A stretch of DNA of 64,000 nucleotides, from positions 1-64,000 of the forward strand of contig CANJQU010000012.1 in NCBI GenBank assembly GCA_947476485.1, in the 5' to 3' direction. The translations under genes and the position numbers were made by a program. The stretch's first letter is position 1, and each line of letters opens with the position of its first letter. The notes under the pieces were generated by a model, which ran no database searches, had not been told where the DNA came from, and saw only the letters and a list, made by a program, of their open reading frames with translations. Source of the stretch: Chitinophagaceae bacterium. Its GTDB lineage: Bacteria > Bacteroidota > Bacteroidia > Chitinophagales > Chitinophagaceae. This document shows, one piece after another, positions 1 through 64,000 of the stretch.

Positions 1-109
1 ACAATAGAATACTTAATAAAAGGGATAGCCATTAAAGGGCGCAAACTATCAGCCAATAGATGAGGTCGCGGGTTGGTTAATGTTTGCGCAGGAATTGTGG
101 TATATGCGT

Positions 110-727
110 CTATTGCGGCACTTCCTCTTTATTCACCTGCACTGTGCCCTTAGGGTTTGTGATCTGGTACCACGAAAAATCGCTGTTGGCTTCCATGCCG
201 TTACCATAAAGCACTTCGGTTGGTGTCGTTATCCGCACAGGTTTCTCAGTGAAAAATTTCTGTGCGCTGGCATTCCATATCAGTTCCTGTGTATTTAGTT
301 TTTCTCCCTTCTTGGTTACTATCTGCACGCTATCCCAGATGATCATGTCACCTTGCGCTTCATAATACCTCGATGAGTCAGCGGTAAGTACATCATCTAT
401 CGTGCCGGTGCTATCGTTGTAGAATTCCACTTTTAGATTGGTATTCATATCTATGTAAGGACGCCTGGCGCCTTCATTCCTTACAAAGTCATGCGCAAAT
501 ACGCGCATGCTTATTTTTCCGTTTTTACTGTAAATAACGGTAACATCAATGGCATGATCTTCCGTCAGGTGGGCCTTCCCGGTCAGGGCTCTTATCTCGT
601 TCGGGTCGTTTTTGCAGGAAAGCGTCAGGAAAAACAAAATACCAGCAATAAATATCCGGGATACGGATCGGCGCGGATATTTTCCCGGAATACTAATCAT
701 ACTTGCGTTTAATGAACCACAGGTCAT
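110..727 (-). CDS. lptC: LPS export ABC transporter periplasmic protein LptC-like lipoprotein
   Basis: 205 aa; hydrophobic N-terminus with lipobox-like LTLSCK; LptC-like beta pattern (ADSSRYYEAQGDMIIWDSVQIVTKKGEKLNTQELIWN...TPTEVLYGNGMEAN); exact start uncertain. Confidence 0.75.
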   Translation of the reverse strand: MTCGSLNASMISIPGKYPRRSVSRIFIAGILFFLTLSCKNDPNEIRALTGKAHLTEDHAIDVTVIYSKNGKISMRVFAHDFVRNEGARRPYIDMNTNLKVEFYNDSTGTIDDVLTADSSRYYEAQGDMIIWDSVQIVTKKGEKLNTQELIWNASAQKFFTEKPVRITTPTEVLYGNGMEANSDFSWYQITNPKGTVQVNKEEVPQ

Positions 728-2012
728 TAAATGACATGCCCAGAGAAAAGCGCACGTATGTCTGCTGTATCAGGTTATTCGTCGTAGTACCCAGCCGGCC
801 TACATCCAGCGATGTGTGTAGGTGCGATAGCGAGCGCCTGATCGGCAGGCTGGCGCCTAGTGTCACACCATATATTGGGAGCTGCGTGTTTTGAAATGTA
901 AGGTAATCTGTACCATAATAAAATCCGGTCCGGTAAGTTACACGGGCAAAATAATTACGGATATTGCCTGCATCGGGTGTCAGCTCGCCGCCAAGGCTCA
1001 CCTTATAAGATCCCTTTGCAATGGCATAATTCCTCCCAACGTCAGGTGTGCTGTTAAACTGGCTCCACTGTGTCGCGGTATAGTCAAGGGCCAGGCCCCA
1101 CTTGTTATTTTTCACCAGCATCACACCTATGCTGTAAGACATTGGCAGTTTCAGCTTGCCTGTCGACTCTCCCGAATTGGCGCTTGTATCATTTACCAGG
1201 GTGTCACCAAAGTTAAACACGCTTACCTGGTATGCATTCAGCCGCTCAGTAAGGCTTTGACCAAGAGTGAACGTGCCTCCCAGGCGTAGTGTCAAACTGG
1301 AATCAAGTTTGTGTTCCCACATCAGCCCGCCTTTCCAGTAGATACCACCGATACGGTTGTAGTTTGCAAAATCAGCGGTATAGGCTCTGTTGGTAACTAC
1401 AGTGTCTATTGATGTTACGCCCGTATTGCTTGTCAACGTGCCAAACATATACCCGGCATTGAACCCTATGCTAAGTTCTTTATAGCGGTATGCGCCCCCA
1501 ATATAAGCATAGTTCAATCCCCCGTCACCTCTGTATGACCTCACTGTTTGTCCAATAGGGGAGTTGGGTGAAAAAATGGTGTCGACCAATGCATAAAAAG
1601 CATGCGAATAAGGCTTGAAACCAAAGCAAAGCCCTGCATTATTATTTACGGGTATGCCAATCGTCAGGTAAGACAGCGTAGCGGTGCCGGTTGTATATGA
1701 AGATCCCTGTGCGGCAACGCTCCGTGTGCTCGCCGTCATGCCTGCTTCAAACGTTGTGCGTTTCAGGAACGAATAAGAAGATGGGTTATCTGTGTTTAAT
1801 TCATAAGGGTTTTCAAATGCCGACGTAGCATTGCCCATGCCCCTTAATACCGTACTATTACCATTTTGAAGCTCCCCTATACCATATTTCGAATATGGGT
1901 TATTTTCACGCTCAGAAAGAGGATCGCTTGTACCTCTTGTTTGGGCAAAAAGACCAGATGACCCTAAAAGAAATAATATCGTTAATACACACTTAGCGTG
2001 GGGATGAAACAT
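693..2012 (-). CDS. Outer membrane beta-barrel protein (FadL/PorV-like)
   Basis: 439 aa, signal peptide, NPYSKYGIGELQ...RGMGNA opening, C-terminal beta-barrel pattern; between coaX and lptC as often seen in Bacteroidota. Confidence 0.65.
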   Translation of the reverse strand: MFHPHAKCVLTILFLLGSSGLFAQTRGTSDPLSERENNPYSKYGIGELQNGNSTVLRGMGNATSAFENPYELNTDNPSSYSFLKRTTFEAGMTASTRSVAAQGSSYTTGTATLSYLTIGIPVNNNAGLCFGFKPYSHAFYALVDTIFSPNSPIGQTVRSYRGDGGLNYAYIGGAYRYKELSIGFNAGYMFGTLTSNTGVTSIDTVVTNRAYTADFANYNRIGGIYWKGGLMWEHKLDSSLTLRLGGTFTLGQSLTERLNAYQVSVFNFGDTLVNDTSANSGESTGKLKLPMSYSIGVMLVKNNKWGLALDYTATQWSQFNSTPDVGRNYAIAKGSYKVSLGGELTPDAGNIRNYFARVTYRTGFYYGTDYLTFQNTQLPIYGVTLGASLPIRRSLSHLHTSLDVGRLGTTTNNLIQQTYVRFSLGMSFNDLWFIKRKYD

Positions 2013-2736
2013 TATAGTTTAAAATTAAATTTAATCCCTTCAACAATAAGTCAGGGTCAGCAAATATCTTACTTTTAATTTTGCTCGCAAAGAAAGGCGC
2101 ATCACCACCCGTTAATATGGCGTTAAAATCAGGATGCTGGAAGGAGTATTCATTGATCATCCCATCTATTTCAAATGCTATGCCATAGGCCGCTCCGCTG
2201 CGCATGCAGGTTGGCGTATCATAGCCCAGTAAGATAAGCTCGCCATCCATCGTCACTTCCGGTAGCTTACTTGTAAAACTGTGCATAGCCTGCAGCCTCA
2301 TATTCAGCCCTGGTGAGATAGCCCCGCCTCTGAACATCTTGTTCTTTTGTACAAAATTATAAGTCACACAGGTACCTGTGCTGATGACAAGGTTGTTTTT
2401 ATCAGGATATAACAAGTGTGCTGCAACTACCAGCGCTATGCGGTCTGCGCCAAGCGTATCACCGGACAGGTAGCCGTTGTGAATTGGCAGCCGTGTATTA
2501 CTATCCAGCGTAATTACGTTTTTGATATTGGAGCGGACAAGGTGCTCCAGCTCATCATTATGCTTTACTACAGAGCAGATGATCGCTTTTACCGGTGGGT
2601 AAAGGCTTATGATCGAAGTTATTTTTTCAATTGCCTCGTCAGGCGAAAAAGCATATTGCTTTTGCAGAGTGTCATCATTGAAGATTGCAGCTTTAACGCT
2701 GGTGTTGCCCCAGTCGATGCAAAGATTTACGGACAT
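1993..2736 (-). CDS. coaX: Type III pantothenate kinase
   Basis: N-terminal MSVNLCIDWGNTSVKAAIF, GADRIALVVAA, ISTGTCVTYNFV and GGAISPGLNMRLQAM motifs. Confidence 0.93.
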   Translation of the reverse strand: MSVNLCIDWGNTSVKAAIFNDDTLQKQYAFSPDEAIEKITSIISLYPPVKAIICSVVKHNDELEHLVRSNIKNVITLDSNTRLPIHNGYLSGDTLGADRIALVVAAHLLYPDKNNLVISTGTCVTYNFVQKNKMFRGGAISPGLNMRLQAMHSFTSKLPEVTMDGELILLGYDTPTCMRSGAAYGIAFEIDGMINEYSFQHPDFNAILTGGDAPFFASKIKSKIFADPDLLLKGLNLILNYNVSSPR

Positions 2737-2980
2737 TAGCGGTGTTTTTTTTTGTTAAGGAGTAGCAAATTAATAAAAATTCATTCTTTTCAGACAAGTA
2801 TTTTTTGGAAGAGGAATAAATTAATAATCGGTCACTGATATTCTGCAAACATCGAAAGGAAATACTCGATTCTTTGCTCGGCATCTCAGCGTCACGTTCA
2901 GGCAACTCTTTTTATTTATTTTGGAATTTCTCGTTGTTTTATTTTTTTTATTAACTTGTATTCATCTAATAGTGAACGGC

Positions 2981-3313
2981 ATGGTAAAAATTGAAGAAGC
3001 TTCCCTCAGTGATCAAGTGCTTGCACTGCTTAGAGAAGGGGTGGGCAGAGAGCAAATACAGGCAGATCTCGTGCAAAAGGGCCATGACAGCAAGTTCGTT
3101 GAAGCCGTGGTGAGCGAAGCGATCAAACTTCGTAACTCCAAAGCAATGGCCCAGGGCCTTACACTCATACTTGTCGGCGCATTTATCTGTCTTATGAGTT
3201 TTGTCCTTTCAATAACGGCGTCCGCAACGAATCTTAATTTTCCATTGGTGCTTTACGGTCTAACGAGTGTGGGCATCATTGTCGTCTTTGCCGGCTTTGT
3301 GAAGGTTTTTTAG
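2981..3313 (+). CDS. Hypothetical small two-TM membrane protein
   Basis: ORF 2921..3313; ATG at 2981 (MVKIEEASLSDQVLALLREGVG...) is the more likely start; C-terminal hydrophobic hairpin. Confidence 0.55.
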   Translation: MVKIEEASLSDQVLALLREGVGREQIQADLVQKGHDSKFVEAVVSEAIKLRNSKAMAQGLTLILVGAFICLMSFVLSITASATNLNFPLVLYGLTSVGIIVVFAGFVKVF

Positions 3314-3608
3314 CCGCATATGCTACCTTTTTGAAGCTATTGAGAAAGGGCTCTTTCCTCATTTCTTCAAATCCGAAGGAAAGTAAATGAAAGACGTTGT
3401 AAAAACATTGAGTGAGATACTGGTTGGTTATCCTCACAATTCAATGTATTCTTTGCGCCACTGTTGGGAATAACTCCTTACTATATTGCACAACTGAATC
3501 TGTAAAGGACTGATGATGTCGAATCCCCGTTATTAAAAACAAATTCATCGCTTCATACAGCAACAAAGGTCATGGCATTGTTTTTTCATTAAGTTCGGAA
3601 AACTCGTT

Positions 3609-4133
3609 ATGCTGACACAGAAAATTGGGACGTTGAAAGGATGGCAGATAGCGCTTATTGCGGCTGGTGCCTCAGCGCTGGGTGGCTTGTCGGCCCTAAT
3701 GCCATCAAAAGAACGAAAAGAGCTCTATACCGATAAATTAGAACAGGCTCCGTGGGCGCCACCTTCTTGGCTCTACGCTCCGGCCTGGACTATCAATAAC
3801 TTTTTTCTGATACGCGCAATGCAGCGGATATTGCAGAAAAACATACCTGAAAAAAGAAAACTGCTGTTGTTGCAGGCCGGCATATGGGCCATCTTTTTTT
3901 CTTTCAATTACATCTATTTCAAAAAGAAAAGCCCTTTGCTGGCTGTTATCTGGACAATGTCTGATAATGTGCTGGCGATTGCAAGTATGCTAATCAGTGC
4001 ACGTGCCGACAAAAAATTAGCGCTCAACTATCTGCCGCTTGTTGTCTGGACCGCATATGCAAGTACCCTTGCCGATTACCAGGCGTTGAAAAATCCTGAT
4101 CCCGTATTTAATACGGAAGCATTAGGTAAGTAG
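3609..4133 (+). CDS. TspO/MBR family protein
   Basis: APWAPPSWLYAPAWTINN matches the TspO W-x-P-P...F/AP-WT signature; multiple TM segments. Confidence 0.82.
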   Translation: MLTQKIGTLKGWQIALIAAGASALGGLSALMPSKERKELYTDKLEQAPWAPPSWLYAPAWTINNFFLIRAMQRILQKNIPEKRKLLLLQAGIWAIFFSFNYIYFKKKSPLLAVIWTMSDNVLAIASMLISARADKKLALNYLPLVVWTAYASTLADYQALKNPDPVFNTEALGK

Positions 4134-4151
4134 ATGCGGCATCTCCGATCC

Positions 4152-5441
4152 CTAGTTTTTCAGAAACGATCTGCGGTAAATTACGCGACCGGCATCCGAT
4201 ATTGAGATAAGATACACCCCTGAACCAAGTTCGGAAATATCCAGCTTCTGATTGTCCGTATTGTTCGTCTTGTAGCGACCCACCGTCTGACCAAGCATAT
4301 TCAGTATTTGAACATCGCATTGACTTGAGATCAATACATCGCTGTGAACGTTCAGTAAATTATGTGCAGGGTTAGGTGAGATAACGATATTACCGGCCCC
4401 AGGTTGAATTTGCGCGGCACTAGTGACACCTATCGGTATTATGAACTGAGTAGTATCGCTTTTTCCGCAGTTTATAGCTACTAATGTTACTGTATAGACC
4501 CCGTTGCTGGCGTATATATTCACAGGGCTTGCAAGCGTAGATGTGTTTCCATCGCCAAAGCTCCACGTATACTCGGTTGCGCCGGCAGAGGTATTTGTAA
4601 AGGCAACCTGCGTGCCAGTAACGGTATATGTTGCCTGGGCTGTAGCATCATATTCCCCGATGTGCCACTTGCTAAGGCTGTCGTAGACAACAAGCTTAGC
4701 CGCCAGCCGTATATGTGCCGCATCAGAATCTGACAAGGAGAAGTGGTAAGTGATCCTTGTCGGATCGCGTTTGAAGATCGTCGTATAAAAAGTACAGGCT
4801 GCGGCATACGTACCGGCTTCCGACGGATGGCTTTCGTCTGACTGGTACAACTGTATCGTCGGGTAGTGATCTCTGATATAGTGCCACACGGCGCCCGCCG
4901 GTGATACCAGTGCATTGTTACTGTCAGCCATCATCATATACCGCAGGTACAGCATGCTGTCCATCCCGTTATAAGTACAAACTGGCGGCCAGAACGCGCA
5001 GTTCGATGCATCACCAGACGCTCTGCCCCAGGTCATATAAAAAATAGACCTTCCGCAACTGTTGTCATGGTGAACAATGCTGTCCAGTATCTTGGCATAG
5101 GGAAACACTTCAGTATCCACCTGCTCTATCGGGAATGAAGGCAATTGGCTCTGCTCCTGTAGAACCACATAGTCCCAGTTTCCGACCGCTATTTTACCTA
5201 AGGATGTGACGTCCTGTGATTGCTGCTGTAGCGTATAGCCTCCAATCGCATTTACATCATACACCAATGTGTCACCCACAGAAGCAGCGGCATTGGCTGT
5301 TATCAGGGGCAGGTTGTTCACGTAGGTGTAACTATTTCCGAGGAATAACACTTTATACCTATGATCATTGACGGGTTGGGCTGTAGCAGAAATGCCAAGT
5401 GCGACGATAAAAAGATAAACGCAGGATAAAAATTTTTTCAT
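4152..5441 (-). CDS. SGNH-type esterase-like secreted protein with PKD domain and T9SS C-terminal sorting domain
   Basis: Signal peptide; VLFLGNSYTYVNNLP (block I SGNH-like); PKD motif YTWSFGDGNTSTLASPVNIYASNGVYTVTL; C-terminal ISPNPAHNLLNV...GVYLISI. Confidence 0.8.
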   Translation of the reverse strand: MKKFLSCVYLFIVALGISATAQPVNDHRYKVLFLGNSYTYVNNLPLITANAAASVGDTLVYDVNAIGGYTLQQQSQDVTSLGKIAVGNWDYVVLQEQSQLPSFPIEQVDTEVFPYAKILDSIVHHDNSCGRSIFYMTWGRASGDASNCAFWPPVCTYNGMDSMLYLRYMMMADSNNALVSPAGAVWHYIRDHYPTIQLYQSDESHPSEAGTYAAACTFYTTIFKRDPTRITYHFSLSDSDAAHIRLAAKLVVYDSLSKWHIGEYDATAQATYTVTGTQVAFTNTSAGATEYTWSFGDGNTSTLASPVNIYASNGVYTVTLVAINCGKSDTTQFIIPIGVTSAAQIQPGAGNIVISPNPAHNLLNVHSDVLISSQCDVQILNMLGQTVGRYKTNNTDNQKLDISELGSGVYLISISDAGRVIYRRSFLKN

Positions 5442-5671
5442 TGTAATGCTGTTGACTGAATTGATTTAAATAGAAACAAGATTGCAAAGGTAAGATAAGA
5501 CATTGAAAGCTATTTATTTGGTTGGGTAGCTGGCAAAAACGGTGCGGATTCTAATCCCACTTTTATGAATGTTTGCTGCTAATATTTATCCGGTTTTTTA
5601 AAGCAGGAAACATTCGTTTGCTCACATGTCACAGCAGTGTTGGAGCAGATGATCAATTCTTACGGCACAAA

Positions 5672-5698
5672 AAAATGCCGGGCAAACCCCGGCATTTT
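5672..5698 (-). terminator. Rho-independent terminator after atpC
   Basis: AAAATGCCGGG-CAAAC-CCCGGCATTTT. Confidence 0.85.
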
Positions 5699-5723
5699 AC
5701 ATTATTTCTTAGATGAAGAAAGC

Positions 5724-5978
5724 TTAATCTAGCGCAGTTGCGTCCTCTATCAGCACACTGGCCTTGTTGTTCAGCATTTCAATAAACCCGCCAGAGATCT
5801 CATAGGTCTCGGTATGCGTCTTGTCCTTGAGCACCTTCATCTTGCCCTTACCCAATGATGCGATCATTGGCGCATGCTTATCCAGTATCTCAAAAGCACC
5901 CTCAGTACCAGGCAACAAAATGCCATATACCTCTCCGCTAAAAACCTTATGCTCCGGTGTTAATATTTCTAATTGCAT
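5724..5978 (-). CDS. atpC: F1 ATP synthase epsilon subunit
   Basis: MQLEILTPEHKVFSGEVYGILLPGTEGAFEILDKHAPMIASL; ATG at 5978 preferred over the upstream TTG (5987), which lies beside a repeat. Confidence 0.93.
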   Translation of the reverse strand: MQLEILTPEHKVFSGEVYGILLPGTEGAFEILDKHAPMIASLGKGKMKVLKDKTHTETYEISGGFIEMLNNKASVLIEDATALD

Positions 5979-6107
5979 AAACCCCAAACCCCTAAAGGGG
6001 CTTTACCCTTGGCACGTATATGTTTTCGTGCTTCAGTTTGTTAATCAATATTGTTACACCACGCCGCTCACTAAACGAAGGAAGTCCCCCTTTAGGGGCG
6101 GAGGGGT

Positions 6108-7667
<1,560 letters not shown>

Positions 7668-7679
7668 TTAAATTTTGCG

Positions 7680-7709
7680 CAAAGGTAAGGGCTGGCAGTT
7701 GAAATTCAA
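7680..7709 (-). promoter_or_regulatory. Bacteroidota sigma-A-type promoter of atpD-atpC
   Basis: Minus strand TTG - 19 nt - TACCTTTG. Confidence 0.7.
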
Positions 7710-7801
7710 AAGCAATATTTTAGTAAATATAGATACCTGTGGAAAAATAAATGAAAAGCCCTGCATAATACGTGGCTTTTATTCATATTTCGCAATTTTA
7801 A

Positions 7802-9187
7802 CTATTTTGCCCACTTCAATACTGCAGATGTTGTTGAATTGCCCAGCCTGATTATATATAGGCCTTCAGGCAGATAAAGGTCATTAATTTGCTTACTGGA
7901 ACTTCCGGCAATCCATTGTTCTTTCCTGATAAGTTTTCCGGTTGCGTCAAACACAGTTACAGTCAGGTCTTGTGCAGCGGGTGCCGATGCAGTGATATTC
8001 AAAGTGTTTTTTGAAAGCTGCGTCAGCCAATATTCAGTTGCCGTAAAATTGGCCATAGGGATATGTGTCGTACCCACCACAATGATCGTATCATATCCTC
8101 TGCATCCCGCCGAGTCTACGATAATAGCATATGTTCCGGGAGTCGTTACGGTATAAACACTGTCATTCGCGCCCCCTATTAATGTCGTGTCCGTATACCA
8201 TTGATATCCGGTATAAGCGCCGGAGACGGAAAGAGTCGATCCGGATTGCACGATCACGGGAGTCGGAATAGGGTGTACGCCAATTGGAGCTGTTAACGAA
8301 TTACTTCCCCCGCTGTTATATGCCGTCAATGTAACAGAATATGCTCCAGCGGCCGGAAAGCATATAGTTGTAACATCGCCCGTTGGGCTGCCTATTGTCG
8401 CTCCTGCGGGCGTAGTAGTCCAGCGTACACTGTCTATAGTTCCGCTGCTGGTATTATAAAAAGTGATGCAACTGTCCTGGCAAGCCATTGTATCTGTGGC
8501 TGAGTAGGAAGCTGTTGGCGGTGGAATCGATGTTGTCGATGCGGTTAGTCTTATTTGATCTACTGCAAAGGCAGGGTCACTGCCGGATAGGGTATGTTTG
8601 AAACGAAACGCAAACTGGAGAAATGGTTTGTTGTCAAAAGAGTCAAGATGCACTGAGTCTATTGCCCATGTCGATGAACCCGCAAATGTAGTTCCGGTTA
8701 TCTCCACCCATGGGCGTGATGTACTTGTCCGGTAATAGACCGACCCTACAGCCGATGGGCTGCTGCCCTCGCAAAGCCACCAGAAAGAAAAGTATACTCC
8801 TGCATACCCAACCGTGCTCACAGAATTATTCATAGAAGCAAAATAGCTTGTCGAAGTAATGCTGGAAGCGTTGAAGTTTGTATTGAAAATACCGTTTGAC
8901 TGCGCTGCCGCACTGCACATATGAAGGTAGTAGCTTTCGGGGCTACCTGTAATTTCAGCAGGCTGGTCGCTGGTATTGGGGATGGTAACTACCCCGAAAC
9001 TTCCTCCGGCATATGCGTTGTTTATCAGCCACGCGTTTGGTGTTCCTGTGGTCGCACCACCAAGGTCCGTATCATTCAGGCTCCACCCGGTTCCGGCACT
9101 GCTGATGGTGTCAAGATAGATGGTGATTTGTGCGTGTGTTGCACTGATGCAAACAAAAAATAAGCAAAAGGTAACTAGTCTTTTCAT
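7802..9187 (-). CDS. Secreted PKD-domain protein with T9SS type A sorting domain
   Basis: Signal peptide MKRLVTFCLFFVCISATHAQ; PKD-like repeats; C-terminal TVTVFDATGKLI...LPEGLYIIRLGN. Confidence 0.75.
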   Translation of the reverse strand: MKRLVTFCLFFVCISATHAQITIYLDTISSAGTGWSLNDTDLGGATTGTPNAWLINNAYAGGSFGVVTIPNTSDQPAEITGSPESYYLHMCSAAAQSNGIFNTNFNASSITSTSYFASMNNSVSTVGYAGVYFSFWWLCEGSSPSAVGSVYYRTSTSRPWVEITGTTFAGSSTWAIDSVHLDSFDNKPFLQFAFRFKHTLSGSDPAFAVDQIRLTASTTSIPPPTASYSATDTMACQDSCITFYNTSSGTIDSVRWTTTPAGATIGSPTGDVTTICFPAAGAYSVTLTAYNSGGSNSLTAPIGVHPIPTPVIVQSGSTLSVSGAYTGYQWYTDTTLIGGANDSVYTVTTPGTYAIIVDSAGCRGYDTIIVVGTTHIPMANFTATEYWLTQLSKNTLNITASAPAAQDLTVTVFDATGKLIRKEQWIAGSSSKQINDLYLPEGLYIIRLGNSTTSAVLKWAK

Positions 9188-9256
9188 TGAAGTGTTTTTT
9201 ATAAAAATACAATTATTCACATATCGGTAGGGACATTTTTTGCAGACTTGTTACAA

Positions 9257-9283
9257 AGAAGCCCGGCAGACGACCGGGCTTCT
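9257..9283 (-). terminator. Terminator stem-loop after T9SS gene 9305..10747
   Basis: AGAAGCCCGG-CAGACGA-CCGGGCTTCT. Confidence 0.75.
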
Positions 9284-9304
9284 GGTTCTAAAAAAAGTAA
9301 CCTA

Positions 9305-10747
9305 TTACTGTTTCAACAACTTAAATACTGCAGATGTATAAGTATTGCTGATCTTAATGACAAACAGGCCCGGTGAAAGTGAAAGCCCGCTGATCTGTTT
9401 TGAAAAAGTGCCGGAGTTCCAGGTCTCGTCTATAATTTTTCTGCCGGTGGCATCATAAATGGTTACGCTCAACGGATCACCAACCGGTTGCGCCGCGTTA
9501 AGTATCACCGTGCTGCCATTAGGCTGGGATATCCAGAAATTTTCAGAGGTAGTATAAATGTTCCCAATGCCTGTTGTATTGATCACTGTAGAAAATCCGG
9601 GACATCCCGCAGAATCAACCAACACACTGTAAACGCCTGATACCGTATAAGTAAAAGTACTGTTTGTTGCGCCGCTGAGCGCGGTAGTACCATTATACCA
9701 TTGGTAGCCGCTATATAGGCCGGGCACAGAAAGCACATGAAGTGTTTTTGTAACCGTTGGGTGTGGTGTTGGCGTAACATTTATAACTGCCGATGAGGTT
9801 GTTGATCCGCCACTGCCATATGCGGTCAAGGTTACAGAATAAGTGCCTGCTAAAGGAAAGCAGATATTTGAAGATGTTGTGCTTGTCGGCGTTCCGATCG
9901 TTGCTCCTGCAGGACTAACTGTCCACCTCACACTGTCCACAATGCCGGTAGTAGTGCTGGTAAATAAGATGCAGCTATCCTGGCAGGACGAAGTGGCTGT
10001 ATTGGTAAAGGATGCCACGGGTGGCGGCGGGGGAGCCGCGGCAGTACTTAACGAAACGCTGTCAATTGCAAAGGAAGGGTCGGTGCCTGCGCCATCATTA
10101 TCATTTATCCACCGGAACCCGATCTTTACATTTGGGTTATTGTCTGCGCTCGCGGGCAGCGTGATGTTCTGCACAGCCCAAGAGCCCTGGCCACCACCGC
10201 AGGTTGTTGTTTTTGCTGTATTGGTAAGCAGGGTCCAGGTAGTGCCGTCATAATATTCTACCCATCCGTCGTCAACGGCTCCCTGGCCGTTTTCAATGTA
10301 GTAAAACCGGAGGTTGATTGTAGACTTACCGGAACAGTTGATCGTTGGCGACTCTGCTCTCCGGTCGGTAGTGGTGTTGTAAAAACCCAGTCCACCGTCG
10401 CCGGCATCATAGCTTGCTCCATTGTCGGCGCCCGCGATTGAGCCGGTTCCTGAGCCCAGGTGCAATGTCGCACCTAATTCTCCACTGCCCGCACCACATA
10501 CGCTGCCGCACCCTCCGGCAATATGGCCTGCCTCAGCACACGTAACAAACCAGAAGTTTGGAGCATCGCCCTCTGTAGTGGTTATGCTCGTCGACATGGT
10601 CCATGCCCCATTAAGGCCGGTAAAACTGGGTACTTCCATTCCGGAAGTACTGCCGCTTTCAAAATTTTCTGTCCAGAATACCTGGGCATTGCTGTTTATT
10701 GCACCAAGCAATAAGAAGATTGGTAAAAAGGAAAAGAGTTTTTTCAT
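9305..10747 (-). CDS. Secreted PKD-domain protein with T9SS type A sorting domain (paralog of preceding gene)
   Basis: Signal peptide MKKLFSFLPIFLLLGAINSNAQ; shares VRWT(V/T)xPAGATIGxPT and (Y)SGYQWY segments with ORF 7802..9187; C-terminal SVTIYDATGRKI...LSPGLFVIKISN. Confidence 0.75.
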   Translation of the reverse strand: MKKLFSFLPIFLLLGAINSNAQVFWTENFESGSTSGMEVPSFTGLNGAWTMSTSITTTEGDAPNFWFVTCAEAGHIAGGCGSVCGAGSGELGATLHLGSGTGSIAGADNGASYDAGDGGLGFYNTTTDRRAESPTINCSGKSTINLRFYYIENGQGAVDDGWVEYYDGTTWTLLTNTAKTTTCGGGQGSWAVQNITLPASADNNPNVKIGFRWINDNDGAGTDPSFAIDSVSLSTAAAPPPPPVASFTNTATSSCQDSCILFTSTTTGIVDSVRWTVSPAGATIGTPTSTTSSNICFPLAGTYSVTLTAYGSGGSTTSSAVINVTPTPHPTVTKTLHVLSVPGLYSGYQWYNGTTALSGATNSTFTYTVSGVYSVLVDSAGCPGFSTVINTTGIGNIYTTSENFWISQPNGSTVILNAAQPVGDPLSVTIYDATGRKIIDETWNSGTFSKQISGLSLSPGLFVIKISNTYTSAVFKLLKQ

Positions 10748-11047
10748 AAAAGCATTTTTTTTAAAAGTACTATTTTTTTGACAAAACATATGCTTTAATC
10801 CTATTGAATGCCAGGGTCAATAATAAACGCTTGCGCTTAGCAGGTTTTATACCAGATGTCCGTGTTGACAACTCTGTGGTTTTGCAATCTTGTTGGTTTT
10901 CTCACCCTTTTTTCACCCATTATTTGCTGTTAGCAAAATGCAAATCACGCTTTTTGCGGTAAGGTGTACCCCGTAACCTAAAATACATTTGGTGCGTCTT
11001 AAACAAGCAGTGTTTATTTTATTCACCAGCACTAAAACAGCAATTTT

Positions 11048-11419
11048 ATGAAACGTATCTTGATCATTTGCTCCATGCTTGCATGCACTTGCGCCGCACA
11101 AGCACAAACAACAGCTATGAGTCAAAACTCATGGGAGGGAAGTGATAACATCTATCGTCGTATACCTGTCGCAGCTCCAAATGACTTCGCCGATATGGAA
11201 ATGTCATTTAGCAACGGCAAAGCCTCGTTTTCTGGTTTTCCGGAATCCAGGAAAGCTGTATGGGCTGTAGTTACGAATGGCGAAGGTGATTTTATCAAAC
11301 AGATGAGAATAACGCCTGAACAAAATGTCATGGATCTGCATAAGCTTCATCGTGGACTCTACTTCGTCACCATTGTCTACCGCACCAAAAGCAAAAAGGC
11401 TTTTACTCTGAATCTTTAA
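11048..11419 (+). CDS. Short secreted protein resembling an isolated T9SS C-terminal-type domain
   Basis: Signal peptide MKRILIICSMLACTCAAQAQ; ends HKLHRGLYFVTIVYRTKSKKAFTLNL, similar to T9SS sorting-domain ends. Confidence 0.5.
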   Translation: MKRILIICSMLACTCAAQAQTTAMSQNSWEGSDNIYRRIPVAAPNDFADMEMSFSNGKASFSGFPESRKAVWAVVTNGEGDFIKQMRITPEQNVMDLHKLHRGLYFVTIVYRTKSKKAFTLNL

Positions 11420-11534
11420 CTCTTCGAAAAGTCCTGGGCGGCAAAACTCACTGCTGAATGAGTTTGCAACTCCGTCTGCTTCACTGCGCTCCAGCCTGTC
11501 GGAAGCATAGTTGAAGGGAGAGGGTGGGGAGGCT

Positions 11535-12389
11535 TTACCCAAGCCTGCTTTCCAGCTCGCTCAGCGGAAATACCTCTTTCACACGTACTCCTCTTTCTGT
11601 TTGCTGCAGCGTACAGCATTCATTCTTCGGGTCATGTTCAAAGAAAAGTACCCAGTTATTCGCAGCGGCCTCATTAAGCAATTTGTGCTTCTCATCGAGT
11701 GTATCCAGGGGGCGCATATCATATGCCATCACCCAGGGAAGTGATACGTGTGCGCTGCTGGGTATCAGGTCAGCGCAAAAGAGCAGGGTAGTCTCGTTAT
11801 ACTTTATCTGCGGCAGCATCATCGAGTCGGTATGTCCGTTTACATAACGTATACGTATATCCTGTATCCATTCTTCATTGTCTGCCGTTTCAACAAAGCG
11901 CAGGCGTGTGCTCTCTTCGATAGGGAGGATATTCTCCTTTAGGAACGATGCTTTTTCGCGCTCGTTGGGGCTTAATGCAGATGTCCAGTGATGGTGGTTG
12001 CTCCAGTAGAACGCATTTTTGAAGGCAGGTACCAGTTTATCTCCTTCGCGTTTTATGGATCCGCCGCAATGGTCAAAATGCAGGTGTGTAAGAAATACGT
12101 CGGTAATATCATCCATCGTAAAGCCATGCTTCGCCAGGCCTTTTTCTATACTGTCTTCTCCATGCGGAAAGTAATGGCTGAAGAACTTGGCATCCTGCTT
12201 TGTTCCCATGCCATTGTCCACAAGTATCTTGTAGTTACCGTGTTCTATCAGCAGGCAACGCATTGCCCAGCTGCACATATTGTTCTCATCCGCCGGATTG
12301 GCTTTATTCCACATTGTCTTAGGCACCACGCCAAACATAGCCCCGCCGTCCAGCTTAAAATATCCTGCATTAATTGTGTATAGTCTCAT
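11535..12389 (-). CDS. Metallo-beta-lactamase fold hydrolase
   Basis: VFLTHLHFDHCGG, VNGHTDSMMLPQI and FCADLIPSSAHV metal-binding motifs. Confidence 0.9.
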   Translation of the reverse strand: MRLYTINAGYFKLDGGAMFGVVPKTMWNKANPADENNMCSWAMRCLLIEHGNYKILVDNGMGTKQDAKFFSHYFPHGEDSIEKGLAKHGFTMDDITDVFLTHLHFDHCGGSIKREGDKLVPAFKNAFYWSNHHHWTSALSPNEREKASFLKENILPIEESTRLRFVETADNEEWIQDIRIRYVNGHTDSMMLPQIKYNETTLLFCADLIPSSAHVSLPWVMAYDMRPLDTLDEKHKLLNEAAANNWVLFFEHDPKNECCTLQQTERGVRVKEVFPLSELESRLG

Positions 12390-12504
12390 AATCTACATCC
12401 CGATAGTTCAGGATTCTCCAAATTGTTTATTGTTTCAAATCTATCAACAAATTTTCAAACAAAACTGTTTAATTCCCTTCCAAAGTTCAATGGCCTTGAT
12501 ACCG

Positions 12505-13842
12505 CTACATACCTGGTCCCCCTTTAGGGGACAGGGGTATCGTCTTGAACAGGACAATTACCCCTGCCACAAAAAACGTGATAAGCGCGATGATCGCGCT
12601 ACGCATATTCATAACACTGTCTATGAACCCGAAAGAAAGCATACCAATAACGATCGCCATCTTCTCTGTCACGTCATAAAAGCTGAAAAAGGACGCTGTG
12701 TCATGCGTTGGCGGCATAAGCTTGGAGTAAGTAGAGCGGCTCAGGGATTGTATTCCTCCCATGATCAGACCTACGATACCAGCTACAATATAAAACTCAG
12801 TGGCTGTATAGGTAAAATACGCTGCCACACACACACCTATCCATATAAAAACAACAAACAGAAGCACCTGTAGATTGCCAAACAGGTCCGACAGCTTAGC
12901 CATAAGATAAGCCCCTGCGATAGCTACGATCTGTATCACCAGTATGGCTATGATCAATTGGTCTGTCTTTAGCTTCAATTCCTTGCTCCCAAATATCGTT
13001 GCGGCCAGCATCACCGTTTGCACACCCATGCTGTAGAAGAAGAAAGCCAGCAGATAAGTTTTCAATACTGGCATTTTTTTTATCTGGCCAAATACCTTCT
13101 TCAGCTCGTAAAAACCATTTGCCAGCAGGCTATGGTCATGTTTCTTAGCCAGCGGCGCCCCTTTGGGCATCTTATAGAACGTGATCTGCGCAAACCCCAT
13201 CCACCAGAGGCCTACCATGAAGAAGGATAACCGCGCTGGCATTGATGGGTCCTTGATACCGAACCATTCCGGTTTAAAAACAAACACGAAACAAATTAGT
13301 TGAAGGATCACACTGCCTATATATCCGTACGAAAATCCCTGCGCGCTTACCCGGTCACGGTCTGCTTCAACCGCGATCTCCGGCAGGTAGGCATTATAGA
13401 ACACCAGGCTGCCGCAATACCCAAGTGCCGCAAGCGCTGAGAAGATGATCCCCAGTTCGACCGTCTTGCCGGTAAAGAAATAAAGACAGCAACACGATAT
13501 AGACCCCAAATAGCAAAAGAGCTGCATGAACCTCTTCTTGTTGCCCTTATAATCAGCTATAGAAGACAGTATCGGCGACAAAAGCGCTATAATGAGATAT
13601 GCCGCAGCGATAGAATAGTCAAACAATGAACTGTTCTTGACCGTCATCCCGAAAAACGAGACCTTGTCGCTTATCGTTTGTCCGTCCTTAGAAATGGTTG
13701 TAACCTCATTATAGTAAGCAGGGAATATGGTAGAAGTAATGACCAGGTTATACGCCGAATTGGCCCAGTCATACATAGACCACGCTCGGTGCATCGATTT
13801 GGATGAAGTAATTACCGGCACACTGCCGCTGGTAGTTTCCAT
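12505..13842 (-). CDS. MFS transporter, UMF1 family
   Basis: RAWSMYDWANSAYNLVITSTIFPAYY is the UMF1-type N-terminus; 11-12 TMs; start METTSG at 13842. Confidence 0.88.
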   Translation of the reverse strand: METTSGSVPVITSSKSMHRAWSMYDWANSAYNLVITSTIFPAYYNEVTTISKDGQTISDKVSFFGMTVKNSSLFDYSIAAAYLIIALLSPILSSIADYKGNKKRFMQLFCYLGSISCCCLYFFTGKTVELGIIFSALAALGYCGSLVFYNAYLPEIAVEADRDRVSAQGFSYGYIGSVILQLICFVFVFKPEWFGIKDPSMPARLSFFMVGLWWMGFAQITFYKMPKGAPLAKKHDHSLLANGFYELKKVFGQIKKMPVLKTYLLAFFFYSMGVQTVMLAATIFGSKELKLKTDQLIIAILVIQIVAIAGAYLMAKLSDLFGNLQVLLFVVFIWIGVCVAAYFTYTATEFYIVAGIVGLIMGGIQSLSRSTYSKLMPPTHDTASFFSFYDVTEKMAIVIGMLSFGFIDSVMNMRSAIIALITFFVAGVIVLFKTIPLSPKGGPGM

Positions 13843-14031
13843 GCAACAAATATAATCCCAAACACACCCCAAACCCCTAAAGGGCGTCACATGTGAATAA
13901 ATTTTCAGCTTGTGTACTTGCTTCTACGATGGAGTAAAATAATTCTGCAAAAATCCAGGTCCAAAGCTGAATATCTTAGAATCAGCTAAATTCCTGACGC
14001 CCCTTTAGGGGGAGGGGGTTAACTTTGCATC

Positions 14032-14490
14032 ATGGGCTACAAAAACATACCACCCGGCGGCGTACTGCAATGGATAAAAGAAACCTTCGAAGGCAAAGTC
14101 GTCGAAGAGTCCCGCTCGCCGGCCGGCAACTGGCTTCGGTTCACGCTGGAGCGCATTGAGAAAGGTAATGCGGTTATCACCCTCGAAGTGCGCAAAGAAA
14201 TGACTAACCCCTATGGCAATATCCACGGAGGCATGATGAGCCTGGTGATAGACGAGGCCATAGGGTGGGGCGTCGTAAGCCTCGATACCGAGCATCACTA
14301 CACATCACTAACCCTAAATGTCGACTTTCTATACGCCATCAAAGAAGGCGAGCGCCTGCGTGCCGAGTCAAAGGTGCTGCGCGTAGGCAAGAAGATTATC
14401 AATGTAGAGTGTCATGTCTACGATATGACCGGAAACGTTCTTGCACGGGCCAACAGCAACCTCATCGTCACCAATATGGAGTTCCACTAG
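14032..14490 (+). CDS. PaaI-family hotdog thioesterase
   Basis: NPYGNIHGGMMSLVIDEAIGW hotdog signature; LNVDFLYAIKEGERLRAESKVLRVGKKI. Confidence 0.88.
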   Translation: MGYKNIPPGGVLQWIKETFEGKVVEESRSPAGNWLRFTLERIEKGNAVITLEVRKEMTNPYGNIHGGMMSLVIDEAIGWGVVSLDTEHHYTSLTLNVDFLYAIKEGERLRAESKVLRVGKKIINVECHVYDMTGNVLARANSNLIVTNMEFH

Positions 14491-14562
14491 CTCAAAATAT
14501 ACTACATATGCGGTATACCCCATTCGTCGCTTTTGCTCGTTCTTTGTAGAAAATAATCGAAT

Positions 14563-15210
14563 ATGAACAGGTCGAAAACGATAAGGCTGGGCATCCTGGT
14601 TGGTCTCCTGAGTTTCATCTCAGCAACAACGTTCGCCCAGCTTGGTATCCAGGTCGGCTGGAATATATCCGGTTACAAGTTGGTAAAGTCGGGCGTAAAA
14701 GAAGACCGCGGCTGGAATTTCGGGTTTAATGCCGGTATGCTCTACCGTACACCCGGTAAGTATTTCAGTGTGCAGCCCACCCTTCTCTTTACACAGAAAG
14801 GTGCAACAAACAACAATAACGGCAGCACCTATGTCTCGGGCATCAGCCATTTCAAAAACAAGCTGGGCTATCTTGAGTTGTCGCTGCCACTCATCTTCAA
14901 AGCGCCCCTGGGTGTAAAAAACTGCTCATACGACATCGGCGCAGGCCCTTATTTCTCAAAACTCGTTTCCGCAGTCTCCAAAGCCGTAGACCTCGACGGA
15001 GGCACCAAAGTCAACAAGTTCAAGATCGGCAAATCGTCCACTGATGATTTCAAATCCGGTGACATCGGGCTCTCGCTATACATGGGTATGCGGGTAATGC
15101 ACTTTAACATGTCTCTCGTTTACGACCTCGGCCTCACCAACGTTACCCCAAACCCCAACCAATCCATAAAGAACGGCTGCTTCAGCCTGAATATCGGGGC
15201 GATCTTTTAG
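14563..15210 (+). CDS. Outer membrane beta-barrel protein (PorT-like)
   Basis: Signal peptide, LGIQVGWNISGYK, C-terminal barrel strand. Confidence 0.65.
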   Translation: MNRSKTIRLGILVGLLSFISATTFAQLGIQVGWNISGYKLVKSGVKEDRGWNFGFNAGMLYRTPGKYFSVQPTLLFTQKGATNNNNGSTYVSGISHFKNKLGYLELSLPLIFKAPLGVKNCSYDIGAGPYFSKLVSAVSKAVDLDGGTKVNKFKIGKSSTDDFKSGDIGLSLYMGMRVMHFNMSLVYDLGLTNVTPNPNQSIKNGCFSLNIGAIF

Positions 15211-15269
15211 CTGGCAGAGCCATTTGTATGATCAATGACTGCCGTTGGAAGCCGCTTTAAAGCCCTCCA

Positions 15270-15300
15270 TTGAGCATTTCATTTATTAATTATACTTTTG
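15270..15300 (+). promoter_or_regulatory. Bacteroidota sigma-A-type promoter of metF
   Basis: TTG (15270-15272) - 20 nt - TACTTTTG (15293-15300), ATG at 15312. Confidence 0.65.
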
Positions 15301-15311
15301 CGCCTGCAATT

Positions 15312-16265
15312 ATGAAAGTTACCGAACATCTGGCCCAGGCCAAAGACACTATTGTATCATTTGAGATATTGCCGCCTACCAAGGGCAAGAGCATACAATC
15401 TATATACGATCACCTCGATCCGCTGATGGAGTTCAACCCTGCATTCATCAACGTTACCTATCACCGTGCCGAGCAGATACTCAAAACCCGCAAAGACGGT
15501 TCGCTGGAGTGGGTGGAGATCCGCAAGCGCCCCGGTACTGTGGGCATCTGCGCCGCCCTTATGAACAAATACAAGGTCGAAGCCATTCCGCACCTCATCT
15601 GTGGGGGCTTCAGCAAGGCAGAGACCGAGAACGCCCTCATAGATCTCGACTTCCTCGGCATCAAGAACGTCCTTGCACTTCGTGGCGATGCTGCTGTGGG
15701 TGAGAAGTTCTTTACCCCGCACCTTCATGGCCACCGCTATGCAGAGGACCTCGTTCGCCAGGTAGTAGACCTCAACAATGGCCGCTACATGGAAGACGAC
15801 ATCATCGACGGCGCCAAGACCGACTTCTGTATCGGTGTCGCAGGCTATCCCGAGAAGCACTTTGAGGCGCCCAACATGGATACCGACATCTTCTACCTCA
15901 AGCGCAAAATAGACCTCGGCGGCGACTATGTCACCACCCAGATGTTTTTCAACAACGACCACTACTTCAGCTTCATAAAGAAGTGCAAAGACCACGGTAT
16001 TACAGTGCCCATAGTACCCGGCCTCAAGCCGCTTACCAACAAGAAACAGCTCTCCATGATACCCCGCGTGTTCAACGTAGAAGTACCCGTGGAGTTATAC
16101 ACCGAAATGATGAAAGCCAAAACCGATGCCGACTGCGAGAAAGTAGGCACCGAATGGCTCCTGCATCAATGCCGCGGCCTGCTCAAGGAAAAAGTGAAGA
16201 TCCTCCACTTCTACACCCTCGGCAAGCCCAGCGTTGTCTACAACGTCCTCAAACAATTATTCTAA
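15312..16265 (+). CDS. metF: Methylenetetrahydrofolate reductase
   Basis: VSFEILPPTKGKSIQSIYDHLDPLMEFNPAFINVTYHRAE; LRGDAAV; TQMFFNNDHYFSF; ATG 15312 follows a TAnnTTTG promoter. Confidence 0.95.
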   Translation: MKVTEHLAQAKDTIVSFEILPPTKGKSIQSIYDHLDPLMEFNPAFINVTYHRAEQILKTRKDGSLEWVEIRKRPGTVGICAALMNKYKVEAIPHLICGGFSKAETENALIDLDFLGIKNVLALRGDAAVGEKFFTPHLHGHRYAEDLVRQVVDLNNGRYMEDDIIDGAKTDFCIGVAGYPEKHFEAPNMDTDIFYLKRKIDLGGDYVTTQMFFNNDHYFSFIKKCKDHGITVPIVPGLKPLTNKKQLSMIPRVFNVEVPVELYTEMMKAKTDADCEKVGTEWLLHQCRGLLKEKVKILHFYTLGKPSVVYNVLKQLF

Positions 16266-16274
16266 CCACATAAC

Positions 16275-16512
16275 AAGCGCTGAAAGCGCGAAATACATAA
16301 GCCCGGGGCATCGCCCTGGGTTAATTATTTATGGAAACCGCTCCACGCCCTGAAGGGGCGAAATACCACGCAACACCTCCCCTCCTTTTCAAGGAGGGGC
16401 ATGGCAAAAGACATAGCGAAGCAATGTACTTTTGGCTGGGGTGGTTACCTCGCGCTATGACTACGCAGCTCATTCCACCTCACCCTCTCCTTCGGAGAGG
16501 GCCGGGGAGAGG
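16275..16512. repeat. Mosaic of short palindromic intergenic repeats
   Basis: gcgctgaaagcgcgaaatacataagcccggggcatcgccctggg; cgccctgaaggggcgaaata; cccctccttttcaaggagggg; ccctctccttcggagaggg. Confidence 0.7.
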
Positions 16513-16725
16513 TCACGCCTTCACACGCCCATTACTCATCTTGCGGTGATGCGGCGTATGCTGGCTGTGATGAATGAACCCCAGGTTCTTGTGTGGCGCT
16601 TCCTCTTCCTCATCTTCCCTGCCCTCAGCACGTTTCTTAGCTACATACTGGTATAATTTCATGGCAGGATAAACCAATATTCCTGCAGCCGCTGCTATCG
16701 CTATTGCCTTCCAATACTTTTTCAT
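16513..16725 (-). CDS. Hypothetical small protein with N-terminal TM segment
   Basis: MKKYWKAIAIAAAAGILVYPAMKLYQYVAKKRAEG...; overlaps the edge of a repeat-rich region. Confidence 0.4.
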   Translation of the reverse strand: MKKYWKAIAIAAAAGILVYPAMKLYQYVAKKRAEGREDEEEEAPHKNLGFIHHSQHTPHHRKMSNGRVKA

Positions 16726-16886
16726 GATCCGGATATTTTAGAGATTATCAATGTACGATCACTAAAAAAAATCGCGCCACCATGCGTTATCACAGCCACG
16801 AGCTCGGAAAAAGGTTCATGGTGAGCGTAGTCGAACCAAGACTGCTCAATCGAGCGAAAAAGAGCACACCGCCCATTAAAAAACAA

Positions 16887-16912
16887 GATACCGGATGCAA
16901 GCACCCGGTATC
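16887..16912 (-). terminator. Terminator stem-loop after fbaB
   Basis: GATACCGG...CCGGTATC with T-rich run on the minus strand (TTGTTTTTTAAT). Confidence 0.75.
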
Positions 16913-16976
16913 AACTATTTACTACATCAATACCCGCAACAACTTTTGGGTTTTGACCTTTAACTTTTAACTTCCC

Positions 16977-18035
16977 TTAAGCGATCGTCACCGACCCATC
17001 AAGATAAACATCCTGTATAGTATTCAGCAGCGCCACGCCTTCGCCCATAGGCTTCTGGAACGCCTTGCGGCCGCTTATCAGTCCCATACCGCCGGCGCGC
17101 TTGTTCACCACCGCTGTGGTCACTGCTTCTGCCAGGTCGGTAGCGCCTTTCGACTCACCGCCCGAGTTGATCAATCCCACACGGCCCATGTAGCAATTAG
17201 CCACCTGGTAACGGCACAGGTCTATCGGGTGATCTGTGGTCAGCTTGTCATAAACGATCTTGCTCGTTTTGCCAAAGTTGATGGCATTGTAGCCGCCATT
17301 GTTGGTAGGCAATTTCTGCTTTATGATGTCTGCCTGTATCGTCACACCCAGGTGATTGGCCTGGCCAGTGAGGTCGGCAGCAGTGTGGTAGTCCACACCA
17401 TCTTTCTTAAAGCCGCTGTTGCGCAGGTAGCACCACAATACGGTAGCCATCCCCAGCTCATGCGCATATTCAAACGCCTTGGCCACCTCTACTATCTGGC
17501 GAGCGCTCTCGTCGCTGCCAAAATAGATCGTAGCGCCCACCGCTACAGCGCCCATGTTCCATGCATCCTTTATGTTGCCAAACATGATCTGGTCAAACTT
17601 ATTAGGATACGTAAGGAATTCGTTATGGTTCACCTTTACGATGAACGGTATTTTGTGTGCATACTTCCTGGCCACTGCGCCCAGCACGCCATAGGTCGAT
17701 GCCACTGCATTACAGCCGCCCTCTATAGCCAGCTTCACTATATTCTCCGGGTCAAAATAAATGGGGTTTGGAGCGAAAGATGCGCCGCCGCTATGCTCTA
17801 TACCCTGGTCCACCGGCAGTATCGATACATAACCGCTGCCTGCCAGCCTGCCATGGTTCATCAGCGTGCCTATGCTACGCAGCGTCTGCACATTACGGTT
17901 GCTCTGGGTCCAGTTGTCATCCAGGTGACTCGGAGAAGGCAGGTGCAGTGCCGACTTATCAATGGTTTTGCTAGTATGCCCTAAATAATACTCGGCCTTA
18001 TCGCCCAATAACTCATGAATTTTGTTTGCTGACAT
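16977..18035 (-). CDS. fbaB: Class I fructose-bisphosphate aldolase (DhnA/FbaB type)
   Basis: [45 protein letters not shown] and [12 protein letters not shown]. Confidence 0.93.
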
Positions 18036-18548
18036 ATAGTTAGTTTATGTTTTTATTCGGGTGCAAAGGTAAACTAAGATTTTTAGGATTTTACGATTTT
18101 AAGAGGTGCGTTTTGGATTTTCATGATGGCAGAATTTTCACCGGCAAAGAAAAACACACCCCTCAAGCTTCGCTCCTTCGCTTGCGTGAACTCTCTGAGA
18201 GGGGAAGTGTAACGTAAGCGCTAGACATCCTGTATTCGACACAGAGAAACAGTAAATGTCCCATTTTGCTGGGAAAAAATAATGGGTAATGGGGCATGGA
18301 TGTTTGTTGAAATGCCTGTCTGTGGCTTATATTAGTGTTTTATGAAATTTCCCATTGTGCCCCACGTGTTCATTTGGCAGTTTTCAGTCGGCAGTTGATT
18401 GGGCTGGATTCTCTGTTGACCGTGATCCTGGCTTCATGCATTCATTTATATATTGCATTGTTTATGTTGCGAGTGGAATATCACAGTTTTGACGAAAAAA
18501 AAGTTTGCACAGGTTTGCGTTGATTATCAGGGTTTTAGTTCGAGAAAG

Positions 18549-18580
18549 TATCACAGGAATATCACAAGAATATCACACGG
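18549..18580. repeat. 11-bp-period direct repeat (tatcacaNNaa x3)
   Basis: tatcacaggaa tatcacaagaa tatcacacgg; extra tatcacag at 18479-18486. Confidence 0.7.
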
Positions 18581-18920
18581 TTTCAGGCGCTTTTTTTGAT
18601 GAAAAATTGAATTTGTTTTGCTGTTATTTATAACTGTAAAACGAGTATGAATTTCTCATTATGCAGTGGTGTAACAGTATAAAAAGGGCCGCAAGAAATG
18701 TGCCGAGGCACCGAAACTGCCAATAAAGATTCCCACATTCTTCGTGACCTTTGCTCTCACTAGCGTGAATGCTCAGAGAGATGGTCTGGATCAGGTTTTT
18801 CGGGTTTAGGATTGTAACTTTCCCTAATCAGCATACTTGATTGAGGATAATTTGCACGCCAGTTCACCGGACATGAAAACGTTCCTCATGTTGTTGTGTC
18901 CCGCGCGTATGTTCTTTTTT

Positions 18921-18990
18921 TTGGGTGGCTCCCGATATAAACAATCGGGAGGCGCCAGAAAGAACCAAACCTGCCTGCCGGCAGGCAGGG
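18921..18990. repeat. Nested palindromic intergenic repeat
   Basis: TCCCGAT-n7-ATCGGGA hairpin plus perfect 20-bp palindrome CCTGCCTGCCGGCAGGCAGG (18970-18989). Confidence 0.75.
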
Positions 18991-19322
18991 AAAAGGCCAC
19001 TTTTTTTGAATCGCGTCCGCGCAAAAAAAGAAGCTCTGCGCTGCGGTTGTGGGGAATACAATTTGGCGCCGCAGCACGTGCGGCCCGATTCTGCTAAGAA
19101 ATATTGGGGGCGTGTTTTTTAAGAAGTCACCGGCTAGTTAATCATAAGCAAGATTAGAGAGCAGCATATAGTATAGTGTGTTTGTAATGAAGTTTCTTTT
19201 TGCTTAGGTGTAACTAATAACCGCCCTGATGGAGCATTTTGTATAGATGATATCAAGTTGGCAGTGTTTTTATATAGTAGCTGGTGTTGAGTATAGGTTC
19301 CAGAACACTCATGCCCGAAATC

Positions 19323-19787
19323 ATGAAAAATTTGCTTACCCGCAGTATCATCTCCATATCGCTTTCCCTGGCTGTTATTAGCAATTGCGCTGGCCAGGCT
19401 GTACCATTAGGTGCCGGCATCGACAGATACGCCGAATTTCACGTAATATCTGCCGTCCACAAGCCCGGCGGGTTGACAGAAGTAATTGAACGCGTTAAGC
19501 CCCTCAACGGTATGCTCGCTGATTTCAGGATACAGGTAATTAATACACGCAAGAGCCGGGGCCAGGTTGTTGATGGTTTTGAAAAGATCGGCTATTACCG
19601 CCGCAAGCTGATGTATGATTGCACCACAGAAGCATACTGCGTGTTGGAAGCTATCTACTACGACCTCTATGGCAACGAAATAGCATCAGACGATACACGC
19701 GGCACCACCAAATGGTTCAAAATACCCGAATCCACCATGCGCGAAAGAGAGTTTCTTAGGGCATGCAGTAAGGGGCCAGATAAATAA
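19323..19787 (+). CDS. Hypothetical secreted protein
   Basis: Signal peptide MKNLLTRSIISISLSLAVISNCAGQA; no family recognised. Confidence 0.5.
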   Translation: MKNLLTRSIISISLSLAVISNCAGQAVPLGAGIDRYAEFHVISAVHKPGGLTEVIERVKPLNGMLADFRIQVINTRKSRGQVVDGFEKIGYYRRKLMYDCTTEAYCVLEAIYYDLYGNEIASDDTRGTTKWFKIPESTMREREFLRACSKGPDK

Positions 19788-20220
19788 GTTGGATAGGGAT
19801 AATTGATATTTGAGCACAGTTGTTTGAGATAGCGACTGTGCTTTTTTATTTTAACTGTGGATTGAAAATTCCAAACCATAGCATTCGGATTGCAAATCCG
19901 AAAGAGCGAGGTGGATTTAGGCGCACAACCGCAATCTGGAAATTGCTTTCCATTAGAGCGTAGTCGGAGACATACTGCGCACAATACAATTTTAAGCAAC
20001 TTTCCCTCCCCGATCCCCTTGATGCTCAATCAAAACCCCCGAATTAAAAATCGCAAAACTGAGCAATAATACCTAATAAGTATTATGTGCGTTTGCCACA
20101 GCGACCGCCAAACACAATGCCCGGCGGCGCTCAGCAATGACGTTCGGGCTGCTGCACTTTTTCCCAATTTCCCATCTTAAAACTATCTTTGTATATTACA
20201 TAGTAAACAACAATTGTAAT

Positions 20221-22617
20221 ATGCCGTTAACTGCCAATATATCTAAGTCTGCGAGGTTATCATTTGAAGAGTTTAAACAGGGGGTGCTGGATGACTACCG
20301 TATAGTGGTGGCGAGTCGTGAAGCGAGCCTTATAGGCCGCCGCGAGGTGCTGACAGGCAAGGCTAAGTTTGGCATTTTCGGGGATGGTAAAGAACTGGCG
20401 CAACTGGCTGCGGCAAAGTGTTTCAAGCCGGGCGACATACGCAGCGGCTACTACCGCGACCAGACGCTGATGTTTGCCACGGGCATGAGCGATATACAGA
20501 AGTTTTTCGCACAGCTCTATGCCGATATGAGTACGGAGAATGAGCCGTCATCGGCCGGGCGCATGATGAACGGCCACTACAGCACCCGCTGGCTGGATGA
20601 GCATGGCGACTGGAAAGACCTTACCACAGCGCCGCAAAGCAGCAGCGATATATCGCCCACGGCAGGGCAGATGGTGCGCGCGCTGGGCCTGGCCTATGCG
20701 TCGAAGCTATATCGCAATATAGAGACTCTGCAAACGGGTTTTGAGAAATTCACCGATAAGGGCAATGAAGTTATCTTCTGCACCATAGGCGATGCATCGA
20801 CATCGGAAGGGTTGTTTTGGGAGAGCGTGAATGCGGCGGGTGTGCTGCAGGTGCCGCTGGCGATATTCGTGTGGGACGATGGCTATGGTATATCGGTGCC
20901 GCGTAAGTACCAAACCACCAAGAACTCCATATCAGACGCACTTGCAGGTATGCAGTGGGACGATAAGAAGGGCGGCATAAACATATACACCGTAAAGGGC
21001 TGGGATTATGCCAGCCTTGTAGATACCATACAGGACGGCATCAACCGCGTGCGCGAAACGCAGATACCTGCTATATTCCATGTGCAGGAGGTGACGCAGC
21101 CACAGGGGCACTCCACATCGGGATCGCATGAGCGCTACAAGAGCAAGGAGCGGCTGGAGTGGGAGAAGGAGTGGGACTGCGTGGCCAAGATGCGCGAGTT
21201 TGTGCTGGACAACAAAATAGCTACTGAAGAAGAGATAGCGGCGATAGAAGAAGCGTCGCGGCAGGAAGCGCGCAGCGCCAAGCAGCGTGCGTGGGAGAAT
21301 TTCCTGGCGCCGATAAGGGAGCAGATAACACAGGCTACGCAGCTATGCAACCAGGCGGTGTACGAGGCAGGCAACAATGGCACAGCAATAGCAGCCATAG
21401 TGCAGGAGCTGAACGGTCTGAAAGAGCCGGTGCGCAAGGATGTGATGCAGTCGGTAAGCAAGGTGCTGCGCCTGACCCCGCATGGTGGCGAGGCTAAAAG
21501 AGCGCTCAGCAATTTCTATAAATACATAGCCGAAGATAACCGTGAGAAATTCTCATCGCACCTGCACTCTGAGAGCCGGCACAATGCTATGAAGGTGGCG
21601 GAGATACCGGCACAGTACAGCGCAGATTCGCAGACGCTGAATGGTTATGAGATACTAAATAAATTCTTTGACCACACCTTTGCCACCAACCCCGCAGTGG
21701 TGGCCTTTGGTGAGGACCTAGGCAAGATAGGAGACGTGAACCAGGGGTTTGCGGGCTTGCAGGATAAGTACGGATCGCTAAGGATAACCGATACCGGCAT
21801 CAGGGAGGCGACCATCATAGGGCAGGGTATTGGCCTTGCGATGCGTGGTCTGCGGCCCATAACAGAGATACAATACCTGGACTACCTGCTGTATGCGCTG
21901 CAGCCGCTGAGCGATGATGTGGCTACGCTGCAGTATCGCACACGTGGTGGGCAGAAGTGTCCTATAATAGTGCGCACCCGCGGTCACAGGCTGGAAGGTG
22001 TGTGGCACAGCGGATCGCCGATGGGTATGATCATCAACGCCATCAGGGGTATTTACCTCTGTGTGCCCCGCAATATGACGCAGGCGGCAGGCATGTATAA
22101 CACCCTGCTGAAAAGCGATGAGCCCGGACTGGTGATAGAGTGCCTGAACGGCTACCGGCTGAAGGAAAAGATGCCGGACAACCTGGCTACGTTTAACGTG
22201 CCCTTCGGTATACCAGAAGTGGTGCGCGAGGGAACTGATGTGACCATAGTATCCTACGGATCTACCCTGAGGGTGATAGATGATGCGATAAATACTTACT
22301 TAGCCCCTGAGGGAATAAGCTGCGAGGTGATAGATGTGCGCACCTTGCTGCCGTTTGATATCAATCATATGATCGTGGAGTCGCTGAAGAAGACGAACAG
22401 GATCGTGTTTATAGATGAGGATGTGCCGGGTGGTGCCAGCGCCTATATGTTCCAGCAGGTGATGGAGAAACAAGGTGGTTTCAGGTGGCTGGACGTGGCC
22501 CCAAGGACGATCACTGCGCAGGCACACAGGCCGGCATATGCTACCGATGGGGATTATTTCTCTAAGCCGAATGCTGAGGATATAGCGGCTGTGATCGGGG
22601 ATATGATGCGGGAGTAA
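20221..22617 (+). CDS. Fused alpha/beta E1 component of a 2-oxoacid dehydrogenase (branched-chain/pyruvate type)
   Basis: N-half ThDP motif GDASTSEGLFWESVNAAGVLQVPLAIFVWDDGYGIS; C-half FGEDLGKIGDVNQGFAGLQDKYG...TDTGIREATIIGQGIG. ATG 20221 lies downstream of TATCTTTG (20184-20191). Confidence 0.93.
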   Translation: MPLTANISKSARLSFEEFKQGVLDDYRIVVASREASLIGRREVLTGKAKFGIFGDGKELAQLAAAKCFKPGDIRSGYYRDQTLMFATGMSDIQKFFAQLYADMSTENEPSSAGRMMNGHYSTRWLDEHGDWKDLTTAPQSSSDISPTAGQMVRALGLAYASKLYRNIETLQTGFEKFTDKGNEVIFCTIGDASTSEGLFWESVNAAGVLQVPLAIFVWDDGYGISVPRKYQTTKNSISDALAGMQWDDKKGGINIYTVKGWDYASLVDTIQDGINRVRETQIPAIFHVQEVTQPQGHSTSGSHERYKSKERLEWEKEWDCVAKMREFVLDNKIATEEEIAAIEEASRQEARSAKQRAWENFLAPIREQITQATQLCNQAVYEAGNNGTAIAAIVQELNGLKEPVRKDVMQSVSKVLRLTPHGGEAKRALSNFYKYIAEDNREKFSSHLHSESRHNAMKVAEIPAQYSADSQTLNGYEILNKFFDHTFATNPAVVAFGEDLGKIGDVNQGFAGLQDKYGSLRITDTGIREATIIGQGIGLAMRGLRPITEIQYLDYLLYALQPLSDDVATLQYRTRGGQKCPIIVRTRGHRLEGVWHSGSPMGMIINAIRGIYLCVPRNMTQAAGMYNTLLKSDEPGLVIECLNGYRLKEKMPDNLATFNVPFGIPEVVREGTDVTIVSYGSTLRVIDDAINTYLAPEGISCEVIDVRTLLPFDINHMIVESLKKTNRIVFIDEDVPGGASAYMFQQVMEKQGGFRWLDVAPRTITAQAHRPAYATDGDYFSKPNAEDIAAVIGDMMRE

Positions 22618-22725
22618 CCTCACCCCGCAAGCTTTGCTCCTTCACTGGCGTGAACTCCTGAAGGAGAGGGTGAGGCCGAATGAGTTGTGTCAATACAGAT
22701 TTGTTGCCTTTTTGAGCATCCCTGC

Positions 22726-22757
22726 AAAAAAAAATCCCGCCTGGAGGCCAGTGCGGG
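22726..22757 (-). terminator. Rho-independent terminator for the small-peptide triplet
   Basis: Minus strand CCCGC-A-CTGG-CCT-CCAG-GCGGG followed by A-T9; located 64 bp past the stop of copy A. Confidence 0.75.
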
Positions 22758-22820
22758 TAAGTTGGGTTGCCAATAAGGAGCAGTTACATATAGTTATCAA
22801 GTCGTTTTATCGGTTAGTAA

Positions 22821-22931
22821 TTAATGTGAAAATTGTAACGTGAATGCGCCTGGTGTTTGCTTTGCAGCAGTAGCTTGTCTCTTCTTCATATAGAGAACGA
22901 TGAACCGGGTAATGAATAAAATTGTTAGCAT
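22821..22931 (-). CDS. Small peptide copy A of tandem triplet (36 aa)
   Basis: MLTILFITRFIVLYMKKRQATAAKQTPGAFTLQFSH*; homologous to copies B and C at exact 139-bp period. Confidence 0.75.
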   Translation of the reverse strand: MLTILFITRFIVLYMKKRQATAAKQTPGAFTLQFSH

Positions 22932-22959
22932 AACATTAGTTTTAGACATTAATTAATAA

Positions 22960-23070
22960 TTATTTTACATATTGTAACGTGTATTTATCCGGGGCAATTT
23001 TGGCGGCAATGGCTTGTCTTTTCCTGATATATAATAGAATGTAACGTGTGAGAATTGCGATCGTTATCAT
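22960..23070 (-). CDS. Small peptide copy B of tandem triplet (36 aa)
   Basis: MITIAILTRYILLYIRKRQAIAAKIAPDKYTLQYVK*; homologous to A and C. Confidence 0.8.
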   Translation of the reverse strand: MITIAILTRYILLYIRKRQAIAAKIAPDKYTLQYVK

Positions 23071-23098
23071 AACATTAGTTTTTAGTTTCGGTTAATGA

Positions 23099-23209
23099 TT
23101 ATTTTGTATAATGTAGCGTGTAAGTAGCAGGAGCGAGTTTTGCAGCATTTGCTTGCCTCTTCTTGTTGTAGAGGATGATGAAGCGGGTGATGATTGCGAT
23201 CGTTATCAT
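23099..23209 (-). CDS. Small peptide copy C of tandem triplet (36 aa)
   Basis: MITIAIITRFIILYNKKRQANAAKLAPATYTLHYTK*; versus copy B, 14 synonymous and 11 non-synonymous codon differences by hand count. Confidence 0.8.
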   Translation of the reverse strand: MITIAIITRFIILYNKKRQANAAKLAPATYTLHYTK

Positions 23210-23444
23210 AACATTTGTTTTAGGGGTGTGAGATGATTTTGTTTAGGTATTTTTTATGTCTTTATTTTTTTGGCACGTTATTTGAATTTGTTATTTTGTG
23301 GTTATTGGTTTGTTGTTCGTTTGTTAATGTAAAGGTAAATAGATTTTTTCGACATTCACAACTTATTAACCAAATATTTTTAAATATTTTTATTGCGCTT
23401 CTATTATTTTAATTATATGATAACCATTTTAGCCTGTTGAACTG

Positions 23445-24542
23445 ATGAAGAAAATAGGCATAGACGAGTTTCTGCAGCTCGCTAAAAGTTTCCCGATAAT
23501 AGATGTGAGAAGTCCCGGAGAGTATTGTCACGCGCACATTCCGGGAGGTTACAACATTCCGCTTTTTTCTGATGAAGAGCGCAAAATAGTGGGCACTATC
23601 TACAAACATCAGGGGAGGGAAGATGCAATAAAAATCGGGTTAGATTTTTTCGGAGTGAAAATGAAAAATATCGTGATAGAAGGTGAAAAAATCTCTGAAA
23701 ATCACAATTCATTAACAAGTGGTAGTAAAGAATCTGGAGAGATAAGCGGCAAAACGCTGCTAGTGCACTGCTGGCGTGGAGGTATGCGTAGCGCAGGCGT
23801 TGCGTGGCTGCTGGACCTGTACGGTTTCAACGTTTATGCGTTAAATGGTGGCTATAAAGCATATAGAAACTGGGTGTTACAGCAGTTTGAACGGTCATTC
23901 TCTTTTAAGATGCTGGGTGGATATACGGGTTCGGGGAAGACAGGGGTGCTTAAGGAGCTTGCAAAAAGCGGGCTGCCGGTAATTGACCTGGAAGGTATGG
24001 CACATCATAAAGGCTCGGCATTTGGGGCGTTAGGAGAATATCCGCAGCCGACCCAGGAAATGTTTGAGAACGAACTGGCCGCCAAGTTATATGAAGTATC
24101 TGAGGGCGCAACTCACGCTGAAATATGGCTGGAGGATGAAAGCCGGCGGATAGGGTCTGTAAATATACCGGGTGCATTGTGGGCGAGCATGAGAGTTGCG
24201 CCTTTGTATTTTTTAGATGTGCCGTTTGAGGAACGCCTGGACTATATTGTAGTGCAATATGGGAAATTTGAAAAGCAAGATTTATTGAACGCTATTACGC
24301 GCATACAAAAGAGGCTCGGCGGGCAGGGAGCTAAGGATGCGATGCGATATTTGAATGAAGGTGATGTGCGGGAGTGTTTCAGGATATTGCTGTGCTACTA
24401 CGATAAATTTTACTCTAAGGACATTGAGAACAGGGAGCAGGCCGAAGAGCCGGGTATGTCGCTAACTTCGGTATTTGCCATGAAGAAAATTATTTGTACA
24501 ACTGTGGATGCTGTGGGGAACAGCAGGCCACTAAAGGATTAG
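23445..24542 (+). CDS. mnmH/selU: tRNA 2-selenouridine synthase
   Basis: Rhodanese N-domain (IDVRSPGEYCHAHIPGGYNIPLFSDEER; LLVHCWRGGMRSAGVAWLLD) and P-loop GYTGSGKT. Confidence 0.95.
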   Translation: MKKIGIDEFLQLAKSFPIIDVRSPGEYCHAHIPGGYNIPLFSDEERKIVGTIYKHQGREDAIKIGLDFFGVKMKNIVIEGEKISENHNSLTSGSKESGEISGKTLLVHCWRGGMRSAGVAWLLDLYGFNVYALNGGYKAYRNWVLQQFERSFSFKMLGGYTGSGKTGVLKELAKSGLPVIDLEGMAHHKGSAFGALGEYPQPTQEMFENELAAKLYEVSEGATHAEIWLEDESRRIGSVNIPGALWASMRVAPLYFLDVPFEERLDYIVVQYGKFEKQDLLNAITRIQKRLGGQGAKDAMRYLNEGDVRECFRILLCYYDKFYSKDIENREQAEEPGMSLTSVFAMKKIICTTVDAVGNSRPLKD

Positions 24543-24554
24543 AAATACTGTATC

Positions 24555-25622
24555 ATGGAATTAGAGAACAGTGAGATAAAGCTGACCCAGTATTCCCGTG
24601 GGGCGGGTTGTGGTTGCAAGATAGCGCCGGCAACGCTGGAGGAAATATTGAAGACAGAAGTTGCCCAGCCGCTGGATAGCACGTTGCTGGTGGGCAATAG
24701 TACGAACGATGATGCCGCAGCCTATGACCTGGGCGATGGCATGGCGCTGATATCTACTACCGACTTTTTTATGCCGATCGTTGATGATGCGTATGATTTC
24801 GGGCGGATAGCGGCTGCAAATGCGATAAGCGATGTTTATGCGATGGGTGGCAGACCGATAATGGCTGTTGCAATACTGGGTTGGCCGGTTGAGAAGCTGC
24901 CGGTGGCATTGGCGCAGCGGGTGCTGGAGGGTGCGAGGGCAATTTGTGCAGAAGCAGGCATACCGTTAGCGGGAGGGCATAGTATAGACAGCGCTGAGCC
25001 GATGTTCGGGCTGGCGGTGAATGGACTTTGCGCGATCGCTAATCTGAAGAGGAACAGCACTGCAAAAGAAGGTGATCTTTTATTTCTCACGAAGCCATTG
25101 GGTAGCGGCATATTGGCAACGGCGCAGAAAAGAGGTGTACTTAAAGAAGAACACAGAATAGCGCTGATAGAGCAACTGACGCGAATAAATAAACTGGGGG
25201 AAGCGCTTGGCAGGATCAAAGGTGTAACGGCGATGACAGATGTGACCGGGTTTGGACTGGCGGGGCATCTGATAGAAATGGCGGAAGGTGCAGGTTTGTC
25301 TGCAGAGGTCTACTATTCGCAGCTACCGGTAATGGAAGGCGTGAAGGAATACCTGGCTCAAAGAATAGTCCCGGATGCTACATACCGCAACTGGAATGGA
25401 TATAGCAGCAAGATATTTTTTGATGCGGGGGTTGATGTGATGGAGGCGTTTAGTTTGCTGCCTGATCCGCAGACGAATGGCGGATTGCTTGTGGCTGTAA
25501 GTGAGGATGCGAAAGAGGAGCTGGTTGGACTGCTCGCTGAGCATAACTTTCTTTCATCGTTCCTTTTGCCGGTTGGCAGGATGGTGAAGCGCGAAGAGAA
25601 AGTGATTTTGGTTAAGAAATAG
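24555..25622 (+). CDS. selD: Selenide, water dikinase
   Basis: GAGCGCKI active-site motif (Cys form), NDDAAAYDLGDGMALISTTDFFMPIVDDAYDFGRIAAANAISDVYAMGG. Confidence 0.97.
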   Translation: MELENSEIKLTQYSRGAGCGCKIAPATLEEILKTEVAQPLDSTLLVGNSTNDDAAAYDLGDGMALISTTDFFMPIVDDAYDFGRIAAANAISDVYAMGGRPIMAVAILGWPVEKLPVALAQRVLEGARAICAEAGIPLAGGHSIDSAEPMFGLAVNGLCAIANLKRNSTAKEGDLLFLTKPLGSGILATAQKRGVLKEEHRIALIEQLTRINKLGEALGRIKGVTAMTDVTGFGLAGHLIEMAEGAGLSAEVYYSQLPVMEGVKEYLAQRIVPDATYRNWNGYSSKIFFDAGVDVMEAFSLLPDPQTNGGLLVAVSEDAKEELVGLLAEHNFLSSFLLPVGRMVKREEKVILVKK

Positions 25623-25685
25623 TGTTTTTGTTTTTAAATTTGTAGTCGGTTTAATCATCAACATATTCATCCAAATAGATTGTTC

Positions 25686-26309
25686 ATGGCCAGTTACGAT
25701 CCGAGAATAGATACCTACCTGGAGAAAGTAGCAGACTTTGCCAAGCCGATCATGATACACTTACGTGAGTTGGTGCATGCCGCCTGTCCGGATGTGGAGG
25801 AGACGTGGAAGTGGAGTTTTCCGCACTTTATGTACAATGGCGAGATATTGTGCAGTATGGCGGCATTTAAAGAACATGCGGTGTTTGGTTTCTGGAAGGC
25901 GGCCTTACTTGCCGATACGGACAATGTGCTCTCCATAAAAGACAGGGAAAGCATGGGGCACCTGGGCAAGCTTCGAAGCCTGAAGGATCTGCCAAAAGAT
26001 ACTGTGCTGAAAAAGTATATAAAGTCAGCCATGAAGCTGAACGAAGCGGGTGTGAAGCTGCCTCCCAAAAAGAAGCCGACTGACAAGGATAAGGAGGGGC
26101 TGAAGGCTCCGGATTATCTTGCAAAAATGCTGAAGAAAAATAAGGCCGCGGAAAAGGTATTTAATGACTTCAGCTATTCTAACAAGAAGGAGTATATAGA
26201 ATGGTTTGAAGAAGCAAAAACAGATGCTACACGCGAAAAGCGACTTGCTCAGGGCATAGCATGGATGGCGGAGGGCAAAAGCAGGCATTGGAAGTATAAG
26301 AACTGCTAA
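25686..26309 (+). CDS. DUF1801 + YdeI/OmpD-associated family protein
   Basis: YLEKVADFAKPIMIHLRELVHAACPDVEETWKWSFPHFMY; C-terminal EYIEWFEEAKTDATREKRLAQGIAWMAEGK. Confidence 0.85.
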   Translation: MASYDPRIDTYLEKVADFAKPIMIHLRELVHAACPDVEETWKWSFPHFMYNGEILCSMAAFKEHAVFGFWKAALLADTDNVLSIKDRESMGHLGKLRSLKDLPKDTVLKKYIKSAMKLNEAGVKLPPKKKPTDKDKEGLKAPDYLAKMLKKNKAAEKVFNDFSYSNKKEYIEWFEEAKTDATREKRLAQGIAWMAEGKSRHWKYKNC

Positions 26310-27607
26310 GTTGACACAGTAGCTGCCTTCGGAATGAGCCGGTACCGGGCTTGCTCACAAAAAATAGCTATCGAAACAAAATTGCCAACGCACATTAAGT
26401 ATTCATAAGGAATCTGTATCAGAAACAGGAAAATTGCAAGGTATATTTTGAAAGAAGAAAGCAAAAATATCTTGTCATTTATGCGTTTTCTATTGAACCA
26501 AAACCATGTCGTCAGGATTACGGTTATCATCACGCACGATATTGCGTGAACTTTTTGCAGCAACCGAATCCGGTCAATTACTTCAAGATTTGCAAAACGG
26601 GTGTAAAAGTAATAGGCATAACCAGTGCCTGCAAACAATTGAAGCGGCTTGTGGTCCTTATTTAAATGGGTCCATTCGAATAGTGTACCATCGTCATAAT
26701 ATTTGTATCCTGAGTATAGTGTTGTCCAGTCTTTGCTTAAAAATGGTATGATATAAACCACGAGGATCAATACCAAAATGGTACCTATGGCAGCATACAA
26801 CCGCTTCCTGCTTTGCAAAACAAACAATACAAAGCAATAAAGTGGAAGCCATAATACAAGGCTATAGCGCGACAACAGGCAAATCGAGATAATTGTTCCC
26901 TGAAGTATACCGTTACGTAAGGTCAGGCTAGTTATGAACATCATATAGTACCCTGCGATCAAAACCTCTACGGTTGCCTCCATAATGGTGTTGTTTTGGG
27001 TGAAAAGGATATAATAAGACGCCAATAAAAGTACCGGAATGAAGATCCGCAAAGCAGCCGATGGTATCCTGGAGCTGCGGACACACAGCCAGAGCGCGGC
27101 AATGCACCAAACACCGAAGGATATCCATCGATAGTCGATATGCAGCATCTCCGCGGTTGTAAATGGCAACCAAAACAAAGGCAGATAGGTCACATGTTGT
27201 GCAAAGCCAAAATCATTGATGATGCTATACGGAAAGGCCCCCGCCAAAAACCTTTTAGAAATGATCTGGATCTGAGGTAAAATATCTGAATTGAAGAAAG
27301 CGATCGGGTGTGTTTGGAAGAAACTATTATATTGAAATCCAAGTATTACCAATCTGACGGAGAATAAAATAATAACTGAATATTGAAGGAGTTTGTTGCT
27401 ATGATGCTTTACCTCTGCCACGCTGGCGGTCCCATCATAGAATTTATAGATCAGAACAATCCCAAATAACAAAGACGAAAGAAATAATCCGATCGCATTT
27501 TTGCCTTGTGAGAGGAGGCCGTTCCTGAAAAAAATATAGAGAAATAAATTTTCAAATATTATCAGGATAAGCAGCAGGGCATTACAGATGTGCTCTTTGT
27601 TTTTCAT
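26306..27607 (-). CDS. Polytopic membrane protein, GT-C glycosyltransferase-like
   Basis: 433 aa, many TMs; family assignment only suggestive. Confidence 0.5.
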   Translation of the reverse strand: MKNKEHICNALLLILIIFENLFLYIFFRNGLLSQGKNAIGLFLSSLLFGIVLIYKFYDGTASVAEVKHHSNKLLQYSVIILFSVRLVILGFQYNSFFQTHPIAFFNSDILPQIQIISKRFLAGAFPYSIINDFGFAQHVTYLPLFWLPFTTAEMLHIDYRWISFGVWCIAALWLCVRSSRIPSAALRIFIPVLLLASYYILFTQNNTIMEATVEVLIAGYYMMFITSLTLRNGILQGTIISICLLSRYSLVLWLPLYCFVLFVLQSRKRLYAAIGTILVLILVVYIIPFLSKDWTTLYSGYKYYDDGTLFEWTHLNKDHKPLQLFAGTGYAYYFYTRFANLEVIDRIRLLQKVHAISCVMITVILTTWFWFNRKRINDKIFLLSSFKIYLAIFLFLIQIPYEYLMCVGNFVSIAIFCEQARYRLIPKAATVST

Positions 27608-27804
27608 GGTTTATTTTCGCTGATGCTAAAGTATTTATTATTTTCATCAAAAGTTCACGTTTCGTTCTTTCTGCAATGCATTTACTGTCTGCGATTTAAA
27701 AAAGATATTCAGACGCGGTGGATAAGTTTCCATGGCGAGAATATTTAGTAGCGTTAATTTCACTACAGACTATTTATTTATTTTTTAATTCTGAGAATTA
27801 GTAC

Positions 27805-28260
27805 ATGAAGGTATTGATCATAATGGGGTCTAAGACCGATGAAGCAGTAATGCAGGAGTGCAGCAATTGGCTCACCTGGTTCAACATTGGCAATGATATG
27901 GTGGTGGCATCGGCCCACAGAAATCCTGATAAGGTGAGGGATATCATTGTAAACGCACAGGGCAAGGGATATGGCGTAGTTATTGCTGCTGCAGGTATGG
28001 CCGCAGCGCTGCCGGGTGTATGCGCAGCCTATACTTCGCTACCGGTGCTGGGTGTGCCGCTGGATGGGGGCTTGCCGGGAGGTATTGATGCGTTGTATAG
28101 CATTGTGCAGATGCCTGCAGGGTTGCCGGTAGGCACACTTGCGGTTGGTAAGGCAGGGGCGCGCAATGCAGCGGTGATGGCGGCGCGGATATTTGCATTA
28201 GCAGATAAAGCTGTTGCACAGCGGCTGGAAGAGTTCAAGGCGAATGATTACAGGATATAG
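27805..28260 (+). CDS. purE: 5-(carboxyamino)imidazole ribonucleotide mutase
   Basis: IIMGSKTDEAVMQE, VASAHRNPDKV, AAGMAAALPGVCAAYTSLPVLGVPL. Confidence 0.95.
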   Translation: MKVLIIMGSKTDEAVMQECSNWLTWFNIGNDMVVASAHRNPDKVRDIIVNAQGKGYGVVIAAAGMAAALPGVCAAYTSLPVLGVPLDGGLPGGIDALYSIVQMPAGLPVGTLAVGKAGARNAAVMAARIFALADKAVAQRLEEFKANDYRI

Positions 28261-28445
28261 CGGCATAAGTCAAAGTCGCGGGTCATGGAGAGATAGTTGT
28301 GATAAGTTGATTTAAGGCCTTAAGTTTTGTTATTTTTTCAGATATCGGCCGATAAAGGGCAAATGAAATCAAAGCTTAATCCAGCCTTAATCCAGCTTTG
28401 GCAAGGAATTTGTAGTTTTATTGTGAACCTTTAAATTACAGCACA

Positions 28446-29462
28446 TTGACAGAAGCGATCATTAACCTGGAGACAGTAAACCCGATAGAGTTTTTCGGGG
28501 TGAACAACAGCAAATTCGAGATATTAAAAAAGAGGTTTCCCTTGCTAAAGCTGTTATCGCGGGGCACACAAATAAAAATTTCAGGTCAGCCCGATGAGGT
28601 GACCGCTGCACAGGCCAAGATAGGCCAGGTGATACAGTACCTGGAACGAAACGGCCACTTGTCTGAGAACTATTTCTCCAAAATACTTGGGGACGAAGAG
28701 CAGGGAGATACGGGCAATGAAGACCCGGCTAATAATGACATCCTTGTTTTTGGTCCCAACGGCAGGGTAGTGCGTGCCAAGACGCAGAACCAGAAGCTCA
28801 TGGCCCAGGCATCTGAAAAGAACGATATCATATTTGCCATAGGGCCGGCAGGTACGGGTAAAACCTATACAGCTGTAGCGCTTGCTGTGCGGGCGCTTAA
28901 AAACAAGGCGGTCAGAAAAATAATTCTTACACGACCGGCAGTGGAAGCGGGTGAGAGCCTTGGTTTCCTGCCGGGAGACCTAAAGGAGAAGATAGACCCA
29001 TATTTGCGGCCGCTTTACGATGCGCTCGATGATATGATACCCAGCGATAAGCTGAATTATTATATGGCCAACCGCATCATAGAGATAGCGCCGCTGGCCT
29101 ATATGCGTGGCCGTACGCTCGATAATGCATTCATTATCCTTGACGAGGCACAAAACTCTACCGACCTGCAGTTGAAGATGTTCCTTACACGTATCGGCGC
29201 ATCGGCAAAAGCTATCATTACCGGCGACCTGACGCAGATAGATCTGCCGAAGAATCAAAAGTCAGGGCTGATAAAGGCTACCAAAATATTGCAGAACATT
29301 GAAGGTATAGCCCAGATAAAGCTTGATGAAGCGGATGTTGTACGTCACAGGCTTGTGAAATCTATCATCCGGGCCTACGACTCGGATCAGGCGCGCGAAG
29401 AAGAGCTTGAAGAAAAGAGGGCTGCCGAATATCAATCAAAGAACAATCCGGCGGCTAAATAA
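28446..29462 (+). CDS. phoH: PhoH family P-loop ATPase
   Basis: FAIGPAGTGKTYTAVALAVRAL, LTRPAVEAGESLGFLPGDLKEKIDPYLRPLYDAL; TTG start as drawn by the ORF track. Confidence 0.93.
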   Translation: MTEAIINLETVNPIEFFGVNNSKFEILKKRFPLLKLLSRGTQIKISGQPDEVTAAQAKIGQVIQYLERNGHLSENYFSKILGDEEQGDTGNEDPANNDILVFGPNGRVVRAKTQNQKLMAQASEKNDIIFAIGPAGTGKTYTAVALAVRALKNKAVRKIILTRPAVEAGESLGFLPGDLKEKIDPYLRPLYDALDDMIPSDKLNYYMANRIIEIAPLAYMRGRTLDNAFIILDEAQNSTDLQLKMFLTRIGASAKAIITGDLTQIDLPKNQKSGLIKATKILQNIEGIAQIKLDEADVVRHRLVKSIIRAYDSDQAREEELEEKRAAEYQSKNNPAAK

Positions 29463-29489
29463 ATTGTTGCAGAAAATACCTAAGGCAAG

Positions 29490-29517
29490 CGCTCCATAGA
29501 TTATGGAGCGTTTTTTT
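29490..29517 (+). terminator. Rho-independent terminator after phoH
   Basis: CGCTCCATA-GAT-TATGGAGCG followed by T7. Confidence 0.85.
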
Positions 29518-29581
29518 AATTGACATAAGGCCGTATTGGAGTAGCGATCAATTTAGTTTTTTACCTTTTTGCTTACTCATG

Positions 29582-30223
29582 CTATTTGATAAGGCCTTCT
29601 CTCAGTGCAATGGCCACGGCCCCGGTAGCGGAATTGACCTTTAGTTTCTCGTAGATCTTTGAAATGTGTGTATTCACAGTTGGAAACGTGATGGAACATT
29701 CATCGGCGATCATTTTATAGCTGTAACCCTTTACCAGGTAAGACAATATTTCCAATTCTCTTTTTGTAAGCGAAAATGGATCATTTGCCGGTGTCACTTT
29801 TGCCTTGCTAAAGAACTGAAGCACTTTTTTTGCAACAGACGGTGTCATTGGCGCACCTCCTTCCATCACCTCAGTAATGGCGTCTATCAGTTTTGTAGGG
29901 CTTGTCTGTTTTAGCAGGTAACCATCTGCTCCGGCGCAAATTGCCGCGAAGATCTTTTCGTCATCCTCAAAAACGGTCTGCATCAAAATTTTCAGCTTTG
30001 GATACACCGCCCGTATCGCCACCACACCCGCCACTCCATCTACATGCTGCATGTTGATGTCCATCAATACAACATCGGGCATGGCCAGTTGCAGGTGATG
30101 CAGGATATCGCGGCAATCGTTATACACGCCAACGCACTCCATGGTGTCCATAGCGTCTACGAGCATTTTGAGCCCATCCCTGCGTTTCGGGTTATCATCG
30201 AATATGGCGACTTTTATTTTCAA
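29582..30223 (-). CDS. NarL/LuxR-type response regulator
   Basis: Receiver DVVLMDINMQHVDG; LuxR HTH LTKRELEILSYLVKGYSYKMIADECSITFPTVNTHISKIYEKLKVNS. Confidence 0.93.
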   Translation of the reverse strand: MKIKVAIFDDNPKRRDGLKMLVDAMDTMECVGVYNDCRDILHHLQLAMPDVVLMDINMQHVDGVAGVVAIRAVYPKLKILMQTVFEDDEKIFAAICAGADGYLLKQTSPTKLIDAITEVMEGGAPMTPSVAKKVLQFFSKAKVTPANDPFSLTKRELEILSYLVKGYSYKMIADECSITFPTVNTHISKIYEKLKVNSATGAVAIALREGLIK

Positions 30224-30338
30224 CGGTGTAAAAATACTTGGATAATATGATTAACGCTATCATTGATTATAATGATTTTTAGCGGTTAATATGCGTTTTA
30301 TGGTGTGTTGGAGCCCCGGCCAGGTATAATGCCTCGGT

Positions 30339-33300
30339 TTATCTCACCGGGACTAACAGGCTAAGGACGGTTCCTGTCTCCGGAGACGAAGATATTTCAA
30401 GATGCGCGCCGATCTGGTCTGCCCTGAATTTCATACCCAGCAGGCCGGAGCCTCCATTGCCATCCGATACGATTGCCGCGGCATTGTTCATGCCTTTGCC
30501 GTTATCGCGCACGGAAACGGTAAGTATGCCTGCTACATAGGTTATGTCTATAGTCAGGCAACTGCAGCCCGAATGCTTGATGGCATTGTTTACCGCTTCC
30601 TTGTAAAACATGTAAATGTTCTTGCGTTGCTGCATTTGTAGCGTCAGCTGATCTGTGTTCTTTCCGTTGTTGAATACCAGCTCTGTGCCGCCCACTTCCG
30701 TCATTTCCACTGCAAAGTTCCTCATCCGGTCTATCACCGGCTCAAAACTACCCATATCTTCCTTGGTAGCCCATACAATGTCATTCATGTTCTCCATGAT
30801 CTCGGAGGTGTTTGCTATCATTTTATCTATAAGCGCGTTCGATTCGTCGGTTAGCCCGTTAGCCTTTTTCTTCAGCACTGCTGCATAAAGCGAAATACTG
30901 CTAAGGGTAGATCCGATATCATCATGCAGGTTCAGTGCAATAGTGTTTCTGAGCCGCTCTATTTTCAGCAGTTGCTTCACCCGGTATCGGTACAGGGTAT
31001 AGGCCGCAGAGATGATCATTGCAACAACTATTATCCTGAACCACCATGTGGCCCACCATGGCGGTTGTATGATGATCTTCAATTCAGCAGGCGATGTGCT
31101 CCAGACATGCTCGCTGTTGCGCCCCAGCACTTTGAATGTGTAAGTGCCCGGCGCCATGTTGGTAAAAGTAGCCTCATGGCGACTGCCTGCATCTACCCAG
31201 TCTTTGTCAAAGCCTTCAAGCTTGTATTTATACCGGTATTCCTGCTGGTTATTCATGTCTGCAATAGAATAGCCAATCGTAAAAACGGTTACATCCGGCC
31301 CTAATACCAGCTCTTTGCAATGCTCTATGGGTGCAGGTAGCAGGTACTCACTATTTGTCACAGGGCTATGTTTATAAACAACTTCGTTGTTATTCAGCTC
31401 CAGGCGGTTAATGGTGACTTTTGGCGGCAGCACAGCGGTATAAAACCGCTCAGGATCAAAACCTACCCAACCATTGATACCTCCAAAGTACAGTTTGCCC
31501 GTAGTATCATGCGCAATTTCCATAGTATTGAATTCATTGTGAGGAAGGCCATCTTTTATGGTGAAATTGCGGGTGTCACCTGTTCCCGGATAGAAGAGGC
31601 ACAGCCCGTTGTTGGTGCTGAGCCACAGGTTCTTATGCGCATCGGCCTGTATGCCATATATCACATTGTTGGGCAAGCCTTCGGTCGTAGTATAGTGAAT
31701 GCAGTTTCCTGTTGTTTTATCCAGTTTGTTCAGGCCGCCCCCTGCGGTGCCGGCCCATAGGTAATGTTCCGGATCGCGCGGGTCTGCACAAATGGACAGT
31801 ACCTTGCCTGACGCCAGGCTCTTTTTTTCTCCATCATTATGGCTGTATTGTTTGAATGCCTTCGAGCGAGGATCGAATGAGAATACCCCTTGCCGGGTTG
31901 CCAGCCAGAACACACCATCGGCTTGCTGATACCAGTCTGAAATAAAATGGCCATTTACGGATTCTACAGTCACCGGAAACGTGAATGTCTCTTCCTCACC
32001 TGTACGCTGGCTGAAATGACAAAAATAAATTGGGCCTGTCTTGTCGTGTGCAGGATACCAGATGTCGTTCTGTTTGTCTATAATTACAGGCTGGCCAAAA
32101 TAAGTGTTCTTTCTGCGAACCATAAGTTCCGGTTTTCCCTTCACCGGGTTCATTTTTACAATGCCGGCCACCTGCGGAGAATCAAGCCGTGACCAATAGC
32201 AGCCATTCCTGTCGTAGCCCAACTGGTCACTCAAAGTGGCCACATCGCGCCCGCCATTTACCGTAAGGTATTTTTTCCACAGGCCCCTCCACTTATCGTA
32301 GATCCGTTCGTCAAATACTCTGCCATCGCCTGCCAAGGCCATAGTGCGCAACATTGTTGGTTCAGGGTAGTGCAAGAACTTCTCCGATGCCCCTAATATC
32401 TTTATCACGCCGTAGCCGCTTGTAGGGAAAACAAGGTTGCCATTTTTGTCAGCGATCAGTTCGCCGACTGCTGTTCTCGCCACGGGTTCCACGTCCTGCA
32501 GGTCCATTTCTATGTCATCAGTTTTTCCCGTTGCAAGGTCCACCCGCCAGATATGGCCATTCAACTGCTGTAGCCATAGCCGGCCTTCCTGATCGATTGA
32601 TGGGCCTATGGCACGTATATTGGCCGGTATCTTATACACGGTTACAAATTGCCCTTTGGCTGCATCAAACCGTTTTATCACTTTATGCGCTGAATCTATG
32701 TACACATCCGCGCTGATGTTGCCCACGGTGAATATATTGGTAATGTTGCCGATCGTCATAGCTGGTTTGCCTTTTGCCGCAAGCACAGCAGGCGAAAACA
32801 GGTACATAGTATCCAGTCTGTTGAATAGTAATGTGCCGTCTACAGTAAATTTCATGATAGCCGGTAGCGGCGGGTCGCCAAGGCAACTAACAGCAGGGTA
32901 CACATCCGTGAGCCCCCGCACCTGGAGCGTGGGTTCACCTGGCCCGCGGCTTACTACTGTCACTACCTTGTAGCCCGAAAACGTAGCAATTATTATATTT
33001 CCTGCAGTGTCTTCACACAGCCACCCTGTCAAGCGGATGTCGGATATTATGCCGTGTTTTGTGGTGTCGGGGAGATGTATGAACGACTCGTTTTTACGGT
33101 CAAAAAGGTCCAGCTTTCCTGAAGGGGTGCTCACCCAAACCCTGTTTTTCCTGTCCACCATTACGGCCCTGAGGCGGTTGTCGGTTACTGATAACGAATC
33201 ATCCGGATCGTGGCGGAACACCCGGACCGATGCGCCATCATAGCGGTTTAGCCCGTCATTGGTTGTTATCCACAAGTAGCCGTCATTGTCAAAAGCCATG

Positions 33301-33482
33301 AAGTTTATAAGGCCTTGCGAGAGCCCGTGGCGCACGCCAATTTGAGAGGCTTTCATATTCAGATGCCCCATGTTTGAGGCGGCTGTTTGCGCAAATATTT
33401 CCCCGCGCGGGCAAAATGATGCCAGCAGTAATTGGACAATGAAAAGTGAAGTTCCCGTGCGCCAGTTCAAAACGAAGTACAA
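30339..33482 (-). CDS. Two-component sensor histidine kinase with beta-propeller (reg_prop) and Y_Y_Y periplasmic domains, HisKA_3
   Basis: GLSQGLINFMAFDNDGYLWITTNDGLNRYDG propeller repeats; YRYKLEGFDKDWVDAG...FTNMAPGTYTFKVLGRN; NLHDDIGSTLSSISLYAAVLKKK; GNGGSGLLGMKFRADQIGA. Confidence 0.93.
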   Translation of the reverse strand: MYFVLNWRTGTSLFIVQLLLASFCPRGEIFAQTAASNMGHLNMKASQIGVRHGLSQGLINFMAFDNDGYLWITTNDGLNRYDGASVRVFRHDPDDSLSVTDNRLRAVMVDRKNRVWVSTPSGKLDLFDRKNESFIHLPDTTKHGIISDIRLTGWLCEDTAGNIIIATFSGYKVVTVVSRGPGEPTLQVRGLTDVYPAVSCLGDPPLPAIMKFTVDGTLLFNRLDTMYLFSPAVLAAKGKPAMTIGNITNIFTVGNISADVYIDSAHKVIKRFDAAKGQFVTVYKIPANIRAIGPSIDQEGRLWLQQLNGHIWRVDLATGKTDDIEMDLQDVEPVARTAVGELIADKNGNLVFPTSGYGVIKILGASEKFLHYPEPTMLRTMALAGDGRVFDERIYDKWRGLWKKYLTVNGGRDVATLSDQLGYDRNGCYWSRLDSPQVAGIVKMNPVKGKPELMVRRKNTYFGQPVIIDKQNDIWYPAHDKTGPIYFCHFSQRTGEEETFTFPVTVESVNGHFISDWYQQADGVFWLATRQGVFSFDPRSKAFKQYSHNDGEKKSLASGKVLSICADPRDPEHYLWAGTAGGGLNKLDKTTGNCIHYTTTEGLPNNVIYGIQADAHKNLWLSTNNGLCLFYPGTGDTRNFTIKDGLPHNEFNTMEIAHDTTGKLYFGGINGWVGFDPERFYTAVLPPKVTINRLELNNNEVVYKHSPVTNSEYLLPAPIEHCKELVLGPDVTVFTIGYSIADMNNQQEYRYKYKLEGFDKDWVDAGSRHEATFTNMAPGTYTFKVLGRNSEHVWSTSPAELKIIIQPPWWATWWFRIIVVAMIISAAYTLYRYRVKQLLKIERLRNTIALNLHDDIGSTLSSISLYAAVLKKKANGLTDESNALIDKMIANTSEIMENMNDIVWATKEDMGSFEPVIDRMRNFAVEMTEVGGTELVFNNGKNTDQLTLQMQQRKNIYMFYKEAVNNAIKHSGCSCLTIDITYVAGILTVSVRDNGKGMNNAAAIVSDGNGGSGLLGMKFRADQIGAHLEISSSPETGTVLSLLVPVR

Positions 33483-33690
33483 AGAAACAAGTTATCAGAT
33501 AACAATTACTTCCGCGTCACTAATATTAATGATACCAGTGATCGTAAAAGCGCTTTAACCATTGATATTAATGATTGTGGGCACCTGAGTCGCATGTTAC
33601 TTTTACCCTGCAAAAACAGGCATAAAGGCCAAAGACAAACGAAACGAAAAATCAGGCCTCAAAACTACTCACAATCAAAAAGCCAAAAAC

Positions 33691-34956
33691 ATGAGATCAC
33701 TAATTACACTTGTAGCAATTTCTATGATGTTTGCGACCACTGGCCAGGCGCAAGGCGTCCCTTCTTATGTGCCAGCGAGCGGGTTAAAAGCCTGGTATGC
33801 TTTTACAGGCAATACAAATGACATTAGTGGAGCCGCCCTCAACCTGACTAACTATGGAGCTACACTTACAGCCGACAGGTTTGGCGCCAGCAATAGCGCC
33901 TATAGCTTCGATGGTTTCGGAAATCACATGGCACGGTCAAATTATCCCATAATAGCTATTTCTGAATTTTCTGCTTCTATCTGGTTTAAACCAGGTACTA
34001 CCTTCTCCGGAATGGGGCTTTTCTACAAGGGATCGCTAACAACATCAACTAATAATCTCGCGTATTTTATGGAGTATCCCAGCCCAAACTTAAATGGCGG
34101 ATGCTTTTCCAACATGGGGGTTGAGGCTTACTATATATATACTGGCGGCCTGGGTACGGGATGGCAAAATTATACGATCACATTTAGTAATCCCACCTTA
34201 CGCGTATACCTTAATGGCAATCAAATCGGTACTTCTTCTTCGGCTGGTATTGTAAATGATCTGGCAACGGAGCCGCTGTACGTTGGATCCAGATATTATA
34301 ATGCACCAGATCAATTCTTTAACGGCAAAATTGATGATATTGGTATCTGGAACAGGACCCTTACCCCTTGCGAAGTCAAAAACGTGTACAACTCATGTGT
34401 CCGGTCTGTTGTGGCGGACCAGGCGATAGCGCCAGGAGGTACGGCGACTTTTTCTTTTACCAATACATGTTTTTCTGCAGTGGGCCTTACTTATCAATGG
34501 CAGGGAGACTTTGGTACTGGTTACGCCAATTTGTCGAATGCAGGCCAATATAGCGGTGTTACTACAAAGACACTCTCTGTGGCGAGTGTTACCACGGCTA
34601 ATAATAATGCGCATTTCAGGTGCGTCGTAAGCAATGGTATTTGTTCCGATATGACAAACGTTGCCGTGCTTACCCTGGCAACCACAGGCGCAACGGAGAT
34701 CAACAAGCTGGCATCAATCTCCCTATACCCGAATCCCAATAAAGGCAACTTCACGCTCGCTTACAATATGCCCTCCGCAGGCGCAATATTCAACGTAAAA
34801 GATCTTACTGGTCGAATCGCGTACTGTCATACCGTGAGCAGCGATAAAGGCTCAGAAAACCTTGAAATATCTTCTTTAGATAACGGCATATATATATGGG
34901 AAATGAGCAACAGCAACGGATTGCTGGAAGTAGGAAAGCTGGTGATAGCCCGGTAA
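33691..34956 (+). CDS. Secreted LamG/concanavalin-like protein with T9SS sorting domain (paralog 1)
   Basis: Signal peptide MRSLITLVAISMMFATTGQAQ; LKAWYAFTGNTNDISG...; ...FFNGKIDDIGIWNRTLTPCEVKNVYN; SLYPNPNKGNFTL C-terminus. Confidence 0.85.
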   Translation: MRSLITLVAISMMFATTGQAQGVPSYVPASGLKAWYAFTGNTNDISGAALNLTNYGATLTADRFGASNSAYSFDGFGNHMARSNYPIIAISEFSASIWFKPGTTFSGMGLFYKGSLTTSTNNLAYFMEYPSPNLNGGCFSNMGVEAYYIYTGGLGTGWQNYTITFSNPTLRVYLNGNQIGTSSSAGIVNDLATEPLYVGSRYYNAPDQFFNGKIDDIGIWNRTLTPCEVKNVYNSCVRSVVADQAIAPGGTATFSFTNTCFSAVGLTYQWQGDFGTGYANLSNAGQYSGVTTKTLSVASVTTANNNAHFRCVVSNGICSDMTNVAVLTLATTGATEINKLASISLYPNPNKGNFTLAYNMPSAGAIFNVKDLTGRIAYCHTVSSDKGSENLEISSLDNGIYIWEMSNSNGLLEVGKLVIAR

Positions 34957-35004
34957 TGCCAATGTAAAAAACAAACTAATTAATCACAATCAAAAACCAA
35001 AAAA

Positions 35005-36282
35005 ATGAGATCATTAATTACACTCGTAGCTCTTTCCCTGGTGTTGGCCACGGCCTCACATGCGCAAACTGTACCACAATATGTGCCAACCGGGGCGCTA
35101 AAAGCGTGGTATTCTTTTACAGGAAATACATTGGATTCTGGAGGAAGTGCACTCAACCTAACAAACTATGGCGCCACACCCACTGCCGACCGGTATGGCC
35201 ACAGTAACAGCGCTTACCTGTTTGATGGTGTAGGCAGCAATATGAAGAGAGCTGCTTTCCCGGCGCTGGCAAACCCGGCTATGGTGACAGTTTCCTGTTG
35301 GATTAAAAAATCAACAACGGGTGCTACTGGCAATTACGTAGTAAAGGGTGCCTCAACTGCGTCAGCAAATCACGTTGGTTACTATTTAAATAATAACGCG
35401 ACAAATACTATCGGCGGTGGCGGTTTCTACCCTGATGGTACCAACGCGCAGGTATATCAAAACGATGGCGGGACTACCTCGTGGGAAAATGTAACCCTTG
35501 CCTTCAGCAATCCTGCCTTCGAATTATATGTTAATGGTAGCCACGTTGGCACATGGAATGCTGCCTTTGGTAACGTCAATAATTATGGTGATGATGCGCT
35601 CTATATAGGGTATACTGTTTGGGCGGGAGCAAGCGTAGGTTATTTTAATGGGGCGATTGATGATATCGGCATATGGAATCGTCAGCTCACCCCTTGCGAA
35701 GCTAAAAAACTATACAGTTCATGTGTTCGTACCACGGTCGCAAACCAGACTGCGCCGACCGGCAGCACAGCTGTTTTTTCTTTTTCAAATAACTGTTACT
35801 CCGCAACAGGTATTACCTACCAATGGCAGGAAGACGATGGCACGGGGTACGCTAATTTGACCAATGCCGGGCAGTATAGCGGCGTTACCACTAACGCGCT
35901 CTCCATTTCAGGTCTTTATTCAGCTAATAACAATGCCCATTTCAGGTGTATCATCAGCAATGGTGTTTGTAATGATACTACCAATGTGGCAATACTCACT
36001 TTAGGCACAACAGGTACCGGAGTAGTGAGCAAGCTGGCGTCAGTTTCTTTATTTCCAAATCCCAACAATGGCAGCTTTACACTCACATACAGTATTCCCT
36101 CCGCCGGGGCAACATTCAATGTGAAAGACCTCACCGGCAGAGTTGTATATAGTCATATGGTAAGCAATAACAGCGGCACTGAAAACCTTGAAATATCTTC
36201 TTTAGATAACGGCATATATATATGGGAAATGAGCAACAGCAACGGATTGCTCGAAGTAGGAAAGATAGTTGTTGCCAGGTAA
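35005..36282 (+). CDS. Secreted LamG/concanavalin-like protein with T9SS sorting domain (paralog 2)
   Basis: Same architecture as ORF 33691..34956; YFNGAIDDIGIWNRQLTPCEAKKLY; SLFPNPNNGSFTL. Confidence 0.85.
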   Translation: MRSLITLVALSLVLATASHAQTVPQYVPTGALKAWYSFTGNTLDSGGSALNLTNYGATPTADRYGHSNSAYLFDGVGSNMKRAAFPALANPAMVTVSCWIKKSTTGATGNYVVKGASTASANHVGYYLNNNATNTIGGGGFYPDGTNAQVYQNDGGTTSWENVTLAFSNPAFELYVNGSHVGTWNAAFGNVNNYGDDALYIGYTVWAGASVGYFNGAIDDIGIWNRQLTPCEAKKLYSSCVRTTVANQTAPTGSTAVFSFSNNCYSATGITYQWQEDDGTGYANLTNAGQYSGVTTNALSISGLYSANNNAHFRCIISNGVCNDTTNVAILTLGTTGTGVVSKLASVSLFPNPNNGSFTLTYSIPSAGATFNVKDLTGRVVYSHMVSNNSGTENLEISSLDNGIYIWEMSNSNGLLEVGKIVVAR

Positions 36283-36328
36283 CAGCGGGCTTATGCTGCA
36301 TTATTAATTTCAGATCCCATCGCAAAAC

Positions 36329-36360
36329 AAACCCTCTGGCCGTTTCGGGTCAGAGGGTTT
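36329..36360 (+). terminator. Stem-loop, probable terminator between convergent genes
   Basis: AAACCCTCTG ... CAGAGGGTTT. Confidence 0.65.
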
Positions 36361-36379
36361 CCCGTTTATTCCTGTTTTG

Positions 36380-37297
36380 TTATTTATACTTCTCTGCCTG
36401 TAGTTTCAGCAGGTCGTTGCTGAAGGTCTTCGAGAATATCACGCTGCCCGCCTTGCCAAGATGAGAGTTTGTGTTGAAATATTCTCCGTGCCGGCAGATA
36501 GTGTCTTTGGTGTAGTCGAGGAAAGTTACATCCTTACTTTCCAGAGATCTGTATTTCGCAACGATAGTATCGCGGTTGATGATGAGCTGGAAACCTTTGT
36601 CATAAATAGGGGAGAGCACCAGGACAACCTTTATGCCCTTCGCTGTTATGGCGTCTACTGTTGACTTGAATGTAGAAAATACGTAGTCGTCATAGGGCTG
36701 TCGGAAGGGTTTGGTGATCGTTTCAAAATTGTGGCTGGTATCCAGTATAGGTTCATGTCCGCGTAGGGTATCGGGCCTGTGGGAGTTATACAGTATACTC
36801 ATGTAGTAGGCCTTGTTCAGCAACGTCAATTTATAGCCGGGAAGGTAGCGTGCAAGGAAGATCTTTTTGGGCTCTATTTCGTATAGCGAATTAAAGACGT
36901 TGTCCTCATTCAGAAATGAGTAAAACGAGCTGGGAGTCATAATTATGTAATCCTTCCCCATGAACATATTGCAGCCGATAACCACATACTTACAGTTCTT
37001 CTCATAGGATAGATGCTCCTTTATCAGTGAATTGAATTGCAGAAAGAACATGCCGTCGTAGCCCATATTATAGGAGCTATAGCCGGTGATATTCTGAATG
37101 ATATTCGGGTTGAAGTGTTTCAGCGTGCTCGACGGGCCATAGATCATTATATCCGGGTCAAGCTTGTGGTTGAGCACCAGTGCGTATTTATCGGTTGCTC
37201 TTTTTTTATAAAGATAATCGAGCAGGTACTGGAGCGAACATAATATGCCCGATAGAATAAGGAGAAATAAGACGCTGTATCTGATCGCTTTCTTCAT
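36380..37297 (-). CDS. Membrane-anchored SGNH/DltD-like protein
   Basis: N-terminal TM; DIMIYGPSSTLKHFNP (GxS-type nucleophile-like block); adjacent to MBOAT gene. Confidence 0.5.
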   Translation of the reverse strand: MKKAIRYSVLFLLILSGILCSLQYLLDYLYKKRATDKYALVLNHKLDPDIMIYGPSSTLKHFNPNIIQNITGYSSYNMGYDGMFFLQFNSLIKEHLSYEKNCKYVVIGCNMFMGKDYIIMTPSSFYSFLNEDNVFNSLYEIEPKKIFLARYLPGYKLTLLNKAYYMSILYNSHRPDTLRGHEPILDTSHNFETITKPFRQPYDDYVFSTFKSTVDAITAKGIKVVLVLSPIYDKGFQLIINRDTIVAKYRSLESKDVTFLDYTKDTICRHGEYFNTNSHLGKAGSVIFSKTFSNDLLKLQAEKYK

Positions 37298-37303
37298 GAA
37301 GGG

Positions 37304-38776
37304 CTAAAATTGAAAATAGATGAATTCCTGTTCATTGTAAGCGCCAAGAAATAAGATCGAGGTAACGATAAGCAAGTAGAAACTCCACCGCCACATAGCA
37401 GGCTTACCCTGCATAATGGCGCTTACCCGGTTGTTCTCCATTTTCTTCTGGAGATATTCCAGCGTGAAGATCAACAGTAAGCCGAGCCCTACATTGAATG
37501 TGCCATAAATAGTGTCATTGCCGCCAAGGGCTGTAATGAGGGCTTTGATGCCGGAGTAAGATAATACGGCGCCCCACCCGGTAAATAGGTGAGAAATGAT
37601 ATACCTCGCATCATGAAACGTGGCGGCGCGAAAAAAGATAGAGGCAAAGATCACATAACTTAACGTGAGGAACCGGGCAACAAAACGGCCAAGCCACGCA
37701 GGAAGGGCTTCAAAAAAACGTGCGCGGAAATCGCGGGTGAAAAATTCGTATACCAGGGCCACGCCATAAAACAAGCCCCAGATAATAAAATTCCAACTGG
37801 CGCCGTGCCACAGCCCGCTGATGAAAAAGGTTGTTACGAGGCCGAAGGCAATGGCAAATCGTCCCCACCGGCGTAATGATGCCACAAGGGGATTGAACAG
37901 GTAGTCAAAAAACCAGGTCGACAGGGATATGTGCCATCGTCTCCAGAATTCCGAAATGGAGCGGGACGAGTAGGGGCGGTTAAAATTCTGCATCAGGTCG
38001 AACCCCATTACTTTAGCCGAACCTATTGCAATATCAGAGTAGCCGGAAAAGTCGGTGTATATCTGGAAGGAGAAAAAGATTGCGGCTATTGCGAAGGACG
38101 CACCATTGTATTTTTCGGGCTCCTTGTACACATTGTTTACTACCATTGACAGCCGTTCGGCAATGACTATCTTTTTGAAAAAGCCCCACATCATTAGTTT
38201 CAGCCCGTCCTTGCAGTTGTCCCAGTTAAAGTCATGTTTTATGTGAAACTGGTGAAGAACGTTTTGGGGCCGTTCGATCGGGCCGGCAACGAGCTGCGGA
38301 TAGAACATTACATACAATGCATAAATACCAAAATGCCGCTCTGCTTTCTGGTTGCCGCGATACACCTCCAATGTATAGCTCATTGCCTGGAAGGTGTGGA
38401 ATGATAAACCAATGGGCAGAATAAACTTTACCAGGGCAATGTTTGCGTGGATATTGGTGATATGGAAGAACTCGTTGAAGTTGGTAGCGAAAAAATTGTA
38501 GTATTTGAAAAATGCCAGTACGCCAACGTTTGTGACAATACTAAGCACAAGGAACAGCTTTCGCCGGTTATCAGGTGCATTTTCAATAACGATACCGGCA
38601 ATATAATCTATGATAATGGTGAAGAACAGAATAAGAATATAGACCGGAATGAAAAACATGTAGAATACACAACTTGCCACCAGCAGATGAAACCAGCGAA
38701 ATTTGTGTGGCAGCAGGAAGTAGATAAGTGTGACTAGCGGGAAAAAGATTAAAAAATCGAATGAGTTAAAAAGCAT
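37304..38776 (-). CDS. MBOAT family O-acyltransferase (AlgI/DltB-like)
   Basis: FNSFDFLIFFPLVTLIYFLLPHKFRW; YPQLVAGPIERPQNVLHQF; FWRRWHISLSTWFFDYLFNPL; GLWHGASWNFIIWGLFYGVAL. Confidence 0.95.
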   Translation of the reverse strand: MLFNSFDFLIFFPLVTLIYFLLPHKFRWFHLLVASCVFYMFFIPVYILILFFTIIIDYIAGIVIENAPDNRRKLFLVLSIVTNVGVLAFFKYYNFFATNFNEFFHITNIHANIALVKFILPIGLSFHTFQAMSYTLEVYRGNQKAERHFGIYALYVMFYPQLVAGPIERPQNVLHQFHIKHDFNWDNCKDGLKLMMWGFFKKIVIAERLSMVVNNVYKEPEKYNGASFAIAAIFFSFQIYTDFSGYSDIAIGSAKVMGFDLMQNFNRPYSSRSISEFWRRWHISLSTWFFDYLFNPLVASLRRWGRFAIAFGLVTTFFISGLWHGASWNFIIWGLFYGVALVYEFFTRDFRARFFEALPAWLGRFVARFLTLSYVIFASIFFRAATFHDARYIISHLFTGWGAVLSYSGIKALITALGGNDTIYGTFNVGLGLLLIFTLEYLQKKMENNRVSAIMQGKPAMWRWSFYLLIVTSILFLGAYNEQEFIYFQF

Positions 38777-38993
38777 AGCAAATATGTTATCCCGCGGATA
38801 CGCAAAAGTAGATTTCGTTTAGCATTTTACAAACAGTAATAAAATGCGGGGGTGTCCTGTGCACTTTTATATTATGGCGCTGGTCCGGCTCCATCTATTT
38901 TGTTGCCCGTTCGAACAGCGATCGATAAGGAACCGCTGCTATCCGTCAATGCTGTGAGGCACGGTTTTTATACGCATGATATAAAACTATTTT

Positions 38994-39206
38994 ATGCGCG
39001 TATTCGGGATCATATTGGTAGTAGCAGGCATATTGATGTTTGTATTCAATGGCTTTAACTTCAAAACTGAAAAAAAAGTGGCTGACATAGGGCCTATTGA
39101 AATAAATAAAACTGAAAAGCACCGGGTTGGTTGGCCTGTGTATGCAGGCGCAATTACGCTTATAGCCGGGATCGTGGTGCTGGTGGTGGGTACAAAGAAG
39201 TCTTAG
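38994..39206 (+). CDS. Small two-TM protein (DUF3185-like)
   Basis: MRVFGIILVVAGILMFVFNGFNFKTEKKV...GWPVYAGAITLIAGIVVLVVGTKKS. Confidence 0.55.
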   Translation: MRVFGIILVVAGILMFVFNGFNFKTEKKVADIGPIEINKTEKHRVGWPVYAGAITLIAGIVVLVVGTKKS

Positions 39207-39239
39207 GGAACTGTTGGATTATTCCCTAAATTTGCCCTT

Positions 39240-40031
39240 ATGAGGGCCTGTATCTTTTTCCTTTTATCTTTATTTATTACTGCTGCCGTAAGCGCGCAGG
39301 ATAAGGACAAACTGTTTGGCGGGGAAGCTCCCAAACCCAGGAACGGATTCATTATCAGCGGCAGCGGCGATTTCGATATCCCTGCCGGCGATATGGCAAA
39401 GCGTTTCGGTGTCAGCTACCGACTGGGGCCGGCAGTGCTATATAAAACAACCTCAAACTGGTTATTCGGCGCTAAGTGGGACTTTATTGTTGGCGGCACA
39501 ATAAAGGAGGACTCCCTGATGATAAACATCACAGACCGGTATTCTGCAAAAAGCGGAAGCCTTTATGAGTTCATCAACAACAGCGGCCAGCGTGTGGGTA
39601 TACCGGTATATGAGCGCGGATACGCTGCCGGTATTTCTGTGGGTAAAATAATTCCACGTAACAAACTGCACCCCGACAACGGCCTCACACTGCTGGCCAC
39701 TGTAGGGTTTATGCAACATCGTCTCAACATCTTCGATAAAGACAAGGCGGTGCCACAGCTTAGGGGGGCTTTGGTAAAGGGTTACGACCGACTCACCAAT
39801 GGCGCTTTCGTTGAAGGGTATGTGGGCTACTCCTATTTCAGCCAATTTCAGCTCGTCAATTTTACGATCGGTATCGATGCGCTGGCTGGCTTCACCCAGG
39901 GGCGCCGCGACTATCTTTACGATGTGATGCATGGAGACAATAAGCAACGCCTCGACGTGCTTTATGGCATTCGTGCTGGCTGGTTCATCCCGGTTTTCAA
40001 AAGAAGATCTGAGGATCTTTTGTTTGAATAG
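39240..40031 (+). CDS. Hypothetical outer membrane/periplasmic protein
   Basis: Signal peptide MRACIFFLLSLFITAAVSAQ; barrel-like C-terminus. Confidence 0.5.
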   Translation: MRACIFFLLSLFITAAVSAQDKDKLFGGEAPKPRNGFIISGSGDFDIPAGDMAKRFGVSYRLGPAVLYKTTSNWLFGAKWDFIVGGTIKEDSLMINITDRYSAKSGSLYEFINNSGQRVGIPVYERGYAAGISVGKIIPRNKLHPDNGLTLLATVGFMQHRLNIFDKDKAVPQLRGALVKGYDRLTNGAFVEGYVGYSYFSQFQLVNFTIGIDALAGFTQGRRDYLYDVMHGDNKQRLDVLYGIRAGWFIPVFKRRSEDLLFE

Positions 40032-40151
40032 TACAATGCGGCAATTCGAAATTTCAAAACAAATAAGAATAGTATATTGTACCTCCTATTGATCCAATAG
40101 TCGAAACCCGGCATTGGAATTTGGATTTTCACTTTTGAATTTTGTTTTGAG

Positions 40152-40715
40152 ATGTTCATAGAACCATTTCGCTCAGGTATAAAAAAAGGATGGATGGAAG
40201 TCATCTGCGGCTGCATGTTCTCCGGCAAGACCGAGGAGCTGATACGCAGGCTGAAACGTGTGCAGATAGCAGGACAAAGAACCGAGATTTTTAAACCCGC
40301 TATAGACATACGCTACGATCCGACAGACATAGTGTCCCATGATTCCCACCGCATTCGCTCAACGCCTGTAGATAATTATTACAATATCCTGCTGCTTGCC
40401 TCTGATGTAGATGTGGTGGGTATTGACGAGGCGCAGTTTTTTGACGAGGGAATTGTAGAAGTGCTGGAGCAACTGATGCTTCGTGGCACCCGTGTCATCG
40501 TCGCTGGCCTGGATATGGACTTTTCCGGGAAGCCTTTTGGTCCCATACCAGCACTGCTGGCGCGGGCTGAATACATCACCAAGCTGCATGCCATTTGTGT
40601 AAAGTGCGGGGATATTGCCAATTACTCCTATCGTAAAGCAAAGATCGACGACCAGGTGCTGCTGGGTGAAAAAGATGTATATGAACCACGGTGCCGGAAC
40701 TGTTATTATAATTAA
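40152..40715 (+). CDS. tdk: Thymidine kinase
   Basis: [38 protein letters not shown] zinc-binding region. Confidence 0.96.
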
Positions 40716-40806
40716 TGTTTATTTGTTCCGGCCCTGATTCTGCGCCATCGGACTGGATTTTGGATTTTTTCGAATGGTTATATGTTCCAATCATTACTTT
40801 TGCACG

Positions 40807-42252
40807 ATGTTCCGGTTTTTTATTTCTGTTTCAATATGCCTGCTGCTCGTTCAGGCTGCCTTCGCACAGCAAGGCAGTAGCATGGACAATGTTTGGTCAC
40901 TGGAGCGTTGTGTACAATATGCTATAGATCATAACATTTCTATAAAGCAGGATTCGCTTAATGCCCGTCTGGCAAGGTATACTTTGAAGCAAAGCGTGCT
41001 GTCGCAGCTACCGACATTGAGCGCGAATGGTAGCTACGGAAAGAGCTACGGGCGGTCCATTAATCCTACCACCAACCAATTTGTAGATGCAGGTTACGAT
41101 TTTGTGAGTGCGTCGGGCAACGGCAACCTGCTGCTGTTCGGCTGGATGCAGGTGCGCCGTACAATTGAGAAAAACCGCTATAGCCTTGAAGCCTACCTTG
41201 CGGACCTGGACCAGCTTAAAGACGATGTGTCGCTCAATGTTGCCAATAGTTTTCTCACGACCCTGCTTGCGCAGGAGCAGATCAGCATCAGCAAGAACCA
41301 GGTGGAGCTTTCAAAGGCGCAGCTTGCACAGACCCGTGCCTTCACTGATGCAGGGCGGCTGCCTGAGCTTAATGTTGCGCAACTGGAGTCGCAACTGGCC
41401 ACAGATAGCTCAAACCTGATCAATTCTATCGCCAACTACAATTCTGCAGTGCTCGATCTTAAATCACTGCTCAACCTCGATTTTTCAACCCCGTTCAGCA
41501 TACAGATACCCGATGTGGAAGTAGGTGACCAAATGACCGTTTCAAACCTCTTGCCGGAAGATGTATACCAGAAGGCGCGCGTGCACTTTGGTTCTGTGAA
41601 GGGCAGCCAGTTGCGTGTGTTAGCTGCAGAAAAAGGGCTGGCGGCAACCAAAGGCAATTTGTATCCACAGTTTAGTTTAGGCTACCAGGTAGGCAGTAAC
41701 TGGGCCAGCAACTACTTTAACTACCAGGCAACACCCAATGGATACAGTCTTGTTGGTATTACCGATACATTGCACCCTTACACCAGCGGCGTCTATGCGC
41801 CTTCATTTATTACCACCACCTCGCCTATCGCATTTGGCACCCAGTTGAACAACAACATCCGCCAAAGTGTTTTCCTGAATGTGAACATCCCGATTTTTAA
41901 CGGATGGAGCAGCCAGTTTGCAGTGCGGCAGGCTAAGATAAATCTTGCATCGCAGCAGCTTAACGAGTACAATGCAGAATTGACGCTGAAACAAAATGTT
42001 TACAAAGCACACAACAACGCACTGAACTCGATACAAAAGTACTATGCGGCGAAACGTGCAGACGGGGCGGCAAGGCGTGCACTCGAATTTGCAACCAGGC
42101 GCTACGACCTTGGACTTACCAGCACAGTAGACCTGCTTGTCACCCAGAACTCAGCATTTACGGCTGCCGCTAACCTTGCGCTGGCAAAATACGACCTGAT
42201 CTTCAAACTAAAAGTAATTGACTATTACCTCGGCAAGGAACTAAAATTATGA
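40807..42252 (+). CDS. TolC family outer membrane efflux protein
   Basis: ATG 40807 gives signal peptide MFRFFISVSICLLLVQAAFAQ; TolC repeat helices; TACTTTTG at 40795-40802. Confidence 0.9.
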   Translation: MFRFFISVSICLLLVQAAFAQQGSSMDNVWSLERCVQYAIDHNISIKQDSLNARLARYTLKQSVLSQLPTLSANGSYGKSYGRSINPTTNQFVDAGYDFVSASGNGNLLLFGWMQVRRTIEKNRYSLEAYLADLDQLKDDVSLNVANSFLTTLLAQEQISISKNQVELSKAQLAQTRAFTDAGRLPELNVAQLESQLATDSSNLINSIANYNSAVLDLKSLLNLDFSTPFSIQIPDVEVGDQMTVSNLLPEDVYQKARVHFGSVKGSQLRVLAAEKGLAATKGNLYPQFSLGYQVGSNWASNYFNYQATPNGYSLVGITDTLHPYTSGVYAPSFITTTSPIAFGTQLNNNIRQSVFLNVNIPIFNGWSSQFAVRQAKINLASQQLNEYNAELTLKQNVYKAHNNALNSIQKYYAAKRADGAARRALEFATRRYDLGLTSTVDLLVTQNSAFTAAANLALAKYDLIFKLKVIDYYLGKELKL

Positions 42253-43034
42253 TGAACCAACTGAAGGAAGTGCTGCTCAGCGCTACGAAAGAAGCCGGGG
42301 AAATAATACTTCGATACTTCGAGGGTACGTTTAAAATAGAACATAAGGAAGGTATCAACAACCTGGTAACAGAGGTCGATAAGCTTGCTGAAGATAAGAT
42401 CATCAAGGTGATACGGGCTACGTTTCCGGCACACAGCATCATCAGCGAGGAGGTGGGCGAACTGATAAAGCCATCAGAATACCAGTGGATCATAGATCCC
42501 ATAGATGGCACTGTTAATTTTGCACATGGCATACCTATCTGTTGCGTGAGCATCGGTTTGCTGCATAACGATGAGCTCATTATGGGGGCAGTATACAACC
42601 CGATGATGAATGAACTGTTTTTCGCAGAAAAAGGCAAGGGCGCTACGCTGAACGACAGGCCCATAAAGGTTTCTACAAAAGAGAATTTCAAAACCGCGTT
42701 CCTGGTCACCGGCTTCCCCTACAACTGGCCCGACGGCCCCGAGCACCCTATAAAAGTCTTCGAAAAACTAATTCTCGAAGGCCTCCCGATACGGCGCCTC
42801 GGCTCGGCAGCCATAGACCTCTGCTGGGTTGCCTGCGGCCGCTTCGATGGTTTCTGGGAGTACAATTTGCAGGCATGGGATGTAGCGGCGGGCTATCTCC
42901 TAGTGCAGGAAGCAGGTGGCAAGATCACCGATTTTGATGGCGGTCCGGCCAACGTATTTACAAAGGAAACCCTGGCTACCAATGGCCTGATTCACGATGC
43001 AATGCTAAAAGTGATAAAAAAGAAAACAGTTTAA
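42249..43034 (+). CDS. suhB: Inositol monophosphatase family protein
   Basis: IIDPIDGTVNFAHGIPICCVSIGL and WDVAAGYLLVQEAGGKITDFDG. Confidence 0.92.
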   Translation: MMNQLKEVLLSATKEAGEIILRYFEGTFKIEHKEGINNLVTEVDKLAEDKIIKVIRATFPAHSIISEEVGELIKPSEYQWIIDPIDGTVNFAHGIPICCVSIGLLHNDELIMGAVYNPMMNELFFAEKGKGATLNDRPIKVSTKENFKTAFLVTGFPYNWPDGPEHPIKVFEKLILEGLPIRRLGSAAIDLCWVACGRFDGFWEYNLQAWDVAAGYLLVQEAGGKITDFDGGPANVFTKETLATNGLIHDAMLKVIKKKTV

Positions 43035-43154
43035 TAACGGAATTGGGAATCAGTAATTAGTAATTGGGATTGCGTTCCCATACCCGTAGAGCAAGAACCA
43101 TTAAATATTCCACATCATCCCCAAAAGACAACCCCAATCCCCAATCCAAAAAAA

Positions 43155-44189
43155 ATGGAAACATCAAGAACAGAAATAGCATCTCTCGGCGAATTTGGCC
43201 TGATAGAGCACCTCACAAAAAATAATGAGACCCACAATGCCGGCACATTGCTGAGTGTAGGCGACGATGCAGCCGTAATAGACCAGTTTGGCCGGCAATG
43301 CGTTATCTCCACCGATCTGCTGCTCGAAGGTGTCCATTTTGACCTGATGTACACCCCGCTGAAGCACCTGGGATACAAAGCCGTAGTTGTCAATCTCTCA
43401 GATATCTATGCCATGATGGCTACGCCCACACACATCACGCTGGCGCTGGGTATCTCTAATAAGTTTTCGGTAGAAGCGCTTGATGAGTTTTACGAAGGCG
43501 TATATGCCGCATGCGAGCAATATAATGTAGACCTTATCGGCGGTGATACCTCTACCTCTAAAGTCGGCTTTATCATCAGTGTTACTGCCGTAGGCGAGGT
43601 GGCCCCCGATAAATATGTTACCCGCAGCGGAGCTAAAGTAAACGACCTGATCTGTGTGTCCGGTACCCTTGGCGCAGCATACCTGGGCCTGCAACTGTTG
43701 GAAAGAGAGAAAAAAATATTTCTCGAAAACCCCGGCATACAGCCCGACCTGGAGAACCAGAAATACCTCGTGGGACGGATGCTGAAGCCAGAGCCGCGTG
43801 CCGACATTGCCGAGTGGCTGGAGCAGGCAGGTGTAATGCCTACGGCTATGATAGATGTAAGCGATGGCCTCAGCTCTGAGTTGCTGCACATCTGTAACAG
43901 CAGCGATACCGGCTGCATTCTCTATGAAGAAAAAATACCAATACATGACGACGCCCGCAAAATGGCCATGGAATTCCAGGTGGGGGCGGCGGCTTGTGCG
44001 CTGAGTGGCGGCGAAGATTATGAGTTGCTGTTTACCATTAAACAGGAGGACTATGAAAAGGTAGCGCGCAACGTAGATATAAGTGTGATAGGCTATATCA
44101 CAGAAAAGACAGAGGGCGCAAATCTGCTTACTACCGGAGGCAATAAGCACAAACTTACCGCGCAGGGCTGGAACGCGTTTCACTCATAA
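43155..44189 (+). CDS. thiL: Thiamine-monophosphate kinase
   Basis: GEFGLIEHL, SVGDDAAVI, STDLLLEGVHFDL, MIDVSDGLSSELLHI. Confidence 0.95.
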   Translation: METSRTEIASLGEFGLIEHLTKNNETHNAGTLLSVGDDAAVIDQFGRQCVISTDLLLEGVHFDLMYTPLKHLGYKAVVVNLSDIYAMMATPTHITLALGISNKFSVEALDEFYEGVYAACEQYNVDLIGGDTSTSKVGFIISVTAVGEVAPDKYVTRSGAKVNDLICVSGTLGAAYLGLQLLEREKKIFLENPGIQPDLENQKYLVGRMLKPEPRADIAEWLEQAGVMPTAMIDVSDGLSSELLHICNSSDTGCILYEEKIPIHDDARKMAMEFQVGAAACALSGGEDYELLFTIKQEDYEKVARNVDISVIGYITEKTEGANLLTTGGNKHKLTAQGWNAFHS

Positions 44190-44326
44190 CAGGGAATAAT
44201 CGAAAGTTAAAGAACCTTATATAGATAGCCGGGTGAAGCATCAAATGACTTTAAAAAATTGAAAAATTACCGGTTTTAGTCCCTGTTAAAGTATTTTTTT
44301 GTATTTTACGCTCAAATATTCGTCGC

Positions 44327-44872
44327 ATGAAGATTTGGAAATTAACGTTGCTTACCGGCCTCCTATTCGCCGCTCTTATGTCTACCATATTTTATTCATC
44401 ATGTGTTCAGGATGCATGCAATAATGTGACCTGTCTTCATGGTGGTTCGTGTGGCAATGGCGTATGCCGCTGCCCCACTGGTTATGAGGGGCCAACGTGC
44501 GCAACACTTTCAGTAAACCGGTTTATCGGTGGTTATGCAGGCTATACTTCCTGCAATAATCCCCAGCAGGTGATCGACAGCGCGTTCATTACAGCAGGAG
44601 ATGTGATCAATACGGTTAACGTAAGAATGAACAGCATCAGCCCTAAGATACTCAAGGGGTATATAAATAATAATGCAAGTACTTACGCCATTGAAGTTAC
44701 CAACAGCGACAGCTCATTGCTTGGCTCTACCTTCTACCAGAGGATATTCACAATAACGCTGCAGAGCGATAAGAGCTTGTCAATTCACGAATACGAAACG
44801 AACATTTTCAATACCCCTTCCGGCCCTGATACGATCATAAATAATTGCACCTTTTTAGGGTTTAAATTTTAA
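44327..44872 (+). CDS. EGF-like domain lipoprotein
   Basis: Lipobox FYSSC; ACNNVTCLHGGSCGNGVCRCPTGYEGPTC is a canonical EGF cysteine pattern. Confidence 0.8.
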   Translation: MKIWKLTLLTGLLFAALMSTIFYSSCVQDACNNVTCLHGGSCGNGVCRCPTGYEGPTCATLSVNRFIGGYAGYTSCNNPQQVIDSAFITAGDVINTVNVRMNSISPKILKGYINNNASTYAIEVTNSDSSLLGSTFYQRIFTITLQSDKSLSIHEYETNIFNTPSGPDTIINNCTFLGFKF

Positions 44873-44965
44873 CGCACATCACCCGGAACGGGCCTGATCT
44901 TCCTTTCGGGCTTTCGGGGAAAGCAGAATTGCTGATAACTTCATTTATTAGAGGGGGTTGGGACT

Positions 44966-45895
44966 ATGTCTATAAAAGTTGAAGGGCTTACCAAAGTATA
45001 CGATACGCAAACTGCCGTTAACAACATTTCTTTTGAGCTGAAAAAGGGCGAAATCGTTGGTTTCCTCGGGCCTAATGGCGCAGGCAAATCTACGACCATG
45101 AAGATGATCACCGGCTACCTGCCTGCCACGTCGGGTAAGGCTACGGTCTGTGGTTTTGATGTGCAGGAAAAGCCGATGGAAGTTCGTAAGCGCTTAGGTT
45201 ACCTGCCCGAAGCAAACCCTTTGTATTACGAAATGTATGTGCGCGAATACCTTGAATTCACTGCCGGTATACACAAACTTGGCAAGGATGTCAAAAAGCG
45301 CATCGAGGAAATGATTTCGCTGACGGGCCTCGGCAAGGAAGCGCACAAGCATATAGGGGCGCTCTCTAAAGGCTATAAACAGCGTGTGGGCCTGGCGCAG
45401 GCTATGCTGCACGACCCGGAAGTGCTGATACTCGATGAGCCTACATCCGGACTGGATCCTAACCAGATCGTGGAGATACGCGACCTTATTAAAAACATCG
45501 GCGGCTCAAAAACCGTTCTACTGTCCACGCACATTATGCAGGAAGTGCAGGCGATGTGCAGCCGGGTTATCATCATCAACAATGGCAGCATTGTCGCCGA
45601 TGACTCTATAGAGCACCTGCAACAGGTAAACACCAAGAAAGATGTGCTGATCGTGGTGTTTGAAAACGACATTGATACGGCACTGTTCCGCGAGCTTAAA
45701 AACCTGGAGCATTATGAGCAGGCAGATGCTAAGAAGTGGCAGCTCGTTACCAGCGATCCTGAAGGACTACGAAGGGATGTGATGCAGTGGGCAGTAAAGC
45801 ACGATATCAACATCAGCTCGCTGCAGGCACAAACACAAAGCCTGGAGGATGTATTCAGAAAACTTACCAACACTAAGGCGGCAGCTGATAATTAA
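44966..45895 (+). CDS. gldA: ABC transporter ATP-binding protein, gliding-motility GldA type
   Basis: GFLGPNGAGKSTTMKMITGYLPATSGKATVCGFDV; LSKGYKQRVGLAQAMLHDPEVLILDEPTSGLDPNQIVEIRDLI. Confidence 0.88.
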   Translation: MSIKVEGLTKVYDTQTAVNNISFELKKGEIVGFLGPNGAGKSTTMKMITGYLPATSGKATVCGFDVQEKPMEVRKRLGYLPEANPLYYEMYVREYLEFTAGIHKLGKDVKKRIEEMISLTGLGKEAHKHIGALSKGYKQRVGLAQAMLHDPEVLILDEPTSGLDPNQIVEIRDLIKNIGGSKTVLLSTHIMQEVQAMCSRVIIINNGSIVADDSIEHLQQVNTKKDVLIVVFENDIDTALFRELKNLEHYEQADAKKWQLVTSDPEGLRRDVMQWAVKHDINISSLQAQTQSLEDVFRKLTNTKAAADN

Positions 45896-46599
45896 CTCTC
45901 TTCGCGGAAATGTATCTTGTATGGGTACTTTTTGTCGCGTGAGTGGGTGATGAAAGCGATGCCCACACGTAAAGAAAAGTATGCTGGCTCAAATAAATGA
46001 GCTGTATTTGTTTTCATTCCTTCATAGGCCGGGTCTGTAATATCGAACAGGGGAGTGGCGATCCAGCCAAAATCTTCGTTAAGGAACAGGTGGAAATTGC
46101 CGCCCAGCGGGTAGAACTGCGTGAACCCAAATCCAAGGCGTATAGCATACGGATTTACATTCGCCGACTGATCGATATTTTCATCGTAGGTGGAACCGGC
46201 CTGCGACCATGGCAGGCGCGACCACTTGTGCACTGTGGCTTCGCCGCTTTGCAGATCGCCAACGCCACCTGTTATATAACACTGCAGGTTGCCAGGTTTG
46301 TTCATCTGGAACACAAACATCGGTGAAACAAACCGATACAGCACTTTGTACCTTACGGCGGTGCCTACTGTATTGTTCCTTTCCTGGTCGTAGTTGATAT
46401 TGTAGTTCTGGAAGATCTCCATTGCACCGAGGCCAAGGCCATTGGCGATACCTTTATATTGGTAGGAGCCATAGCTGTAGGCCGTGTTCCAGTTGTTCTT
46501 TGCGGCTACGCCGATGCCATCCCAGGCGAAATAATAAGTTTCGGCATTAGCGCTGATGCTGATGATAGATATCAGTATGAGGATCAAGGTCTTCTTCAT
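45892..46599 (-). CDS. Hypothetical secreted/outer membrane protein
   Basis: Signal peptide MKKTLILILISIISISANA; barrel-like pattern. Confidence 0.5.
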   Translation of the reverse strand: MKKTLILILISIISISANAETYYFAWDGIGVAAKNNWNTAYSYGSYQYKGIANGLGLGAMEIFQNYNINYDQERNNTVGTAVRYKVLYRFVSPMFVFQMNKPGNLQCYITGGVGDLQSGEATVHKWSRLPWSQAGSTYDENIDQSANVNPYAIRLGFGFTQFYPLGGNFHLFLNEDFGWIATPLFDITDPAYEGMKTNTAHLFEPAYFSLRVGIAFITHSRDKKYPYKIHFREES

Positions 46600-46704
46600 G
46601 GGTCGAAAAATAATAAATAATTTTATTTCGAGGCATTATTTTTTTTAAGTGTGGTCTTAAGCAGCATCGCTGCAACCAGATCAGCGGGAATGGGTTTTTA
46701 TTCG

Positions 46705-46746
46705 CGATGAAGCGGCCCGCGAAATGCACCCATAAGATTGCGTTTC
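46705..46746 (+). repeat. 42-bp dispersed direct repeat, copy 1
   Basis: cgatgaagcggcccgcgaaatgcacccataagattgcgtttc; one mismatch to 49078..49119. Confidence 0.9.
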
Positions 46747-46920
46747 CCCGTTAGCGGGGATATAGGCCCAGCTATTCCTCTGGTATCTCTATTGTTTTTG
46801 GCACAATACGCTCAACGGGAGATTCCATGTTATTGCCCCTAGGCGGCAACCGCTTTGTAGTAATGAAGATACCCCTTTTCATACGGTGCCCCGTTAGCGG
46901 GCGTCACCTAGCCAGTACAC

Positions 46921-48882
46921 TTATGAAACAAAATACATTTTCAGATGTCCCTTATGCTTGGCCTCTATCTCGCCGCGGTATTCAACTGTGAACTTTTCTT
47001 TAACCAATTCATAGGTTGTGCCTGAAATATTTACCCTACCTACCGCACCGCTGCTTTCCATGCGACTTGCGGTGTTTACGGTATCGCCCCATATGTCATA
47101 CTGGAATTTTTTGATGCCCACTATGCCTGCTACTACCGGCCCGGTATGCACACCTATGCGTATCTCAAAAAATAGGTCACCCTTTGCTTCTTTTTGAATC
47201 TTGTGATTCATCATGTATTGCTGAATCTCAAGAGCAGCGCGCACTACGTCATCCGGGTGTGTTTTGTTGGCTGTGGGCAGCCCGCCTGCGGCCATGTATG
47301 AATCTCCAATGGTTTTTATTTTTTCAACGCCATATTTTTCCATTATGAGGTCGAACGCAGAGAAGCATTCATTTATTTCGGCAACAAGCGCCTTTGGTGT
47401 CAGTTTTTCTGATAGCAGCGTAAAGCCCTTAAAGTCTGTGAATAAAACCGTTGCCTCATCTATCAGTTTCGCTTCGGCAGATCCTTTCGTTTTTAGCTCA
47501 TCTGCCACTTCTGCCGGCAAAATGTTGAGCAGCAATGTGTCTGAAGTGTCTCTTTCCTTCTGTATTGCCCGCCTTGACTTGTGTACAAAATTCAGATAGA
47601 AGAACAAGCCTGAGATCACAAGTATCAGCAGGGCAAGGCAAATGCCGAAGAATATCTGCTGGTTACGTTTTTTTTCGCTCTGCAGGTTATTTATGGCAAT
47701 TTGCTTTTCCTTCAGGTCCGACTCCCGTTTTGTTTCCAGTTTTGAGATCTTTATTTCGTTATCCTTGGAAAAAACAGAATCTTTATAAATGATGAACTGC
47801 TCGAGGCTGTGCAACGCATCGCTATACTCTCTGGATAATTTCTGTGTCTTGTAGAGATCCTGATAAAAATACTGTAACCCATCAACATCGCCAATTCGGC
47901 TTAGAACGCTGAGCGCTTTTTTCAGATATTCGGTTGCATACTTCAGGCTGGCTGTTTTCGTGTTTTTTGCTGTACTGTCCGATGCCATGAGCAAATAATT
48001 TTCACCAACATTTCCGAGGGCGGTTGCAAAGCCAGAAGTGTCTCCGATCTCCTCCAGTATTTTCACCGCTTCTAAATTGTACTCGATCGCTTTACTATAG
48101 TTTTTTTGCTCATTATAAACACCACCGATATTTCCAAGGCTATTTGCCTCCGTTCTCTTATTCTTCAGCTCTCTCGCAAGCTTCAGCGCTCTGAAATTAT
48201 TATCCTGGGCTTTTGCAAAATCACCCAGTTGCCAATAAACAAGCCCTATATTACCGATAGTCCCGACCACCTTTTCTTTGTTGCTGACCGACTCATAGAT
48301 GTCTTTTGCTTTGAGATAGTATTCCAATGCTTTCGGATAGTTCATTGATGCATAATAAACGTTGCCGATCAAGTGGCTTGACGAGGCAATTTTTCCTTTG
48401 TCTCCTGATTGTTCGTTGAGCTTTAAGGTTTTAAAGTAGTACTCGAGTGCGCCGGGAAACTGTCCCTGCTCATAACGGATATGCCCTATTCCGGTGCAGG
48501 CAGTTTCAATGCCATTGTCAATCCCGGCTCCTTCAAATATTTTTAGTGCTGTAAAATAACATTCAAGCGCTTTAGAAAAGTCAGCTTTAGCGTCAAAATT
48601 GCTCCCCAGCCGTACATTTGCCCAGGCCGTGCCTTTTTCCCAATCCAATTTTTTTGCAAGGTCCAGAGACTGTTGCCCATATTTTATTCCGAGGTCAGGG
48701 TTAATGGTACCGCCGACAAGCGACATATCAGCAAGCAGCTTTATCTTGATTGTATCATCCTTTGCTTTTGATAACTCCAGCGCAATGGAGTCGAGCCGTG
48801 CCTGCCCCTCCATTTTTGCGTAAAGGTTTGTGCAGTTAAGTATAAAAAGAGAAACGAATATGCACTTGCCGAATAATTTCAT
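46921..48882 (-). CDS. TPR-repeat membrane protein with class III adenylate/guanylate cyclase domain
   Basis: Tandem TPRs; one TM; LLNILPAEVADELKTKG...VLFTDFKGFT...GDSYMAAGG...GIKKFQYDIWGDTVNTASRMESSG. Confidence 0.95.
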   Translation of the reverse strand: MKLFGKCIFVSLFILNCTNLYAKMEGQARLDSIALELSKAKDDTIKIKLLADMSLVGGTINPDLGIKYGQQSLDLAKKLDWEKGTAWANVRLGSNFDAKADFSKALECYFTALKIFEGAGIDNGIETACTGIGHIRYEQGQFPGALEYYFKTLKLNEQSGDKGKIASSSHLIGNVYYASMNYPKALEYYLKAKDIYESVSNKEKVVGTIGNIGLVYWQLGDFAKAQDNNFRALKLARELKNKRTEANSLGNIGGVYNEQKNYSKAIEYNLEAVKILEEIGDTSGFATALGNVGENYLLMASDSTAKNTKTASLKYATEYLKKALSVLSRIGDVDGLQYFYQDLYKTQKLSREYSDALHSLEQFIIYKDSVFSKDNEIKISKLETKRESDLKEKQIAINNLQSEKKRNQQIFFGICLALLILVISGLFFYLNFVHKSRRAIQKERDTSDTLLLNILPAEVADELKTKGSAEAKLIDEATVLFTDFKGFTLLSEKLTPKALVAEINECFSAFDLIMEKYGVEKIKTIGDSYMAAGGLPTANKTHPDDVVRAALEIQQYMMNHKIQKEAKGDLFFEIRIGVHTGPVVAGIVGIKKFQYDIWGDTVNTASRMESSGAVGRVNISGTTYELVKEKFTVEYRGEIEAKHKGHLKMYFVS

Positions 48883-49077
48883 AAAACGCAGTTTGAAACA
48901 ATATACTATATTATTTCGATTGGTTTAGAATAGGGTAGCCTGCGTTGTAAAAGCACAATGCACCTTAATTGCCTCGCTGTTCGGGATTTAAAATCCCGAA
49001 CCAAACTGAAAGGGATTTGCAATCCCTCTAGCCACACCTCATACACCAATGCCTCGTTAGTGGGCGCCATCTATTCT

Positions 49078-49119
49078 CGATGGAGCGGCCCGCGAAATGC
49101 ACCCATAAGATTGCGTTTC
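49078..49119 (+). repeat. 42-bp dispersed direct repeat, copy 2
   Basis: cgatggagcggcccgcgaaatgcacccataagattgcgtttc. Confidence 0.9.
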
Positions 49120-49305
49120 GCTGGGGTAGTTGCGAGCGCTGTTTATCCATTTGCGGGCACTTTTTGGTTTCAATACTTAGCTGATAATATCTACCTACTG
49201 AAATAGGACATTGACCGATATATTTCCTTATTCAGCCTAATTGCAATTGTATGTGCGGAATGCCTGGAGCACTTTTGCGCTACGAAAAATCTAACGCATC
49301 TCTGT

Positions 49306-51687
49306 ATGAAGATATTTTACACAATTGCTATTGCCATGCTTGTTATATTTCCCTCCATCATTCATGCGCAGGATAAAACTACGGGCACTATTAAAGGGAG
49401 ATTGATAGATATAGCCACAAAGCAGGCTATTCCGGGTGGTATAGTTACCGTAAAAGGCACTGCCGCTGGCACCGCTGCAGATACGGCGGGGAATTTCGTT
49501 ATCCCAAATGTGCCGGAAGGTGTGTACCAGGTGGTGGCGGGTTTTATGGGTTACCAGGAAAAGACGATCAATGATGTAAACGTAACGAGAGGTAAAACCA
49601 ACTACGTGGAAATAGAACTGGTAGTGCCGGCCAGAGCGCTGAAGGAGGTTGCCGTAACATCGTTCAAGTACGAGGCCAGCCCGCTTACACCTGTATCCAC
49701 ATACGGTTTTTCGAGGGAAGAGATAGCCCGCAACCCCGGCGCGCAGGGCGATATTTTCCGGGCCATAGGTATGCTGCCGGGTGTATCGAGCAGCGGCGGG
49801 CAATACTCTGCCATAGCAGTAAGAGGGCAGGGCACCCGCGATAATATTTATATGGTAGATGATATTCCGATCACGGAAGTGGGCCACCTGGAAGGCAATG
49901 GCGCGTTCAATGATCCCAATGGCGCAAGGTTCAGCATATTTGCGCCCCGTGTTATCGACAATGCACAATTCCAGGGTGGGGGCATAGCGGCCCAGTATGG
50001 CAGGCGCAGCGCTTCTTACTTAGGCCTGGGCATAAAAGAAGGCAATAAAGAAGACTACACTATAGACGGGCAGGTGGATCTGCTGGGCTTTACAATCAAC
50101 TACGATGGGCCAAGCTACATTCATAAAAACACCAGCTTGTTCGTATCTGCCCGCTACCAAGACTTTAAAGAAGTGGTAAAGCTTGTTGGCCTGAAAGGGC
50201 TTGGGTCGCCACGGTATGCCGATTTTATTTTCAAGTCTACCACGCAACTGGGCAAAAACAATAAGCTGTCGGTTATCGCGATCATAAGCCCCGATCAGTA
50301 CCTGAGGGAACTTAAAGATGTAAAAGAGCAGGAAGAAATTGCCGGTGCATGGCTCATTGATCAGAACACCCAAAAGAGTATTGTGGGCCTTAACCTGCGC
50401 ACGCTTACCAGCAAAAACAGCTACTGGAAAAATGTGCTCTACTACACCAAGTCAAAATCAGACATCACTGTTGGAACAGCATTTCCTGTGGTGGACGCTG
50501 CAGGCAAGCTGCTGAATGGCGATAGCCTGGGCCAGGAAGCAGACATACGGACACTGAAATACTCGGAAGCTAAGGTCGGGTACAGGTCCATATATACGGC
50601 TAACTTCAGCAATCATTCAAAGTTCACCGCAGGTATAGAAGCAGACCGCACCACGCTTATCAATTACCGGAAGTTAAAGCGGCCAGATACTTCATACATC
50701 TTCGGTGCAACCGACTTAAGGCCAGCACCTGCGCAATATTTTACGATTACAGACCCCATGTATTTTAACGCCGACTACAACGAAAGCGCCTTCAATGCCT
50801 CGGCCTATGCCGACTACTCGGTGCTGCTATTTAAAAGCCTTACCTTGAATGCAGGCCTACGTTATGACTATACAGGCTTTACCGATCAACATACCTTATC
50901 TCCAAGGCTCAGCGGCAACCTGCAACTCAATGAAACCAATAGCCTGAATTTTGCTGCTGGTGTCTATAACCAGGACCCTGTTTACTCTGAGATCGCCGAT
51001 CAGCCGAAGAATAAGAAGCTGAAAGAGGAACAGATAACACAGTACATAATCGGTTACAAAAAACACTTCTCTCCAGATCTGAAATTTACGGCCGAGGCAT
51101 GGTATAAAACATTTGATAAAATGGTAACCCGCCCGGTAATGACCTATAGCGAACAAACCAATACCGGCACGGGCTGGGGCAGCGGTTTTGACCTGAATAT
51201 AACCAAGCGGCTCACTAAAAAGATACACGGCCAACTGGGCTACTCCTATATGCAAAGCAAGCGCGATGACCATGATGGACTGGGCGAGTACGATTTTGCT
51301 TTCAGCCAGCCGCACCAGGTCAACTTTCTGCTGAGCTACAAAGCAAAGAACCGGTGGATACTTGCTACCAAGTTCCGGTATGCCACAGGCAAGCCCACCG
51401 ATAGCTATATTGTGCATGCCAATGTGCTCAACGACCCAAATAATATACGCTACTCGCAAGAGATCATTGCCAGGAATGCCGATAGAGTTAATGACTTTAT
51501 AAGCCTTGATGTAAGGGCCGACTACAAGTTCCAGGTAAGGAAACTGCATTTAACTGCATTCGTGGATATTGTAAACATCCTGAATCGCTTCAACGAAAGC
51601 AGCCTGCAGATCAGCGAATACAATGGCAAAATACAGTCTGATGGGCTGGCGATATTTCCATCGTTTGGGTTGAAGTTTGAGTACTAG
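49306..51687 (+). CDS. TonB-dependent receptor with carboxypeptidase-regulatory-like N-domain
   Basis: TGTIKGRLIDIATKQAIPGGIVTVKGT...; plug domain ISVRGQG-like AIAVRGQGTRDNIYMVDDIPI; C-terminal barrel. Confidence 0.92.
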   Translation: MKIFYTIAIAMLVIFPSIIHAQDKTTGTIKGRLIDIATKQAIPGGIVTVKGTAAGTAADTAGNFVIPNVPEGVYQVVAGFMGYQEKTINDVNVTRGKTNYVEIELVVPARALKEVAVTSFKYEASPLTPVSTYGFSREEIARNPGAQGDIFRAIGMLPGVSSSGGQYSAIAVRGQGTRDNIYMVDDIPITEVGHLEGNGAFNDPNGARFSIFAPRVIDNAQFQGGGIAAQYGRRSASYLGLGIKEGNKEDYTIDGQVDLLGFTINYDGPSYIHKNTSLFVSARYQDFKEVVKLVGLKGLGSPRYADFIFKSTTQLGKNNKLSVIAIISPDQYLRELKDVKEQEEIAGAWLIDQNTQKSIVGLNLRTLTSKNSYWKNVLYYTKSKSDITVGTAFPVVDAAGKLLNGDSLGQEADIRTLKYSEAKVGYRSIYTANFSNHSKFTAGIEADRTTLINYRKLKRPDTSYIFGATDLRPAPAQYFTITDPMYFNADYNESAFNASAYADYSVLLFKSLTLNAGLRYDYTGFTDQHTLSPRLSGNLQLNETNSLNFAAGVYNQDPVYSEIADQPKNKKLKEEQITQYIIGYKKHFSPDLKFTAEAWYKTFDKMVTRPVMTYSEQTNTGTGWGSGFDLNITKRLTKKIHGQLGYSYMQSKRDDHDGLGEYDFAFSQPHQVNFLLSYKAKNRWILATKFRYATGKPTDSYIVHANVLNDPNNIRYSQEIIARNADRVNDFISLDVRADYKFQVRKLHLTAFVDIVNILNRFNESSLQISEYNGKIQSDGLAIFPSFGLKFEY

Positions 51688-51692
51688 GTGCG

Positions 51693-52118
51693 TTATTTTT
51701 CATGCACATACGCTGCAACCCATTTTAAGCTATCAGGAAAATTGTAGCCGTATAAACGACTTGCGCCAGGCGTAAGGAGTATGACACTATTGGCGGCATT
51801 ACCGGTTTCGTAAACAACTGGGAAAATATGGCCGGTAAGATGCGCAAGGCAGTCTTCGTACCGGAGCTCAGCAGGACTAAATAAAGTAGCGCCCTCATAC
51901 TCCTTACCATTAAGGTTGTAGCTGTAGCGGACATTGCAAGCTTCAGGGCTGCCTTTAACTCCTTTGGAGCAGTTATATACTTTACCGGATATGATCTCAT
52001 GATGTTCTATAAGCCGGCTCCGGCCAATAAAACCATAGATGATATACCCGACGACAATAGCGGGCACCACACATGCCATCAAAACAATACCCCATTTCGT
52101 TGTGCTGTTAATCTTCAT
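51693..52118 (-). CDS. Hypothetical membrane-anchored protein
   Basis: N-terminal TM; no family recognised. Confidence 0.45.
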   Translation of the reverse strand: MKINSTTKWGIVLMACVVPAIVVGYIIYGFIGRSRLIEHHEIISGKVYNCSKGVKGSPEACNVRYSYNLNGKEYEGATLFSPAELRYEDCLAHLTGHIFPVVYETGNAANSVILLTPGASRLYGYNFPDSLKWVAAYVHEK

Positions 52119-52220
52119 AATGTGGATAATTGACAGGCACGGATGATTCTCATATAAAGATATGTTTCTTTTATTACGTTATATTGCTGATTGATCGTAA
52201 TCTTCAAATTTATTAGCGCG

Positions 52221-52341
52221 TGTTCAACGTTGGACTTTGACTACGCTGTAGACAGTCTTGGATTGGCGAGTATTATATTAAAAAAGATACCCACAATTTT
52301 CGATTTCCCAAAACCGTTCTCCCGCCTTCATTTCCACCGCC
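52221..52341 (+). repeat. Dispersed imperfect repeat, copy 1
   Basis: gttcaacgttggactttgactacgctg...aaaaaagatacccacaattttc...; matches 53679..53811. Confidence 0.7.
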
Positions 52342-52441
52342 TGGACGTAGTCGTGATACATACGCCCAACTGTTGTGTGTTATCCCTTTTATTTTTGGAA
52401 CACTACGCTCAACTAAGATGACAAACGCTGCCGCCGATTTC

Positions 52442-53290
52442 CTATTTCACCAGAACCATTTTTTGAGTAGAGGATACAATTCCATTTGCCACAATATTGT
52501 AATAGTACAGTCCGGCCGGCAGGGTAGTGTTATCAAGCATAATAAACCCAAACCTGTTGTCAACCTTGTATGTTGTCAGCTTTTGCCCGCTAGAGGTATA
52601 AAGTTCCAGCAAGCCCTGTGTCACGCCGTCGGGCAAGCTAAACGTGATCTTAACTTGATTGGACGATGGATTAGGTATTGGCTGGGTAGGAATTCGCTCA
52701 GCGTTTTTCTCTGTTTTCGCAAGTCCCAGCCCATTACCGCAGACATCGCAGGGGATAGTGCCCGGAAGGCTATATATACTGACTCCATTGTTGTTGAGGC
52801 TTGTAGCCTTAAACACTCCCGTTGATGTTTCCCAGACTTTAAAATAGTTTGGCGATGCAGGATTTAGATTTGTTATTGAGTCAACTGCAACACCGTTTTC
52901 ATTGATAATAAAGAGCGTCCATTCCGGCCCTACAACTTTATGATACTGCACTGCTACTTCTAACAATGGATCCAAGTTAAATAAGGTTTCAGACGGATAA
53001 AAGACCGTTGGACCAGCCCTGAACAGTCCAAGTTGTCACACGTTATAGCCGGGAATTGAAGGGCAGACGATCTGTTTCCAAAATGAATAATCGAGGTTGT
53101 AAAAAAACAAAGTATCCGCTCCTGTCTGGTTACTTATTGTTAATATTTTCTTTCCTGAATTGCTCAGATTCACTATTTCAGACTCTGCAGTAAAATTGAC
53201 CGGATAGTAATGGTCTAAAGTCATTTGCGCGAAACCTGTAGTGCGGAAGCTCGCCAGAAGAGTTAATATAAAAAAGGTTATCTTTTTCAT
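52442..53290 (-). pseudogene. T9SS-sorted secreted protein split by an in-frame TGA (positions 53036-53038)
   Basis: N-part ORF 53036..53290 (signal peptide, ...IVCPSIPGYNV*) continues in the same frame as QLGLFRAGPTVFYPSETLFNLDPLLEV... into ORF 52442..52975, which ends in a T9SS sorting domain. Confidence 0.75.
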
Positions 53291-53678
53291 GTTGAATATT
53301 TTTCTGCAAACTAATTTAAGTTTAGATTAAATCAAAGAACACTATATGTTTTTAGTACATTTAAAGTCAATATTAAGGCTAAAGCTTATGATGCCGCTGT
53401 TCGGGATTTTCAAATCTCCAGTTGGCTGTAGTGTTCTACAAGATAAAAAATGTGGTCGTTGGGCGTAGGCTGTGCCTACGTCCTGGTGGAGGCCAGTCTC
53501 TGACTGGCGAGTATGGTCACGCAGCACATTCCCCGCCCCATGTTGTATGTAATTTTCTCTTTTGTCCCCGCCAAGTCTCCTTTTTCAGGAACTCGGCGAC
53601 AGTCAGGGCGTTATTGCTGAATTTCAGAGCCTGCAGCCCATGTTGTCTATAATCTTCTCTTAAATGAAGAACATAATC

Positions 53679-53811
53679 GTTCGGCGTTAGCCGCCGACTA
53701 CGCCGCTGAGGAGATCAATCTTCAGATTGGTGGCATTATAATAAAAAAGATACCCACAATTTTCAAAATCCGAAAACCACTGCCCATCCTGCATTCCCGC
53801 CGATTCCACCC
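53679..53811 (+). repeat. Dispersed imperfect repeat, copy 2
   Basis: gttcggcgttagccgccgactacgccgctg...aaaaaagatacccacaattttc... Confidence 0.7.
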
Positions 53812-53875
53812 TCCGTTTTGTGAGTATCGCTAATTCACACATCCCTACATTTGTATCCCTCAAAAACTAAAGCAC

Positions 53876-54655
53876 ATGAAACAGGAACAACAACAGCAGG
53901 CACAAAACCTCTTCTTCCAGACAGACCTCAGCAAAAGCGAGATCGCATCCATGCTTGGCATCAGCCGCCGCACCATCCACTACTGGGCGCAAGACAATCA
54001 GTGGGACAACATAAAGAAGAGTGCAGCCCACATGCCCTCACTACTGGCTGAAAATTGTTACTTCATTATGGCCAGAATGCAGCAGGATATATTGTCCGAA
54101 GAGCGCAGCGATAAAGCGCCAACTTATCAGGAGGTAAACGCACTCTATAAACTTACACTCACTATCAATAAGCTTCAAAACCGTAGCACGCTCAACGAAA
54201 CCCTCGAAATGAGCACCCGCTTCATGGAATTTGTAAACGATCAAAGCCCCGAAGCTGCAGACCTCATCAAACCATTCATAGATGGCTACCTTGCCTCCCG
54301 CGCCAAAGTCCAAGCCTTGCAGTTTACACCACCAAAGCGAACAGAAGAGGAGTTGACCCGACTTAAAGAACAAGCTGAGCGTGAAGCATTGCTCGACCAG
54401 GAAGACATTGCATGCTGGGCTCAATATCCGGTTGCATCCTCCGTTCAAGGCCATGCCGCTGCAACTTCATCAAAACCGGAGATCACGCCAAAACCTTCTG
54501 CGGCGGAAGACCCCGCGCCAGTGACATCCGGTAACCCTATATATACACCAACCGAGACACCGCTATTTACTCCCTCGCAAGCCTTTCCCAAAAACGAAAA
54601 GCACCTCAACCGTGCCCAGCGTCGCGCCCTCGCCCGCACCAAAGTAGCCGCGTAA
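53876..54655 (+). CDS. Terminase-small-subunit-like HTH protein
   Basis: LFFQTDLSKSEIASMLGISRRTIHYWAQDNQWDNIKKS HTH; resembles phage terminase small subunit N-terminal domain. Confidence 0.6.
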   Translation: MKQEQQQQAQNLFFQTDLSKSEIASMLGISRRTIHYWAQDNQWDNIKKSAAHMPSLLAENCYFIMARMQQDILSEERSDKAPTYQEVNALYKLTLTINKLQNRSTLNETLEMSTRFMEFVNDQSPEAADLIKPFIDGYLASRAKVQALQFTPPKRTEEELTRLKEQAEREALLDQEDIACWAQYPVASSVQGHAAATSSKPEITPKPSAAEDPAPVTSGNPIYTPTETPLFTPSQAFPKNEKHLNRAQRRALARTKVAA

Positions 54656-55153
54656 GTAATGAACGAATGTCCTTGATGTAATAGTCGGGAACAAGATAGG
54701 AATAGCTCCACTGCAAAGGTTCTTACTATGTCATGCTGATGCAAGGAAGCATCTATACTTAATGAGCCAACATCAGAATTGCTATCTGACCATATACCAA
54801 AACTCAGCAATCATGGTTCGGCGAGGCTCACCATGACAACATCAATTTTGCTTTTTGATAAAATTGGAAACGCTTTATTACAAAACACGATAATCCTTAG
54901 CGACTCCGCGTCTCCGCGGTTAAAGCAAATTGCACACTAAACACGAAATGCGCAATTTCTCGAACCCACATCATTGATAATCAATCATAACCTGTGCAAA
55001 AATATTTTAAATGAAACGTGCAATTCCTAACGCCAAACGATACTTAACATCTCGAGTACAGATACCTCGTGCCTCGGTATGACAAGTGATGATTGTAAGT
55101 GAAATAATATTAATGTATCGACTGTAAAATTTTACGATTTCTACATTATACAA

Positions 55154-55186
55154 TTGTCCTTTTTTCACATTAAACCCATACCTTTG
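55154..55186 (+). promoter_or_regulatory. Probable Bacteroidota promoter of fusA
   Basis: TTG ... TACCTTTG (55179-55186) upstream of ATG 55229; spacing 22 nt. Confidence 0.5.
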
Positions 55187-55228
55187 CACCTCGAATTGAA
55201 AAATTTAATCGATTTAACAACATAAAAA

Positions 55229-57370
55229 ATGGCAGATCTACTCTTACAGCGCAACTTCGGGATCGCTGCCCACATTGATGCGGGGAAGACAACAATGACA
55301 GAACGTATCCTTTATTATACCGGTGTGAACCACAAGATCGGTGAGGTGCACGAGGGTGCGGCTACGATGGACTGGATGGCGCAGGAGCAGGAGCGTGGTA
55401 TCACGATCACTTCGGCAGCTACTACTTGCTTCTGGAACTACCCAACTGTGCAGGGTAAAAAATTGCCAGAATCTAAGAACTACAAATTCAACATCATTGA
55501 TACTCCCGGTCACGTTGACTTTACCATTGAGGTAGAGCGCTCTCTGCGTGTGCTTGACGGCCTTGTGGCTTTGTTCAGCGCTGTGGATGGTGTGGAGCCG
55601 CAGTCTGAGACTGTATGGCGCCAGGCTAACCGTTACAAGGTTCCGCGTATCGGTTTTGTAAACAAGATGGATCGTGTGGGCGCTGACTTCCTGATGGTGG
55701 TGCAGCAGGTGAAGGACATGCTGGGCGCTAAGTCGGTGCCACTGCAGTTGCCAATCGGCGCTGAAGATGGTTTCAAGGGTATCGTGGACCTGATCAGGAT
55801 GAAGGGTATCATTTGGGATGACGCTACACAGGGTATGACGTATACAGAGATCGATATACCAGCAGACATGGTGGACGAGGCTAACGAATGGCGCGCACAC
55901 CTGGTAGAAGCGGTAGCTGAGTATGACGACAAACTGATGGAGAAATTCTTCGAAGATCCGAACAGCATCAGCGAAGACGAAATACACATTGCAGTACGTA
56001 AGGCTTGCCTGGACCTGAGCATTGTACCAATGCTTTGCGGATCGGCATATAAGAATAAGGGTGTACAGGTGGCGCTTGACTGCGTGATCCGTTACCTGCC
56101 CAGCCCTATGGATATCGAAGCGATCAAGGGTACTAACCCTGATACCGGCGAAGAAATAGAGCGTCACCCAAATGCTAAGGAGCCATTCTCTGCGCTTGCG
56201 TTCAAGATCATGACCGATCCGTTCGTAGGCCGCCTGGCGTTCTTCCGGTGCTATTCAGGCCGCCTGGATGCAGGCAGCTATGTGCTCAACGTGCGTTCTG
56301 GAAAGAACGAGCGTATCAGCCGTATCATGCAGATGCACGCCAACAAGCAGAACCCGATCGACTTCATCGAAGCTGGTGATATTGGCGCTGCGGTAGGCTT
56401 TAAGGAAATCAAGACTGGCGATACCCTGTGTGACGAGAAGAACCCGATCATGCTGGAGAACATGTTCATCCCTGAGCCTGTAATATCTATATCTGTAGAG
56501 CCTAAAACGCAGGCAGACGTGGACAAGATGGGTATGGCGATAGCTAAGCTGGTGGAAGAAGATCCTACACTGCGTGTAAAGACAGACGAAGATACCGGCC
56601 AGACCATCCTTAGCGGAATGGGTGAGCTTCACCTTGAGATCATCGTAGACCGTATGCGTCGCGAGTTCAAGGTAGAGATCAACCAGGGTGCACCGATGGT
56701 GGCTTACAAAGAGGCGTTCACCATGATGGTTGAACACCGTGAGATCTACAAGAAACAAACGGGTGGTCGTGGTAAGTTTGCGGACATCTATTTTGAAATA
56801 GGCCCTGCTGAAGATGCATTCCTTGCAGAAGGTAAAGGTCGCTTCCAGTTCATCAACGAAATTTTCGGTGGATCTATCCCACGTGAGTTCATCGCTCCAA
56901 TACAGAAGGGTTTTGAAAGCTCAATGGGCACAGGGCCACTCGCAGGTTTCCCTGTAGAGAGCATGAGGGTGCGTATATTCGACGGTTCTTTCCACCAGGT
57001 GGACTCCGACGGTATGTCGTTCGAGCTTTGCGCTAAATCCGGTTTCCGTGAGGCTGGCAAAAAAGCTAAGCCAGTGATACTGGAGCCGATCATGAAGGTG
57101 GAAGTTACCACTCCTGATCAGTACATGGGTGATGTGACCGGTGACCTTAACCGTCGTCGCGCTATGCTGGAAGGTATGGATAGCCGTAACAACCTGCAGG
57201 TGATAAAAGCAAAAGTTCCGCTGAGCGAAATGTTCGGTTATGTAACTCAGCTTCGTTCACTGTCTTCAGGCCGCGCAACTTCAGTGATGGAGTTCAGCCA
57301 CTACACTGCCGCTCCGCGTAACATACAGGATGAGGTTGTAGCTAAGACCAAGGGTAAGGTGAGTGCATAA
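55229..57370 (+). CDS. fusA: Elongation factor G
   Basis: [43 protein letters not shown]; full length 713 aa. Confidence 0.98.
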
Positions 57371-57407
57371 TTTTTAGTAGATAGTAATTAGTAGATAGTA
57401 TATAGAT

Positions 57408-57434
57408 CGTCCCGACAATGTCGGGACGGTTTTA
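57408..57434 (+). terminator. Rho-independent terminator after fusA
   Basis: CGTCCCGAC-AAT-GTCGGGACG followed by a T-rich run. Confidence 0.85.
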
Positions 57435-57465
57435 TTTTAGGGAGTTGTATGGCAACTGTGTGGCC

Positions 57466-57834
57466 TCAGATTGCAGTGCCATCATCTTTTGCCACATGAT
57501 CACCGAAGTGATAGGGAGTGACCAGTATCTCCGGAATAGCGGACATTCCCTTTCTTACCAGTTGGTTCTGCTGTATTGCAGCGAGGTCATCGAGGGCGAA
57601 CTCGTTTTCTAATGTGTTAGCATAAATGCAAAACGAGAGAATGCCTAAAAAAAGGACAAACATCTTTAACGACGGGCTATTTTTTTTTGCGTCAACCTTA
57701 AAGCTGTTTTTTAGAGCGCCGGTTTGCAGGCCTGCGCGTTGATTTTGCTTCTTATACATCAGATTTGATAGCGTAAAGTGAGTGTTTGTAAAAATAGCAA
57801 AATATACCCGCGCGGGTATATAAAAAATATACAC
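57466..57834 (-). pseudogene. Truncated N-terminal fragment of a TPR/membrane glycosyltransferase-like gene
   Basis: One TM then YANTLENEFALDDLAAIQQNQLVRKGMSAIPEILVTPYHFG, resembling the first lumenal loop of larger TMTC-like proteins; ORF stops soon after. Confidence 0.5.
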
Positions 57835-57965
57835 GGCTTTTGGTAATCAAAAAGATGCTAATGACAGAACTATCGATAATAATATTGTAGATACCGAATT
57901 ACTAAGCGAGGGCGAAAATGGGAATTTCAACATTGTTCACGGGTATCGGCAAAGAAAAAACTTAA

Positions 57966-59390
57966 CTAACATTCACTCAAACTTATCGGCAATTGCACCG
58001 CAAGGCCACCTTCGGCGGTTTCTTTGTATTTATGGTTCATGTCGAGGGCCGTCTCCCACATGGTGTTTACGACTGTATCGAGAGATATGCGTGCATGATC
58101 GGGATTGCCCTGAAGGGCCAGTTGTGCTGCCGTGATGGCTTTGATTGCACCCATGGTGTTGCGCTCTATGCATGGAACCTGAACGAGTCCGCCTACGGGA
58201 TCGCAAGTGAGGCCAAGGTGGTGCTCCATGGCTATCTCAGCGGCCTGCAGGCATTGTTCCATTGTGCCGCCCAATGACTCAGCGAGCGCTGCTGCGGCCA
58301 TGGATGATGATACGCCAATTTCGGCCTGGCAGCCGCCCATAGCGGCGGAGAGGGTTGCCCCCTTTTTGAATATACTTCCTATCTCGGAGGCGGTAAGCAG
58401 GAATTTGATGATCTTGTCTTCGTCATAGCCATCGCAGAAAGCGATGAAGTAGAGTAGTACAGCAGGAACTACGCCGGCTGCGCCATTGGTTGGTGCGGTT
58501 ACTACGCGACTGAATGCGGCATTCTCTTCATTTACGGCAAGTGCAAAACAGCTCACCCAATCAAGTGTGTACATGAATGAACCACCGCCGCTGCGTATGA
58601 CCACCAGCCATTCGTCGAAATTGTTGTATGTTTTTTCGCCGGTCAGTTTTTTGTTGAGTGCAAAGGCGCGGCGCTTAACCTGTAAGCCACCAGGCAGTTC
58701 ACCACCAATATGCGCCCCGCGGAATATACAGTCGCGCATAGTTTCCCAGATGCGGAGTACACCCTGGCGGGTCTCTGCTTCAGGGCGAATAGCGTTTTCA
58801 TTGACCATTACAACACCTGATATGCTCAGGTCTGTTTTATTGCAGGCAGCTTCAAGGTCTTCGGCTTTTACGATGGGGTAGGGCAGGTGAACAAAAGTAT
58901 CATCACCATCTTCCTCGCCTTCTTTAATTACAAAGCCTCCCCCCACAGAATAGTAGGTCTGGGCGATCTCGTCGCCATTGTCAAAAGAGCATAGAAAAGT
59001 AAGGGCATTAGGATGGTAGGGAAGACTTTCATCGAAAAGGAACACAACATCTTCGGCGGGATCGAAATCTATTTCATGGTCGCCGCCAATGAGTAGCTTT
59101 TTTCTTACCGTTATCTGCTCAATGCGTGGGGTGATCTCATTTACATCGAATGTAACAGGATCTTCACCGCATAATCCAAGCAGGACAGCCACATCTGTAC
59201 CGTGGCCTTTGCCGGTCTTTGCAAGGGAACCATATAGCAATACTTTCACAGACTGTACCTTGCGGACGCCCGTGCTATTAATGTCGGCTATAAAACGAAG
59301 CGCAGCGCGCCAGGGACCAAGGGTATGCGAACTACTGGGGCCTATTCCTATCTTGAAAATGTCAAATACCGAAATGCTTTCGTGTGCCAT
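57966..59390 (-). CDS. sdaA: L-serine ammonia-lyase (single-chain, Fe-S type)
   Basis: [64 protein letters not shown]. Confidence 0.96.
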
Positions 59391-59604
59391 GAAGCGCAAA
59401 TATACGAAAACCCTAAGGGGTAAAATCCAAAGGTGAAATTCCAAAATCCAAATTTCAGTCTTAAGTCCCGGCAAGCAAAATCAGAAACGCCAGGAACTGT
59501 GGAGACAAGTGTTGCGAAAGACATTGCAATGCAAAGCCCTTTACGAAATGGCTGGCCGAAACCATTTTTGCTATGCTCTTCATATTCTCTACCTTTAAAA
59601 CCGC

Positions 59605-61140
59605 ATGAAGAAATTCCTGTTAACTTATTATCCGGGTGTTTTACTGTTTATTGCGGCTTTGTTTGTTGGCCTCTATGTATATCAAGACTACGGTATGAGC
59701 TGGGATGAGCCGGAACAACGCTGGCCGGGCATAATGAACTACGAATACATGACCAGCGGCAAACAGGATTTGTTTACCGAAGGTTCAGATGGCCATGGTG
59801 CCGGATTCGAGATAGTGCTTGTTTTTTTGGAGCGAAAAATGCACCTAACGCATACACGGGATATATACCTCATGCGGCATTTTGCAACGCATCTTTTGTT
59901 TCTTGTCAGCGTTTTTTTTGGCTATGTGCTGGTGTACAGGTTGTTTAGAAGTAAGCTGCTTGCCTGCCTGGGTTTTCTGATGTTGTTGTGTGCACCGCGC
60001 ATCTATGCGCATTCTTTTTTTAATAGTAAGGATATTCCGTTTTTATCGATGGTGATCATTACCCTTGCAGTGTACCAATTCGCTTTCGATAAAAATAAGC
60101 CAGCTCTGTACTTTTTATTGGGCCTTTTATGCGGTTACATGACAAGTATAAGGATCATGGGGGTAATGCTATGCCTGTTAGTACTACTTTCTTTGATTGC
60201 CGATATGACCAGCGGCCTCTTAAGAGAAGAGAAGGTATGGCCGCGATTGTTGCATTTGTTATTGTTTGTAACCGGATGCAGTTCAATGTTGTTTGCCGCC
60301 TGGCCATATTTGTGGAGGGATCCACTGATGCATTTTACAGGTTCATTTTCCATGTTTTCCCATTTCGATTGGGGAGGAACGGTTTTATTTAAAGGCAAAA
60401 TGGAGCAGGGGGTCCTTCCGTGGACCTACTTCCCCACCTGGTTCTTTATCTCGAATCCTGTATTGTGGCTGGTAGCAGGTTTTGGCGGCCTGGTCTGGAT
60501 CCTTATCGCTATAGGTAGACGTCCGCGGGCTTTTCTGTCAAACACTGAAGAGCGTAATTTTCTGATATATGTACTTTGTTTTTGCGGTCCTATACTGGCG
60601 GTGTTCTTCTTACATTCTATTATTTATGACGATTGGCGGCACCTGTATTTTGTATATCCTCCTTTTGTGTTCCTGGCTCTTTATTTCATCAGTAAGCTTA
60701 TTCATGGCAGGTACAAGCTGGTAGTTCTGGGCGCTTGCATGGTCCAGCTGGGGTTTGCCGTCAGTTTTATGGTTGTCAATCATCCCTTCCAGCAAGTCTA
60801 TTTTAATGAGTTGGTTTCTCACGATAAAGAATACTTAAGAAAAAACTACGACCTGGAGTATTGGGGCTGCGGGTTTTACCAGGGCCTGAATCATTTACTT
60901 GCAACAACAAAGGGAATTATAAAGATCACTGCCGATGATGCGGGAGCTGTGCCCTTGCGTAACAACATACGCATGCTGAGGGAGCAGGATAAAGGCCGTG
61001 TTGAGATGACCAATGAAGCTAACGCCGATTATTTCATTACCAACTACCGCCTGCACCCAAATGACTTCGCCTATCCGAAAGTTGAGCACTCGATTACTGC
61101 GCTTAATAGTACGATAATTTGTGTATATAAAATGCGATAA
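59605..61140 (+). CDS. ArnT/PMT-like GT-C membrane glycosyltransferase
   Basis: DYGMSWDEPEQRWPGIMNYEY first-loop acidic motif; polytopic; RIYAHSFFNSKDIPF. Confidence 0.65.
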   Translation: MKKFLLTYYPGVLLFIAALFVGLYVYQDYGMSWDEPEQRWPGIMNYEYMTSGKQDLFTEGSDGHGAGFEIVLVFLERKMHLTHTRDIYLMRHFATHLLFLVSVFFGYVLVYRLFRSKLLACLGFLMLLCAPRIYAHSFFNSKDIPFLSMVIITLAVYQFAFDKNKPALYFLLGLLCGYMTSIRIMGVMLCLLVLLSLIADMTSGLLREEKVWPRLLHLLLFVTGCSSMLFAAWPYLWRDPLMHFTGSFSMFSHFDWGGTVLFKGKMEQGVLPWTYFPTWFFISNPVLWLVAGFGGLVWILIAIGRRPRAFLSNTEERNFLIYVLCFCGPILAVFFLHSIIYDDWRHLYFVYPPFVFLALYFISKLIHGRYKLVVLGACMVQLGFAVSFMVVNHPFQQVYFNELVSHDKEYLRKNYDLEYWGCGFYQGLNHLLATTKGIIKITADDAGAVPLRNNIRMLREQDKGRVEMTNEANADYFITNYRLHPNDFAYPKVEHSITALNSTIICVYKMR

Positions 61141-61287
61141 TTTATTTAGTTAGTCGTGTGGCATGATTTTTATAACATTAGAAATCACTGTGTTTAATGT
61201 TATATTTCTGCAAAAGAAGGGGAGAATATTACCTGTATTTCTCCGTTAATTTGCTGTAATAACAGGATATTGGTGGTTATCTAAATT

Positions 61288-64000
61288 TTGCTTGTGAGAG
61301 AAGTAATTATTAAAGACCAGGCTGTAAAGTCATATCCAAAGGGAAAACTTGTTTTCACCTATCTGCCTAAATATGCGGCTTTCATAAGGGATAACTGCCT
61401 TATACCGTATATCAAAGAGCAGGTAAGCATTTGCAGAACGATAGACCTGCCGATGATGAAATTCCTGGAAGGAATAACAGACGAACAGCTTGTGGAGATG
61501 GGGGTAGAATCTCACCGGTTATTTCTTACGAGCGCAGAGAACAACACTCTTGATGAACACCTGGAGGAGTCGCTGAAAAAGTGGGTGTCGGATCAATTGG
61601 TGATCATGAAAAAGGAAGACCTTACTGCCGAGGATATTTCCTATGCTGGATTTGTGCGCAAGCGGTCTTTATTGAAATTTCTTTCTTCCTATACTTCCGA
61701 TCTTAATGAGGCCATTGCCATTATCAGTGAGATAGACGAACTTAATGTGCACAACGATATTGCTGCGACAAATGTGTATATAAAACTGCTGAAGGACAGG
61801 ATAAGCGAGCAGGCGTTCTTTACTGAGATACTTTCTAAAACGACACCGGGCCTGAACTATATTTTTGATCTTAATGCCCGAACTGTAAAATATGCAAATA
61901 CGAATACAATAAATTTCTTTGGCAATTCATTGGAAGAAATGGAGCGTATGGGCAGCGCCATCATACACGATAAGGTGCACCCGGATGATCTGCAGCTAAC
62001 CATCGATTCTCTGGGACAGTGTGCGACAGCAGCAGATGGTGCCGTAGTTTCATGGGAATTCAGGCTAAAAAATGCGGAGGCCGGGTATTTATGGATGCGC
62101 AATTATACATCGCCATATAAGCGGGAAAGTAACGGCCTGGTTACTGAGATCGTGGGCATTATCCTGAATATTGATGAAGAAAAGGAAATATCGGACAAGC
62201 TGCTGCTGAGCGAAAGGCAGTTGCTGGACGCACAGGAACAGGCGGGTGTGGGCAGTTATGAAATGGACTCGGAGACAGGTAACCTGGATGCTACTCCACA
62301 ACTGTTGAAGATACTTGGAATACAGCCACGTACCGACGTAAACGGAAAGGTGCTTTTTGATAATGTGCACCCGGATGACCGGGACCGGTTGATTGACGTC
62401 AGAGAGCAGGCGTTGCTGGGAAATGGCACATTTGATGTTGAGTACAGATACCTGGCAGGCGGAAAAGAGAAAGCACTGTGGTCGAGAGGAAGAGTAGTAG
62501 TAAAGAATGGTAAGAAAATATGGGCGGGAACTGTGATGGATGTGACGGCCCGTTATGATATGGTGAGGCGCCTGCAGGAAAGCGAAGGGCGCTTCAAGCA
62601 GGCACAGGAGCTGTCTCACATCGGTAACTGGTCGTGGGACCTGGTAAGCGGCAAGATCGAATGGTCGGATGAGCTTTATCGTATCTATGGACGGAAACTG
62701 GGTTCAGAAATTACGTTTGATAAAATAATGATGCTTAATCATCCCGATGATCGGGTGAGCATCAAGCAAGATCTACAGGATTGCATAGAGACAGGACAGC
62801 CATTGGAAACGTACTATCGTGCGCTGCTGAAAGACGGGACTCAAAAAATATTGTTTGCGAAAACCGAAGCGCTGCGAGATAAAACAGGGAAGCCCTGCAA
62901 GCTCATCGGTACGATACAGGATGTAACTGAGAAGCAACTGATGCTGGACCAATTGCAGGAAAATGACCGACTGTTCAAACAAGCGCAGGCGCGAACCCAC
63001 ATAGGCAACTGGACATGGGATATAGCGTCAGACAAGGTAACCTGGTCTGACGAGATGTTCCGGGTTTATGGTTTGAAGCCGCAATCGGAAGAAGTTAATT
63101 ATGAAACCTACCTTGCGCATATACACCCGGATGATGTTGAAGCCAGGAAGGCCCAGGTGCAGCATGTGTTTGAGACCGGGGAACCCGAAGAGCGGCACTA
63201 TCGTATCATAATACCCACAGGAGAAGTGCGGATACTTCATACAAAAAGTGAATTGCAGTATGATAAGGACGGGAAGCCGGCAAGGATGACCGGCACCTGC
63301 CAGGATGTGACCGAAAAGCAAACACTGATCAACCGATTGCAACATAGCGACGCACTATACAAGCAGGCCCAGGCTATAAGCCATATAGGTAACTGGTCGT
63401 TTGATATGGCAACGAAAAAACTTGACTGGTCAGATGAACTGTACCGGATATACGAATTGGCACCTGACACCGCAGTTGATATCGGAACAACCGTTCTCCA
63501 ATACATTCACCGGCACGATGAGGCGCTAATGCGCGATACAATAAAGCGGTCGCTGGAGACATTAGAGCCGTTCGATTTCAATTACCGGATCGCGTTGCCG
63601 GGAGGCAGGATAAAGACCCTTAATGCCAGAGGTGGGATAGAAACCGGATCGGATATGCGCCCGGTAAAAATATATGGAACGGTTCAGGACATTACGAGGC
63701 AAAAGGACGTGGAAAAACAACTTAAGGACTCGCAGGAGTTTATTCAAAAGGTAACAGATGTAACGCCGTCAATAATCAGTGCGTATAATGTGCATACAGG
63801 GCAATTTTCATTTATCAACGGCGCAATTGAGAAACAGCTAGGTTATACCCAATCGGAGGTGATGAAGGAAGGCGTACCCTTCTTTGTGTCGGTAACTCAC
63901 CCGGATGATCTGCCTGCTATAATGGAGAAAAATGCAAAGTCGCTGGAAGAAGCAAATTTACAGCCTGCGGATAGTGAGGAGCCAATAATGGAGTCCAAGT
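61288..64000 (+). CDS. Multi-PAS-domain signalling protein (partial, runs off window; possibly a histidine kinase)
   Basis: Not in ORF track because it has no stop in the window. Translation includes PAS repeats: FKQAQELSHIGNWSWDLVSGKIEWSDELYRIYG, FKQAQARTHIGNWTWDIASDKVTWSDEMFRVYG, YKQAQAISHIGNWSFDMATKKLDWSDELYRIYE. Start uncertain (TTG 61288 or GTG 61294). Confidence 0.85.
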   Translation, partial: MLVREVIIKDQAVKSYPKGKLVFTYLPKYAAFIRDNCLIPYIKEQVSICRTIDLPMMKFLEGITDEQLVEMGVESHRLFLTSAENNTLDEHLEESLKKWVSDQLVIMKKEDLTAEDISYAGFVRKRSLLKFLSSYTSDLNEAIAIISEIDELNVHNDIAATNVYIKLLKDRISEQAFFTEILSKTTPGLNYIFDLNARTVKYANTNTINFFGNSLEEMERMGSAIIHDKVHPDDLQLTIDSLGQCATAADGAVVSWEFRLKNAEAGYLWMRNYTSPYKRESNGLVTEIVGIILNIDEEKEISDKLLLSERQLLDAQEQAGVGSYEMDSETGNLDATPQLLKILGIQPRTDVNGKVLFDNVHPDDRDRLIDVREQALLGNGTFDVEYRYLAGGKEKALWSRGRVVVKNGKKIWAGTVMDVTARYDMVRRLQESEGRFKQAQELSHIGNWSWDLVSGKIEWSDELYRIYGRKLGSEITFDKIMMLNHPDDRVSIKQDLQDCIETGQPLETYYRALLKDGTQKILFAKTEALRDKTGKPCKLIGTIQDVTEKQLMLDQLQENDRLFKQAQARTHIGNWTWDIASDKVTWSDEMFRVYGLKPQSEEVNYETYLAHIHPDDVEARKAQVQHVFETGEPEERHYRIIIPTGEVRILHTKSELQYDKDGKPARMTGTCQDVTEKQTLINRLQHSDALYKQAQAISHIGNWSFDMATKKLDWSDELYRIYELAPDTAVDIGTTVLQYIHRHDEALMRDTIKRSLETLEPFDFNYRIALPGGRIKTLNARGGIETGSDMRPVKIYGTVQDITRQKDVEKQLKDSQEFIQKVTDVTPSIISAYNVHTGQFSFINGAIEKQLGYTQSEVMKEGVPFFVSVTHPDDLPAIMEKNAKSLEEANLQPADSEEPIMESK

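Follow-up and report, generated by a model that had tools for sequence, protein, structure and literature searches.

A tandem small-protein array and its regulatory signals

Our analyses of a 64,000-nucleotide stretch of a Chitinophagaceae genome (hereafter the window) have identified, in a seemingly empty gap between two enzyme genes, an array of small open reading frames (smORFs) which, judged by comparison with related genomes, are real but unannotated-looking small-protein genes. The gap is bounded on one side by a gene for a fused dehydrogenase E1 alpha/beta protein of the 2-oxoacid dehydrogenase type (20137–22617, plus strand; Pfam E1_dh, Transket_pyr, and Transketolase_C), which is convergent with the array, and on the other by the divergent gene for the tRNA 2-selenouridine synthase MnmH/SelU (23445–24542, plus strand), after which lies SelD (24555–25622); both of the latter are NCBIfam equivalog matches above cutoff. 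The array consists of three minus-strand ORFs of 37 codons including the stop, each encoding a 36 aa peptide, viz. copy 1 (23099–23209; MITIAIITRFIILYNKKRQANAAKLAPATYTLHYTK), copy 2 (22960–23070; MITIAILTRYILLYIRKRQAIAAKIAPDKYTLQYVK), and copy 3 (22821–22931; MLTILFITRFIVLYMKKRQATAAKQTPGAFTLQFSH), with a start-to-start period of 139 bp and spacers of 28 bp. The coordinates, lengths, period, spacers, and peptide letters given for these ORFs in a first-pass annotation of the window were all exact, and the 139-bp tandem array is also detected by TRF. Copy 1 belongs to a type (A) with relatives in genomes G001, G004, and G020, copy 2 is type A-like and present in the window genome only, and copy 3 represents a second type (B) present in all 7 of the homologous loci described below. 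A further in-frame ATG upstream of copy 3 makes a 42 aa reading possible; the homologues support the start codon of the 36 aa form. Elsewhere in the window, an Acido-Lenti-1 RNA (RF01687) was matched by Rfam at 16276–16320 (minus strand; score 45.5 bits, cutoff 37), here in a Bacteroidota genome; the match lies a short way downstream of the gene for a class I fructose-bisphosphate aldolase (16977–18035, minus strand). Two short tandem repeats, with units of 14 and 11 bp, are located at 57374–57400 and 18549–18577, respectively.

A predicted promoter of the Bacteroidota type lies upstream of the array (23330–23361, minus strand). The promoter box claimed earlier was found at 23330–23337 as TACCTTTA (−7), with a TTG (−33) 21 bp upstream of it, an arrangement close to the sigma-ABfr consensus (PMC7366714). 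A TTG-N19-21-TAnnTTT[G/A] site is present upstream in 6 of the 7 homologous loci, against a chance expectation of 0.2–0.5 such sites per locus on the array strand in shuffled sequence, and in G013 the box is perfect (TACATTTG). Between the presumed transcription start and the first ATG extends an A/C-rich leader of about 114 nt (23210–23323, minus strand), which is unstructured (MFE −1.96 kcal/mol, z 0.23) and holds a conserved block, AACAAATTCAAAWAACGTGCCAAA (23269–23292), as well as CACCCCTAAAA ahead of the first ATG; the 24-nt block occurs once in the genome. The leader of the window is ~80% identical to those of G001, G004, and G020, whereas third codon positions in the core of the smORFs are 35–65% identical in the same pairs. 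In 6 of the 7 loci, the motif CACCCCTAA / TTACCCC lies ahead of the first smORF (23220–23235, minus strand, in the window), G033 having AACCC only; it is possibly a binding site. Past the last copy, an intrinsic terminator (22726–22757, minus strand; CCCGC-A-CTGG-CCT-CCAG-GCGGG and then a T run) folds as strongly as had been claimed (−15.1 kcal/mol, z −2.9); this hairpin was missed by a generic terminator scanner and recovered by folding, and its stem is kept in G001, G004, G020, and G013, with one change at the stem ends in G004. Promoter and terminator are both conserved, and the earlier proposal of an operon is supported in that the array appears to form one transcription unit. Inverted repeats near the start codons were dropped as candidate features because they are not conserved in G004.

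Distribution and coding signature of the smORF family

A search with copy 2 alone against 61 genomes, followed by a search with a 13-member profile against 35 genomes of the genus, has identified 13 clear smORF copies in 7 of these 35 genomes, with 1–3 intact copies per genome. The profile E-values of the 13 copies range from 1e-12 to 1e-18, but the profile was built from these same copies, and the independent evidence comes from the search with copy 2 alone and from the locus being shared. In all 7 genomes the array is adjoined by the homologous dehydrogenase E1 gene in convergent orientation; mnmH/selU is found on the other side in the window genome, G004, G001, G020, and G013, a different reading frame occupies the far side in G033, and in G006 the contig ends there. 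That the same short protein is kept at the same place in seven related Bacteroidota indicates that the smORFs are a real small-protein gene.

Outside the genus, the sets searched comprised 296 family genomes (including a few genus members), 398 order genomes, and 395 phylum genomes, and yielded matches at chance level only; non-self matches with E ≤ 0.01 number 4 in the order set and 1 in the phylum set, as expected by chance. Weak matches elsewhere (E 0.002–1) were rejected, those that could be read being pieces of other frames or matches due to chance. No relative turned up in about 1,000 other Bacteroidota genomes, nor in the viral contigs, phages, and plasmids searched; Pfam, NCBIfam, and PHROGs gave no significant profile match (best E-values 0.04–0.34, for single members only), PADLOC and the PDB gave no match to the peptides, and our literature search found no paper on the family. 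In 13 array-free relatives, the sequence downstream of the dehydrogenase gene showed no diverged copy. On the genomes compared, the smORF family is restricted to a single group inside a Chitinophagaceae-type genus, and it is new, although proteins of its kind, viz. tandem small hydrophobic proteins, are already known. Bacteroidota small proteins are ill covered by existing catalogues, and this family is absent from every family library searched.

The substitutions separating the copies bear the signature of protein-coding sequence. Between copies 1 and 2, our recount gives 14 codon changes that are synonymous and 11 that are not, as reported earlier, and for the three pairs of window copies the amino acid identity exceeds that obtained when the substitutions are shuffled among positions (P = 0.001, 0.0095, and 0.002), 63–74% of these shuffles introducing a stop. 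Over codons 2–18 of the 13 copies, entropy averages 0.67 bits at codon position 1, 0.26 at position 2, and 1.19 at position 3, and in orthologous pairs position 2 is 88–100% and position 3 is 35–76% identical. The residues M1, T3, I4, R9, and Y14 are invariant in all 13 copies, no copy contains a frameshift or early stop, and tail lengths differ by whole codons. Pooled pN/pS is about 0.33, most pairs having a dS close to saturation. These comparisons mark the smORFs as coding genes under purifying selection. Selection on the protein sequence had been proposed in the first-pass annotation, which named a homologue search, a frame check, and a dN/dS test; all three outcomes favour genes, the proposal being borne out by homologues with intact frames, by the pN/pS value, and by the nearly frozen second codon position.

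Two explanations that dispense with functional peptides can be weighed against this signature. An inert tandem repeat, open by chance, would account for the existence of the 139-bp repeat, but it is refuted by frame and protein being conserved in all 7 genomes and by the frequency with which shuffled substitutions give stops, and we attach practically no probability to it. That the transcript acts as an RNA, the ORFs being incidental or tuning only its stability, is favoured by the leader and 3′ region being more conserved than third codon positions, and some sRNAs need no structure; however, the clear coding signature and intact frames, the lack of a stable fold in the whole predicted transcript (z 0.0), and an Rfam search of the locus that returned nothing up to E = 5 make this explanation very improbable.

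Evolutionary history and copy number

In a tree of the dehydrogenase, the seven array genomes cluster together (weak support, 0.57), with no array-free genome inside the cluster. A single gain of the array is the simplest, though unproven, reading of this weakly supported group, and vertical inheritance, with no sign of mobility, is the best reading of the distribution. Ten sister genomes have dehydrogenase stop and selU start codons that share one base (TAATG), which ties a metabolic enzyme gene closely to a tRNA-selenation gene; these are G007, G014, G017, G009, G010, G002, G034, G021, G029, and G018 (loci L078, L082, L100, L102, L103, L087, L088, L089, L093, and L099, respectively). The dehydrogenase tree places the genomes with this overlap next to the array group. 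As the overlap in the sister genomes leaves no intergenic DNA for comparison, a gene born in place and one inserted there are indistinguishable.

The smORF tree splits types A and B at 98% bootstrap, with both upstream copies of the window in type A, and the single-copy genomes G006 and G033 carry type B only. The two copies of G013 pair as closest relatives of each other (69%, pS 0.25). The A/B split together with this pairing implies that duplication has occurred at least twice independently, and repeated local tandem duplication is the best reading of how the copies arose. At the G013 locus (L006, 1459–1761) the independently duplicated unit, of 195 bp, includes the smORF's own upstream stretch, both copies being preceded by CATTACCCCA.

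It is conceivable, though we would put it at somewhat below even chances, that the gene was newly born in, or dropped into, the gap after the dehydrogenase gene in the ancestor of the group, was favoured by selection as a membrane micropeptide, and later multiplied at least twice independently. If this is true, the loci, with 1, 2, and 3 copies and two subtypes, would offer a graded set in which the growth of a young small-protein family can be followed. The single locus, narrow range, stepwise copy numbers, and sister genomes with the gene overlap make the family a compact case for studying the origin of young small-protein genes and the reasons for their multiplication.

Peptide properties, proposed function, and comparison with known systems

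AlphaFold2 predicts a single helix over residues 3–25 of the peptides (pLDDT 88 and then 82 over the first 20 residues). Residues 2–15 are strongly hydrophobic and are followed by basic residues, KKR, net charge being +5 to +7. With moderate confidence we favour the interpretation that the array is a vertically inherited small-protein operon with a sigma-ABfr-type promoter, whose single-helix cationic peptides would be membrane-associated and regulator-like. The promoter would give rise to a transcript of ~0.6 kb comprising the long, unstructured, conserved leader, 1–3 tandem smORFs, and the intrinsic terminator, and each smORF would be translated into a cationic one-helix peptide of 32–38 aa, made up of a 14-residue hydrophobic N-terminus with the invariant Arg9 and Tyr14, a basic patch, and a variable tail. 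The peptides are probably located at or within the inner membrane, as modelled from these features: the hydrophobic helix may insert shallowly into the inner leaflet of the cytoplasmic membrane, with the basic patch holding it at the inner surface, where the peptide could bind or tune either the membrane itself or a protein in it. That an Arg and a Tyr are invariant within the hydrophobic part speaks for a specific contact, whether with a protein partner or within an assembly of peptides, and against non-specific lysis. Retention in every group member and repeated duplication suggest that dosage or A/B pairing is beneficial; duplication may have raised dosage and yielded subtypes A and B, which may work together. 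Counting against this membrane model, the hydrophobic stretch of ~14 residues contains the conserved Arg9, is short relative to the ~20 residues of a spanning helix, and is not clearly amphipathic, the helical hydrophobic moment being below the shuffled median in 13 of 13 peptides (3rd–40th percentile of shuffled peptides); no partner gene was identified. Of the earlier suggestion of a membrane-active or membrane-anchored micropeptide, the small cationic peptide with a hydrophobic N-terminus stands, the membrane location and any activity being putative.

In the psm-alpha operon of phenol-soluble modulins, several short paralogous peptides without a signal peptide are encoded on one transcript. 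The array is alike in these respects, and its tandem short paralogues, which lack a signal peptide and form a cationic helix, could likewise be secreted and act extracellularly. However, the amphipathicity of the array peptides does not exceed that of shuffled controls, the flanking genes are metabolic or serve tRNA modification and include no exporter, and the psm-alpha peptides belong to a different phylum and show no sequence relation to the array; secretion is accordingly quite improbable.

Small single-helix membrane proteins of the CydX, KdpF, and MgtS type tune larger membrane proteins. The array peptides are similar to them in size, in their one helix, in being under purifying selection, and in their chromosomal, vertical inheritance, but differ in not being encoded with a known membrane partner, in their tandem copies, and in their shorter hydrophobic part.

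A likeness to the type I toxins Ldr and Ibs had also been noted in the first-pass annotation. With Ldr, Ibs, and Zor the array shares chromosomal tandem paralogues of similar size, with a hydrophobic helix followed by cationic residues, and peptides of <60 aa with such a helix and a cationic C-terminal part are common features of these toxins; ZorO itself was found through a search for tandemly duplicated small hydrophobic proteins (PMC8309996). The array might on this basis encode self-toxic, membrane-depolarising peptides repressed by a putative RNA via the long conserved leader, which might serve as the target of a trans-acting RNA. Several observations make this unlikely. No antisense promoter occurs at a shared position across the loci, their number being near or below chance; the unstructured leader is not self-sequestering, lacking the translation-blocking structure that is common, though not universal, in type I toxin mRNAs; and no near-complementary copy of its 24-nt block was found elsewhere in the genome, though the leader may pair with a trans-acting RNA over a short stretch. 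The array is kept in 7 of 7 group genomes at one site without sign of mobility, its copies appear to lie on one transcript with one promoter rather than in separate toxin/antitoxin units, and the invariant R9 and Y14 and the specific codon constraint suggest a specific contact. The array further differs from Ldr, Ibs, and Zor in its short hydrophobic stretch with a central Arg and in having no sequence relation to them. The analogy is weakened to one of peptide shape only, neither a conserved antisense promoter, nor a structured leader, nor mobility having been found.

Lineage-restricted small intergenic genes have been described in other bacteria, e.g., E. coli O157:H7 (PMC5597208), and resemble the smORFs in being unannotated, short, and intergenic. 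The array differs in displaying purifying selection, regulatory signals, and repeated duplication that are discernible from sequence alone.
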